Source of the DNA: Gammaproteobacteria bacterium
Lineage (GTDB): Bacteria > Pseudomonadota > Gammaproteobacteria > DSM-16500
Assembly (NCBI GenBank): GCA_013288395.1
Contig: JABDBV010000008.1
Span: forward strand, 1 to 36,766
Length of the DNA: 36,766 nt
Direction: 5' to 3'
Both the position numbers and the translations under genes were made by a program. The notes beneath the pieces were generated by a model. The model was given only the letters and a program-made list of their open reading frames with translations. It ran no database searches and had not been told where the DNA came from. Shown piece by piece: positions 1 to 36,766 of this stretch (within the stretch, counting starts at the first letter, position 1; each line of letters opens with the position of its first letter).

Positions 1-540
1 ATTAACAACTTGAATGTTGCCTATTCTCTGTTCATGTATCCCTGCATACACCAAATACCCTTTTTTTACTCGTGAATTAGCGATACTTTCATAATATTTG
101 ATGCCTTTTAGAAAATCAGGATGATAGGTTTGAGACGATTTAATTTCAATTGGAATTAATTCGTTGGATTGCTTATAAATAATATCCACTTCATTTTGAT
201 GATTATCGCGGTAATAATAGAGGTTAGGTTCAAGCCCTTGATTTAAGCGCGATTTAACTAGCTCAAGCACAACTAAATTTTCAACCAAAAATCCGCGTAA
301 TGGATCACGAATGAGTTGCTCAGTATTTTCTATACCAAGCAGATACGTCGCAAGACCTACATCGTTAAAAAATAATTTAGGTGCCTTGAGAATACGCTTA
401 CCAAAATTTTCAAAATAAGGGGTTATTTGCAGAATAATAAAGGATGCCTCTAGTACGGATAACCATTGGTTAATCGTATGGCTTGATATGCCTAATGTAC
501 TATAAATTATAATTTTAGTCAGTTTGGCAGAAGGACGAAC
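1..540 (-). pseudogene. DUF4143-type ATPase remnant, 5' truncated, runs off the left edge
   Basis: Reading the reverse strand gives an open frame from about 540 to the window edge. It encodes the C-terminal part of the ATPase family that ends in a DUF4143 domain (AAA fused to a PD-(D/E)XK-like fold). Visible marks are a winged-helix-like stretch (LGISSHTINHWLSVLEAS), then FGKRILKAPKLFFNDVGLATY, and a nuclease-fold core with NEVDIIY followed by PIEIKSS. The AAA part with its Walker motifs, which should precede this, is absent: an in-frame TGA lies at 544-546 and the frame has no ATG before the conserved region. cpdA begins at 541 on the other strand, so the upstream half has been deleted or replaced. 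I read it as a decaying fragment. The 3' end lies outside the window. Confidence 0.72.
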
Positions 541-1338
541 ATGTCACAAACACCCATACGGATCATTCAAATAAGCGATATACATTTATTAGCGGATACC
601 AATGGGTCGTTGTTAGGTGTGAATACCCAAGAAAGTTTTGATGCAGTAATTGAATTAGTGCGGAAAGAAAAAGAACCCTTGGATTTGATTCTTCTTTCTG
701 GTGATTTAGCACAAGATGGTTCAGAGATTGCGTATCGACGTTTGTCTTCGTTATTAAAAGTATTACAGATACCCATTTATTTTGTGCCTGGTAATCACGA
801 TCATCTCAAACAGTTGGCTCATGTTTTTCCTACTGATGCCATATCTAACAAAAAACAAGTGATTATCAAGAATTGGCAGTTAATTTTATTAAATTCTCAG
901 GTGCCGGGTATTGTGCATGGTCATCTGGAACGTTCAGAATTAGATTATTTAGAACAGTGTTTAAAAGCGTATCCAGAACACCACGCCATCATTGTTTTTC
1001 ATCATCAACCGGTTCCTGTCGGATGTGCTTGGTTAGATAAGCAGGGATTGACCAATGACCAGGAATGTTGGCAAGTGCTTTCTTCTTATCCTCAAGTCAA
1101 TACTGTGTTATTTGGTCACGTGCATCAAGAGTTTGAACAAACGGTACATGGGATCAAATGTTATTCACCGCCTTCTACCTGCATTCAATTCAAACGCAAA
1201 CAAGACAAATTTGCTTTGGAAAATATACCACCTGGCTACCGTTGGCTGAATTTGTACGCAGATGGCCGCATTGAAACGGGCATTCGTCGGGTGAAAAAAT
1301 ATATTGGGGTGTTTGAGGAAAATGCGAAGGGGTATTAA
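541..1338 (+). CDS. cpdA: 3',5'-cyclic-AMP phosphodiesterase CpdA
   Basis: A 265-residue calcineurin-like metallophosphoesterase of the CpdA (Icc) family, which hydrolyses cAMP to AMP in the cytoplasm and so tempers CRP signalling. All metal-binding blocks are present in order: DIH at residues 13-15, GDLAQDGS around 54-61, GNHDH at 84-88, a histidine in the VFHHQP block, and FGHVHQ near 195. Length matches the family. The start at 541 follows a purine-rich AGAAGGA site at a good distance. It stands alone: the usual enterobacterial neighbours (nudF, parE) are absent, and it follows directly on a gene remnant, so its promoter must lie within that remnant. A 21-bp piece of its coding sequence (1016-1036) is repeated downstream at 1469-1489. 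Confidence 0.93.
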   Translation: MSQTPIRIIQISDIHLLADTNGSLLGVNTQESFDAVIELVRKEKEPLDLILLSGDLAQDGSEIAYRRLSSLLKVLQIPIYFVPGNHDHLKQLAHVFPTDAISNKKQVIIKNWQLILLNSQVPGIVHGHLERSELDYLEQCLKAYPEHHAIIVFHHQPVPVGCAWLDKQGLTNDQECWQVLSSYPQVNTVLFGHVHQEFEQTVHGIKCYSPPSTCIQFKRKQDKFALENIPPGYRWLNLYADGRIETGIRRVKKYIGVFEENAKGY

Positions 1339-1341
1339 GCA

Positions 1342-1366
1342 AGTGTAGCCTGGACACGCTTTTTGT
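1342..1366 (+). repeat. half-copy of the hairpin repeat found at 32203-32289
   Basis: Twenty-five bases just after the cpdA stop are identical to one arm of the perfect hairpin near 32.2 kb (they match the complement of its right arm, starting AGTGTAGCCTGG). Here the second arm is missing and the sequence changes abruptly at 1367. A shorter piece of the same motif, AGCAAGTGTAGCC, occurs at 1338-1350 and again at 1488-1500, bracketing the inverted repeat between them. Confidence 0.8.
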
Positions 1367-1371
1367 AATGA

Positions 1372-1460
1372 AGGGGTCAAGTCTCTGCTTAACGAATATT
1401 AAAGTATCAGTAATCGTTCTTTTGAGTTTTATTTATTCGTTAAGCAGAGACTTGACCCCT
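1372..1460. repeat. perfect 27-bp inverted repeat (REP-like hairpin)
   Basis: Left arm 1372-1398 and right arm 1434-1460 are exact reverse complements (27 of 27); they begin AGGGGTCAAGTCTCTGCTTA and enclose a 35-base AT-rich loop. The element lies between the convergent ends of cpdA and the DUF1634 gene, a typical place for REP-like hairpins, and could act as a bidirectional transcription barrier or mRNA stabiliser. No T-run follows the stem, so it is not a classical terminator. Confidence 0.85.
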
Positions 1461-1509
1461 ACGGGATTCTGTCGGATGTGCTTGGTTAGCAAGTGTAGCC
1501 AATTAGGCT

Positions 1510-1875
1510 TCACTTACGCCAAAACATACTATAAACCAGCACAAACAAAACAAAGGCGCTGATTAAGGTAAACCAATAATCCCGTATTGCGGCGTAAAAT
1601 CCAACGAGGAGAGCAACGCGTACAATTTGCGTGAAAACCAGCAACAATAATCCTAATTCAATGATGCCAAGAGGCGTAAAGGATAATGCTAATTGCCAAA
1701 TGGCAAAACGGCTGGTGGGGATAACGGTTAAATGTAGCCACTCTGCTTGTATGTTTTCACTACCGTGCTGCATCAAAAACAGGATTCCGCCAAGACAAAC
1801 GAAGATTGCCGAAGAATAAATGCCTGCTAATAAAAGCATGCCCATGATGGCTTGTATTTTGCTGGCAGAGAGCAT
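1510..1875 (-). CDS. DUF1634 family small membrane protein
   Basis: A 121-residue protein with about three hydrophobic helices (near residues 10-36, 68-95 and 98-118), a match in size and layout to DUF1634 proteins. That family is commonly encoded beside TSUP transporters, and here its ATG (1875) directly abuts the stop of the TSUP gene (1876), so the two are co-transcribed and probably co-translated. The function of the family is unknown; an accessory or partner role for the exporter is an inference from this conserved pairing. No catalytic motif is visible. Confidence 0.75.
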   Translation of the reverse strand: MLSASKIQAIMGMLLLAGIYSSAIFVCLGGILFLMQHGSENIQAEWLHLTVIPTSRFAIWQLALSFTPLGIIELGLLLLVFTQIVRVALLVGFYAAIRDYWFTLISAFVLFVLVYSMFWRK

Positions 1876-2712
1876 TTAAGCGTTTCCTGTAAGGGTTTTA
1901 TAAAGCATTTGTATGGCGATTAAGCAAATGACAATGCTAAAGATAATGCGTAGCGTGCGGATGTTGATCTTAGATAATATTCTTGCACCAAATAAAGACC
2001 CGCCTGTTACGCCAATCATAACGGGAAATGAAATGGCCGGGTTAATAAACCCATGCGAAAAATAAATGCCAGCACTAACGGCAGCGGTGATACCAATCAT
2101 AAAATTACTGGTGGTGGTGGCAACTTTGTACGGTAAGCGCAATGCTTGATCCATCGCGAGTACTTTCAATGCCCCTGATCCAATGCCTAACAAACCAGAT
2201 AACACACCCGCAATTCCCATCAAAAAAAGTCCCAAGGGAACATGTTGCACGTGGTATTCTTGCAAACGATTTTGGAGAGGATACGTCCCATCTAATTTTA
2301 AAAAGGTTCCCCATGTGTGTGAAGGCGCTAGAATGTCATCTTCTTCTTTACGATGCATCGTTAAATAAGCCGAAAAAAATAAAACAAAACAAAAAACGAT
2401 AGTTAATAATGTGGTAGAGATCACAGCAATAAGTAATGCACCTATAAAGGCACCCGTTACCGCAGCTGTTTCAAGAAACATTCCAATACGCAAATTAGTA
2501 TAACCTTCACGTAAATAAGCAGCCGCAGCCCCTGATGAAGTGGCAATGACGGAAATCAGTGATGCACCCATGGCATAGTGGATATCGATGTGAAATAACA
2601 ATACCAGTACAGGAATGACGACAATACCACCACCGAGGCCTGTGAGTGCGCCTAATAAACCGGCTAAAAAGGAAAAGGCCAGCAAGATGATAGAGAATAG
2701 AGTAATAGTCAC
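1876..2712 (-). CDS. TSUP (TauE/SafE) family anion permease
   Basis: A 278-residue inner-membrane protein of the TauE/SafE/TSUP family, which moves small sulfur-containing or organic anions such as sulfite or sulfoacetate. It shows the family's internal duplication: each half begins with a glycine-rich block (GALTGLGGGIVVIPVL near residues 21-36, and GVLSGLLGIGSGALKV near 168-183), and roughly eight hydrophobic segments can be counted. The second half has GSG where many members have GGG. It is the first gene of a two-gene operon with the DUF1634 protein. The substrate cannot be read from the sequence; no sulfur-metabolism genes are adjacent. Confidence 0.88.
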   Translation of the reverse strand: MTITLFSIILLAFSFLAGLLGALTGLGGGIVVIPVLVLLFHIDIHYAMGASLISVIATSSGAAAAYLREGYTNLRIGMFLETAAVTGAFIGALLIAVISTTLLTIVFCFVLFFSAYLTMHRKEEDDILAPSHTWGTFLKLDGTYPLQNRLQEYHVQHVPLGLFLMGIAGVLSGLLGIGSGALKVLAMDQALRLPYKVATTTSNFMIGITAAVSAGIYFSHGFINPAISFPVMIGVTGGSLFGARILSKINIRTLRIIFSIVICLIAIQMLYKTLTGNA

Positions 2713-2783
2713 GTGTTTCCTTAATAAGTTTAAAATTATAAGGTAAAATGCCGAGATAGAGAATAAGTAAGGAAGTGTCTTTG

Positions 2784-3497
2784 ATGCGGCAATGGCAACA
2801 ACTCGTTTATGTCATGTTTTTGTGCATTTTTTCATCCATTGCCTATGCAGGCATGTATGGGAGCAGCCTGTGCAAAGAAGAAGGCTATCATTGTGTGAAA
2901 ATTAAGCGCAGTCAATCATGGCGCTCGCTTTGGCCAGATGATCACGATCGCGACATTGTCATGCGCGTCAATCGAATGAATACGCAATTGTACCCGGGGT
3001 TACGCATTGCGGTGCCAGATGATCTGCCCGAAGCGGATATCATGGATTTTGCTCCTTTTCCCAATCAAATCGAATCAACCAATGAAAAGTTGATTGTGGT
3101 CGATCCGGTGGAAAGAGCGTGGGGTGCTTATGATGCGAGTGGGATGCTGGTGCGTTGGGGGCCTGTCTCTGCTGGTTCCGATTGGTGCCGTGATTTGGAC
3201 GAGCCCTGTCACACCCATGATGGTTCGTACCGCATTTTTACCTTAGGAAGCAGCAGTTGTTATTCCACGAAGTTTCCGCTGCCAGATGGCGGCGCGCCTA
3301 TGCCTTATTGTATGTATTTTAATAATGGCCAAGCATTGCATGGCGAACCCAATGGATTGCCTGGTTACAATGCGAGCCACGGTTGTGTGCGGCTTTATGT
3401 GAATGATGCGGAATGGTTGCGCTATGATTTTGTAGAAGGGCCCAATGCGGATAATGATTATCGTGGAACGCAGGTGATTGTGAAGCCTTATGAATGA
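2784..3497 (+). CDS. exported L,D-transpeptidase (YkuD), EnhA-like
   Basis: The protein has a signal peptide (hydrophobic MRQWQQ...SIAYA, cleavage near residue 22), then a LysM-like segment (residues about 37-80, with SWRSLWP and RDIVMRVNRMN) and a YkuD catalytic domain. The active-site pattern is complete: ALHGEPNGLPG followed by SHGCVRLY, with Cys201 as nucleophile. Such enzymes form or edit 3-3 peptidoglycan cross-links, or anchor proteins to peptidoglycan, in the periplasm. The architecture resembles the Legionella 'enhanced entry' EnhA proteins, a resemblance recalled and not tested. Several extra cysteines suggest disulfides. I prefer ATG 2784 to the GTG at 2775, because GGAA at 2771-2774 sits 9 bases before the ATG and abuts the GTG. 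Confidence 0.88.
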   Translation: MRQWQQLVYVMFLCIFSSIAYAGMYGSSLCKEEGYHCVKIKRSQSWRSLWPDDHDRDIVMRVNRMNTQLYPGLRIAVPDDLPEADIMDFAPFPNQIESTNEKLIVVDPVERAWGAYDASGMLVRWGPVSAGSDWCRDLDEPCHTHDGSYRIFTLGSSSCYSTKFPLPDGGAPMPYCMYFNNGQALHGEPNGLPGYNASHGCVRLYVNDAEWLRYDFVEGPNADNDYRGTQVIVKPYE

Positions 3498-3596
3498 TAT
3501 TTAGCAGAATAGTCAGCCCGCCATATTTCTTGACTGGGCTTCTACTGATCGCTACCCTTGAGCAAAACGTATTATAACCAACAGGAAAAGTAACAG

Positions 3597-4679
3597 GTGA
3601 ACATCATAGATCATTTCGATATCCCCTATTACCAATACTTGAATGAAGAAAGCCAACTTGCAGATGACGCCCCAGCATTGGCAGAAGATAATCAAGCATT
3701 ATTGCATCTTTATCGTTTGATGGTGTTAGTGAGGACAATGGACAGCAAAGCAATTGCGCTGCAGCGTACAGGAAAATTAGGTACGTATCCCTCAACGCGC
3801 GGACAAGAAGCGGTGTTTGTGGGTGTGGGACATGCAATGGAAAAAAAAGATATTTATGTTCCTTATTATCGCGACATGGGCACGTTGATTCAACGCGGTG
3901 TGAAATTATCTGACATTCTTGCCTATTGGGGTGGAGATGAGCGCGGGAATTGTTTAGGTGATGATAATGGAAATTTTCCATTTAGCGTGCCAGTAGGCAG
4001 CCAACCGTTGCATGCTGCAGGCGCAGCATTTGCTAGCAAGTATCTTAAAGAAGATCGTGTGGTCGTGTCTATGTGCGGTGATGGCGCGACATCACAAGGT
4101 AATTTTTATGAAGCGATGAATGTGGCGGGTGTTTGGAAACTGCCGGTGGTATTTGTCGTGTGTAATAATCAATGGGCTATTTCTGTGCCGCGGCAAGTAC
4201 AAACAGCCGCACACACACTGGCGCAAAAAGCAATCGCAGCCGGTTTTAACGGGGAACAAGTAGATGGTAATGATATTATTGCCGTACAACATCGTACCGC
4301 GGAAGCCATCAAACAAGCACGTTTGCATGGTGAACCGCGTTTACTAGAAATGATTTGTTATCGTCAACATGATCACACCACGGCTGATGATGCCACTCGG
4401 TATGAACCAAAAAATTTGCGTGATCAAGAATGGGTAAAAGAGCCGGTGAAACGTTTGCAGCGTTACTTAGAGAAACGCGGTATCTGGACAGAGCAACAAC
4501 AAGAAGCATTACAAGTAGAGTGCGCAGCGGAAGTCGATGCGACTGTAAAAGAATATCTCAATCTGCCGCCACAGCCATTAGAATCGATGTTTGATTATCT
4601 CTACGCGAGTTTGCCAGCCATTTATAAAGAACAGCGCGATATGCTGAAGAACATGAGGGAAGTAAACGCACATGGCTGA
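3597..4679 (+). CDS. pdhA: 2-oxo acid (pyruvate) dehydrogenase E1 alpha subunit
   Basis: A 360-residue thiamine-diphosphate-dependent E1 alpha subunit. The ThDP/Mg signature begins CGDGATSQGNFYEAMN near residue 160 and ends about 30 residues later with VVCNNQWAIS. The conserved YRQHDHTTADDATRY block near 257 is the phosphorylation-loop region of the family. Together with E1 beta and E2 it would decarboxylate a 2-oxo acid and transfer the acyl group to lipoyl-E2. The heterodimeric E1 type is shared by pyruvate and branched-chain enzymes; pyruvate is the usual annotation for close relatives, but a branched-chain substrate is possible. It starts with GTG at 3597, preceded by AGGAAA, and its end overlaps pdhB by 8 bases. 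Confidence 0.88.
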   Translation: MNIIDHFDIPYYQYLNEESQLADDAPALAEDNQALLHLYRLMVLVRTMDSKAIALQRTGKLGTYPSTRGQEAVFVGVGHAMEKKDIYVPYYRDMGTLIQRGVKLSDILAYWGGDERGNCLGDDNGNFPFSVPVGSQPLHAAGAAFASKYLKEDRVVVSMCGDGATSQGNFYEAMNVAGVWKLPVVFVVCNNQWAISVPRQVQTAAHTLAQKAIAAGFNGEQVDGNDIIAVQHRTAEAIKQARLHGEPRLLEMICYRQHDHTTADDATRYEPKNLRDQEWVKEPVKRLQRYLEKRGIWTEQQQEALQVECAAEVDATVKEYLNLPPQPLESMFDYLYASLPAIYKEQRDMLKNMREVNAHG

Positions 4680-5652
4680 GATAACATTAGTGGAAGCGAT
4701 CACATTAGCGCTTGCCCATGAAATGCAAGCGGACCCAAGCGTTATTGTGCTGGGTGAAGATGTAGGCAAAGATGGTGGCGTGTTTCGCGCCACACTGGGT
4801 TTGCTCGATAAATTCGGGCCAGAACGTGTGCTGGATACGCCGCTCGCTGAATCAATGATTGGTGGTTTGGCAGTGGGCATGGCGGTACGTGGATTGAAGC
4901 CGGTGGCTGAATTTCAATTTTTGGGATTTATTTATCCCGCGTTTGATCAAATTGTTAATCACGCAGCGCGTTTACGCAACCGCACACGCGGAAGTATGCA
5001 TTGTCCAATCGTTTTTCGTGCGCCTTGCGGCGCTGGTATTCATGCACCTGAACATCACTCCGAAAGCACAGAAGCTTATTTTGCACATACACCTGGTTTA
5101 CGAGTGGTTATTCCTTCTTCACCTGCGCGTGCGTATGGTTTATTGCTGGCTTCTATCCGAGATCCAGACCCAGTAATTTTTTTAGAGCCATCGCGTTTAT
5201 ATCGCTATGCGAAACAAGAAGTAAAAGATGATGGTAAAGCTTTACCGCTCGATGTGTGTTTTACGCTACGCAGTGGTGATGATGTGACATTAGTCACCTG
5301 GGGTGCCATGGTTAAAGAAACACTCGCTGCAGCAAGCGCATTGGGTGAGCATGGTATAGAAGCAGAGGTGATTGATGTGGCGACTATTAAACCACTCGAT
5401 ATACATACGATTTTACAATCGGTAGAAAAAACCGGACGTTGTGTGGTGGTCCACGAAGCACCACTCACTTGTGGTGTGGGCGCAGATATTGTTGCGCAAG
5501 TAGCAGAAAAAGCCTTATTTTCTCTTAAGGCACCACCTATGCGTGTCACCGGATTTGATACCATTGTGCCCTACGCTCGACTGGAAAAATATTATATTCC
5601 TAGCGAAGAAAGAATTGTAGCCGCTGTACAAAGTCTAATGGAGTTTGCATGA
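4672..5652 (+). CDS. pdhB: 2-oxo acid (pyruvate) dehydrogenase E1 beta subunit
   Basis: A 326-residue E1 beta subunit, full length for the family. Conserved blocks include VIVLGEDVGKDGGVFRAT near residue 25, the DTPLAESMIGGLAVGMA stretch carrying the catalytic glutamate near 60, a HSESTEAYFAHTPGLRVV block near 130, and the C-terminal VTGFDTIVPYARLE. It pairs with the alpha subunit to form the ThDP-dependent decarboxylase. Its ATG lies 8 bases inside pdhA, and its stop overlaps the pdhC start as ATGA, so the three subunits are translationally coupled. Confidence 0.9.
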   Translation: MAEITLVEAITLALAHEMQADPSVIVLGEDVGKDGGVFRATLGLLDKFGPERVLDTPLAESMIGGLAVGMAVRGLKPVAEFQFLGFIYPAFDQIVNHAARLRNRTRGSMHCPIVFRAPCGAGIHAPEHHSESTEAYFAHTPGLRVVIPSSPARAYGLLLASIRDPDPVIFLEPSRLYRYAKQEVKDDGKALPLDVCFTLRSGDDVTLVTWGAMVKETLAAASALGEHGIEAEVIDVATIKPLDIHTILQSVEKTGRCVVVHEAPLTCGVGADIVAQVAEKALFSLKAPPMRVTGFDTIVPYARLEKYYIPSEERIVAAVQSLMEFA

Positions 5653-6785
5653 AAATTTTTTATTTACCTGATTTGGGTGAAGGGTTGGCGGAAGCGGAAA
5701 TTCGCGAATGGTATGTGAAAGAAGGTGACACAGTTGTTGTCGATCAACCTCTCGTATCTATGGAAACCGCGAAAGCGGTGGTGGATGTGCCTTCCCCGTA
5801 TGCGGGTAAAATTATTAAATTGCATGGTACGGCAAATCAAATTATCAAAACGGGCGCAGCTTTCATTACCTATGAAACCGATGATGCCCCTCAGAGTGAA
5901 AAAGATAAAGGCAGTGTGGTTGGTAAACTGGAAACCAGTGAAAAAAAATGGGATGACGGCAATGTTATTATTGGCGGGAAACAATCAACAGGAACATCAA
6001 TCAAAGCAATGCCAGCGGCAAGAGTGTTAGCCAAACATTTAAATGTAGATTTGCAATCAGTGCCACCCACAGGCCCACAAGGATTGATTACACCGGATGA
6101 TGTGAAAAATTTTGCTGACAATAAAACAGACTCTTCACCTTCTAAATTAGTGAAAGGTGAAGCGTTGCACGGTGTACGTCGAGTGATGGCGCAAGCGATG
6201 ATGCAATCACATCGGGAAATTGTACCAGTCACCATTGTGGATGATGCAGATATCACAGACTTGCCAGTTAAAGCAGATTTAACTGTGTTGATATTAAAAG
6301 CCATTGTTGCGGGTGTTAAAGCGGAACCGGCGATGAACGCTTGGTTTGATGGCAAAACACTGGAGCGGCAACTTTTTTCAGAAGTGAATGTAGGATTGGC
6401 GGTTGATACGCCTGAAGGTTTATTTGTTCCTGTTATTAAACACACAGAAAATCGTGATGATCGGTCATTGCGTGAAAGTGTTGATCAATATAAAACAGCT
6501 GTGAGCACACGCAGCATTTCGCCTAGCGATTTGCAAGGCGCTACGATCACTTTATCCAATTTCGGAACGATTGCAGGACGTTATGCTACCCCTATTGTTA
6601 TTCCACCTGCCGTTGCCATTCTCGGTTGCGGTCGTGGGCGAGAAGTAGCGGTGTCTCGCAAAGGACAAATGACGCTGGGGCGTATTCTTCCTTTATCGCT
6701 GACTTTCGATCACCGCGCAGCGACGGGCGGGGAAGCAACGCGTTTTTTGGGAGCAGTGATTAAGTTTTTGCAGGAAGCAAGATGA
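5649..6785 (+). CDS. pdhC: dihydrolipoamide acyltransferase E2 of the 2-oxo acid dehydrogenase
   Basis: A 378-residue E2 with one lipoyl domain (lipoyl lysine K42 in METAKAVVDVP), a linker, a peripheral subunit-binding domain (about 117-155, AMPAARVLAKHLNVDL...PTGPQG) and a catalytic core (about 170-378). It transfers the acyl group from lipoate to CoA. The usual HxxxDG active-site motif reads H355-R-A-A-T359-G, so the aspartate is replaced by threonine. I recall the same change in a subgroup of proteobacterial E2 proteins, so it is probably a subgroup trait and not damage. No E3 (dihydrolipoamide dehydrogenase) follows; the gene ends against the convergent SH3-protein gene, so E3 must be encoded elsewhere. 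Confidence 0.88.
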   Translation: MKIFYLPDLGEGLAEAEIREWYVKEGDTVVVDQPLVSMETAKAVVDVPSPYAGKIIKLHGTANQIIKTGAAFITYETDDAPQSEKDKGSVVGKLETSEKKWDDGNVIIGGKQSTGTSIKAMPAARVLAKHLNVDLQSVPPTGPQGLITPDDVKNFADNKTDSSPSKLVKGEALHGVRRVMAQAMMQSHREIVPVTIVDDADITDLPVKADLTVLILKAIVAGVKAEPAMNAWFDGKTLERQLFSEVNVGLAVDTPEGLFVPVIKHTENRDDRSLRESVDQYKTAVSTRSISPSDLQGATITLSNFGTIAGRYATPIVIPPAVAILGCGRGREVAVSRKGQMTLGRILPLSLTFDHRAATGGEATRFLGAVIKFLQEAR

Positions 6786-6786
6786 T

Positions 6787-7380
6787 TTATTTCTTCCCAC
6801 TCCCACCAGGAGCAATCACAGGATCACTCACTTTCAATGCAGATGCAGGCACAATCACAATAGGCATAATCACCGCAGATTTACCATTGTCATAAAGCAA
6901 CTGAGGTTGTTGTTGGTATAATCTATAAATATTGTTCATCATTTCCTGAATGACTTTTTGCGCGGATTTTTCAATGGCTTGTTGTTGTGTTTGCATTTTC
7001 TTAATCATTAGTTGTGTTTGGTCTACATTCAGTGTTGGCATGTTGCCAAATTCAATTTTATAAGATTGCGGTGCTTTGCCATCATTAATCACTTTTTGTG
7101 TGAAGCTAAACGATGAAGTCGAGCCGGATGACAAATCACTGGATTTAATCCATCCTACATTCCCATTGCGCGGATCTCCAATTTTTACCCATTCACCACC
7201 TTTGGGAGTAAAGATTGGAATGACGCCCGTGGATAAATCAATGGTGCCAACGACTTTAGCAGTCGTCATGGGTTGTTCATACAAATTGATATTTTTAGCT
7301 AACGCGTTCGATGAAAGCACCACCCCGCACAAGATGAAGAGCGATGATAAAAGAGCCGAAAAATAAGGCATTGATTTCAT
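6787..7380 (-). CDS. periplasmic SH3-domain protein of unknown function
   Basis: A 197-residue protein with a signal peptide (hydrophobic residues about 7-27, cleavage after SSNALA). A bacterial SH3 domain follows (about 32-85: INLYEQP, VVGTIDLSTGVIPIF, WVKIGDPRNGNVGWIKSSDL). The rest is a Gln-rich, probably helical segment (about 120-165) with an unrecognised C-terminus. Bacterial SH3 domains of this type often bind cell-wall peptides, so a peptidoglycan-associated role is plausible but not shown. A strong AGGAGG ribosome site precedes the ATG. It is transcribed away from the GGDEF-EAL gene and ends one base from the pdhC stop. Confidence 0.7.
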   Translation of the reverse strand: MKSMPYFSALLSSLFILCGVVLSSNALAKNINLYEQPMTTAKVVGTIDLSTGVIPIFTPKGGEWVKIGDPRNGNVGWIKSSDLSSGSTSSFSFTQKVINDGKAPQSYKIEFGNMPTLNVDQTQLMIKKMQTQQQAIEKSAQKVIQEMMNNIYRLYQQQPQLLYDNGKSAVIMPIVIVPASALKVSDPVIAPGGSGKK

Positions 7381-7422
7381 GATATGACCCCCCTCCTAAG
7401 AAAACCCCACCATCATATAGAA

Positions 7423-7451
7423 CATATAGTAGTCATTGCTTAAGAATGCAA
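7423..7451 (-). promoter_or_regulatory. putative sigma-70 promoter of the SH3-protein gene
   Basis: On the reverse strand TTGCAT (7451-7446) and TATATG (7428-7423) are separated by exactly 17 bases, about 45 bases upstream of the start codon. The match to the -35/-10 consensus is moderate. It overlaps the candidate promoter of the divergent gene. Confidence 0.4.
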
Positions 7452-7465
7452 GCTGAGGCTATATC
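7436..7465 (+). promoter_or_regulatory. putative sigma-70 promoter of the GGDEF-EAL gene
   Basis: TTGCTT (7436-7441) and TATATC (7460-7465) are separated by 18 bases, about 40 bases upstream of the start. The -35 region overlaps that of the divergent promoter, so the two genes may compete for polymerase or share a regulator. Confidence 0.35.
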
Positions 7466-7507
7466 AGGTATATTAAAAGCTAGCACGCAAAGAAAAGGAT
7501 GACTGCC

Positions 7508-9457
7508 ATGAGTCGACCGATGCTGACAATAATTGTTAGTATATTCCTAGGGATAGTGGTTGGCACGCTACTGATTATCGCTCCCTTGCAGCCACCAATG
7601 GCGTCTTATATTCTCCATGTTTCTCATACCGTAGCCCTTGCCGTTTTATTTGTAGCTATGGGGATACTGTGTTGGCTACTTTTTCATGAATGGCGTTTTA
7701 CACGGTTTGAGGCGACGCAGAAAAATTCAATGGGTACAGCATTTTTAGAATTAAAAAAAGGATTTGAAACGATATTCGACGATTCGACCAGTGGCATCGC
7801 ACAATTAAGTTTAGATGGTAGAGTGACGAAAGCGAACCATGCTTTTGCCGATTTACTAGGTTACAGTGAAAGTGACTTGCTCACGATGAATTTTTATCAA
7901 CTTATCCATCCCAATGATTTAAACAATCTGCAAACGAATGTTCCATTGCTCATCGATAAAAAATTAAAAACCTATCAAAGTGAACAATTGTGCTACCGAA
8001 AAAATAATGAAACGCTGTGGATCATGTCCACTTTATCGCTTATGTTTAACAGCAAAGACAAACCTGATCATTATATTTTACAAATTCAAAATATAACGCA
8101 GCAAAAAAAGGCAGAAGAGCGGCTGCATCACATGGCGTACCATGATGCGTTAACGGGTGTGGCCAACCGCAATAAATTAGACCAATTTGTGAGTCACATT
8201 TTGGCTTCGTCGCGTCGTCATCAACAAGAGTTTGCGTTGTTATTTCTTGATTTGGATCGGTTCAAAAACATTAACGACACCATCGGGCATGAAGCGGGCG
8301 ATATGTTATTGCAAATTATTGCAGAACGTCTTATGAGCACGGTGCGTAATACGGATTTGGTCGCGCGTTTGGGTGGTGATGAATTTATTTTGGTGATCAC
8401 GGATGTTAAAAAAACAGAGGCAGTCGCATTGATCGCACAAAAAATTCTAGAAACCGCGATGGAAGCTATCGTGGTCAAAGGACAAGAAATTTATATTACC
8501 ACGAGTATAGGCATTGGCATTTATCCACATGATGGGCAAAATATCCAATCTCTCATGAAAAACGCAGACTTAGCGCTCTATCGTGCTAAAGAACATGGAC
8601 GCAATAATTATCAATTTTACACATCAGAAATGACTAGCAAAACGCAAGAAAAAATGGCGCTACAAAATGCGCTAGGACACGCGCTGGCCAAAAATGAATT
8701 TTCTCTTAATTATCAGCCAAAAATGAATATTAAAACGCGGCGCATTACTGGCATAGAAGCATTTTTACGTTGGAAAAATAAAGAATATACCAGCATCACG
8801 CCTGATGAAATTATTAGCTTAGCCGAAGAAACGGGGTTGATTATTCCCGTTAGCGATTGGGTATTAAAAACTGCCTGTCAACAACTTAATGAATGGCACA
8901 CAATGGGTTTCACTTCGTTGACGATGGCCGTGAACTGCTCGCCTCGACAATTTAAACACGCTACTTTTGTGGATGATGTGTTACGTACCATGACACAATT
9001 TAATTTACCACCAAAGTCACTAGAGTTGGAAATTACTGAACAAATTATTATGGAAGACCCTGAAAATACCTTGCGGGTGTTATATGCATTAAAAGACATA
9101 GGTGTACTTATTGTGATTGATGACTTTGGAACAGGCTATTGGTCATTAAATAATTTGCGTCGTTTGTCCGTCGATAAAATTAAAATTGATAAGTCATTTA
9201 TCAAACAAGTCAGAGTAGATGAAACCTCGGCGATTATTACCTCGGCTATTATTGCGATGGCTAACACATTGGGTATCACAGTGATCGCGGAAGGTGTAGA
9301 AACACGTGAGCAATATGAGTTTCTTGCTGCTGAGGGCTGCCAAGAAATTCAAGGGTATTATTTGACACAGCCGCAAACAGAAGAATCGATAACAGCATTT
9401 TTGAAACATCCGATGCCGGAGGGGGAAATGGCTGCGGATGTGGAAGTGATTGTTTGA
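7508..9457 (+). CDS. membrane PAS-GGDEF-EAL cyclic-di-GMP protein
   Basis: A 649-residue inner-membrane signalling protein. Order: two N-terminal membrane helices (about 5-26 and 37-60), a PAS sensor domain (about 90-200), a GGDEF diguanylate cyclase domain (about 210-370) and an EAL phosphodiesterase domain (about 385-630). The cyclase motif GGDEF near residue 289 is intact, with the RNTD inhibitory I-site five residues before it. In the EAL domain the signature reads E417-A-F, followed by LRW. Other expected residues are present (NCSPRQF, ELEITE, DDFGTG, AEGVET, QGYYL), so phosphodiesterase activity is likely but uncertain. I chose ATG 7508 because AAGGA at 7495-7499 sits 8 bases before it and overlaps the ATG at 7499. 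It is the only c-di-GMP enzyme in the window; the MshE ATPase is a possible downstream target. Confidence 0.92.
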   Translation: MSRPMLTIIVSIFLGIVVGTLLIIAPLQPPMASYILHVSHTVALAVLFVAMGILCWLLFHEWRFTRFEATQKNSMGTAFLELKKGFETIFDDSTSGIAQLSLDGRVTKANHAFADLLGYSESDLLTMNFYQLIHPNDLNNLQTNVPLLIDKKLKTYQSEQLCYRKNNETLWIMSTLSLMFNSKDKPDHYILQIQNITQQKKAEERLHHMAYHDALTGVANRNKLDQFVSHILASSRRHQQEFALLFLDLDRFKNINDTIGHEAGDMLLQIIAERLMSTVRNTDLVARLGGDEFILVITDVKKTEAVALIAQKILETAMEAIVVKGQEIYITTSIGIGIYPHDGQNIQSLMKNADLALYRAKEHGRNNYQFYTSEMTSKTQEKMALQNALGHALAKNEFSLNYQPKMNIKTRRITGIEAFLRWKNKEYTSITPDEIISLAEETGLIIPVSDWVLKTACQQLNEWHTMGFTSLTMAVNCSPRQFKHATFVDDVLRTMTQFNLPPKSLELEITEQIIMEDPENTLRVLYALKDIGVLIVIDDFGTGYWSLNNLRRLSVDKIKIDKSFIKQVRVDETSAIITSAIIAMANTLGITVIAEGVETREQYEFLAAEGCQEIQGYYLTQPQTEESITAFLKHPMPEGEMAADVEVIV

Positions 9458-11272
9458 TTATTTCTTCCGCAACACCCGCCGCATAATTTTATTCGAGGCA
9501 GTTTTAGGTAGTTCACGAACAAACACCACATCATGAATCTTAAACAATGGATTAATATGTTTGTTGATGCGATCTTGCATGTCTTTCATCACCTCATTTT
9601 TAGAAAGTGATTCACTGGTGGCTGCATAGATCACTAATAAACTAGGGCCATTCGTCGGTGGAGCAATTGCAATGGCAGCGACTTCTACGATAGAGGGTAA
9701 TCCTGTTAATGCGCGTTCAATTTCTGCTGCGCTTATTTTGATGCCGCCTAAATTCATGGTGTCGTCTACGCGGCCTAATATGACGTAATAGTTGTTCTGT
9801 AATTGTTTTATTTGATCGCCATGACGGCGTAATGTTTTGCCCTCGGGGGATAAGGGCATATTGCTGAAATACGTTTGATAATGATCGGCATTCAATAATT
9901 GTGTGGATAAGCCTAATGCTGGTGGAATAAGAGCAACTTCACCTTCAGTTCTGGGTTTTCCATGCTCGTCGATAATTATAAAGTCCGATCCCATCGTGGG
10001 CGTTGAAAATTGCGAAGGAATATTCGTTTGCACAATTGTACTTGAAACATAAGCGCCACCAATTTCTGTTCCACCGCAATATTCGATAATGGGTTTATGC
10101 ACTCCTTGCGACATCAAATAAGCCATGTCTTCAGGATTCGAACATTCACCCGTTGAGGAAAAAACCTTAATGGCGCTCCAATCAAGCTGTTCCATGCAGC
10201 GGGTTTGTCTCCATGCAGCAACCAGTGTGGGAACCACACCTAACATCGTGACTTTTGCACGCACAATAAATTCGCCGAACGCGCGGTCTTTGGGAATGTC
10301 TGTATAAAGTGCAATAGCGGCGCGATTAATAAAAGCAGCATAAATAAGCCAAGGACCCATCATCCAACCAAGATTGGTAGGCCACGCCAATACATCGTTT
10401 GTTTGAATATTTTGATGAAAAAAAGCATCGCTTGCTGCTTTAACAGGCGTTGTGTGGTTCCAGACGATAGCCTTGGGTTCTGCCGTGGTGCCAGATGAAA
10501 AAAGAATGTTGGTCGCTGCCATTGGTTCGCACGGTACCGCTTCAAATGGGGTGGTTGTTTTACATAGAAAATCTTTCCAATGTAGATCACCCGTGCGCAA
10601 TGTAAACAAATCAGATTTTTCTTGCGAGGAGGGGAGTACAATCACGCACGGCGCGTTCGCTTGCTGCACTTTTTCATAAAGTGAATGTGTTTTTCCGCCG
10701 CGTTGAATATAATTTTGCGTAAAAATGGCTTTGGCTTTTGCAATGTTTAATCGCACGGCTATTTCTTGGCTGGAAAAACTATCCGCTATCGATACCACCA
10801 CACCACCCATTTTAATAATGCCAAGATAGATCGCGACCGCAAACGCATCCATGGGCATCGCGATCGCAAGCGGGTCACCTGCTTTGAACCCCTTGTTTAA
10901 AAGACTAGTGGCAATGCGATTAGATAATTGATTTAATTCCTCAAAAGTCATAGTGACGATATTTTTATTTTTATCTTCGTAAATAATGGCTATAGAAGAG
11001 CAAGGTGCAGTAAAACAACTTTCTGCAATGTTAAGCAATGCACCTTTAAACCAAGAAGGGGAAGCAACACCTTGTGAAAGATCACAAATAAGCTCAGGCG
11101 GTTTTTTAAAAACCAAATGCAGTTTTTTTATCACGCGCTGCCAAAAATCTTCGTACTGTTCCACAGTATAACGATGAAATATTTTCACATCATTGAGACC
11201 AAGCTCCGCCATGAATGACGTAATATTGGCGTGCTGAATAATTTCGGGTGTCGGTGTCCATGCTGGTCTCAT
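9458..11272 (-). CDS. AMP-dependent acyl-CoA synthetase (acetyl/acetoacetyl-CoA synthetase-like)
   Basis: A 604-residue ANL-superfamily adenylating enzyme that would activate a carboxylate with ATP and then CoA. It has the P-loop-like LFSSGTTAEPKAIVWNHT block (Ala replaces the usual second Gly), PTNLGWMMGP, the YCGGTEIGG adenylate-binding motif, GRVDDTMNLGGIKISAAEIE with the hinge aspartate, and the A10 lysine K595 in KTASNKIMRR. The PTNLGWMMGP and GTEIGG pattern is that of acetyl-/acetoacetyl-CoA synthetase relatives, including the plant AAE17/18-like subgroup. The substrate cannot be fixed from sequence. It ends directly against the GGDEF-EAL stop and diverges from queC. Confidence 0.82.
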   Translation of the reverse strand: MRPAWTPTPEIIQHANITSFMAELGLNDVKIFHRYTVEQYEDFWQRVIKKLHLVFKKPPELICDLSQGVASPSWFKGALLNIAESCFTAPCSSIAIIYEDKNKNIVTMTFEELNQLSNRIATSLLNKGFKAGDPLAIAMPMDAFAVAIYLGIIKMGGVVVSIADSFSSQEIAVRLNIAKAKAIFTQNYIQRGGKTHSLYEKVQQANAPCVIVLPSSQEKSDLFTLRTGDLHWKDFLCKTTTPFEAVPCEPMAATNILFSSGTTAEPKAIVWNHTTPVKAASDAFFHQNIQTNDVLAWPTNLGWMMGPWLIYAAFINRAAIALYTDIPKDRAFGEFIVRAKVTMLGVVPTLVAAWRQTRCMEQLDWSAIKVFSSTGECSNPEDMAYLMSQGVHKPIIEYCGGTEIGGAYVSSTIVQTNIPSQFSTPTMGSDFIIIDEHGKPRTEGEVALIPPALGLSTQLLNADHYQTYFSNMPLSPEGKTLRRHGDQIKQLQNNYYVILGRVDDTMNLGGIKISAAEIERALTGLPSIVEVAAIAIAPPTNGPSLLVIYAATSESLSKNEVMKDMQDRINKHINPLFKIHDVVFVRELPKTASNKIMRRVLRKK

Positions 11273-11280
11273 AAACGTTA

Positions 11281-11289
11281 TGGTATACT
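11281..11289 (+). promoter_or_regulatory. putative extended -10 promoter element of queC
   Basis: TGG followed by TATACT (11284-11289) forms an extended -10 (TGnTATACT) 25 bases before the queC ATG. No good -35 hexamer is visible, which is common for extended -10 promoters. Confidence 0.45.
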
Positions 11290-11314
11290 ACGCCACTTCA
11301 AAACAGGAGCTTTT

Positions 11315-11992
11315 ATGCAAAAAAATGCCATTATTTTATTCTCCGGTGGGTTGGATTCCACTACGTGTTTGGCGATTGCCAAATCTCAGGGTTTTGTTTG
11401 TTATGCCTTAAGTTTTAGTTACGGACAAAAACATCAAGTTGAAGTGGAATGGGCGAAAAAAATCGCAGCGACAAGTGGCGTGGCCGAACATAAAATTCTT
11501 AACTTGCCGCTCGATGAATTAGGCGGTTCCTCGCTGACAGATAAACAAAAAAAAGTGGATGATCATGTCGCAAATGGCTCCATTCCCGCTACCTATGTGC
11601 CAGCACGAAATACTATTTTTTTATCGTTTGCATTGGCATGGGGTGAAGTTATCGGTGCGGTCGATATTTTTATAGGCGCCAATCACATTGATTATTCCGG
11701 TTATCCAGATTGTCGCCCTGATTATTTACAGGCATTTGAACAAATGGCGGTGCTGGCGACAAAGCGTGGCCGTGAAGGCGAACGCTTCATCATTCATGCA
11801 CCCTTATTACAAATGAATAAGGCGGATATTATTCGCGCGGGTGTGAAACTGGGTGTGGATTATAGTCAGACCCTGTCTTGTTATAGGGCGGATGCAGCGG
11901 GTCGCGCGTGTGGGAGTTGTGATAGTTGTGTTTATAGGGAGAAGGGGTTTAGTGAGGCTGGAGTGGATGACCCGACGATATATGTTTTGTGA
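11315..11992 (+). CDS. queC: 7-cyano-7-deazaguanine synthase QueC
   Basis: A 225-residue QueC, which converts 7-carboxy-7-deazaguanine to preQ0 with ATP and ammonia on the queuosine tRNA-modification pathway. The PP-loop SGGLDSTT is at residues 10-17, the family's YVPARNTIFLSFALAWGE follows near 90, and a zinc site near the C-terminus is formed by C189, C199, C202 and C205. The open frame extends upstream to 11231, but ATG 11315 matches the family N-terminus (MQKNAIILFSGG) and has CAGGAGC just before it, so I take that start. queD, queE and queF are not nearby. A large inverted repeat follows about 25 bases after its stop. Confidence 0.95.
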   Translation: MQKNAIILFSGGLDSTTCLAIAKSQGFVCYALSFSYGQKHQVEVEWAKKIAATSGVAEHKILNLPLDELGGSSLTDKQKKVDDHVANGSIPATYVPARNTIFLSFALAWGEVIGAVDIFIGANHIDYSGYPDCRPDYLQAFEQMAVLATKRGREGERFIIHAPLLQMNKADIIRAGVKLGVDYSQTLSCYRADAAGRACGSCDSCVYREKGFSEAGVDDPTIYVL

Positions 11993-12017
11993 GCTTTTGC
12001 TTGTTCTCGGGCTGAGC

Positions 12018-12150
12018 GTTTTGATTTCCTGCTGCTGTGCTGTCCTATTGCCTCTTCGCTCCAAACGCGCCATCCATGGCGCTTCGCATTGCATCCTGCA
12101 ATCCAGTCGCTGCGATGCAATAGGACAGCACAGCAGCAGGAAATCAAAAC
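12018..12150. repeat. 34-bp perfect inverted repeat with two nested hairpins
   Basis: Arms 12018-12051 and 12117-12150 are perfect reverse complements over 34 bases (inner part GCTGCTGTGCTGTCC). The 65-base interior holds two more small hairpins: GCGCCAT/ATGGCGC (12067-12082) and ATTGCA/TGCAAT (12088-12102). The element lies downstream of queC and could stop or shield transcripts from both sides. It has no coding capacity and looks like a non-autonomous repeat. Confidence 0.85.
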
Positions 12151-12166
12151 ACTAACCTCTCCAACG

Positions 12167-12380
12167 CGCACGCTCTCGCGAGTAGCGGATCACCCCTCAT
12201 CCGCCCTTTGGGCACCTTCTCCCACAAGGGGAGAAGGCTGCGTAGTTAAGATTGTTGGTGATAATGAGCTTTTGAAATGTTGAGAGCGTATACAACCCTC
12301 ACTACACAGCCTTCTCCCCTTGTGGGAGAAGGTGCCCAAAGGGCGGATGAGGGGTGATCCGCTACTCGCAAGAGCGTGCG
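12167..12380. repeat. MITE-like inverted-repeat element, copy 1
   Basis: A 214-bp element with arms of about 89 bases (12167-12255 and about 12290-12380). The core, shared with the copy at 18513-18736, begins CACCCCTCATCCGCCCTTTG and ends in GGAGAAGGCTG. The outer section (CGCACGCTCT...GAGTAGCGGATC) is also symmetric but is not found in the other copy. The loop is related between copies, with ATGAGCTT and CTCACTAC conserved. It has no reading frame of its own. Confidence 0.88.
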
Positions 12381-12407
12381 TGACAACAGCAAGAAGTCGA
12401 ATTTTAA

Positions 12408-12674
12408 TTAATCCAACATCCCATACTGCTTTAATTTCTTCCGCAAGGTTCCGCGTGAAATGCCCAAAATATGAGCCATCTTCACTTGGTTATAATGCGT
12501 ATGATTGATTAACACTTCTAGTAAAGGTCTTTCTATTTCTTCCAATAAGATTGAATAAAAATCGATAGGTTGTTCACCGCCGATATTTGAGAAATAGTTT
12601 CGAAGGGTATCTTTTACAACTTGTTTTAAAGTAACTGTTTTTAAATCTTCAGCAAGTGATATTTTCTTTTGCAT
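12408..12674 (-). CDS. fis: nucleoid-associated transcription regulator Fis
   Basis: An 88-residue Fis-family protein, a DNA-bending nucleoid protein that regulates growth-phase genes. The C-terminal helix-turn-helix is clear (NQVKMAHILGISRGTLRKKL), preceded by the dimerisation helices (YSILLEEIERPLLEVLI). The frame is open up to 12728, but the ATG there has no ribosome site. ATG 12674 has GGAG eight bases upstream and gives a length near that of Escherichia coli Fis (98), so I use it. dusB, its usual operon partner, is not next to it. Two direct repeats GTGATCAA (12717-12724 and 12734-12741) lie just upstream. Confidence 0.9.
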   Translation of the reverse strand: MQKKISLAEDLKTVTLKQVVKDTLRNYFSNIGGEQPIDFYSILLEEIERPLLEVLINHTHYNQVKMAHILGISRGTLRKKLKQYGMLD

Positions 12675-12966
12675 AGGTATAACTCCATACTCTCCATAAT
12701 GTTGGAATATCTTTCCGTGATCAAACATTCAGAGTGATCAAAATTATTCATTTGACGAGTTGTCAGTTTCAATAGACTAAAAATAAGAGTTAAAATTTAA
12801 CACCTAACTGATTAAAAAGTCCAGCCATTCTATGCAATGATTTCGTGCAATAAGTGGACTGGTTGATTTAACGCCCATAACTCATTAAAGTAGCATCAGT
12901 TCTCTCGAAAATAGCTGGAACGGCTAGACTAATAAATAGCATTCCACTTATGGAGTTTTTACAAAA

Positions 12967-13560
12967 ATGAGTAATGCAAGCTTAAAAGACCAATTGCAAG
13001 CAGTAGCTTCTCAATTGACAGACACCTTGGTAGTGAATACCCATTCCACTGACAAGCAGCCAAAACAGCAGATCAGTAAAACTATTAAAACTGATAAATC
13101 GCCAAAATCTGCCAATCCCCATCCCCCTAAAAGCGATCGATCAAGTGGGACAAAGCCAAAATGGCTAGTCTATATGCAATATGGCGTTGAGTTACTGCGC
13201 GCTTATTTTCCTGAAGGGTTTAAAGGCGGCAATGAAATCAAGCCGTTGAAAAAAGGGATTAAGCAAGATTTAATCAAACAGCTCAGCACAATGGAACAAA
13301 TTGTGACCGAAGACAAAGCCTGCATGGTGAAAAGCCTCTCGTATTATGTGAATACCGGTGCTTATCATAAGAGTGTAGTAGAAGGAGCGGTCCGTATTGA
13401 TTTAGTAGGCTGTCCTTCTGGGGTCGTGTCTGCTGAAGAAGCTAAATATTCTAAAGAACGTCAGCAAGCAAAACAAAAAGTAAAGCAAGGAGCTACCAGG
13501 TCGGAACCTAGATCGGAACAAAACCAAAAAATCGAAGCTAACGCCGAGCTTACACAATAA
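12967..13560 (+). CDS. proQ: ProQ/FinO family RNA chaperone
   Basis: A 197-residue protein with a central ProQ/FinO domain (about residues 60-160: KWLVYMQYGVELLRAYFPEGF, IKPLKKGIKQDLI, SLSYYVNTGAYHKSVVEGAVRIDLVG). It is flanked by polar, Lys/Gln-rich, probably disordered tails. Such proteins bind structured small RNAs and mRNA 3' ends and affect their stability and pairing. The C-terminal Tudor-like domain of Escherichia coli ProQ is absent, so this is the shorter form. The start at 12967 follows a GGAG site. It is divergent from fis, and the amino-acid permease follows after 38 bases. Confidence 0.85.
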   Translation: MSNASLKDQLQAVASQLTDTLVVNTHSTDKQPKQQISKTIKTDKSPKSANPHPPKSDRSSGTKPKWLVYMQYGVELLRAYFPEGFKGGNEIKPLKKGIKQDLIKQLSTMEQIVTEDKACMVKSLSYYVNTGAYHKSVVEGAVRIDLVGCPSGVVSAEEAKYSKERQQAKQKVKQGATRSEPRSEQNQKIEANAELTQ

Positions 13561-13598
13561 TACCCATCCTGGGAAAAAGTAAACCTAACGAGGTTTTT

Positions 13599-15200
13599 AT
13601 GAGTGACCAATCACGCCGTATCGGACCTGCCACCTTATTTATGCTGAGTATGAATGCACTCATTGGTTCAGGCTGGTTATTTGCACCGCTTTATGCCGCG
13701 AAAATCGCCGGTGCGGCTGTTATTTTTTCCTGGGTGATTGGTGGTGTAGCTGCGATTCTTATCGCTTTAACCTTCGCTGAATTATCCACGATGTTGCCAG
13801 TGACCGGTGGAACCGCGCATATTCCTCAATTAAGCCATGGTGCGTTTGCTAGTTTTGTGCTCAGCTGGATTGCATGGATTACAGCGCTTATGTTGGCTCC
13901 TATCGAAGTACAAGCAGTGCTACAGTATGCCACCATTTTTTTCCCTGCTCTGATGCATGACGTAGGAGGCGTTCCGACCTTAACCATGTGGGGTTATATC
14001 TGGGCCGCCTTATTAATGATGTCACTCTGCGTCATTAATATTTGCAGTTACCGTGGTCTAATGCGGTTTAATTTTGTTTTGTTTGTCTTCAAATTTTCCG
14101 TCATTTTGCTGACCATTTTTGCCTTTTTACATGTGCGCTTTAACCCAGAGAATTTTACCGGCATGTTATCTGCTACCGCTTCCATCAGTGGCTGGCAAGC
14201 TATTTTAAGCGCTGTGGCAACGAGCGGCATTGTGCTCGCCTTTAACGGATTTAAAAGTGGTGTTGAATTAGCAGGCGAAACAAAAAATCTTGCGGTGTCC
14301 ATTCCCTTAAGCACAGCAGGGACAGTGTTTGCGTGCATGTTACTTTATTTAGGCTTGCAAGTTTGTTTTATAGGTTCATTAGATCCCGCCATGCTAAAAC
14401 AACAAGGCTGGCAACACTTAAGTTTTACAGGTGATATGGGGCCGTTTGTGGGTCTTGCGGCGGGGTTGGGGCTCATCTGGTTAGTGAAGTTGTTATATAT
14501 AAACTCCGTGGTCTCACCACTGGGTGCTGGGTTGATTTATGTGACAGCCACTGCACGTATTCTTTATGCAATGAGCCGCATTGGTTATGTGCCAAAATTT
14601 CTTTCTCGTTTAAACCATCACCGCTTTCCGGTATGGGCCATCATTGTTAATTTCGTTTTAGGCATGCTTTCTTTTCTGCCCTTACCAGGTTGGCAGGCAA
14701 TGGTGAGTTTTCTGATTTCTGCAATGGTGATCACTTATGCTATGGGGCCCATTGCATTGATCAGTTTACGCATTACGTTGCCGCATAAAGAACGTCCTTT
14801 TCGTCTGCCTGCGGCAAATACTATTTGTTTGATCGCTTTTTATTGCTGCAATTTATTTAGTTACTGGACAGGATGGGAAACGATTTCAAAACTCGCTATT
14901 GTGCTTAGCATTGGATTAGCTCTCTTTTTCATTTCTTATCTGCGTGGCAGAGTAAAAATTGAAAAGAAAGAATTTAGATCGGCTATTTGGATTATTCCGT
15001 ATTTATCAGGCATGGTGTTAATTTCTTATGTGGGCGCGTTCGGCGGGCTAAATATTCTTCCCTTTGGTTGGGATTTTTTAATAGTTGGTCTCTTTAGTGT
15101 TTGTATTCTTTATTTAGCGGTATGGAGCCGCGTTGCGCTGACCTCAGAAGAAGTGACGGATTATTTAGTTTCTGAATCTGCGGCGTTAGCGGGGAAATAG
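13599..15200 (+). CDS. APC-superfamily amino-acid permease
   Basis: A 533-residue inner-membrane transporter with about twelve to fourteen hydrophobic helices. The N-terminal NALIGSGWLFAPLYAAKIAG is the substrate-backbone binding region of helix 1 in the amino acid/polyamine/organocation superfamily. Other family marks include FAELSTMLPVTGGTAHIPQ (helix 2) and GFKSGVELAGETKN (helix 6 region). Overall it resembles YveA-type aspartate-proton symporters, but the substrate is not certain. It lies between proQ and the hydratase genes, all on one strand with short gaps (38 and 30 bases), and may be co-transcribed with them. Confidence 0.87.
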   Translation: MSDQSRRIGPATLFMLSMNALIGSGWLFAPLYAAKIAGAAVIFSWVIGGVAAILIALTFAELSTMLPVTGGTAHIPQLSHGAFASFVLSWIAWITALMLAPIEVQAVLQYATIFFPALMHDVGGVPTLTMWGYIWAALLMMSLCVINICSYRGLMRFNFVLFVFKFSVILLTIFAFLHVRFNPENFTGMLSATASISGWQAILSAVATSGIVLAFNGFKSGVELAGETKNLAVSIPLSTAGTVFACMLLYLGLQVCFIGSLDPAMLKQQGWQHLSFTGDMGPFVGLAAGLGLIWLVKLLYINSVVSPLGAGLIYVTATARILYAMSRIGYVPKFLSRLNHHRFPVWAIIVNFVLGMLSFLPLPGWQAMVSFLISAMVITYAMGPIALISLRITLPHKERPFRLPAANTICLIAFYCCNLFSYWTGWETISKLAIVLSIGLALFFISYLRGRVKIEKKEFRSAIWIIPYLSGMVLISYVGAFGGLNILPFGWDFLIVGLFSVCILYLAVWSRVALTSEEVTDYLVSESAALAGK

Positions 15201-15230
15201 CGCGTCGTATTATTGCGTAAGGAAAAAAAT

Positions 15231-16019
15231 ATGGATATATCATCAGAAGTTATTAAACTTCAGTCACATGAATTCGGCATCATGCAAATCAGTCTGAATC
15301 GACCCGATCAGCTGAATGCATTGAGTCAGGAAGTCTTGCAACAATTATCAACGCTGCTAGAAAAAATTAAGCACGATCCCTCTATTAAAGCATTAATGAT
15401 TACAGGCGAAGGTAAAGGTTTTTGCGCGGGTGCGGATATCAAACAATTGGTGGGATTGAAAGGGACAGATGGATTGGCTTTTGCTCAGTTTGGACAATCC
15501 GTATTTAATCAATTGGAATTATTAGGCAAGCCGTCGTTGGCTGTTATTCAGGGTTTTGCATTTGGTGGGGGTTCTGAATTGGCAATGGCGGCAACGCTTC
15601 GTATAGCTGCAAATAACGCTGTTTTTGCGCAACCTGAAATTAAACTCGGTGTGATCCCTGGTTTTGGTGGGTCACAACGTTTAGCGCGCTTAATAGGCAA
15701 AGGGCGCGCGTTAGAAATGTGCTTAACGGGCAGACGATTTACAGCGGAAGAAGCCTATCAGTGGGGAATGGTGAATGAACTAACCACACCAGATCAACTA
15801 CTAACACGAGCAAAATCACTTCTGATAAGTATAACAGCGCTAGGTCCTATCGCATTACAAAGTATCTTAACGGTCATTCATCAAGGCTACAATATGCCAT
15901 TTGAAGAAGCACTGGCGCTCGAAGCTGCTCATTTTGGACTATGCTGCGCCACAGCGGACAAACAAGAAGGGGTAAGAGCATTTCTTGAAAAACGCGCGGC
16001 GGTGTTTAGTGGAGAGTAG
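15231..16019 (+). CDS. enoyl-CoA hydratase/isomerase family protein
   Basis: A 262-residue crotonase-fold enzyme. The oxyanion-hole segments are GFCAGADIKQL (near 63-73) and GFAFGGGSELAMAA (near 108-121). Both catalytic glutamates of true enoyl-CoA hydratases are present, E116 in GGGSELA and E136 in PEIKLGVIPGFGG. It would hydrate 2-enoyl-CoA thioesters in fatty- or amino-acid breakdown. The frame opens at a TTG (15213), but ATG 15231 has AAGGA seven bases before it and fits the family N-terminus. The next gene begins one base after its stop. Confidence 0.9.
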   Translation: MDISSEVIKLQSHEFGIMQISLNRPDQLNALSQEVLQQLSTLLEKIKHDPSIKALMITGEGKGFCAGADIKQLVGLKGTDGLAFAQFGQSVFNQLELLGKPSLAVIQGFAFGGGSELAMAATLRIAANNAVFAQPEIKLGVIPGFGGSQRLARLIGKGRALEMCLTGRRFTAEEAYQWGMVNELTTPDQLLTRAKSLLISITALGPIALQSILTVIHQGYNMPFEEALALEAAHFGLCCATADKQEGVRAFLEKRAAVFSGE

Positions 16020-16020
16020 C

Positions 16021-17088
16021 ATGACTAAAACGGACGATGTGTTGTTTAGTGTGCTGCCTGGCCGTGATGGCGATCTTGGTATTATCACATTGAACCGTCC
16101 GAGTGCATTAAATGCGTTGAACCATGCCATGACCAGTGGCATGTATGCGACATTGCGGCAATGGGAAACAGATTCGTCTATAAAAGCTGTGGTTATTTGT
16201 GCGGCGGAAGGACGTGCGTTTTGCGCGGGCGGTGATCTACGTTTAACTTATCAACGTTGTTTGGCGCATGATGCAAACATGACTGAATTTTTTCGCGAAG
16301 AATATTACTTAAACCATTGTATTTATCATTATTCTAAGCCTTATATTGCATTATTGGATGGTATTACCTTTGGTGGTGGTGTTGGCATTTCCATTCATGG
16401 TTCACACCGTATTGCAACGGAGCGCTTATTGTTTGCAATGCCTGAAACTGGCATTGGGTTTTTCCCTGATGTAGGCGGATGTTATTTCTTACCGCGCCTG
16501 CCAGGCTACCTTGGATTTTATTTAGGATTAACAGGTGCACGCATCACGAGTGATGATTGTGTGGCGCTTGGAATAACACAACACAAAGTGCTGCATGATA
16601 CATTGCCAGCTTTAGTAATAGCATTGGCACAACAATCCTTTGGTCGTGATCCGCGCGCGGATGTCTCCCAGGTGATTGAGCAATTCAACGTGCAGGTGAA
16701 TCCATCCGCGTTAATAGAGCAACGTGCTTTGATTGATGATTGTTTTTCATTGGCGACAATGGAAGAAATCCTAAGCGCCTTACAACAAACATCACAACCC
16801 TTTGCAAAAGACACAGCGGCTATTCTTTCTCAAAAATCACCGACTAGTCTCACCGTTTCATTGCGTGCATTACAACAAGGTGCAGAGCTCGATTTTGACG
16901 CTTGTCTGCAACAAGACTATCGTTTGGCTACCCGCTTTTTATTAGGGCATGATTTTCCTGAAGGCATTCGAGCAGTCATTATTGATAAAGACCAAACACC
17001 CCATTGGGAACCTTCTACCTTGAAAGCGGTAGTGGCCACTGACATTCAAAAATATTTTTCCCCGCTAAGCAAGGAATTATTTAAATAA
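16021..17088 (+). CDS. 3-hydroxyisobutyryl-CoA hydrolase (crotonase family)
   Basis: A 355-residue enzyme of the HIBCH type: longer than simple hydratases and with the family blocks AFCAGGDLRLTYQRC, YIALLDGITFGGGVGIS, HGSHRIATERLLFAMPE and TGIGFFPDVGGCYFLPRL. The catalytic glutamate and aspartate are in MPETGIGFFPDVGG. The enzyme hydrolyses 3-hydroxyisobutyryl-CoA in valine breakdown; with the preceding hydratase it would perform two consecutive steps of that pathway. The frame extends back to 15985 inside the hydratase, but ATG 16021 has GGAG upstream and matches the family start. The remaining valine-pathway genes are not in the window. Confidence 0.87.
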   Translation: MTKTDDVLFSVLPGRDGDLGIITLNRPSALNALNHAMTSGMYATLRQWETDSSIKAVVICAAEGRAFCAGGDLRLTYQRCLAHDANMTEFFREEYYLNHCIYHYSKPYIALLDGITFGGGVGISIHGSHRIATERLLFAMPETGIGFFPDVGGCYFLPRLPGYLGFYLGLTGARITSDDCVALGITQHKVLHDTLPALVIALAQQSFGRDPRADVSQVIEQFNVQVNPSALIEQRALIDDCFSLATMEEILSALQQTSQPFAKDTAAILSQKSPTSLTVSLRALQQGAELDFDACLQQDYRLATRFLLGHDFPEGIRAVIIDKDQTPHWEPSTLKAVVATDIQKYFSPLSKELFK

Positions 17089-17197
17089 ATCATTCTGTTA
17101 AGATAGATTTCGGAGGGGGCTGATAGGGGGCTTCACCCAATTAAAAACAGATAGACTATACTGGATTTATAAGCAAAAAAACGAGGAGTAATCCCCT

Positions 17198-17749
17198 ATG
17201 TTAGCCGCCCAGGTAACGATTCGCGATATTCTTTCCACCTCCACTCTCGATTCTCACATCCGCAAACACATTGAAAAATTAAACCGATTCTATGACCGAA
17301 TAAGTAGTTGTAGAGTGGTGGTTGAATTATCTCAAAAACACAAACACCAAGGTAAGTTATACAATGCACGTATTGATATCACTGTTCCTGGCAAGGAATT
17401 GGTGGTCACGCGCAAAATGAGCCAAGACATTTATGTTGCTCTTCGTGATGCGTTTAAAGCCATCGAGCGGCAGCTTGAAGAACATTCCAAGAAACGTCAC
17501 GGTCGTGTGAAATCACATAATGACTCTTTACATGGCCATGTTGCACGGCTGATTTCAAGGGAAGGCTATGGCTTCATTGAAGGAACCGATGGCAATGAAT
17601 ATTATTTTAGTATGACGAATGTCTCTTATCCGCAATTCTCTCAGCTTAACATTGGCGACGCGGTCGAATATTTTGCCGAATCAGAAAGTGAGGGGCGGCA
17701 GGCGCATCATGTGATTCGGGAGCGGCATAATAATCACGAAATAGCATAA
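17198..17749 (+). CDS. ribosome hibernation factor fused to a cold-shock-like domain (HPF-CSD)
   Basis: A 183-residue, two-domain protein. Residues 1 to about 105 form an S30AE/HPF domain (VTIRDILSTSTLDSHIRKHI, beta-strand VVVELSQKH, ARIDITVPGKELVVTRK, DIYVALRDAFKAIERQL), which binds the small ribosomal subunit and inactivates ribosomes. Residues about 112-178 form a cold-shock/OB-like domain (HGHVARLISREGYGFIEG, EYYFSMTNV, GDAVEYF, AHHVI), which binds single-stranded nucleic acid. This differs from the classical long HPF, whose C-terminal domain dimerises ribosomes. ATG 17198 has AGGAG about ten bases upstream. A possible -10 (TATACT, 17157-17162) lies before it. It is probably induced in stationary phase or stress, by analogy with the family. 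Confidence 0.85.
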   Translation: MLAAQVTIRDILSTSTLDSHIRKHIEKLNRFYDRISSCRVVVELSQKHKHQGKLYNARIDITVPGKELVVTRKMSQDIYVALRDAFKAIERQLEEHSKKRHGRVKSHNDSLHGHVARLISREGYGFIEGTDGNEYYFSMTNVSYPQFSQLNIGDAVEYFAESESEGRQAHHVIRERHNNHEIA

Positions 17750-17820
17750 TTATCTTTTGGTCTTGCATTTCCCCCTTCTTCGCATTGATAATCCATCATC
17801 AGCGGATAAGGAGAAGAAAA

Positions 17821-18476
17821 TGCAACTTATTACTCGGTTAAATAATGTTATTTCTGAATTTGATTTATTAAAACACATGTTCTATCAAGCCTGGTCTAGG
17901 GGCGAGTTGAGTAAAGCGTGTTTACAGCGTTATGCGGCTCAGTATTATCATCAGGTTCAATCCTTTCCTCGTTTTGTTTCTCGTGTACATACACATTGCC
18001 CATATATTGAAGCGCGAAAGGTGCTGCTCGAAAATTTAGTAGATGAAGAAATCCATGGCACGGATCACCCCGCATTATGGATGCAATTTGCTGAGGGTTT
18101 AGGATCGCAGCGTGCACAAGTGGTAGATGAAAAACCGTTGGTAGAAACAGACTATATGGTCAATACCTATTATGAATTGGCCGAGGGCGATTGGCGTGAT
18201 GGATTGTGTGCATTATATGCGTATGAATCTCAAGTTCCCGCCGTCTCTGCTTCCAAAATTGATGGGTTGAAAAAATTTTATGGTATTGATGATGAGCGTA
18301 CATTAGCTTTTTTCACGGCGCATCAAGCATACGATGTGGAACATGCAGGACAAGTGGCTAGCTTAATTGAACAATACGTTGAACCAGAGCAGGCAGAACG
18401 CGCAACACGTAAAGCTGCCGCTGCTCTTTGGGGATTCTTAGATGGAATGTGTAAGGTTGAAGGGATTGTTTGTTAG
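17821..18476 (+). CDS. CADD-type (TenA/PqqC-like) 4-aminobenzoate synthase candidate
   Basis: A 218-residue all-helical protein of the heme-oxygenase-like/TenA superfamily, closest in pattern to Chlamydia CADD. CADD makes 4-aminobenzoate for folate in place of PabABC, using one of its own tyrosines as the source. A six-residue di-metal site is visible: E76, H83, E136, H168, D172 and H175, with the same spacing pattern as the CADD ligands. The counterpart of the sacrificed tyrosine is Y22 (HMFYQAW), and the counterpart of the proposed amino-donor lysine is K146 (SASKIDGL). The frame opens at a TTG at 17757, but ATG 17821 follows AAGGAG at a good distance. No pabA, pabB or pabC is in the window. 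The function is inferred from recalled family knowledge. Confidence 0.82.
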
Positions 18477-18512
18477 GTTTTGGGATCTGATGATGTGGGT
18501 TGGGGTGTTATT

Positions 18513-18736
18513 TTGTGTCGTCATATCCCTCTCACCCCTCTCACCCCTCTCACCCCTCATCCGCTCTTTGGGCACCTTCTCCCACAAGGGGAGAAGGCTG
18601 TGTAGTTAGGATTGTGGAGACATATGAGCTTCTAAAACGCTGAAATCCTTCACCTACCTCACTACGCAGCCTTCTCCCCTTGTGGGAGAAGGTGCCCAAA
18701 GGGCGGATGAGGGGTGAGAGGGATATGACAACACAA
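18513..18736. repeat. MITE-like inverted-repeat element, copy 2, with a 9-bp tandem expansion
   Basis: A 224-bp element whose core arms match copy 1 at 12167-12380 (arms begin CACCCCTCATCCG and end GGAGAAGGCTG), with a related loop. The outer arms (TTGTGT, then GTCATATCCCTCTCACCCC) pair with each other but differ from copy 1. The left arm has three tandem units CTCACCCCT (18531-18557), whereas the right arm has one, so the left arm has gained 18 bases. It lies between the convergent 3' ends of the CADD-type gene and the msh operon and may end transcription from both. Confidence 0.88.
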
Positions 18737-18755
18737 TGACAGAAGAGCTTTTAGA

Positions 18756-19157
18756 TTATGTGATCCCCGTCGCGGTAAAGGTTGCGCTGGTAGAACTAGG
18801 CCCTGTCAATGTACAGGTAACAGTGGCACCGACGGCTACGGCTGCCGAGGTAATAGTATAGCCGGTAGGCAGCCCACCCTGTAGTGCAGAGGATACATCA
18901 GTACAATTGGCAACCGCTACACCTAAACTCGCGCTTAAACTTCTGGCTGCGTAATTACTGCCATTTGCAGAGGATAGAGCGCCCGCTACACCGTTGGTAG
19001 CAGCAGTTTGAGCATTAGAAGAAAGACTAATAAATTTTGGTATAGCAACGGCTGCCAAAATACCAATGATGGCGATCACAATGATTAATTCGATTAAGGT
19101 GAAACCAGCCATTTTTTGCTTTTTATTCAGCCTACTGTTTCTCATAAATGCCTTCAT
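18756..19157 (-). CDS. MSHA-like type IV major pilin, paralogue 1
   Basis: A 133-residue prepilin. After a 17-residue basic leader comes the prepilin peptidase site G/FTLIEL with Glu5, then the hydrophobic helix (IIVIAIIGILAAVAIPKF). The small globular head carries two cysteines (VANCTD and VTCTLTG) that likely form a disulfide. It is the last gene of the msh operon. The mature sequence is very similar to the next upstream pilin, above all in ALQGGLPTGYTIT and the C-terminal tail. The start at 19157 has AAGGA ten bases upstream; an internal ATG 12 bases later is also possible. A major subunit role is inferred from size and paralogy. Confidence 0.88.
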   Translation of the reverse strand: MKAFMRNSRLNKKQKMAGFTLIELIIVIAIIGILAAVAIPKFISLSSNAQTAATNGVAGALSSANGSNYAARSLSASLGVAVANCTDVSSALQGGLPTGYTITSAAVAVGATVTCTLTGPSSTSATFTATGIT

Positions 19158-19180
19158 TTTAAAAAATTCCTTGAATAAGA

Positions 19181-19555
19181 TTAGGAAATGCCCGTAGCTG
19201 TGAATGTCGCCGTCGTAGAACTAGGTCCCGTTAACGTGCAAGTGACAGAGATTCCTACTGCAACTGATGCAGCGGTGATCGTGTAGCCAGTCGGTAAGCC
19301 ACCTTGCAATGCACCTGATAGATCAGTGCAATTCGCTACTGGAACGCCAAAAGAAGCGTTGAGTGAGCGTGCGCCATAATTCGTAGTGTTTGCTGAAGCC
19401 AACGCGCCTGCAATAGCATCCGTTGCCGCTGATTGTGCATTAGCGGATAAATTAATAAACCGGGGAATAGCCACTGCAGCAAGAATGCCAATAATAGCAA
19501 TGACGATGACTAACTCGATGAGGGTGAAACCAAATTGCAAACGCTTCCTTTTCAC
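19181..19555 (-). CDS. MSHA-like type IV major pilin, paralogue 2
   Basis: A 124-residue prepilin with a short basic leader (MKRKRLQFG), cleavage site G/FTLIEL, Glu5, the helix VIVIAIIGILAAVAIPRF and a two-cysteine head domain. It is a tandem paralogue of the pilin at 18756-19157, separated by 23 bases. The heads share long identical stretches and differ mainly between residues about 45 and 75 of the preprotein. In Vibrio the mshB/mshA pair occupies a comparable place, so one of the two may be a minor subunit, but here the two are so alike that duplication within this lineage is more likely. Confidence 0.88.
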   Translation of the reverse strand: MKRKRLQFGFTLIELVIVIAIIGILAAVAIPRFINLSANAQSAATDAIAGALASANTTNYGARSLNASFGVPVANCTDLSGALQGGLPTGYTITAASVAVGISVTCTLTGPSSTTATFTATGIS

Positions 19556-19577
19556 AATGCCACCCTTAGTTATCCCT

Positions 19578-20798
19578 CTAATGAGATAAATTTATCATAT
19601 TCCACACAGGTAAATAAACACCTAATGCAATGATTAGTATAAGTCCTGAAACGAGGGCAATGAGTACAGGGCCGATTGTCTCGCTTAAACGCCTTAAATC
19701 ATACTCAATTTCACGACCGTGAAAGTCGGCTATATACTCAAGTGCTGGACTTAGCTCACCACTTCTCTCTCCCACCGATAAAATTTGTGACTCTAATGGT
19801 GAAAACAGCTCAATTTTCGTAATAGCTTGGGTAAAAGGCATGCCGCGTTCGATGGATTCCTGCATATCTGCAATTTGTTTGACAATATAGGCGTTCGTTA
19901 ACGAATTTTTAACTAATTGTAGTCCTTGAGTGACGGAGATACTGGCTGATAAGGTAATAGAGAATAATTGACAAAATCGAATGAGAATTATTCTCTTTAA
20001 GAGTTTTCCTGACAGAGGTATTTTTAACATTATTTTGTCTTTACGGTATTTACCTTCGGGTGTTTTCAGGTAGCGGTACAAAAAGACACCGCCTATAAAA
20101 GATAAAACTAACAGATAAGGCCCAAAGTTTATGACAAAATCAGACATATCAATTAAAAATGTCGTCTGCCAAGGGAGAGAAACCGTTAAATTGGTGTAAA
20201 ACCGTGCGAAAGTGGGAATAACAAATATATTTAATATAATAATAGACGATACGATCGAGACCAAAACAAAAATGGGATAACGAAACGCTTGTTTGATTTG
20301 TTTGACACTGCTGATTTCAAACTCAAGATATTGATATAAGCGTCCAAAAGCGGCACTTAATTGCCCCGTGCTTTCACCAATTTGTACAAGGTTAATGATG
20401 AGTGGTGAAAAGGTTTCTGGAAAATGTTGCATGGAGACGGACAAGCTTTCGCCCTTTTCAAGATGTTCAACTAAGCCATCTAGCGCCGTTCCTAGTCGAA
20501 AACTACGTGTATATTCTCTTAATTGCTTTAAAGCCGTCACCATCGGGACATTCGCTTGGTGTAGTAACTGCATTTGACGGGTGAATACGGCTAACTCTTC
20601 TAAGTAGACGCGATCAGATTGCAGATGATCTTGTAACCTATCCCAAAGGGGGCGTTTTAATTGAACCACATCAATCTGGATGGGAGAAATACCCTCCTTA
20701 ATGAGTTCAGCATTGAGAATATCAATGGATAAGGCTGCACGTTTTCCAACTCGTAGGCGGCCTTCCCTGTCGCGGCCACGATAATCAAATTGAGGCAT
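19578..20798 (-). CDS. mshG: MSHA pilus inner-membrane platform protein MshG (GspF/PilC family)
   Basis: A 406-residue polytopic platform protein. It has the two duplicated GspF cytoplasmic domains (about 65-190 and 265-390, with ELAVFTRQMQLLHQANVPM and ILIRFCQLFSITLSASISV). These are followed by membrane helices near 165-195, 215-240 and 375-400. It couples the MshE motor to pilin extraction from the membrane. The N-terminus MPQFDYRGRDREGRLRVG is typical. It sits 15 bases downstream of mshE in the operon. Confidence 0.92.
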   Translation of the reverse strand: MPQFDYRGRDREGRLRVGKRAALSIDILNAELIKEGISPIQIDVVQLKRPLWDRLQDHLQSDRVYLEELAVFTRQMQLLHQANVPMVTALKQLREYTRSFRLGTALDGLVEHLEKGESLSVSMQHFPETFSPLIINLVQIGESTGQLSAAFGRLYQYLEFEISSVKQIKQAFRYPIFVLVSIVSSIIILNIFVIPTFARFYTNLTVSLPWQTTFLIDMSDFVINFGPYLLVLSFIGGVFLYRYLKTPEGKYRKDKIMLKIPLSGKLLKRIILIRFCQLFSITLSASISVTQGLQLVKNSLTNAYIVKQIADMQESIERGMPFTQAITKIELFSPLESQILSVGERSGELSPALEYIADFHGREIEYDLRRLSETIGPVLIALVSGLILIIALGVYLPVWNMINLSH

Positions 20799-20813
20799 AG
20801 TTGAAGCGCTCCG

Positions 20814-22511
20814 TTATATTTCGCCGGACATGCGAATGATTTCTTGCACGGTCGTGATGCCGCGATCCGCTAACGCTAAACCGGATTGCAGCAGCGATCG
20901 ATACAAGGGTTGCTTCGGTGCCAGTTTATAAAACAGACTGGTGTCATTTTTACGTAATGCGTCTGCTAATTCAGCTGTAATAGGCAATAACTCAAATATG
21001 CCTATACGTCCTCTGTAGCCAGTGTGATGGCAATAGGAACAACCAGCGCCGTGCTTAAAGACGGTTTCAATGGTATTAACATGCTCAACGGATTTGAGCC
21101 ATGTTTTTTCAGAGACGGTCAGTGGATCAGTAGTAATGCATTCATGACAAATTCGACGCACCAAACGCTGTGACATGACGGCACGCAATACGCTGGCAAC
21201 GAGGTAACCTTCCGCACCCATATCAATCAAACGTGTCACACTGCTAAGGGTATCATTCGTATGCAACGTTGCTAGAACCAAATGACCCGTCATGGCGGCA
21301 CGTAGCGAAATTTCCATGGTTTCTTGGTCGCGCAATTCACCAATCATGATGATGTCAGGGTCTTGACGTAAAATGGCGCGTAGAATAGAAGCAAAAGTAA
21401 GATCAATTTTCGGATTGACTTGCACTTGATTGACGCGTGGTAATCGATATTCCACTGGATCTTCAACAGTAATAATTTTGTCTTCGGGTTTATTTAATGT
21501 ATTTAGTGATGCATATAACGTTGTGGTTTTACCGCTACCGGTAGGGCCGACAATGAGAATTAAGCCATAAGAAGCAGTAAGCACTTGGGAATAGTATTGA
21601 TAAATTTCATCAGGCATACCAATTTGGTCTAGTTGTAACAAAATGTCAGTTTGGTTTAAAAGACGCATCACTAATGACTCGCCAAATTGTACAGGGATGG
21701 TAGAGACACGAACATCAAAGTTTTTATTTTTGACAGCTATAGTGAATCGACCATCTTGAGGCAAACGTTTTTCAGCAATATTTAAACCTGACACAAGTTT
21801 AATGCGTTGCACTAAGGCTTGTGTAATCGCCTTTTCCGGTATAATTTGCTCTTGTAAAACGCCATCAACGCGTAAACGAATACGTAAAACATTTAGACCA
21901 GGTTCTATGTGTATATCAGAAGCATTAATTTGAACAGCGTCTTCAAAGATGGAGCGTAGCAAATTAACGACCGGCATATCTTCGGTGGAAAAATCTTGTG
22001 TATCGGAAAAAAGATTAAGGGTGTTTGGTTTTAATTCCGCAGATAATGTTTCAGCAAAGTGAGAAATTTCATCGGCGCGACGATAAATGCTATCGAGTAC
22101 ATACAGTAAATCGTCTTCGCGGATCAGCGCCAAATCAATTTTTCGTTTTAATATACGCTCAATTTCTTCTTGGCCGAGTAAATCATTGGGGTCAACCATG
22201 CCAACTAGAATACTGGTAGCGTTATCTTTCAAAACAATGGCGCGCAAATGCCTTGAATAAAATTCAGGAAGTAATTTGACAGTTTCTTCATTGATGGGAT
22301 AATTTCGGAGATCAATATATGGTATGTGTAATTGTTCGGCTAACAGATGTAATAATTTATCTTCCTCAATAAAACCTAAGTCCACTAAAATTTGGCCGAT
22401 GCGTTTATCCGTTTTGCGTTGCACTTCGAAAGCGGCATTTAATTGCTCCTGTGTTACTAAATGCTGAGCTAACAGCATTTCAGCAATTAAACTTTTTTTT
22501 GGTCTAAGCAT
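20814..22511 (-). CDS. mshE: MSHA pilus extension ATPase MshE (GspE/PilB family)
   Basis: A 565-residue hexameric motor ATPase that drives pilin polymerisation. An N-terminal MshEN domain holds a c-di-GMP-binding motif at residues 37-60: R37-I-G39, G46, L53 and Q60 fit RLGxxLxxxGxxxxxxLxxxLxxQ. The ATPase core has Walker A (GPTGSGKTTT, near 320), an Asp box with RQDPDIIMIGELRD, and a His box. The four-cysteine zinc site (CHEC...CSYC) is also present. The frame opens at 22532, but ATG 22511 has AAGG eight bases before it and overlaps the mshN stop by 8 bases, so it is the likelier start. Binding of c-di-GMP is inferred from the motif. Confidence 0.93.
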   Translation of the reverse strand: MLRPKKSLIAEMLLAQHLVTQEQLNAAFEVQRKTDKRIGQILVDLGFIEEDKLLHLLAEQLHIPYIDLRNYPINEETVKLLPEFYSRHLRAIVLKDNATSILVGMVDPNDLLGQEEIERILKRKIDLALIREDDLLYVLDSIYRRADEISHFAETLSAELKPNTLNLFSDTQDFSTEDMPVVNLLRSIFEDAVQINASDIHIEPGLNVLRIRLRVDGVLQEQIIPEKAITQALVQRIKLVSGLNIAEKRLPQDGRFTIAVKNKNFDVRVSTIPVQFGESLVMRLLNQTDILLQLDQIGMPDEIYQYYSQVLTASYGLILIVGPTGSGKTTTLYASLNTLNKPEDKIITVEDPVEYRLPRVNQVQVNPKIDLTFASILRAILRQDPDIIMIGELRDQETMEISLRAAMTGHLVLATLHTNDTLSSVTRLIDMGAEGYLVASVLRAVMSQRLVRRICHECITTDPLTVSEKTWLKSVEHVNTIETVFKHGAGCSYCHHTGYRGRIGIFELLPITAELADALRKNDTSLFYKLAPKQPLYRSLLQSGLALADRGITTVQEIIRMSGEI

Positions 22512-23760
22512 CCGTGTCACCTTGCAAGACATGCAAACGTTTTTGTAAGTAAGCTAGCGAATCAGCGTTTAAATGGCCTTCAGTAATTGCTTTATTAAAT
22601 GCCTCAACGGCGCCTTGGCGCTGATTTAATTTGTCGAGTGACACGCCTAACCCAAACCACCAATTTCCATTATGCGGATTTAAATCTAATAACTGCTGAT
22701 AGATTTTGATGGCTAACTGATCATGATTGCTGCGCGTGTATAATGCCGCTATAAAGGCGTGATAGTCAGGATTATCAGAAAGCTGGGGTGCCGTATTTTG
22801 TAATAGAGCAATCGCGGCTTTAACTCTTCCTTGAGTAGTGAGTATACGTGCTTTTAATTCGATAAAGGGTGTATAGGTAGGATTTGCAGTTAGACCTTCT
22901 TCAATAATTTTGTTGGCTCTAGTTGGTTGCCCCTGGTCTAGCAAAAGTGCAGTAAGCGAGACGCGCGCATCTTTATGATTAGGGTCTGTTTTGAGCAATT
23001 CCGCCAAGCTGTTTATTGCATAAGAATAGTTGCCACTTTCAGCAGCTTTTAAAGCGACCTGATATTGCTCAAGCAGCAAACTATTCATGGCTTGTGTTTT
23101 GATTGGTATGGAAACAAAGCCATTTTTTACGTGATTCGCCGATGTTTGATATTCAATGGCAACGACTAATTCAGGATTTTTTTCATCCGTATTGAGATTG
23201 ACATATTTGATGGCGGCGCCCGGGTAAAGAGTGATATCAAATTGCGTATCTCCTCTTACTTTTTTCGTAGTAAGCTGTTGAATGGCTGTATTTAAATAGG
23301 TGGTCAAGGGGAGGGTGGACTGTAATTCAGCATGTTCAAGCACAAGATTTAATTTATTATTCATATCATCTGTGTTTAAACGATAAAGAGCGGCATGGTT
23401 TAGAAGAAAAGTTAACTCTGTAATATTGTCTTTTACTTGCAAGGTGACGCCGGTAATTAAAACGGGACTCAATAAGCTAGTGTCAATGGTGGAAGATGGT
23501 TCGAGAGCCTTGGATTGCACAGCAGGTAGGTGCGTGGGAATGGAAAGTTTTTGCTTTGGCTGGTGCATGTATTTGACAGTTGCGGTTATTAAAATCGCTG
23601 CAGCAACGATACCAAATATAATGCCGCTCAGTTTGTAGATGTGTTTAAATAAAAAATAACCATAGGATGGTTTTTCATTGATCAATATGGTGAGAGGCAC
23701 CATATGATGGGGCGATTTACGCTTCTCTAAATCTTTAAGCATGTTATTAATTAAACTCAT
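22504..23760 (-). CDS. mshN: MSHA biogenesis protein MshN, TPR protein
   Basis: A 418-residue protein beginning MSLINNMLKDLEKRKSP, the N-terminus typical of MshN. A single membrane helix follows (about 45-65), then a periplasmic region ending in tetratricopeptide-like repeats (about 220-410: ALKAAESGNYSYAINSL, YQQLLDLNPHNGNWWFGLG and similar). In Vibrio, MshN is needed for MSHA assembly, probably as a scaffold. The frame extends to 23841 into mshM, but the methionine at 23760 matches the family and has AGGAA upstream. Its stop overlaps the mshE start. Confidence 0.87.
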   Translation of the reverse strand: MSLINNMLKDLEKRKSPHHMVPLTILINEKPSYGYFLFKHIYKLSGIIFGIVAAAILITATVKYMHQPKQKLSIPTHLPAVQSKALEPSSTIDTSLLSPVLITGVTLQVKDNITELTFLLNHAALYRLNTDDMNNKLNLVLEHAELQSTLPLTTYLNTAIQQLTTKKVRGDTQFDITLYPGAAIKYVNLNTDEKNPELVVAIEYQTSANHVKNGFVSIPIKTQAMNSLLLEQYQVALKAAESGNYSYAINSLAELLKTDPNHKDARVSLTALLLDQGQPTRANKIIEEGLTANPTYTPFIELKARILTTQGRVKAAIALLQNTAPQLSDNPDYHAFIAALYTRSNHDQLAIKIYQQLLDLNPHNGNWWFGLGVSLDKLNQRQGAVEAFNKAITEGHLNADSLAYLQKRLHVLQGDTDA

Positions 23761-23777
23761 TATACAATGTTTCCTGC

Positions 23778-24668
23778 TTAGTAAATGATATAAACAGCAA
23801 ATAAAACAACCGTGCAAACACTTAAGCCAATGATCGCCCACTTACGTTTTTTTGTGCTTTTTACAGAATCCGTATCTTTTACTGCAACGCGCATGGTTCG
23901 ATGGCAGACTTGATGACTGCCGCGCCCATAAGCAACCAGTAATGCTTTGTGTGAAAGTATGTTGACGATGCGTGGTATGCCGCCGCTTGCTTTAAATAGC
24001 AAATTACTCGCTTTCTTTGTGAATAAATTTCCATGGGTATAACCAGCAACCGCGAGACGGTGATGTATATAGATATCCAAGTCTAGTCGGTTCATTAACG
24101 GTAATGAATAGGTAAAGCTGATTCGTTGTTTTAACTGACGTAAATGTGCTTTATTCAACCGTTCATCCAATTCGGGTTGGCCAAATAAGATGACTTGCAA
24201 TAATTTAGATGATTCTGTTTCAAGATTGGTGAGTAAGCGGATGGTTTCCAAACTTTCATCGGTTAATGCTTGCGCTTCATCTACAATAAGAATAACTTTT
24301 TTTCCGTTAGCGTGTAGCGTAATAAGGTGTTGGTAGATAGCAGTGAGCAACTCGTGTTGATCTTGCCACGAGGTGGGATCTAAGCCTAATTCTCGGGCAA
24401 AGGCTTTACGTACTTCTACTGGCGTTAGATCGGGATTGGGTATATAGGCTGATACAAAGCTATTATCTAAGCTTTCTAATAATTTTCTGCATAATAATGT
24501 TTTACCAGAACCAACTTCCCCCACGATTTTAATAAAGCCTTCACCGCTATTTACACAAAATTGCAGGATATTAAATGCTTCTTGATGGCCCTTTAATTGG
24601 CAGTAAAAATTTGGGTTCGGTGTTAAGGTGAAGGGCAGTGCCTGTAATTGAAAAAATTCTTGGTACAT
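23778..24668 (-). CDS. mshM: MSHA biogenesis AAA ATPase MshM (ExeA-like)
   Basis: A 296-residue ATPase of the ExeA/GspA group. It has a Walker A motif (GEVGSGKTLL near residue 51), Walker B (VILIVDEAQAL near 125) and sensor-type segments (LFGQPELDERL, RLRQ-like LRQLKQRISF). A C-terminal membrane helix (about 275-295) anchors it to the inner membrane. ExeA relatives help the secretin assemble through the peptidoglycan; here mshL lies directly upstream, 15 bases away. Unlike ExeA, no periplasmic peptidoglycan-binding domain follows the helix, which agrees with MshM. Confidence 0.9.
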   Translation of the reverse strand: MYQEFFQLQALPFTLTPNPNFYCQLKGHQEAFNILQFCVNSGEGFIKIVGEVGSGKTLLCRKLLESLDNSFVSAYIPNPDLTPVEVRKAFARELGLDPTSWQDQHELLTAIYQHLITLHANGKKVILIVDEAQALTDESLETIRLLTNLETESSKLLQVILFGQPELDERLNKAHLRQLKQRISFTYSLPLMNRLDLDIYIHHRLAVAGYTHGNLFTKKASNLLFKASGGIPRIVNILSHKALLVAYGRGSHQVCHRTMRVAVKDTDSVKSTKKRKWAIIGLSVCTVVLFAVYIIY

Positions 24669-24683
24669 AGTCGTTCGTCCCTT

Positions 24684-26477
24684 TTAAGAATCTGATCGTT
24701 CTGCCTCGTTACCAAATATTTTGGGCAAACTTCCCGTGTGGAAAGGACGTCTGAGCATTTGGAACGATTTTTTCTCTTCTTTCAATTCATTGGTAAAGCT
24801 ACGGTTATTGGCAATGATCGGTCGCAGCAAGATGAGTAATTCCGATTTAACAGATACCTGGTGTGTGCGTCTAAATATAGAGCCAAAGAAAGGAATATTA
24901 CTAAGCCAGGGAGTAGAGGCAATCGATTCAGTGGTGGCATTTTGCATTAAACCACCGATGACAACCACTTGGCCATTTTTGGCGCGTACGATGTTGTCAG
25001 ATTCACGAATCGTGCTGTTTGCAAGCGGCAGAGTCAGATTATTTGGCGATCCTACCGCGTTTGAACCTAAGCCTATCACTTTAATTTGTTCGGTGACTTT
25101 ACTGACACTGGGATGTATGTGTAAAACGACTGTGTCATTTTCACCGATTTCAGGCGTCACATCTAAAGTGACCCCTGAAAAGAATGGGGTTAATGAAACA
25201 TTTTGAGAGGGTAAGGTGCTGGTGCCGATAATGGAGTTGGTGGTCGATACACCCGTTACAAAAAACTCATCCTGACCAACTTTGATCACGGCTTTTTGGT
25301 TATTCACGGTTGAGATGTGTGGACTTGATAACACCTGCACATTGCCCTGCGTTTGCAATAAGCTGATCAGTACTTTGAAGTTACCATTGATACGGATGGC
25401 GAACACGCCGGTTGCTGTGATATCTTTTAAATCAGTGCCTAAAATTTCTTTTGTTGAAAATTGTCCCATACCAGCGGTGGTATCGACGATAGGGTTACCA
25501 TTAATATCGACTTGAGCAGGGTTACCTAGAATGCTCCAGTCTACACCTGCTTGGTATTCATCATTTAACTGAACTTCAAGGATTTTAGCTTCAAGAATGA
25601 CTTGCCGGTTCAGGCTGGTTTGTAAACTATTTAAGTACCGCGCAACATGATTGAGTTCAATGGGGAAAGAACGCACAGAAATTAAGCCTGATTGCGCATT
25701 CACGGTGACTCGACGGCCATCTTCTTTGCCTACCATGTCGGTAATGGTTTTTTCTATATCAGACCAAAAGCGCGTTTCCGATTTTGTTTCTAGGCTGCTG
25801 ATGGTGCCGATACCTTCTGGTGTGGAACCAGACTGCCCGCCGCCTGGCGTACTACCTGATTGATTACCGGTATAAATGGATGTGCCACCAACGGTGGTGG
25901 TACCCACAGAGTTACTGATTTGCCCCGTGGTGAGCTGGGTATAAGACCGACCTTTTCGTTGCACATCAAGGTAATTGACATGAAAAACGCGCGTTTCTAA
26001 TTTAGGCGGCGATACTTCATAGCCATAAGAGGTACGGTGGTATTCAAAACCGTATATGTCCCGCACTGCATCCATGGTTTGTCTGATGGTGACATTTTTC
26101 AAACTCAAAGAAATGGTGCCGTTGATATTAGGGCTGATGATCATATTATCATTGGTGCCAGCGACCAAACTCATGAAAAATTCTTTAGCAGGCACTTTGT
26201 TTGCGGCGACATCAAACCGTGGCGGCGTTTCTCGGCTGGGGTTTACATAATGTGACAAGGGCGGCAAAAGAGCAGAATCAATGTTTGAAGGAAGTCTTCT
26301 TGAAGAAGCGCCAGCAATTCTTTGATTGTCTTTGATACTATCTTCCAATGTTTTCTCAGTGGCTTGCACAGAAACAGGATGGGTAGGATGAATGGTATGG
26401 CAGCTTATCAATAAAAAAGACAAACAAATTAGAAATAGGTTTGCGAAACGCTTGAAGTTTTTAGTTTGCCAATCCAT
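24684..26477 (-). CDS. mshL: MSHA outer-membrane secretin MshL
   Basis: A 597-residue secretin, the outer-membrane pore through which the pilus leaves. It is a lipoprotein: the signal peptide ends in LISC with Cys26 as the lipidated residue. An STN-like N-domain (about 95-160, NINGTISLSLKNVTIRQTMDAVRDIYG) and further N-domains precede the secretin core (about 285-560). The core carries the signature PWLSNIPFFGSIFRR near residue 540. A Gly/Ser-rich low-complexity stretch lies near 195-225. It is the largest member of the operon and lies 11 bases after mshK. Confidence 0.93.
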   Translation of the reverse strand: MDWQTKNFKRFANLFLICLSFLLISCHTIHPTHPVSVQATEKTLEDSIKDNQRIAGASSRRLPSNIDSALLPPLSHYVNPSRETPPRFDVAANKVPAKEFFMSLVAGTNDNMIISPNINGTISLSLKNVTIRQTMDAVRDIYGFEYHRTSYGYEVSPPKLETRVFHVNYLDVQRKGRSYTQLTTGQISNSVGTTTVGGTSIYTGNQSGSTPGGGQSGSTPEGIGTISSLETKSETRFWSDIEKTITDMVGKEDGRRVTVNAQSGLISVRSFPIELNHVARYLNSLQTSLNRQVILEAKILEVQLNDEYQAGVDWSILGNPAQVDINGNPIVDTTAGMGQFSTKEILGTDLKDITATGVFAIRINGNFKVLISLLQTQGNVQVLSSPHISTVNNQKAVIKVGQDEFFVTGVSTTNSIIGTSTLPSQNVSLTPFFSGVTLDVTPEIGENDTVVLHIHPSVSKVTEQIKVIGLGSNAVGSPNNLTLPLANSTIRESDNIVRAKNGQVVVIGGLMQNATTESIASTPWLSNIPFFGSIFRRTHQVSVKSELLILLRPIIANNRSFTNELKEEKKSFQMLRRPFHTGSLPKIFGNEAERSDS

Positions 26478-26488
26478 GTGTCGTCCTT

Positions 26489-26797
26489 TTACCTTGCCTG
26501 TTTAACAGAAGTGGTAAGTTGTAGCACTTCCTTTGTATTTTGCGGCCCGGTTAATTCTACCGTATCTGGGTCAATGCGGGTAATAGTATATTCGCCTAAA
26601 TGACTTCCTAATGTGAGGGCTTGGTCATTAATAATGACTAAACTATGTTCGGGATAGACAAAAATGGCAGTTAAAGAAAGCGGGCCTTGGGAGGGGGTAC
26701 CTGGCTTTTCTTCATAATCCGGCGGCTCGGTTGGGTCATGCAATGTGGCAAAGCCAAGCAGAAGCGGCACGCATAGGGTTAATAAAATTTTATTCAT
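26489..26797 (-). CDS. mshK: MSHA biogenesis protein MshK
   Basis: A 102-residue exported protein with a signal peptide (MNKILLTLCVPLLLGFA) and the DPTEPP motif near the mature N-terminus that marks MshK and pilP/GspC-like proteins. The remainder resembles an HR domain (VIINDQALTLGSHLGEYTITRI), which in type II secretion and type IV pili contacts the secretin N-domains. The frame is open to 26851 within mshJ, but ATG 26797 gives the signal peptide and overlaps the mshJ stop by 8 bases. It lies between mshJ and mshL as in Vibrio. Confidence 0.8.
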   Translation of the reverse strand: MNKILLTLCVPLLLGFATLHDPTEPPDYEEKPGTPSQGPLSLTAIFVYPEHSLVIINDQALTLGSHLGEYTITRIDPDTVELTGPQNTKEVLQLTTSVKQAR

Positions 26798-27404
26798 AAA
26801 AAATTGAAAACTCCACTTCGACTTTTGCTTGGGGGTATTTAATGACTTCATAGTTCAAATGAATCCAATGAACATCGGGAAGTTGGTGCTCTAATTTTTC
26901 TAAATAATCGACAACATCAAAAAAACTACCGGCAAAAGATATTTGTAATTTTTGCTCAAAAATGCTGGTTTTTGGTTCGGTTGTATTAGCGGGTGTATAA
27001 ATGGAGGTAGAAGCACTTTTAATTTCCAAGATGATAATTTTTGCTTGGGTTTGTAAAACGGTTTGTATGGTTTCTTGCCATTTGTTTTGTGAAAAAGGTT
27101 GGATAAGCGTTTGATAACGCCCTTGCATGTTTTGAATTAATTGGTTTTGTGATAACCATTGTTTATAAAGGGGTGTGGTGGAAATTTTTGTTAACGCGTT
27201 TAACTGTTCATCCCATTTGTCTATTTGTTCATGGGCGGTCTTGATGTCAGCGCGAAGCGTGTCCGCTTTTTTTTGTAAAGGCCGAAAGAATATCAAGTGA
27301 AAAAAAGCGTAGATAATGGCCCATCCGAGTAGCAGCAGCAGGATCCGTTCCCGTGTGATGCGATAGGCATACCATTTTTTTAGTTGCTCGAGTTTTTTGT
27401 TCAT
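26790..27404 (-). CDS. mshJ: MSHA biogenesis protein MshJ (PilO-like)
   Basis: A 204-residue bitopic protein: a short cytoplasmic basic segment, one membrane helix (about 20-41), a coiled-coil stretch (about 42-70), and a ferredoxin-like periplasmic domain rich in beta strands. This is the PilO/GspM plan; the protein forms the inner-membrane alignment complex with MshI and MshI2. ATG 27404 overlaps the preceding stop (TGATG), which argues for translational coupling; a GTG one codon earlier is an alternative. Primary-sequence signals are weak, so the call leans on topology and gene order. Confidence 0.8.
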   Translation of the reverse strand: MNKKLEQLKKWYAYRITRERILLLLLGWAIIYAFFHLIFFRPLQKKADTLRADIKTAHEQIDKWDEQLNALTKISTTPLYKQWLSQNQLIQNMQGRYQTLIQPFSQNKWQETIQTVLQTQAKIIILEIKSASTSIYTPANTTEPKTSIFEQKLQISFAGSFFDVVDYLEKLEHQLPDVHWIHLNYEVIKYPQAKVEVEFSIFYE

Positions 27405-27997
27405 CACGATTTTTTCACCATTGTTATCTGGAAAGCTAATGATCCTTCTTTGTTATTCAAATTTTCAATATTATTTACATTAAAATTAAAGTCAGCAAAT
27501 AATTGTTCATGAGAAATATTTAATAATAAGGCTTGCAAGTTTTCGGATTTAAGCATATTGCCTTTGAGGATTAATTCTTGTTCGGCGTTTGACATAGAAA
27601 TACTGGTTAACCAAACATTCGACACGCTTATACGCGATAGCGCTAATAATTTTTGTGAAAAGGAGGTATGTGGCGATAATCCGTTTAAAAACTTTCTTTC
27701 ATCAGCAATGTTTTTTTGCATCAGTTCCAATGTTTGCGGAATATTTTGTGAGAAAAATATGGATGGATACTGGTTTTTAAGGGTGTTAAATGATTTTTCC
27801 AGCGCAATAGTCTGTAGCTGCAGCTGGTTTCTCTCCCTAGTGAGAAAAAACACTTTTACAGTTAAACTGAGATAAATCAACGTAAAAAAGGTAAGTACGA
27901 TGGCGTGACTGATCCAAAATTGTTTCCAGGTGAGCAGCGCTTTGTCGGGACGCGTTGTGGTGAATGGTTGGTAGAGGTTAATTTCCTGTTTTAGCAT
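27404..27997 (-). CDS. MSHA biogenesis protein MshI2 (PilN-like)
   Basis: A 197-residue bitopic protein. The cytoplasmic N-terminus MLKQEINLYQPF carries the INLY motif that PilN uses to bind PilM. A membrane helix (about 30-52) follows, then a coiled coil and a periplasmic PilN/GspL-like domain (about 110-195). It would dock the actin-like MshI to the pilus base. The frame opens at 28027, but ATG 27997 begins the conserved INLY segment and has GAGG upstream. It overlaps the mshI end by 20 bases. Confidence 0.83.
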   Translation of the reverse strand: MLKQEINLYQPFTTTRPDKALLTWKQFWISHAIVLTFFTLIYLSLTVKVFFLTRERNQLQLQTIALEKSFNTLKNQYPSIFFSQNIPQTLELMQKNIADERKFLNGLSPHTSFSQKLLALSRISVSNVWLTSISMSNAEQELILKGNMLKSENLQALLLNISHEQLFADFNFNVNNIENLNNKEGSLAFQITMVKKS

Positions 27998-28967
27998 AAA
28001 CCTCGTCCTTGCGTAATGCACAACCAAGCGCTAATAAAAAGTTTTTTTCCAGAGAGCGTGATTTTGCTGAATCTTCAACAAAGGATGCTAATGAAAAAGG
28101 CTCGACGGATAATAATAAATGTTTGGAAAAAGCCTCAGCAATCTCTGTGGCATTCATCTGCTGTGAAGAAACAAAGATGCGTGTCGGACTGGGAAGCCGC
28201 CATTGACTTTGAAAGTAATCAAAATAGCGTAATATATCCAGGCATAATTCTTCATGCGTTTTTAGTTTAGTCTCGTTCTCAAGGTACAAATTAATGTGAC
28301 GGGTAAAATAGAGTGTTTGTTTATGGGTAATATTCAAGATGGCTAACTTTTCATAAAAATAAATCATCGCTGTACTTCGTTCATCTTTTTCACCCATGTT
28401 GGCTAAATTACGCAAAGCAAGCTCAGGGATGTCGATGGCGGTCAAATTTAAATTTAAGCTGGCAAAAATATCGATAATACTTTTCAACTGAGATTGTTTG
28501 GCGGCGACTGCGGCAATCATTGGATTATTGGCCGTGGTTTTTCTAGGCGGGAGCATAAAATAATCGATAGTGGCTTCATCAGTGGGATAAGGGAGCACAC
28601 TGCGTAAGCGCCAGGTCAGCGCATCATGAAATTCATTGGATTCCACCGCCAGAGAATCGATTAAAAAGATTTGGTAGTCAGCGGGTGTCAATAGCCAATA
28701 GGTGGGGACATGCTCTATTTCATACCGTTCAATCATGCCAGTGAGCACCAATTTTAGACTTTCCATATCGTCGTATTTGAGCATTTCTGATAAAAGGACT
28801 TGAATGCTGTCTTCAACACCCGCAGGTGTTTTTTTAATGAGAATGATATTTATTTCGCGCGAGGATAATGAGATACAGCAGCGATTAGGCGATAGAGGGC
28901 GCTGCTTTTCCGCAAAGAAAGACATGATCCATTGGCGTAATTCATCAATATGTTTTTCAAGTTGCAC
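27978..28967 (-). CDS. mshI: MSHA biogenesis protein MshI (PilM-like, actin-fold)
   Basis: A 329-residue cytoplasmic protein of the MshI/PilM group. Recognisable are an early beta strand (CCISLSSREINIILIKK), a WRLRSVLPYP segment near 120 as in PilM, AIDIPELALRNLAN near 185 and a C-terminal LALGCALR. It would form a platform at the inner face of the membrane with MshI2. It starts at GTG 28967 with AAGGAA seven bases upstream. The 63-base gap before it is the largest in the operon, so an internal promoter is possible, though none is clear. Confidence 0.85.
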   Translation of the reverse strand: MQLEKHIDELRQWIMSFFAEKQRPLSPNRCCISLSSREINIILIKKTPAGVEDSIQVLLSEMLKYDDMESLKLVLTGMIERYEIEHVPTYWLLTPADYQIFLIDSLAVESNEFHDALTWRLRSVLPYPTDEATIDYFMLPPRKTTANNPMIAAVAAKQSQLKSIIDIFASLNLNLTAIDIPELALRNLANMGEKDERSTAMIYFYEKLAILNITHKQTLYFTRHINLYLENETKLKTHEELCLDILRYFDYFQSQWRLPSPTRIFVSSQQMNATEIAEAFSKHLLLSVEPFSLASFVEDSAKSRSLEKNFLLALGCALRKDEVYAKTGN

Positions 28968-29030
28968 TGCTAGGTTCCTTTAGCCGATTCACTTTTTGAG
29001 GAAACAGTTTAACACTTATCTTTTCAATGA

Positions 29031-30671
29031 TTAAGGATAAATTTCTTGCCAAGCAAAAGGATATTGCTGAGGTGCAATGGCGGAAATCGCATTTAACTGT
29101 TGACTGATACCAGATGAAAGCGTGACCCAGGCGGATCCATCCCAATGCACAGCGGCACCGGCAGCGCCGACTGCCCATGCATCGTTGCCGGTGCCAAATA
29201 GGGTCACACCAAATAAATTTTGACTGGTGCTCGTGTTTTGTGATGACCAGCTTGTTCCATTGTAGATGATAGCATTCCCACTATTTCCTACGGCCCATCC
29301 AGCGGTGGCATGAGAGCTGAGTGTTGCATCGACCATGGTGATGGCATTCATTTGGGTAGCAGTGGGAGAGGTGACGGGACTCCAGGTTGAACCATTCCAT
29401 TCGATAATGGTACCAGCAGCACCCACTGCCCAGGCTTCGCTGGCAGATACCACATAAACACCTAGTAAATTATTGCTGGTGGGGCTGGTGTCCACTGTCC
29501 AGTTGGTGCCGTTATATTTTAATATGGTGCCGGTATCACCCACTGCAAAGCCCAGTGTACCCGCGCCGCTTTGGGTCGTATCGATGACATGCACAGCATT
29601 TAAATTTGCATTTCCAATCGCGTTTGCAGGAATACTGGGCGAGGTGGCGGGTGTCAATTCGGTCCAATTGCTTCCATTCCATTTTAAAATGGTGAAGGTG
29701 TGTTTGCCTCCTGAGCCGGTGCAGGTTCCGGTGCTCTTATACGCAACGCCTACTGCCCACGCTTCATTGGAATAAACAGATGACACAGCGTTGAGATTTT
29801 GATTGGAGCAAGAAAATGCTAAGGTTGACAAGTTCCAACTGGAGCCTGTCCAGTGCAACAAGCTAAAGTTAGGGGCAACTGCATTGCCGACGGCCCAGCC
29901 GTTGGCATTAGATAGCATAGAAATACCATTCAGGGTGCCATTAGCAGCATTGGTAAGAGAACTATCGGTCCATGCTACCTCAGTAGGGCGGTTCCAGCGC
30001 GTGATGGTAAATTTGCCGCCGGCCGCAACCCCCACGGCCCAGGCTTCTTGTAGCTGCATCGCCTGCTGGATTTCCCGTTTATAAATGGGAGACGTAAGAT
30101 TCGGGATACCGCCTAAAACATCCACCATACATTGATATTGTGACACCGCGGCACCGCTTGCGTGTGGTGTATTGTAATTGGCATTGACACCACGCTGAAC
30201 ACCAATCAAATTGTTTCCAGAAATTGCACCATAATTAATAATTTCTGAATCAATCATGATGCGTCCTGCTGACGCAAACCCGGATGCACTGGTTAAAGGA
30301 ATGGTGGTGGTGCTGCTGTTAATGGAACTGCTTAGCGTTGTATTGACATAAACGGGATTGCCGGATACGGCAGTCGCGGTAAATGTGCCATTACTGAAAG
30401 TGGTGTTAGTGAGGCCTGCATTACCAGATAAAGAACCGCAGCCAATGCGTATATTGCCGCCGCTCAGTGAGGAAGTTAATAAAAACCGCGCTGCACTTTC
30501 AAAACCAGCTTCAGCAATATTGAGTGCTTTGTCCGCTTGCTGAAAATTCAATGTGGCGGTGGCGCTCCCTACATAAAGATAAGTAATCGCTAAGCCAATA
30601 AAGCCAATCACTAAGATTAGCAACACCGCTAAGACGGCCAGAAATCCGCGCTGCGTTGATAATGTTCTCAT
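29031..30671 (-). CDS. PilX/MshP-like minor pilin fused to a seven-repeat putative beta-propeller
   Basis: A 546-residue protein. Residues 1-60 are a GspK/PilX/MshP-type N-terminus (STQRGFLAVLAVLLILVIGF), with the conserved ALNIAEAGFESA helix and no Glu5. Residues about 60-205 form a pilin-like region including GRIMIDSEIINYG and GVQRG...ASGAAV, a pattern seen in other MshP-like proteins. Residues about 209-546 contain seven repeats with the pattern (A/G)WAVGxxG...WNGSxW; the AVG triplets are at 212, 260, 306, 376, 415, 460 and 500. This resembles Ycf48/BNR-like propeller blades. Seven copies suggest one closed seven-bladed propeller, probably exposed at the pilus tip. It overlaps mshO by 4 bases. 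No mshQ follows, and the propeller may serve as the adhesin in its place. Cys78, 181, 288 and 317 could form disulfides. Confidence 0.82.
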   Translation of the reverse strand: MRTLSTQRGFLAVLAVLLILVIGFIGLAITYLYVGSATATLNFQQADKALNIAEAGFESAARFLLTSSLSGGNIRIGCGSLSGNAGLTNTTFSNGTFTATAVSGNPVYVNTTLSSSINSSTTTIPLTSASGFASAGRIMIDSEIINYGAISGNNLIGVQRGVNANYNTPHASGAAVSQYQCMVDVLGGIPNLTSPIYKREIQQAMQLQEAWAVGVAAGGKFTITRWNRPTEVAWTDSSLTNAANGTLNGISMLSNANGWAVGNAVAPNFSLLHWTGSSWNLSTLAFSCSNQNLNAVSSVYSNEAWAVGVAYKSTGTCTGSGGKHTFTILKWNGSNWTELTPATSPSIPANAIGNANLNAVHVIDTTQSGAGTLGFAVGDTGTILKYNGTNWTVDTSPTSNNLLGVYVVSASEAWAVGAAGTIIEWNGSTWSPVTSPTATQMNAITMVDATLSSHATAGWAVGNSGNAIIYNGTSWSSQNTSTSQNLFGVTLFGTGNDAWAVGAAGAAVHWDGSAWVTLSSGISQQLNAISAIAPQQYPFAWQEIYP

Positions 30672-31144
30672 GAGGAGAGGTCTCGCAAATAGACACCCGA
30701 TTTGAGGGTATAGTTCACACTTTTTTGCGTCACATTTAGGGTGATTTTAATATAGGTGATATTGGCCGCCGCTCCCGTTACGCTACCGTTTTTATCATAA
30801 TAACTAAAAGAGAGAGTGGCAATGCCATCGGCAAGCACCACTGAATTGCGCGTGAGACTGCTGCCGCTTAATTTATAATCGATGCTATTACCATTCACAT
30901 CGGTAAAACTATATTCCCCGCTGGTGAAGGTGCTGATATCAGACGCTGAACGGGTAGCGCGTATTTCTTTGATCATGCGCTCCATGCCTATACGGCCCTG
31001 CCACAACGCGTCGGTGATATTTTGTTCTCGGACCATGCTAAGTAGTGTTTGTGTATAGATAGTAGCAGTGCCGGCAATAATAATTCCTATCAGTATGATC
31101 ACTGCTACTAATTCAATTAATGTAAACCCGCGTTGTTTTAGCAT
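30668..31144 (-). CDS. mshO: minor prepilin, MshO-like
   Basis: A 158-residue prepilin with a very short leader (MLKQRG), cleavage site G/FTLIEL with Glu5, a hydrophobic helix (VAVIILIGIIIAGTATIY), and a PilW/GspJ-like head (WQGRIGMERMIKEIRATRSA, then beta strands). In MSHA and type II systems this class belongs to the tip complex with the GspI-, GspH- and GspK-like subunits. Its stop overlaps the start of the propeller gene as ATGA. The name follows gene order and the ERMIKEIR block; exact orthology is not proven. Confidence 0.78.
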   Translation of the reverse strand: MLKQRGFTLIELVAVIILIGIIIAGTATIYTQTLLSMVREQNITDALWQGRIGMERMIKEIRATRSASDISTFTSGEYSFTDVNGNSIDYKLSGSSLTRNSVVLADGIATLSFSYYDKNGSVTGAAANITYIKITLNVTQKSVNYTLKSGVYLRDLSS

Positions 31145-31154
31145 CAGTCGCCCA

Positions 31155-31541
31155 TTAATAATTCGCTATCATTGTGGAATAAGAAGCATTGCCGTTACCA
31201 CTTACAGTGACTGCGATGGTTTTGTAATTCGCATCACCATTAATCGTCGTGCAGGTAATATTGACGGCCAATGAAAAACCAGATGGTTTGGTACAAAAAG
31301 CAGGGACGCTTGTGCTTGGGCACGTGATAGAGGTATAGCCATTCGCGTATTGTAAGCGCCGTTGTCCAATGAACCATTCAATGCAATTCCTTGCCGTTTG
31401 ACCAGCAATGGTGTTCTGTAAAAGCTGAGGTGTTTTTAGCTCGGCGGTACTGATAGCAAGAAAAAGCGTGCTAGCAAGAATCGCAGACACAATAATGACG
31501 AGCAGCACTTCAATTAAAGTAAAACCACGTTGTCTCATCAT
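31155..31541 (-). CDS. mshD: minor prepilin, MshD-like (PilV/GspI class)
   Basis: A 128-residue prepilin: leader MMRQRG, cleavage G/FTLIEV with Glu5, helix LLVIIVSAILASTLF, and a small head with four cysteines, two of them in SITCP and ITCT. The QRGFTLIEVLL start and the NTIAGQTARNCIEW segment are typical of PilV/GspI/MshD proteins. It starts within the mshC stop (ATGATG). It is short compared with Vibrio MshD, so the assignment rests on gene order. Confidence 0.75.
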   Translation of the reverse strand: MMRQRGFTLIEVLLVIIVSAILASTLFLAISTAELKTPQLLQNTIAGQTARNCIEWFIGQRRLQYANGYTSITCPSTSVPAFCTKPSGFSLAVNITCTTINGDANYKTIAVTVSGNGNASYSTMIANY

Positions 31542-32029
31542 GCGACTGTGACCCGTCCAGTGACTGCCAATATTGATACGGTGACAGTGGTTGATCCTGA
31601 TGTCAGTGGAATAGTCGCTGTCGAAGCAAGCGCAGTGCCTGGTGATGATGAAGTAGTGTAGGGCGCGCCTACTGCATCAAAAGCAATTAAATTGCTGGGT
31701 AAATTAGACAGCGTTCCAAATGAAATGCCGCTATTTAATGTGACGGTGGTATTACCAAAAGCCATAGTAACCGGATTGCCCGCGCTATCACGGATTTGAT
31801 AGGTATTTGACGATAATTTGATGAGATAGAAACGTTTTCCTCGCGTCATGGCGAGTGATTGCGTATAGCGGACATCATTAGCAACTTGATTCGCTTCTGC
31901 GCCTACATTTATGGCGCTGGCTGGCCATTGTATTATCACCATCAGGCTCAGGATGCCGATGATCACCAATACCACAATGAATTCAACTAATGTAAATCCA
32001 TTTGCATTTTTTATGTTTAATGCGTCCAT
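31538..32029 (-). CDS. mshC: minor prepilin, MshC-like (GspH/FimT class), first gene of the msh operon
   Basis: A 163-residue prepilin with a longer leader (MDALNIKNANG), cleavage G/FTLVEF with Glu5, helix IVVLVIIGILSLMVII and a GspH-like head (NQVANDVRYTQSLAMTRGKRFYLI, GNPVTMAFG, VTVSILAVTGRVTVA). The LAMTRGKRF block is characteristic of MshC/GspH proteins. It leads a 15-gene operon; an AT-rich -10-like stretch and a 21-bp palindrome lie within 75 bases upstream. The ribosome site is weak (GAAG). Confidence 0.8.
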   Translation of the reverse strand: MDALNIKNANGFTLVEFIVVLVIIGILSLMVIIQWPASAINVGAEANQVANDVRYTQSLAMTRGKRFYLIKLSSNTYQIRDSAGNPVTMAFGNTTVTLNSGISFGTLSNLPSNLIAFDAVGAPYTTSSSPGTALASTATIPLTSGSTTVTVSILAVTGRVTVA

Positions 32030-32081
32030 GCTTCAGAACTATATTTATATAGAGATAGAGGCTAATTGTTGCACCTAAATG

Positions 32082-32102
32082 GAATGAACACAATGTTCAT
32101 TC
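32082..32102. promoter_or_regulatory. 21-bp palindrome upstream of mshC, candidate operator
   Basis: GAATGAACA and TGTTCATTC are perfect inverted repeats separated by CAA, 53 bases upstream of the mshC start. The size and position suit a dimeric regulator acting near -50 of the msh promoter. It does not match the gammaproteobacterial LexA, CRP or Fur consensus. Confidence 0.5.
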
Positions 32103-32202
32103 TCCTTCTGGTTACTTGGCCCTTGACGTAACTACAATTTATTACTTTGGGAGAATTACAGAATCGAGTGGTGTTGCATAAATCGTCCGTCTTTGCGAAG
32201 GG

Positions 32203-32289
32203 GTGTAGCCTGGACACGCTTTTTGTGTCCAGGATAGTGCATATAGCGAAGCCACTACCCTGGACACAAAAAGCGTGTCCAGGCTACAC
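32203..32289. repeat. 37-bp inverted repeat hairpin (one mismatch)
   Basis: Arms 32203-32239 and 32253-32289 pair over 37 bases with one mismatch, leaving a 13-base loop. Arms begin GTGTAGCCTGGACACGCTTT. A half-copy lies at 1342-1366, so this is a dispersed repeat family. Placed between two divergent promoters, it could insulate the msh operon from the serine hydrolase gene. Confidence 0.9.
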
Positions 32290-32310
32290 TCCCTTACTGT
32301 GTGGGAGGTT

Positions 32311-32339
32311 TTGATTAAAGGGGCAGATTAAGGTATAAA
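32311..32339 (+). promoter_or_regulatory. putative sigma-70 promoter of the serine hydrolase gene
   Basis: TTGATT (32311-32316) and TATAAA (32334-32339) are spaced by exactly 17 bases and end 37 bases before the start codon. This is the best consensus-like promoter in the window. Confidence 0.55.
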
Positions 32340-32376
32340 AACCCCCTTGCGGGAAAAATTAAGACGGGGGCAATAT

Positions 32377-33555
32377 ATGCTGAAAAAAGTATCTTTTTTA
32401 TTCTTATTATTGGCGTGGTTTACCCATGCATATGCAGTCACTCCGTTGCCTTCCTCGCATGCCGAGATTGTTAAGCAAATTATTAGTCAATATATGGATG
32501 AAAATGATGTCCCTGGTGTTGCTGTCGAACTTTATATTGAGGGTAAGCCTGAATCGTATTATTTCGGTTATGCAAATCCGAATATCAAACAACTGATGAA
32601 TAAAAATACGATTGTTGAAATCGGCTCACTTTCAAAAGTGATGACCAGTCTATTATTTGCGCAAGAAGTGGATGCGGCAAAAATGCAGCTTAATGCGCCA
32701 GTGAGAAAATATCTGCCATGGTTATCTGATGATTTTGATGATATCACGATGATGAATCTTGCAACCCATACATCGGGTCTACCAATGAAGCAATCTGAAG
32801 ATATGAAAAACCAACAAGCTTTAACGCAATTTCTCGCTACCTACTATCCAGATTACACATCAAATGAGCAATGGATTTATTCTAATCTCAATATAGGCAT
32901 TCTTGGGTTCGCATTAGAAAAAGTAACGCACAGAAAATTGAATGAATTATATATTAATCAAATTTTATTTCCGTTGGGTATGCAACCCATTGGTTTAGTC
33001 GTACCGCCTTGGCTGCTTACACATTATGCAATGGGTTATAATGAAAATGGCGACGAAGTAAAACCGTTGCCCACCTCACTGTTACCTGCTGCAGGTGCTG
33101 TTAAAGCATCTGCTCAAGATATGCAGCGTTTTCTTAGTGCTGCAATTGGCTTGCCTGGCACACCAGAACATATTTTATATCCTATGCGCATGACGCAATC
33201 CGTTTATGTGGAACTACCAACTAAAATGCAAGGATTAGGATGGGAAGTGCATCCGCTCGAAACAAATGACATAAAAGATTTGCTCAAAGCGGATGATAAT
33301 CTTTCGAAGACGTTGGCGGTGACTGAGGTATATAGCAAGCCGCGTTATAGCGGCGACATGCTAATCGATAAGTCAGGCGGCACACCTGGGTTTCGCGTTT
33401 ATATTGCTGTTATTCCTAATAAAAAAACAGGCATTGTTATTTTAACCAATAAATTTGTTTCTGGTAGTGCAATTGCACGGACTGGGAGAGAGATATTATT
33501 TAGATTAAATAATCTTACTGGGAATGAGAGTGATGATTCGAATGTTGCTGAGTAA
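32377..33555 (+). CDS. exported class-C beta-lactamase-like serine hydrolase
   Basis: A 392-residue protein of the beta-lactamase/penicillin-binding superfamily (class C, AmpC-like fold) with a signal peptide (MLKKVSFLFLLLAWFTHAYA). Catalytic motifs: S84-L-S-K87 in EIGSLSKVM, Y168-S-N170, and DKSGGTPGF near 340 in place of the KTG triad. THTSGLPM is also typical. The last motif differs from true AmpC enzymes, so this could be an esterase, D-aminopeptidase or D,D-carboxypeptidase instead of an antibiotic-resistance enzyme. The frame opens at TTG 32347, but ATG 32377 starts the signal peptide and follows the promoter. It overlaps the next gene by about 23 bases. Confidence 0.85.
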   Translation: MLKKVSFLFLLLAWFTHAYAVTPLPSSHAEIVKQIISQYMDENDVPGVAVELYIEGKPESYYFGYANPNIKQLMNKNTIVEIGSLSKVMTSLLFAQEVDAAKMQLNAPVRKYLPWLSDDFDDITMMNLATHTSGLPMKQSEDMKNQQALTQFLATYYPDYTSNEQWIYSNLNIGILGFALEKVTHRKLNELYINQILFPLGMQPIGLVVPPWLLTHYAMGYNENGDEVKPLPTSLLPAAGAVKASAQDMQRFLSAAIGLPGTPEHILYPMRMTQSVYVELPTKMQGLGWEVHPLETNDIKDLLKADDNLSKTLAVTEVYSKPRYSGDMLIDKSGGTPGFRVYIAVIPNKKTGIVILTNKFVSGSAIARTGREILFRLNNLTGNESDDSNVAE

Positions 33556-34855
33556 GGATTTTTTTAAATGTTCCTTTTTCTTTTCTCTTTTTTATGTCGG
33601 CCTACTCCCCGCCGCGTTCTGCGCCTCACTGTCAGCGACAGAATCACAACTTCAACAATATATTAAGCAGCATCAAACCCAGCAATTGGTATTATTAAAA
33701 CAATTAGTCAACATAAATAGCGGAACATCAAATATCTCTGGGGTTAATCGAATCGCAGCAAGATTGTCACCATTATTCAAACAATTAGGCTTTAACGTAC
33801 GTTTAGTGGCAGAACCGAATTCAATGCAGCGTGGAAAAATGTTGATTGCAGAACGCACGGGAACACAAGGCAAGCGTTTATTGCTGATTGGCCATTTGGA
33901 TACCGTTTTTCCTAGACAAAGTTCTTTTCAGCGATTTGAGTTAAAGAAAAATAGTGCTACAGGCCCTGGTGTCATAGATGACAAAGGCGGCTTGGTCGTG
34001 ATGTTGTATGCACTAAAAGCCTTGCAAGCCACACATAGTTTAGACAATAAACAAATTACCATCGTACTGACCGGTGATGAAGAAGATTCAGGCAAGCCAA
34101 CTTCTATTTCTAGGCAGCCGTTGATGTCTGCTGCAAAAAACAGGGATGTAGCCTTGGATTTTGAACCAGCGATAACGATGGATACGGCCACGATTGCAAG
34201 ACGCGGCATTAGTATGTGGACCTTAGAAACACACGGAAATGAATCGCATTCCGCTAGTATTTTTAATAAAGGCGTTGGTGATGGGGCGATTTTTGAATTA
34301 TCTAGAATTCTAAACACGATGCGTACAGAGTTACAGAAAGAAAAATATTTAACATTTAATCCCGGTATTGTTGTTGCCGGAACAGCGATTGCGTTTAATA
34401 AAAAATTATCCCAGGGCACGGCCTTTGGTAAAGAAAATATTATTTCAAAAATTGCAGTGACGAAAGGTGATCTACGATTTTTGAGTGTAGCACAACAAAA
34501 ATCAGCTGAAACTAAAATGCTAGATATGGTGAAACAATCATTGCCAGGCACCAAAGCAAGTATTTCATTTCAAGATGGCATTCCTGCTATGCCGCCCACG
34601 GCGGAAAATATCAATTTGCTGGAACAATACAGTCGGGTTAGTCTCGATTTAGATCAAGGTGTTATCAAAGGGTTGGATCCTGCTTTGCGTGGTGCGGGGG
34701 ATATTTCACATATTGCGTCAATGGTACCTGCTAAATTATCAGGGCTTGGACCTCTAGGCGATGGCGCGCATTCTGTGAACGAAAGAATAGAGCTCGCATC
34801 GCTACCTGTTCAAACAACGCGCGCCGCAATTTTAATTTATCGACTAACGAATTAA
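33533..34855 (+). CDS. exported M20 family metallopeptidase (glutamate carboxypeptidase-like)
   Basis: A 440-residue zinc peptidase of family M20A. A signal peptide (LLPAAFCA end) precedes the catalytic motifs: GHLDTVF (metal His and catalytic Asp), GVIDDKGGLV (bridging Asp), TGDEEDSGK (catalytic Glu pair), DFEPA, and the C-terminal metal His in GDGAHSVNE. The inserted dimerisation domain, with the TRGISMWTLETHGNESHSA-like segment, is present. It resembles carboxypeptidase G2, which removes C-terminal glutamate from peptides or folates, but the substrate is not known. ATG 33533 has GGGA nine bases before it; 33524 and 33542 are alternatives. Overlap with the serine hydrolase gene suggests coupled expression. 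Confidence 0.87.
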   Translation: MIRMLLSKDFFKCSFFFSLFYVGLLPAAFCASLSATESQLQQYIKQHQTQQLVLLKQLVNINSGTSNISGVNRIAARLSPLFKQLGFNVRLVAEPNSMQRGKMLIAERTGTQGKRLLLIGHLDTVFPRQSSFQRFELKKNSATGPGVIDDKGGLVVMLYALKALQATHSLDNKQITIVLTGDEEDSGKPTSISRQPLMSAAKNRDVALDFEPAITMDTATIARRGISMWTLETHGNESHSASIFNKGVGDGAIFELSRILNTMRTELQKEKYLTFNPGIVVAGTAIAFNKKLSQGTAFGKENIISKIAVTKGDLRFLSVAQQKSAETKMLDMVKQSLPGTKASISFQDGIPAMPPTAENINLLEQYSRVSLDLDQGVIKGLDPALRGAGDISHIASMVPAKLSGLGPLGDGAHSVNERIELASLPVQTTRAAILIYRLTN

Positions 34856-34906
34856 ATGCTATACTAACAGCCAATTATCGTTGCTTTTTTAGGAATTGTG
34901 TTACGC

Positions 34907-35788
34907 ATGCCGAAAAAAATAATTTGGTTAATAATGATATTATTATGGATGCCTTGGTTTGCAGCGGATGCGCAAACTGATGTGCCGCATAATAAAACTA
35001 CTAGCCATCAAGTGCAGCATAAAAAAAACCATCATAAAAATAAAACGACAAAAAATACTAAACACAAAAAAAAGAAAAAATCCGCACAGCAAGATGTCGC
35101 GCTCAATGCCGCATTAAAAGAAGCGGCGAAAGAGACTAGCGAATCTGATAATCCGGTGCCCGCACCGCGTTTTAGTTTAGTTTCTTCTCTCGAACACCGT
35201 TTGGTTGAATTTGTACATAAAACAGTTGAGACCGTTCGTTACAGTGCTTATAAATTAGGCGGCAGACGTTTTGATGCTTCGCGCGGTATTTATGTGTTGG
35301 ATTGTTCTGATTACGTGGACAATATTTTAGAAGCCGTGAATCCTAAAGCGTATTGGAGCCTTGCAGATGCAACCGGTTCTGATAAACCCACCTCACAACA
35401 TTATTATCAATTTTTTAGCGGCTTGTCTGAGTATCCTAGTTATTATTGGAACAAAGTGGATGATGTGGAAAGATTGGAGCCGGGTGATATTCTTGTTTTC
35501 CGTAAAAAAAATTCAATGGGACACCAAACGGGTAGTGGTCATGTCATGGTCGTGATGAACAAACCAATATTTGATGAAGATGCCTATTTGGTACGTGTTG
35601 CAGATTCTGCCCCTTCTGGACATAGTGAAGATACACGGATGCCGCATAAATCTGGCATTGGCATTGGTACTATTCTTATAAAAGTGAATCCTCAAACGGG
35701 TAGGCCATCTGCTTATGCTTGGAAAGTGGGATCACGGTGGAAACAGAATGTGACGTTTGCGATGGCGCGACCGGTAACAATGACATAA
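34907..35788 (+). CDS. exported NlpC/P60-like cysteine hydrolase with a Lys/His-rich linker
   Basis: A 293-residue protein with a signal peptide (IIWLIMILLWMPWFAADA) and then a strikingly basic low-complexity segment (about residues 30-60, HKKNHHKNK and KHKKKKK). The C-terminal domain (about 105-285) has an NlpC/P60-like pattern: Y-K-L-G-G-R-R-F, then catalytic C133 in LDCSDYV, then H212 in GSGHVMVVM preceded by LEPGDILVF. Such enzymes cut peptidoglycan peptides or act as amidases. The third catalytic residue is not obvious. The basic linker may bind acidic polymers or metal. ATG 34907 is used; GTG 34898 is an alternative. AGGA lies at 34891. Confidence 0.75.
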   Translation: MPKKIIWLIMILLWMPWFAADAQTDVPHNKTTSHQVQHKKNHHKNKTTKNTKHKKKKKSAQQDVALNAALKEAAKETSESDNPVPAPRFSLVSSLEHRLVEFVHKTVETVRYSAYKLGGRRFDASRGIYVLDCSDYVDNILEAVNPKAYWSLADATGSDKPTSQHYYQFFSGLSEYPSYYWNKVDDVERLEPGDILVFRKKNSMGHQTGSGHVMVVMNKPIFDEDAYLVRVADSAPSGHSEDTRMPHKSGIGIGTILIKVNPQTGRPSAYAWKVGSRWKQNVTFAMARPVTMT

Positions 35789-35826
35789 ATAACGGCCCGA
35801 TAATAATCAAAGGGAGATTTCAATAG

Positions 35827-36766
35827 ATGAACTTGGATGTTATCAATATCAGTCTTGCTTTCGTTGAAGGTTTTGCTCTCATTATTTCTCCCTGTATTTT
35901 ACCAATTTTACCCATTATTCTCTCTGGTTCATTGACAGGTTCTCGATCCAGGCCATTAGGTATTATCCTTGGTTTTGTAGTGATATTTAGCATTGTTTTG
36001 TTGTTTTCACGCGAGCTGATTCAGATTGCGGCGATTAATCCTGATCACTTAAGAACGATTGCATTTATTATTTTACTGTTCTTGGGCGTCATGATGATGT
36101 CATCATCTCTGACAGAGAAATTTAATTTACTGACAAATCGTTTAACGAATATCGGTCATTCTGTGCAGATCGCGAATAATCCGCAAGGGGGTTTTTGGGG
36201 CGGATTTATTTTTGGTGGCTTTGTAGGGATTATCTGGACGCCCTGCGCAGGGCCTATTCTTGCCGCTATCATTGTGCAAGTCGCTATTCAACAGACAACG
36301 CTAAATGGTGCCTTAGCCATCATTGCATTCGCAATTGGCGCAGGATTACCAATGTTTTTGATCGCATGGGCAGGGAGAAGGTTGATGCAAAAATTAAGTT
36401 TTTTTAGAACCAGGGCCGTATTGTGCAGGAAAATATTAGGTGCCGTGATAATTGTGACTGTTAGTTATCTACTTTACGATTCAGGCATGATGAAGACTTA
36501 CGCGCTACCTAAATCTAGCAATGCTGCTTCCACTAGGCTTATTAACGGGTTAATGATTCCTTACAAAGAACCACCCATTAATGGTATTGATGCTTGGGTT
36601 AACTCACAGCCTTTACAATTATCGCAACTAAAAGGCAAAGTGATACTCATCGATTTTTGGACCTATTCTTGCATCAATTGTATTCGGACGCTTCCGCACC
36701 TACTTGATTGGTATAACCGTTACCATGATAAAGGCTTGGAAATCATTGGCGTGCATACGCCCGAGT
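35827..36766 (+). CDS. CcdA-thioredoxin fusion (DipZ-like), 3' end beyond the window
   Basis: The first 313 codons of a membrane thiol-redox protein. Residues about 1-235 are a CcdA/DsbD-type six-helix domain with its two redox cysteines, C23 in SPCILPILP and one in TPCAGPIL near 139. After a linker, a thioredoxin-like domain begins near 255 with the active site WTYSC282-I-N-C285. The protein would carry electrons from cytoplasmic thioredoxin to periplasmic thiols, as in mycobacterial DipZ. It starts at ATG 35827 with GGGAG upstream. It is cut by the window end in the thioredoxin domain, before any C-terminal carbohydrate-binding-like domain seen in DipZ proteins. Confidence 0.88.
   Translation, partial: MNLDVINISLAFVEGFALIISPCILPILPIILSGSLTGSRSRPLGIILGFVVIFSIVLLFSRELIQIAAINPDHLRTIAFIILLFLGVMMMSSSLTEKFNLLTNRLTNIGHSVQIANNPQGGFWGGFIFGGFVGIIWTPCAGPILAAIIVQVAIQQTTLNGALAIIAFAIGAGLPMFLIAWAGRRLMQKLSFFRTRAVLCRKILGAVIIVTVSYLLYDSGMMKTYALPKSSNAASTRLINGLMIPYKEPPINGIDAWVNSQPLQLSQLKGKVILIDFWTYSCINCIRTLPHLLDWYNRYHDKGLEIIGVHTPE

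What the first reader, a model, noticed from the sequence alone, without database searches (positions are those of the whole stretch)
17821..18476. Candidate self-sacrificing 4-aminobenzoate synthase outside Chlamydia
The six metal ligands (E76, H83, E136, H168, D172, H175), the tyrosine Y22 and the lysine K146 all fall at the spacings I recall for Chlamydia CADD. That enzyme makes 4-aminobenzoate from its own tyrosine. If right, this organism may have lost or bypassed PabABC. One enzyme copy would be spent per product molecule, so expression level would matter.
Basis: partly seen in the sequence, partly recalled or inferred. Interest (0 to 1): 0.65.

Follow-up and report, generated by a model that had tools for sequence, protein, structure and literature searches.

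The report
Self-consuming pABA synthase gene (CADD family)
This gene most likely encodes an enzyme that cuts up its own tyrosine to make the folate building block 4-aminobenzoate, in a group of bacteria whose genomes seem to have lost the usual way to make it; the enzyme type is already known from Chlamydia and Nitrosomonas, so this is a new member, not a new kind.

Summary
Confirmed: window 17820-18476 (+) encodes a 218-aa CADD-family protein (TIGR04305, 257.8 bits, cut-off 200); its predicted structure matches C. trachomatis CADD at TM 0.93. The six metal ligands, Y22 and K146 align with the CADD residues and are invariant in the family rows that cover them. The host genome is only 57% complete, so I judged pathway loss on its genus (17 genomes, 9 at least 90% complete). 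In those 9: pabB 0, pabA and pabC 0 over cut-off, chorismate synthase 0, FolP 9, FolE 9, CADD 8; the ninth assembly breaks in the gene just upstream. So the genus lacks the chorismate route to pABA, keeps the folate enzymes tested, and carries CADD. "Outside Chlamydia" is not new: Nitrosomonas NePabS is characterised, and Rickettsia and Wolbachia have relatives. Two points add something: intact CADD in a lineage with no detectable chorismate synthase, and a metal-side pair Y135/F164 intermediate between the two studied enzymes. The same pair in a NePabS mutant worked about equally with Fe/Fe and Mn/Fe, so this enzyme is predicted to accept either. Activity was not tested.

The parts
17820..18476 (+). 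CADD-family (TIGR04305) protein, 218 aa: candidate self-sacrificing 4-aminobenzoate synthase. Sacrificial Y22 and K146; ligands E76, H83, E136, H168, D172, H175; further conserved Y38, Y42, W87; metal-side pair Y135/F164
17807..17813 (+). Ribosome-binding-like AAGGAGA before the ATG at 17820 (position read from the printed sequence)
   Evidence: sequence inspection only
17198..17749 (+). Conserved upstream neighbour: ribosome-hibernation-factor-like domain joined to a cold-shock domain (hpf-csd). Neighbour, not shown to be functionally linked
   Evidence: directly upstream of CADD in 8 of 8 genus loci L002-L009
15985..17088 (+). Conserved upstream neighbour: 3-hydroxyisobutyryl-CoA hydrolase-like
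   Evidence: upstream in 8 of 8 genus loci L002-L009

Best explanation
The gene encodes a heme-oxygenase-fold dimetal oxygenase that makes one 4-aminobenzoate per protein molecule. The reduced metal pair plus O2 oxidises the protein's own Tyr22, whose side chain is cut off the backbone (leaving glycine), and Lys146 gives the amino group. In this genus it stands in for PabABC: no PabB is detectable, no PabA or PabC passes its cut-off, and chorismate synthase is missing too, while FolP is found in nearly all genomes, FolE in most, and FolB, FolK and FolC lie beside FolP where I looked. Folate synthesis would then draw its aromatic ring from protein tyrosine, presumably imported, and not from chorismate. 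Shown here: family, fold, residues, gene presence and absence. Inferred: the chemistry, the physiological role, tyrosine import. Predicted from the pair Y135/F164: activity with both Fe/Fe and Mn/Fe.
For: TIGR04305 257.8 bits against a cut-off of 200. Best solved relatives are 4-aminobenzoate synthases. Model pLDDT 95.3, TM 0.93 to CtCADD against 0.89 or less to PqqC. Both sacrificial residues and all six ligands invariant in the family rows that cover them, 23 or 24 of 24. Genus: pabB 0 of 17, pabC 0 of 17 over cut-off, pabA 0 of 17 over cut-off, aroC 0 of 17, FolP 15 of 17, FolE 14 of 17, CADD 13 of 17. NePabS, about 41% identical over the 9pj4-like stretch, makes pABA in vitro and its gene rescues an E. 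coli pabABC deletion (PMC11965152).
Against: No activity data. Not next to folate genes. CADD was not found in 4 of 17 genus genomes, though two of those assemblies break just upstream. FolP was not found in the window's own incomplete genome. In the same taxonomic family G027 (100% complete) has FolP but no pabB, aroC or CADD at E<=1e-3, so pABA uptake may serve such bacteria.
Confidence: 0.88

Rival explanations
1. The protein is a CADD relative with another oxidase job on a small molecule, and pABA or folate is imported.
For: The heme-oxygenase-like fold hosts many reactions (PMC11965152 introduction). G027 in the same family seems to live with FolP and none of the known pABA routes.
Against: The residues essential for self-sacrifice, not needed by other oxidases of the fold, are invariant. 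Scores to PqqC and BesC models are far under their cut-offs. The folate enzymes that use pABA are kept.
Confidence: 0.07
2. It makes pABA but is a back-up; the main supply is uptake from the surroundings or from a host.
For: 4 of 17 genus genomes show no CADD, and G012 has a broken reading frame.
Against: The four absences show no empty site: two contigs end just upstream and two lack the neighbours as well. One fixed chromosomal place and purifying selection argue for use.
Confidence: 0.15
3. As reported for C. trachomatis CADD, the protein has or had a second role in signalling to a eukaryotic host cell.
For: CADD is called a moonlighting protein that also signals host-cell apoptosis (PMC11965152).
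Against: Nothing found here points to it and it was not tested; NePabS comes from an environmental bacterium.
Confidence: 0.04

Closest known systems
NePabS (NE1434), Nitrosomonas europaea
   Same: Same family, sacrificial Tyr and Lys, six ligands, essential second Tyr (Y41, here Y38), and the Tyr and Trp that matter (Y45 and W99, here Y42 and W87) (PMC11965152). Like NePabS it is not in a folate cluster.
   Different: About 41% identical to the close relative 9pj4. Metal-side pair Y/F here, F/F in NePabS. The ten-residue loop of NePabS is absent here (alignment). Host genus lacks chorismate synthase.
CADD (CT610), Chlamydia trachomatis
   Same: Same family and fold (TM 0.93), same sacrificial residues and ligands.
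   Different: About 37% identical over the structural match. Metal-side pair Y/Y in CADD, Y/F here. CADD lies in a folate gene cluster (PMC11965152, Fig. 1 legend); this gene does not.
Rickettsia TIGR04305 gene (frC)
   Same: Family member in bacteria without PabABC or chorismate (PMC5615194, passages).
   Different: There the gene is described as degraded in almost all genomes with an eroding folate pathway; here it is intact with the folate enzymes kept.
PqqC, BesC, UndA and other heme-oxygenase-like oxidases
   Same: Same general fold; Pfam families PF14518 and PF03070 are matched over cut-off.
   Different: PqqC and BesC models match at 39 and 35 bits, cut-offs 240 and 500; UndA 15-18% identical in structural match.

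Membership tests
CADD / self-sacrificing pABA synthase (TIGR04305) | Score over the curated family cut-off | tested here: met
   257.8 bits, cut-off 200
CADD / self-sacrificing pABA synthase (TIGR04305) | Heme-oxygenase-like fold closest to CADD | tested here: met
   pLDDT 95.3; TM 0.93 to 8vag, 8va9; 0.89 or less to PqqC
CADD / self-sacrificing pABA synthase (TIGR04305) | Six metal ligands (3 His, 3 carboxylates) | tested here: met
   E76, H83, E136, H168, D172, H175 aligned with CADD, invariant in 24 of 24 rows
CADD / self-sacrificing pABA synthase (TIGR04305) | Sacrificial Tyr and Lys | tested here: met
   Y22 in 23 of 23 rows that cover it, K146 in 24 of 24; aligned with Y27 and K152
CADD / self-sacrificing pABA synthase (TIGR04305) | Found where PabABC is missing while FolP is kept | tested here: met
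   Met at genus level; inconclusive in the own genome, 57% complete, where FolP was not found either
CADD / self-sacrificing pABA synthase (TIGR04305) | Makes pABA from its own residues with O2 and metal | not testable with these tools
   needs protein
PqqC (TIGR02111) | Score over the equivalog cut-off | tested here: not met
   39 bits, cut-off 240
BesC (NF042919) | Score over the equivalog cut-off | tested here: not met
   35 bits, cut-off 500

The most novel reading that the evidence does not exclude
A whole genus makes folate without chorismate: chorismate synthase and PabABC are gone and the self-sacrificing enzyme is the only internal source of pABA, so every pABA costs one translated protein carrying an imported tyrosine. 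Its natural Y/F metal-side pair makes it metal-flexible (Fe/Fe or Mn/Fe), perhaps the commoner state of the family, of which the two studied enzymes would be the extremes.
Probability: 0.5. Interest if true: 0.5.

Novelty: new member of a known kind. Interest (0 to 1): 0.4.

Why it matters
If right, it gives an intact case in which a self-consuming enzyme carries the pABA supply of a lineage without chorismate synthase, in contrast to the decayed Rickettsia case. It also supplies natural enzymes with the Y/F pair, to test the published claim that two aromatic residues set the Fe/Fe or Mn/Fe preference.

Tried and rejected
Longer TTG start at 17757: not preferred; an ATG with a ribosome-binding-like stretch and ORFs from the equivalent ATG in relatives fit better. 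Reading pathway loss from the own genome alone: rejected, 57% complete. Reading the 4 of 17 genus genomes without CADD as true losses: not supported. TrpG/PabA-family hits occur in all 17 genus genomes at E<=1e-3, all under cut-off; most lie in frames of about 350-400 or 520-550 aa, which I take, recalled and not scanned, for CarA and GuaA. PabC-like hit in G016 (124 bits, cut-off 176.85): nearer to D-amino-acid transaminase, itself under that family's cut-off. Origin of the gene by tree: unresolved; the genus copies form one clade (100/100), their place among other lineages is weak and long branches are flagged. A general link between CADD and loss of chorismate synthase: not supported; 7 of 11 CADD-bearing genomes outside the genus have aroC. 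Promoter and terminator scan: nothing usable. A taxonomic name for the group: not found.

Rows dropped before counts: the distant heme-oxygenase-like hits (21-57 bits) were left out of the family rows; four of those proteins were aligned and lack Y22 and K146. G012 (broken frame) was left out; G003 (contig edge) was left out of the tree and. L010, L013 and L017 (cut, broken or short matches) were left out of alignment A1.

Full report
What is there. Window 17820-18476 on the + strand is a 218-aa ORF, starting one base earlier than stated. It scores 257.8 bits to TIGR04305 (CADD family; cut-off 200), 39 bits to PqqC (cut-off 240) and 35 to BesC (cut-off 500). Its best solved relatives are 9pj4, 1rcw and 8va9, two of them named 4-aminobenzoate synthase and 1rcw being CT610, the same C. 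trachomatis protein. An AlphaFold model from 14 sequences (pLDDT 95.3) matches CtCADD at TM 0.93 and rmsd 1.4, and PqqC at 0.89 or less.

Residues. From the printed alignment with CT610, Y22, K146 and E76/H83/E136/H168/D172/H175 fall on CADD Y27, K152 and its six ligands. Y22, Y38, Y42, E76, H83, W87, E136, K146, H168, D172 and H175 are identical in every row that covers them; the truncated row lacks the first three. Of four distant heme-oxygenase-like proteins aligned, none has Y22 or K146; G019 keeps five of the six ligands, the other three keep only E136. In NePabS, Y25, Y41 and K159 are essential and Y45 and W99 matter (PMC11965152; parts 1-4 of 6 of the text read); the window has all five counterparts.

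Metal-side pair. CADD has Y141/Y170 and prefers Mn/Fe; NePabS has F148/F177 and prefers Fe/Fe; the NePabS F148Y variant, a Y/F pair, works about equally with both (PMC11965152). The window has Y135/F164, that same pair. So have 22 of the 24 rows; only 9pj4 and L044 have F/F. The prediction is an enzyme that accepts either metal pair. The rows are not independent (12 are one genus) and no Chlamydia is among them, so the share says little about the family as a whole.

Pathway in the genus. The window's genome is 57% complete, so its own gaps mean little. Among 17 genomes of the genus, own included: CADD in 13, of which 11 over cut-off, one at a contig edge and one with a broken frame; pabB 0 of 17 at E<=1e-3, and that model also picks up TrpE-like proteins in other genomes; pabC 0 of 17 over cut-off, one weak hit in G016 nearer to D-amino-acid transaminase; trpG/pabA 0 of 17 over cut-off; chorismate synthase 0 of 17; FolP over cut-off in 15, not G000 or G012; FolE in 14, not G003, G012 or G014. 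For the 9 genomes at least 90% complete (G001, G005, G006, G007, G008, G009, G011, G013, G016) the counts are CADD 8, pabB 0, pabC 0 over cut-off, pabA 0 over cut-off, aroC 0, FolP 9, FolE 9. FolC, a FolK-FolP fusion and FolB lie side by side in G011 and G016; FolB passes the domain cut-off, not the stricter equivalog one. In the 18 other genomes of the same taxonomic family, aroC is found in 15 and pabB in 13. These patterns reflect one or few evolutionary events, not 17 independent ones.

The four genomes without CADD. G016: the contig (5,047 bases) ends inside the hpf-csd gene that lies directly upstream of CADD elsewhere. G014: the contig (8,998 bases) ends inside the HIBCH-like gene, two genes upstream. 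G002 and G015: hpf-csd not found, and only distant HIBCH-like paralogues (27% identical). None of the four shows an empty site.

Neighbourhood. In the 8 genus loci with long upstream DNA (L002-L009), proQ, ech, hibch and hpf-csd lie upstream of CADD in 8 of 8 and the permease in 7 of 8; pilin genes lie downstream in 4 of 8. None of the five loci outside the genus (L011, L012, L014-L016) shares this order. So the gene sits in one chromosomal place in the genus and is under purifying selection, but is not beside folate genes.

How it probably works. By the scheme published for CADD and NePabS (PMC11965152), O2 at the reduced metal pair starts a radical that reaches the tyrosine through aromatic residues; the tyrosine side chain is cut off, the carboxylate oxygens come from O2, and the lysine gives the nitrogen; one pABA per protein. 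The residues for this are present; the steps themselves are inferred here. Without chorismate, aromatic amino acids would have to be taken up (inference; of the shikimate genes only aroC was tested).

What is known already. Self-sacrificing pABA synthases outside Chlamydia are in print: N. europaea is characterised; Wolbachia, Rickettsia, Chloroflexi and Sphingomonas are named as bearers (PMC11965152). A TIGR04305 gene in chorismate-less Rickettsia is described as mostly degraded (PMC5615194, passages). C. trachomatis expresses a shikimate kinase gene (PMC5811630, table passage), so shikimate genes exist there. Searches for TIGR04305 by name, for CADD with folate and endosymbiont terms and for names of relatives listed no paper that I recognised as describing CADD in this genus; I read only listings for these, and the library lacks most subscription journals. 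CADD is rare in the class: 7 of 369 sampled genomes, own included.

Limits. No activity data; incomplete assemblies; family models could miss strongly diverged genes; chorismate synthase stands in for the whole shikimate pathway; FolE also serves queuosine synthesis (recalled; QueC is encoded some genes upstream of CADD in G011), so FolE alone does not prove folate synthesis.

Noticed in passing
window 18513-18736: A palindromic element of about 224 bases right after the gene (arms of 75 nt, 91% complementary, plus outer arms of 28 nt, 96%), with three tandem copies of CCCTCTCACCCCTC; that motif occurs nowhere else in the window, and its inner core matched no fetched locus other than the window's own.
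   Followed up: partly
window 17198-17749: A ribosome-hibernation-factor-like domain joined to a cold-shock domain in one ORF.
   Followed up: no
G003:C29, G014:C33, G016:C75, G012:C54: Several draft genomes of the genus break within a few genes of CADD; repeats like the palindrome might be the cause, not tested.
   Followed up: partly
L013 / L030, G012:C54:358-992: The CADD reading frame is broken in G012, whose assembly (72% complete) also gave no FolP over cut-off and no FolE: loss of the whole pathway or a poor assembly.
   Followed up: no
G027 (same family, other genus, 100% complete): Has FolP but no pabB, pabC, aroC or CADD at E<=1e-3: its source of pABA is unexplained.
   Followed up: no
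window 18756-26477: Minus-strand cluster that looks like a type IV pilus or MSHA-like system with two similar pilin genes in tandem (names recalled from the ORF sequences, not scanned; ORFs, conserved in relatives).
   Followed up: no

Follow-up and report, generated by a model that had tools for sequence, protein, structure and literature searches.

In the 36,766-nucleotide stretch of gammaproteobacterial DNA analysed here (the window), the product of one gene is probably a one-piece subunit for the tip of a type IV pilus of the MSHA type; in it a minor pilin, a head and a strand acting in cis are joined in a single chain. Comparison across several hundred genomes suggests that this one fusion protein does the work of the two tip proteins, a tip pilin and an adhesin, found in many relatives. 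The fusion is real and widespread and has apparently not been described before; a literature search, which covered few subscription papers and preprints, found no minor pilin joined to a propeller in an MSHA system.

A minor pilin joined to a seven-bladed beta-propeller

The fusion gene (Table 1) is a single open reading frame of 546 aa on the minus strand, with its stop codon at 29031-29033, and the plus strand across the same interval contains many stops. The N-terminus carries a class III leader ending in Gly, MRTLSTQRG, which is followed by FLAVLAVLLIL, so that Leu occupies position 5 of the mature protein, in agreement with the lack of Glu5 that had been noticed; Glu5 is present in all the neighbouring pilins (those of mshC, mshD and mshO and the two MshA-like ones). 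Every aligned family member that has an N-terminus likewise shows the Gly-1 leader and no Glu5. This leader with the hydrophobic helix at residues 5-65, the lack of Glu5 and the place as fourth gene of a minor pilin set mark the protein as a minor pilin of the PilX/GspK class; PilX_N (PF14341) matches it weakly, with an E value of 2.5e-4 and 21.4 bits, under the curated cut-off of 25.5. The fusion protein gave no match to N_methyl (PF07963), which the neighbouring pilins do match, to DUF6701 (PF20419) or to PF05567, and the last of these results ruled out the propeller as a relative of PilY1. The pilin module is the counterpart of the entire short MshP of MshQ-bearing genomes, which ends at about the point where the propeller starts in the fusions (~residue 207). 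An extra beta-rich segment within the module, which reads TTIPLTSASGF..RIMIDSEIINY..RGV..HASGA, is missing from the fusions of several other families.

The seven AVG units reported in the original prediction are found exactly at residues 212, 260, 306, 376, 415, 460 and 500. The repeat is less uniform, however, than the form AWAVG...WNGSxW ascribed to it, as the fourth unit reads GFAVG, the strict W[ND]GSxW motif occurs in three repeats only (331, 425 and 510) and is degenerate in the others, and the spacing is uneven (48, 46, 70, 39, 45 and 40 residues). Seven [WF][AVT][VAG]G motifs are present in residues 205-546, where 100,000 permutations of the same residues averaged 0.28 and never exceeded 5; a chance origin of the repeats was ruled out by this shuffling together with the structure model.

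An AlphaFold2 model built on an alignment of 20 homologues (mean pLDDT 87.5, pTM 0.85) runs from the helix at 5-65 through a beta-rich pilin module, up to ~207, into the propeller, whose strands form seven four-stranded blades, with strand 526-532 closing blade 1. The best Foldseek matches in the PDB were Ycf48 propellers (E 2.8e-11, ~18% identity), followed by designed seven-bladed proteins, and VIA-align superposed the model on 7bid, a designed seven-bladed protein, with a Z score of 30.8 over 278 residues at 2.4 A, all 286 target residues being covered; searching the PDB by sequence yielded nothing useful. A second member, from a genome of another family (L052 from G387) and 27% identical to the window protein (alignment A2), was modelled with a lower pLDDT (78.8) and a like architecture, its best match being again 7bid (Z 30.3). 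In it the propeller lies between the pilin sheet (86-96, 99-109 and 116-127) and a strand of nine residues (446-454). Closure of the seven repeats into one seven-bladed propeller, as originally proposed, is supported at the level of predicted structure in these two separately modelled members.

Table 1. Coordinates in the window of the fusion gene, its parts and the msh locus
Feature	Position	Strand	Basis
mshP-like gene: PilX/GspK-class minor pilin and seven-bladed beta-propeller, 546 aa	29031..30671	-	
Prepilin leader, residues 1-9 (MRTLSTQRG), cleavage expected after G9	30645..30671	-	
Pilin module, ~residues 1-207 (helix 5-65, then beta strands)	30051..30671	-	model and short MshP comparison
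Extra beta-rich segment in pilin module, ~residues 113-179	30135..30335	-	alignments
Seven-bladed beta-propeller, ~residues 208-534	29070..30050	-	model
C-terminal tail, residues 538-546, ends FAWQEIYP; proposed donor strand	29034..29060	-	
mshO-like (PilW/GspJ-class) minor pilin, Glu5	30668..31144	-	
mshD-like (PilV/GspI-class) minor pilin, Glu5	31155..31541	-	
mshC-like (GspH/FimU-class) minor pilin, Glu5	31538..32029	-	
mshI-like (PilM-like)	27978..28967	-	
PilN-like	27404..28027	-	
mshJ-like (T2SSM/PilO-like)	26790..27407	-	
mshK-like	26489..26851	-	position alone
MshL secretin	24684..26477	-	TIGR02519, E 7e-73, 245.2 bits vs cut-off 250.2
mshM-like ATPase	23778..24668	-	
mshN-like TPR protein	22504..23841	-	
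MshE assembly ATPase, N-terminal c-di-GMP-binding motif	20814..22532	-	NF053729, 54 bits, cut-off 38
mshG-like platform protein	19578..20798	-	
MshA-like major pilin, copy 1	19181..19555	-	
MshA-like major pilin, copy 2	18756..19157	-	

Exchangeable heads and a conserved C-terminal tail

In other genomes the same pilin module is found at the same locus position bearing different heads, which by eye were labelled solenoid-like (L020, L038-L040) or jelly-roll-like (L089/L117, L093/L115 and L116), with a mixed remainder; the group labelled jelly-roll-like in the tree (J) is itself mixed, and a Pfam search with the alternative heads gave no significant domain. Exchange can be followed between near relatives. 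Within one genus, the modules of a propeller-bearing protein (G343) and of one with another head (G115) are 44% identical over 110 residues and their last 13 residues align weakly, the heads being unrelated, and within one family a propeller-bearing protein (G238) and another (G342) show 40% identity over 127 residues with heads that differ likewise. A module-only tree of 85 columns, most forks of which are weakly supported, cannot be explained with fewer than six switches between the three head labels, and for the propeller label three or more switches are dictated by branches with good support; the propeller of G343 is nested in a clade of another head with an SH-aLRT support of 98%. In these sequence comparisons the head is exchangeable between the pilin module and the C-terminal tail. 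The chances seem about even that the head position was refilled several times in Gammaproteobacteria, by the propeller and by other folds of solenoid- or jelly-roll-like appearance, and that such proteins make up a class of single-chain MSHA tips, in which an MshP pilin is followed by an exchangeable head and then by a C-terminal strand of the PilY1/MshQ type that completes the pilin's own sheet, no separate tip protein being needed for assembly.

Propeller-family sequences are also found in other arrangements. One genome (G095; L147/L090) has a single frame of 1375 aa, of the MshQ type, that contains both a propeller-family match and DUF6701, and another (G172; L041/L055) encodes a secreted protein of ~970-1000 aa with more than 20 AVG-type units, too many for a single propeller.

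After the head, nearly all members end in a tail of the form W-x-E/Q/D, which reads FAWQEIYP in the window protein and QRWREIIP, VHWTEVIQ, IVAWQELMP or SIWKELF elsewhere. When counted as W.[EQD] with one to nine further residues up to the C-terminus, this tail is present in 25 of 27 fusions, in 8 of 10 pilin modules with other heads and in 9 of 10 PilY1 proteins (e.g. GRQSWRELR and GRLSWKEIRR), and it appears in none of six short MshP proteins from loci that bear MshQ or are related to these and in 14 of 543 background frames of at least 200 aa, some of these 14 being tip proteins. MshQ C-termini carry a looser version (DRILYWQEIFP, RQIYIREPW, STIYLRELY), and a matrix made from them gave the fusion tails, taken together, higher scores than the background (p about 1e-6), no single fusion tail being significant at 1% against a background that included some tip proteins. 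The tails had already been inspected when the pattern was drawn up, and the tail counts and p values are therefore descriptive. The predicted fusion of pilin and propeller holds, but not in the shape of a plain C-terminal graft, as the propeller sits before the conserved W-x-E strand; conservation of the tail whatever the head makes such a graft less likely.

A different arrangement was found in G116 (L118, 3039-5642), where a PilX-like pilin of 307 aa lacking the W-x-E tail is followed by a protein of 554 aa that has a signal-like N-terminus and ends in GPWREQYQ. Judging from these two sequences, the pair may represent the tip in split form.

A proposed one-piece tip

PilX has been modelled below PilY1 at the tip of type IVa pili, and strand complementation between the two proteins has been predicted by modelling for several T4aP tips (PMC13190605). 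MshQ is regarded as the putative adhesin of MSHA pili (PMC7096442). In the one-piece tip that we propose, the N-terminal third, of the MshP/PilX type, would join the MshC-, MshD- and MshO-like pilins in a priming tip complex, and the exposed, ligand-binding head would be the propeller, which would stand in for MshQ, elsewhere a tip protein of its own. The tail, modelled as a strand at 542-544, would exit the propeller as a short strand and would most likely add to the pilin's own beta-sheet, performing in cis the strand complementation that has been modelled in trans between PilX and PilY1.

It can also be the case, though we consider it unlikely, that the propeller does not act as an adhesin and is instead a cap with a structural or sensing role, which would prime assembly, gate or block the MshL pore, or sense a surface, with no specific ligand. 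The C-terminal propeller of PilY1 has been reported to control pilus formation and retraction via calcium (PMC13190605), and loss of MshQ in V. cholerae lowers the amount of MSHA at the surface (PMC7096442), from which it follows that tip proteins act in assembly too. Against this, the swapping of sequence-unrelated heads behind the same pilin module is more in keeping with a binding head that varies than with a gating role that is conserved; such swapping would still be compatible with a role of the tail in assembly that all these proteins share.

Gene order and distribution

The fusion is the fourth gene of a GspH/PilV/PilW/PilX-like minor pilin set (32029 to 29031), downstream of which, on the same strand, lie mshI-, pilN-, mshJ-, mshK-, mshL-, mshM-, mshN-, mshE- and mshG-like genes and two mshA-like genes. 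The presence in one locus of an MshL secretin and of an MshE with the c-di-GMP motif bears out the assignment to an MSHA-type operon, and the TIGR02519 cut-off for MshL is surpassed in close relatives. In most relatives the four-gene cassette adjoins the msh genes in divergent orientation, and in distant families the fusion follows mshC, D and O, in the place of mshP. Legionella adelaidensis NCTC12735 (NZ_LR134433.1) encodes a protein, WP_058462971.1, that is 27.6% identical over 95%, with a gene order as in the window, and this match suggests a kinship of the window's host to Legionellales. NZ_LR134433.1 is labelled as a plasmid of L. adelaidensis and has, next to its msh locus, genes for cytochrome oxidase as well as uvrB, tatC and ubiB, on account of which it may be a piece of chromosome.

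Several other elements were observed in the window. The two MshA-like genes are in tandem (18756-19555), and several relatives likewise have two. Upstream of the cassette, at 32200-32292, there is a 40-nt inverted repeat, 95% complementary and with a 13-nt loop, whose ~90-base unit is found at some 40-45 places in the genome in a REP- or MITE-like manner. A TwoAYGGAY RNA (RF01731) was detected at 12013-12155 on the minus strand with 43.5 bits, barely over the gathering score, and a PAS-GGDEF-EAL protein is encoded at 7499-9457, ~10 kb from the msh locus with its c-di-GMP-motif MshE.

The window's own genome is a MAG, 57% complete, and its family was sampled with 35 genomes. The fusion was found in 17 of the 19 genomes with a strong MshL match (MshL-positive) and in 1 of the 16 without MshL (Fisher p 6e-7); among those with MshL, only G014 and G025 lacked it, and G025 has the pilin module with another head. 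Neither MshQ (PF20419) nor PilY1 (PF05567) was detected in any of the 35 genomes. A class-wide sample of 369 Gammaproteobacteria genomes, many of them incomplete, rendered 170 with MshL, 79 with MshQ and 15 with the fusion (one cut by a contig end). Among MshL-positive genomes, MshQ was present in 0 of 13 with the fusion and in 75 of 157 without it (p 6e-4, a value that ignores shared ancestry among genomes), 82 having neither protein, and none of the 369 genomes had both. MshQ, noted earlier as missing at the locus, was undetected throughout the family sample, and in the class-wide sample it and the fusion excluded each other. PilY1 is present away from the fusion locus in 7 of the 14 fusion genomes tested, as would be expected if it served a separate type IVa pilus. 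A scan of a wider contig collection gave propeller-type matches only, in Bacteroidetes and Chloroflexi.

The 13 MshL-positive fusion genomes span ten family-level groups. A search for the same domain pair in other msh loci found it across families of Gammaproteobacteria, and the architecture of the fusion recurs where mshP would stand in no fewer than ten family-level groups and in L. adelaidensis; uniqueness to this locus is ruled out by these relatives. As a whole, the original prediction was partly supported: the propeller, the MSHA-type locus and the lack of MshQ held, with the corrections that the fusion is not unique to this locus and is not a plain graft.

The same data bear on whether the cassette might work for a different type IV pilus or for the pseudopilus of a secretion system (T4aP or T2SS), its adjacency to msh genes being incidental. 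PilQ- and GspD-like secretins are present in relatives, the cassette lies on a contig other than that of mshL in two genomes (G022 and G028), and a PilT-like gene neighbours it in two more (G017 and G018). We consider this reading improbable, however, in view of the way in which the cassette follows MshL in the window's family, adjoins msh genes in most relatives and in L. adelaidensis, and takes the mshP place in distant families. It is most improbable that the propeller half is secreted or periplasmic, either cleaved off or never in a pilus, with the fusion as a membrane-anchored periplasmic scaffold: members of the same propeller family are indeed found on proteins that are not pilins and bear ordinary signal sequences (G172, G322 and G162), but the class III Gly-1 leader and the fourth place in the GspH-I-J-K-type set are conserved, and cleavage would strip the conserved tail from the pilin because the tail comes after the propeller.

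Implications

A one-piece tip offers an explanation of why some msh loci are without the tip adhesin MshQ, and it names a single candidate attachment factor of the MSHA type for environmental Gammaproteobacteria, Legionellales among them. Should the pilin sheet indeed be completed in cis by the tail, the fusions would be natural single-chain versions of strand-complemented tip complexes, and the idea that strand complementation licenses filament assembly, which has been proposed, would become testable in one polypeptide. Moreover, the swaps of heads behind one pilin module would provide a natural series on what decides the choice of surface.

Comparison with known systems

A close parallel is the pair MshP and MshQ of Vibrio, Shewanella and Aeromonas, with which the fusion has in common the msh gene set, the gene place and a Glu5-less MshP-like module, and a related strand motif, I-Y-x-R-E or in some W-Q-E-I, is found at MshQ C-termini. 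The fusion differs in being one polypeptide instead of two, with a propeller head and no DUF6701 (PF20419), and in having a C-terminal tail, which the canonical short MshP is without. PilX with PilY1/PilC of type IVa pili likewise combines a PilX-class pilin, a seven-bladed propeller, an S-W-R-E/Q-L-like tail and an H-I-J-K set; in the fusion, however, the chain is continuous, the propeller is not that of PF05567 and there is no large N-terminal domain, PilY1 being undetected in the window's family.

The modular pilins PilB and PilC of Streptococcus sanguinis, seen as tip-exposed adhesins, have a functional module grafted on a pilin module, and the fusion, as modelled, fits the modular-pilin idea of an extra module not specific to type IV pili placed on a pilin module. 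PilB has the IPR012902 motif with Glu5, whereas the fusion has neither Glu5 nor N_methyl and bears a tail after the head; a survey of modular pilins that counted 264 architectures required the IPR012902 N-methylation motif and would not count the fusion, as this motif is missing (PMC8179133). GspK of type II secretion and ComZ of Thermus are bulky minor pilins with a large domain added to the pilin module (PMC8179133). Their extra domain is an alpha domain or a beta-solenoid, in place of which the fusion has a propeller, and the heads of the sister loci L020 and L038-L040, which by eye seem solenoid-like, may be compared with them. The head of the fusion is most alike in fold to Ycf48 and other BNR/Asp-box seven-bladed propellers, its best Foldseek matches; Ycf48 is a photosystem II assembly factor, and the likeness implies no common function. 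The fusion would work like MshP with MshQ or PilX with PilY1, and yet it is a member of neither the MshQ nor the PilY1 family, the domain that defines each being absent from it.
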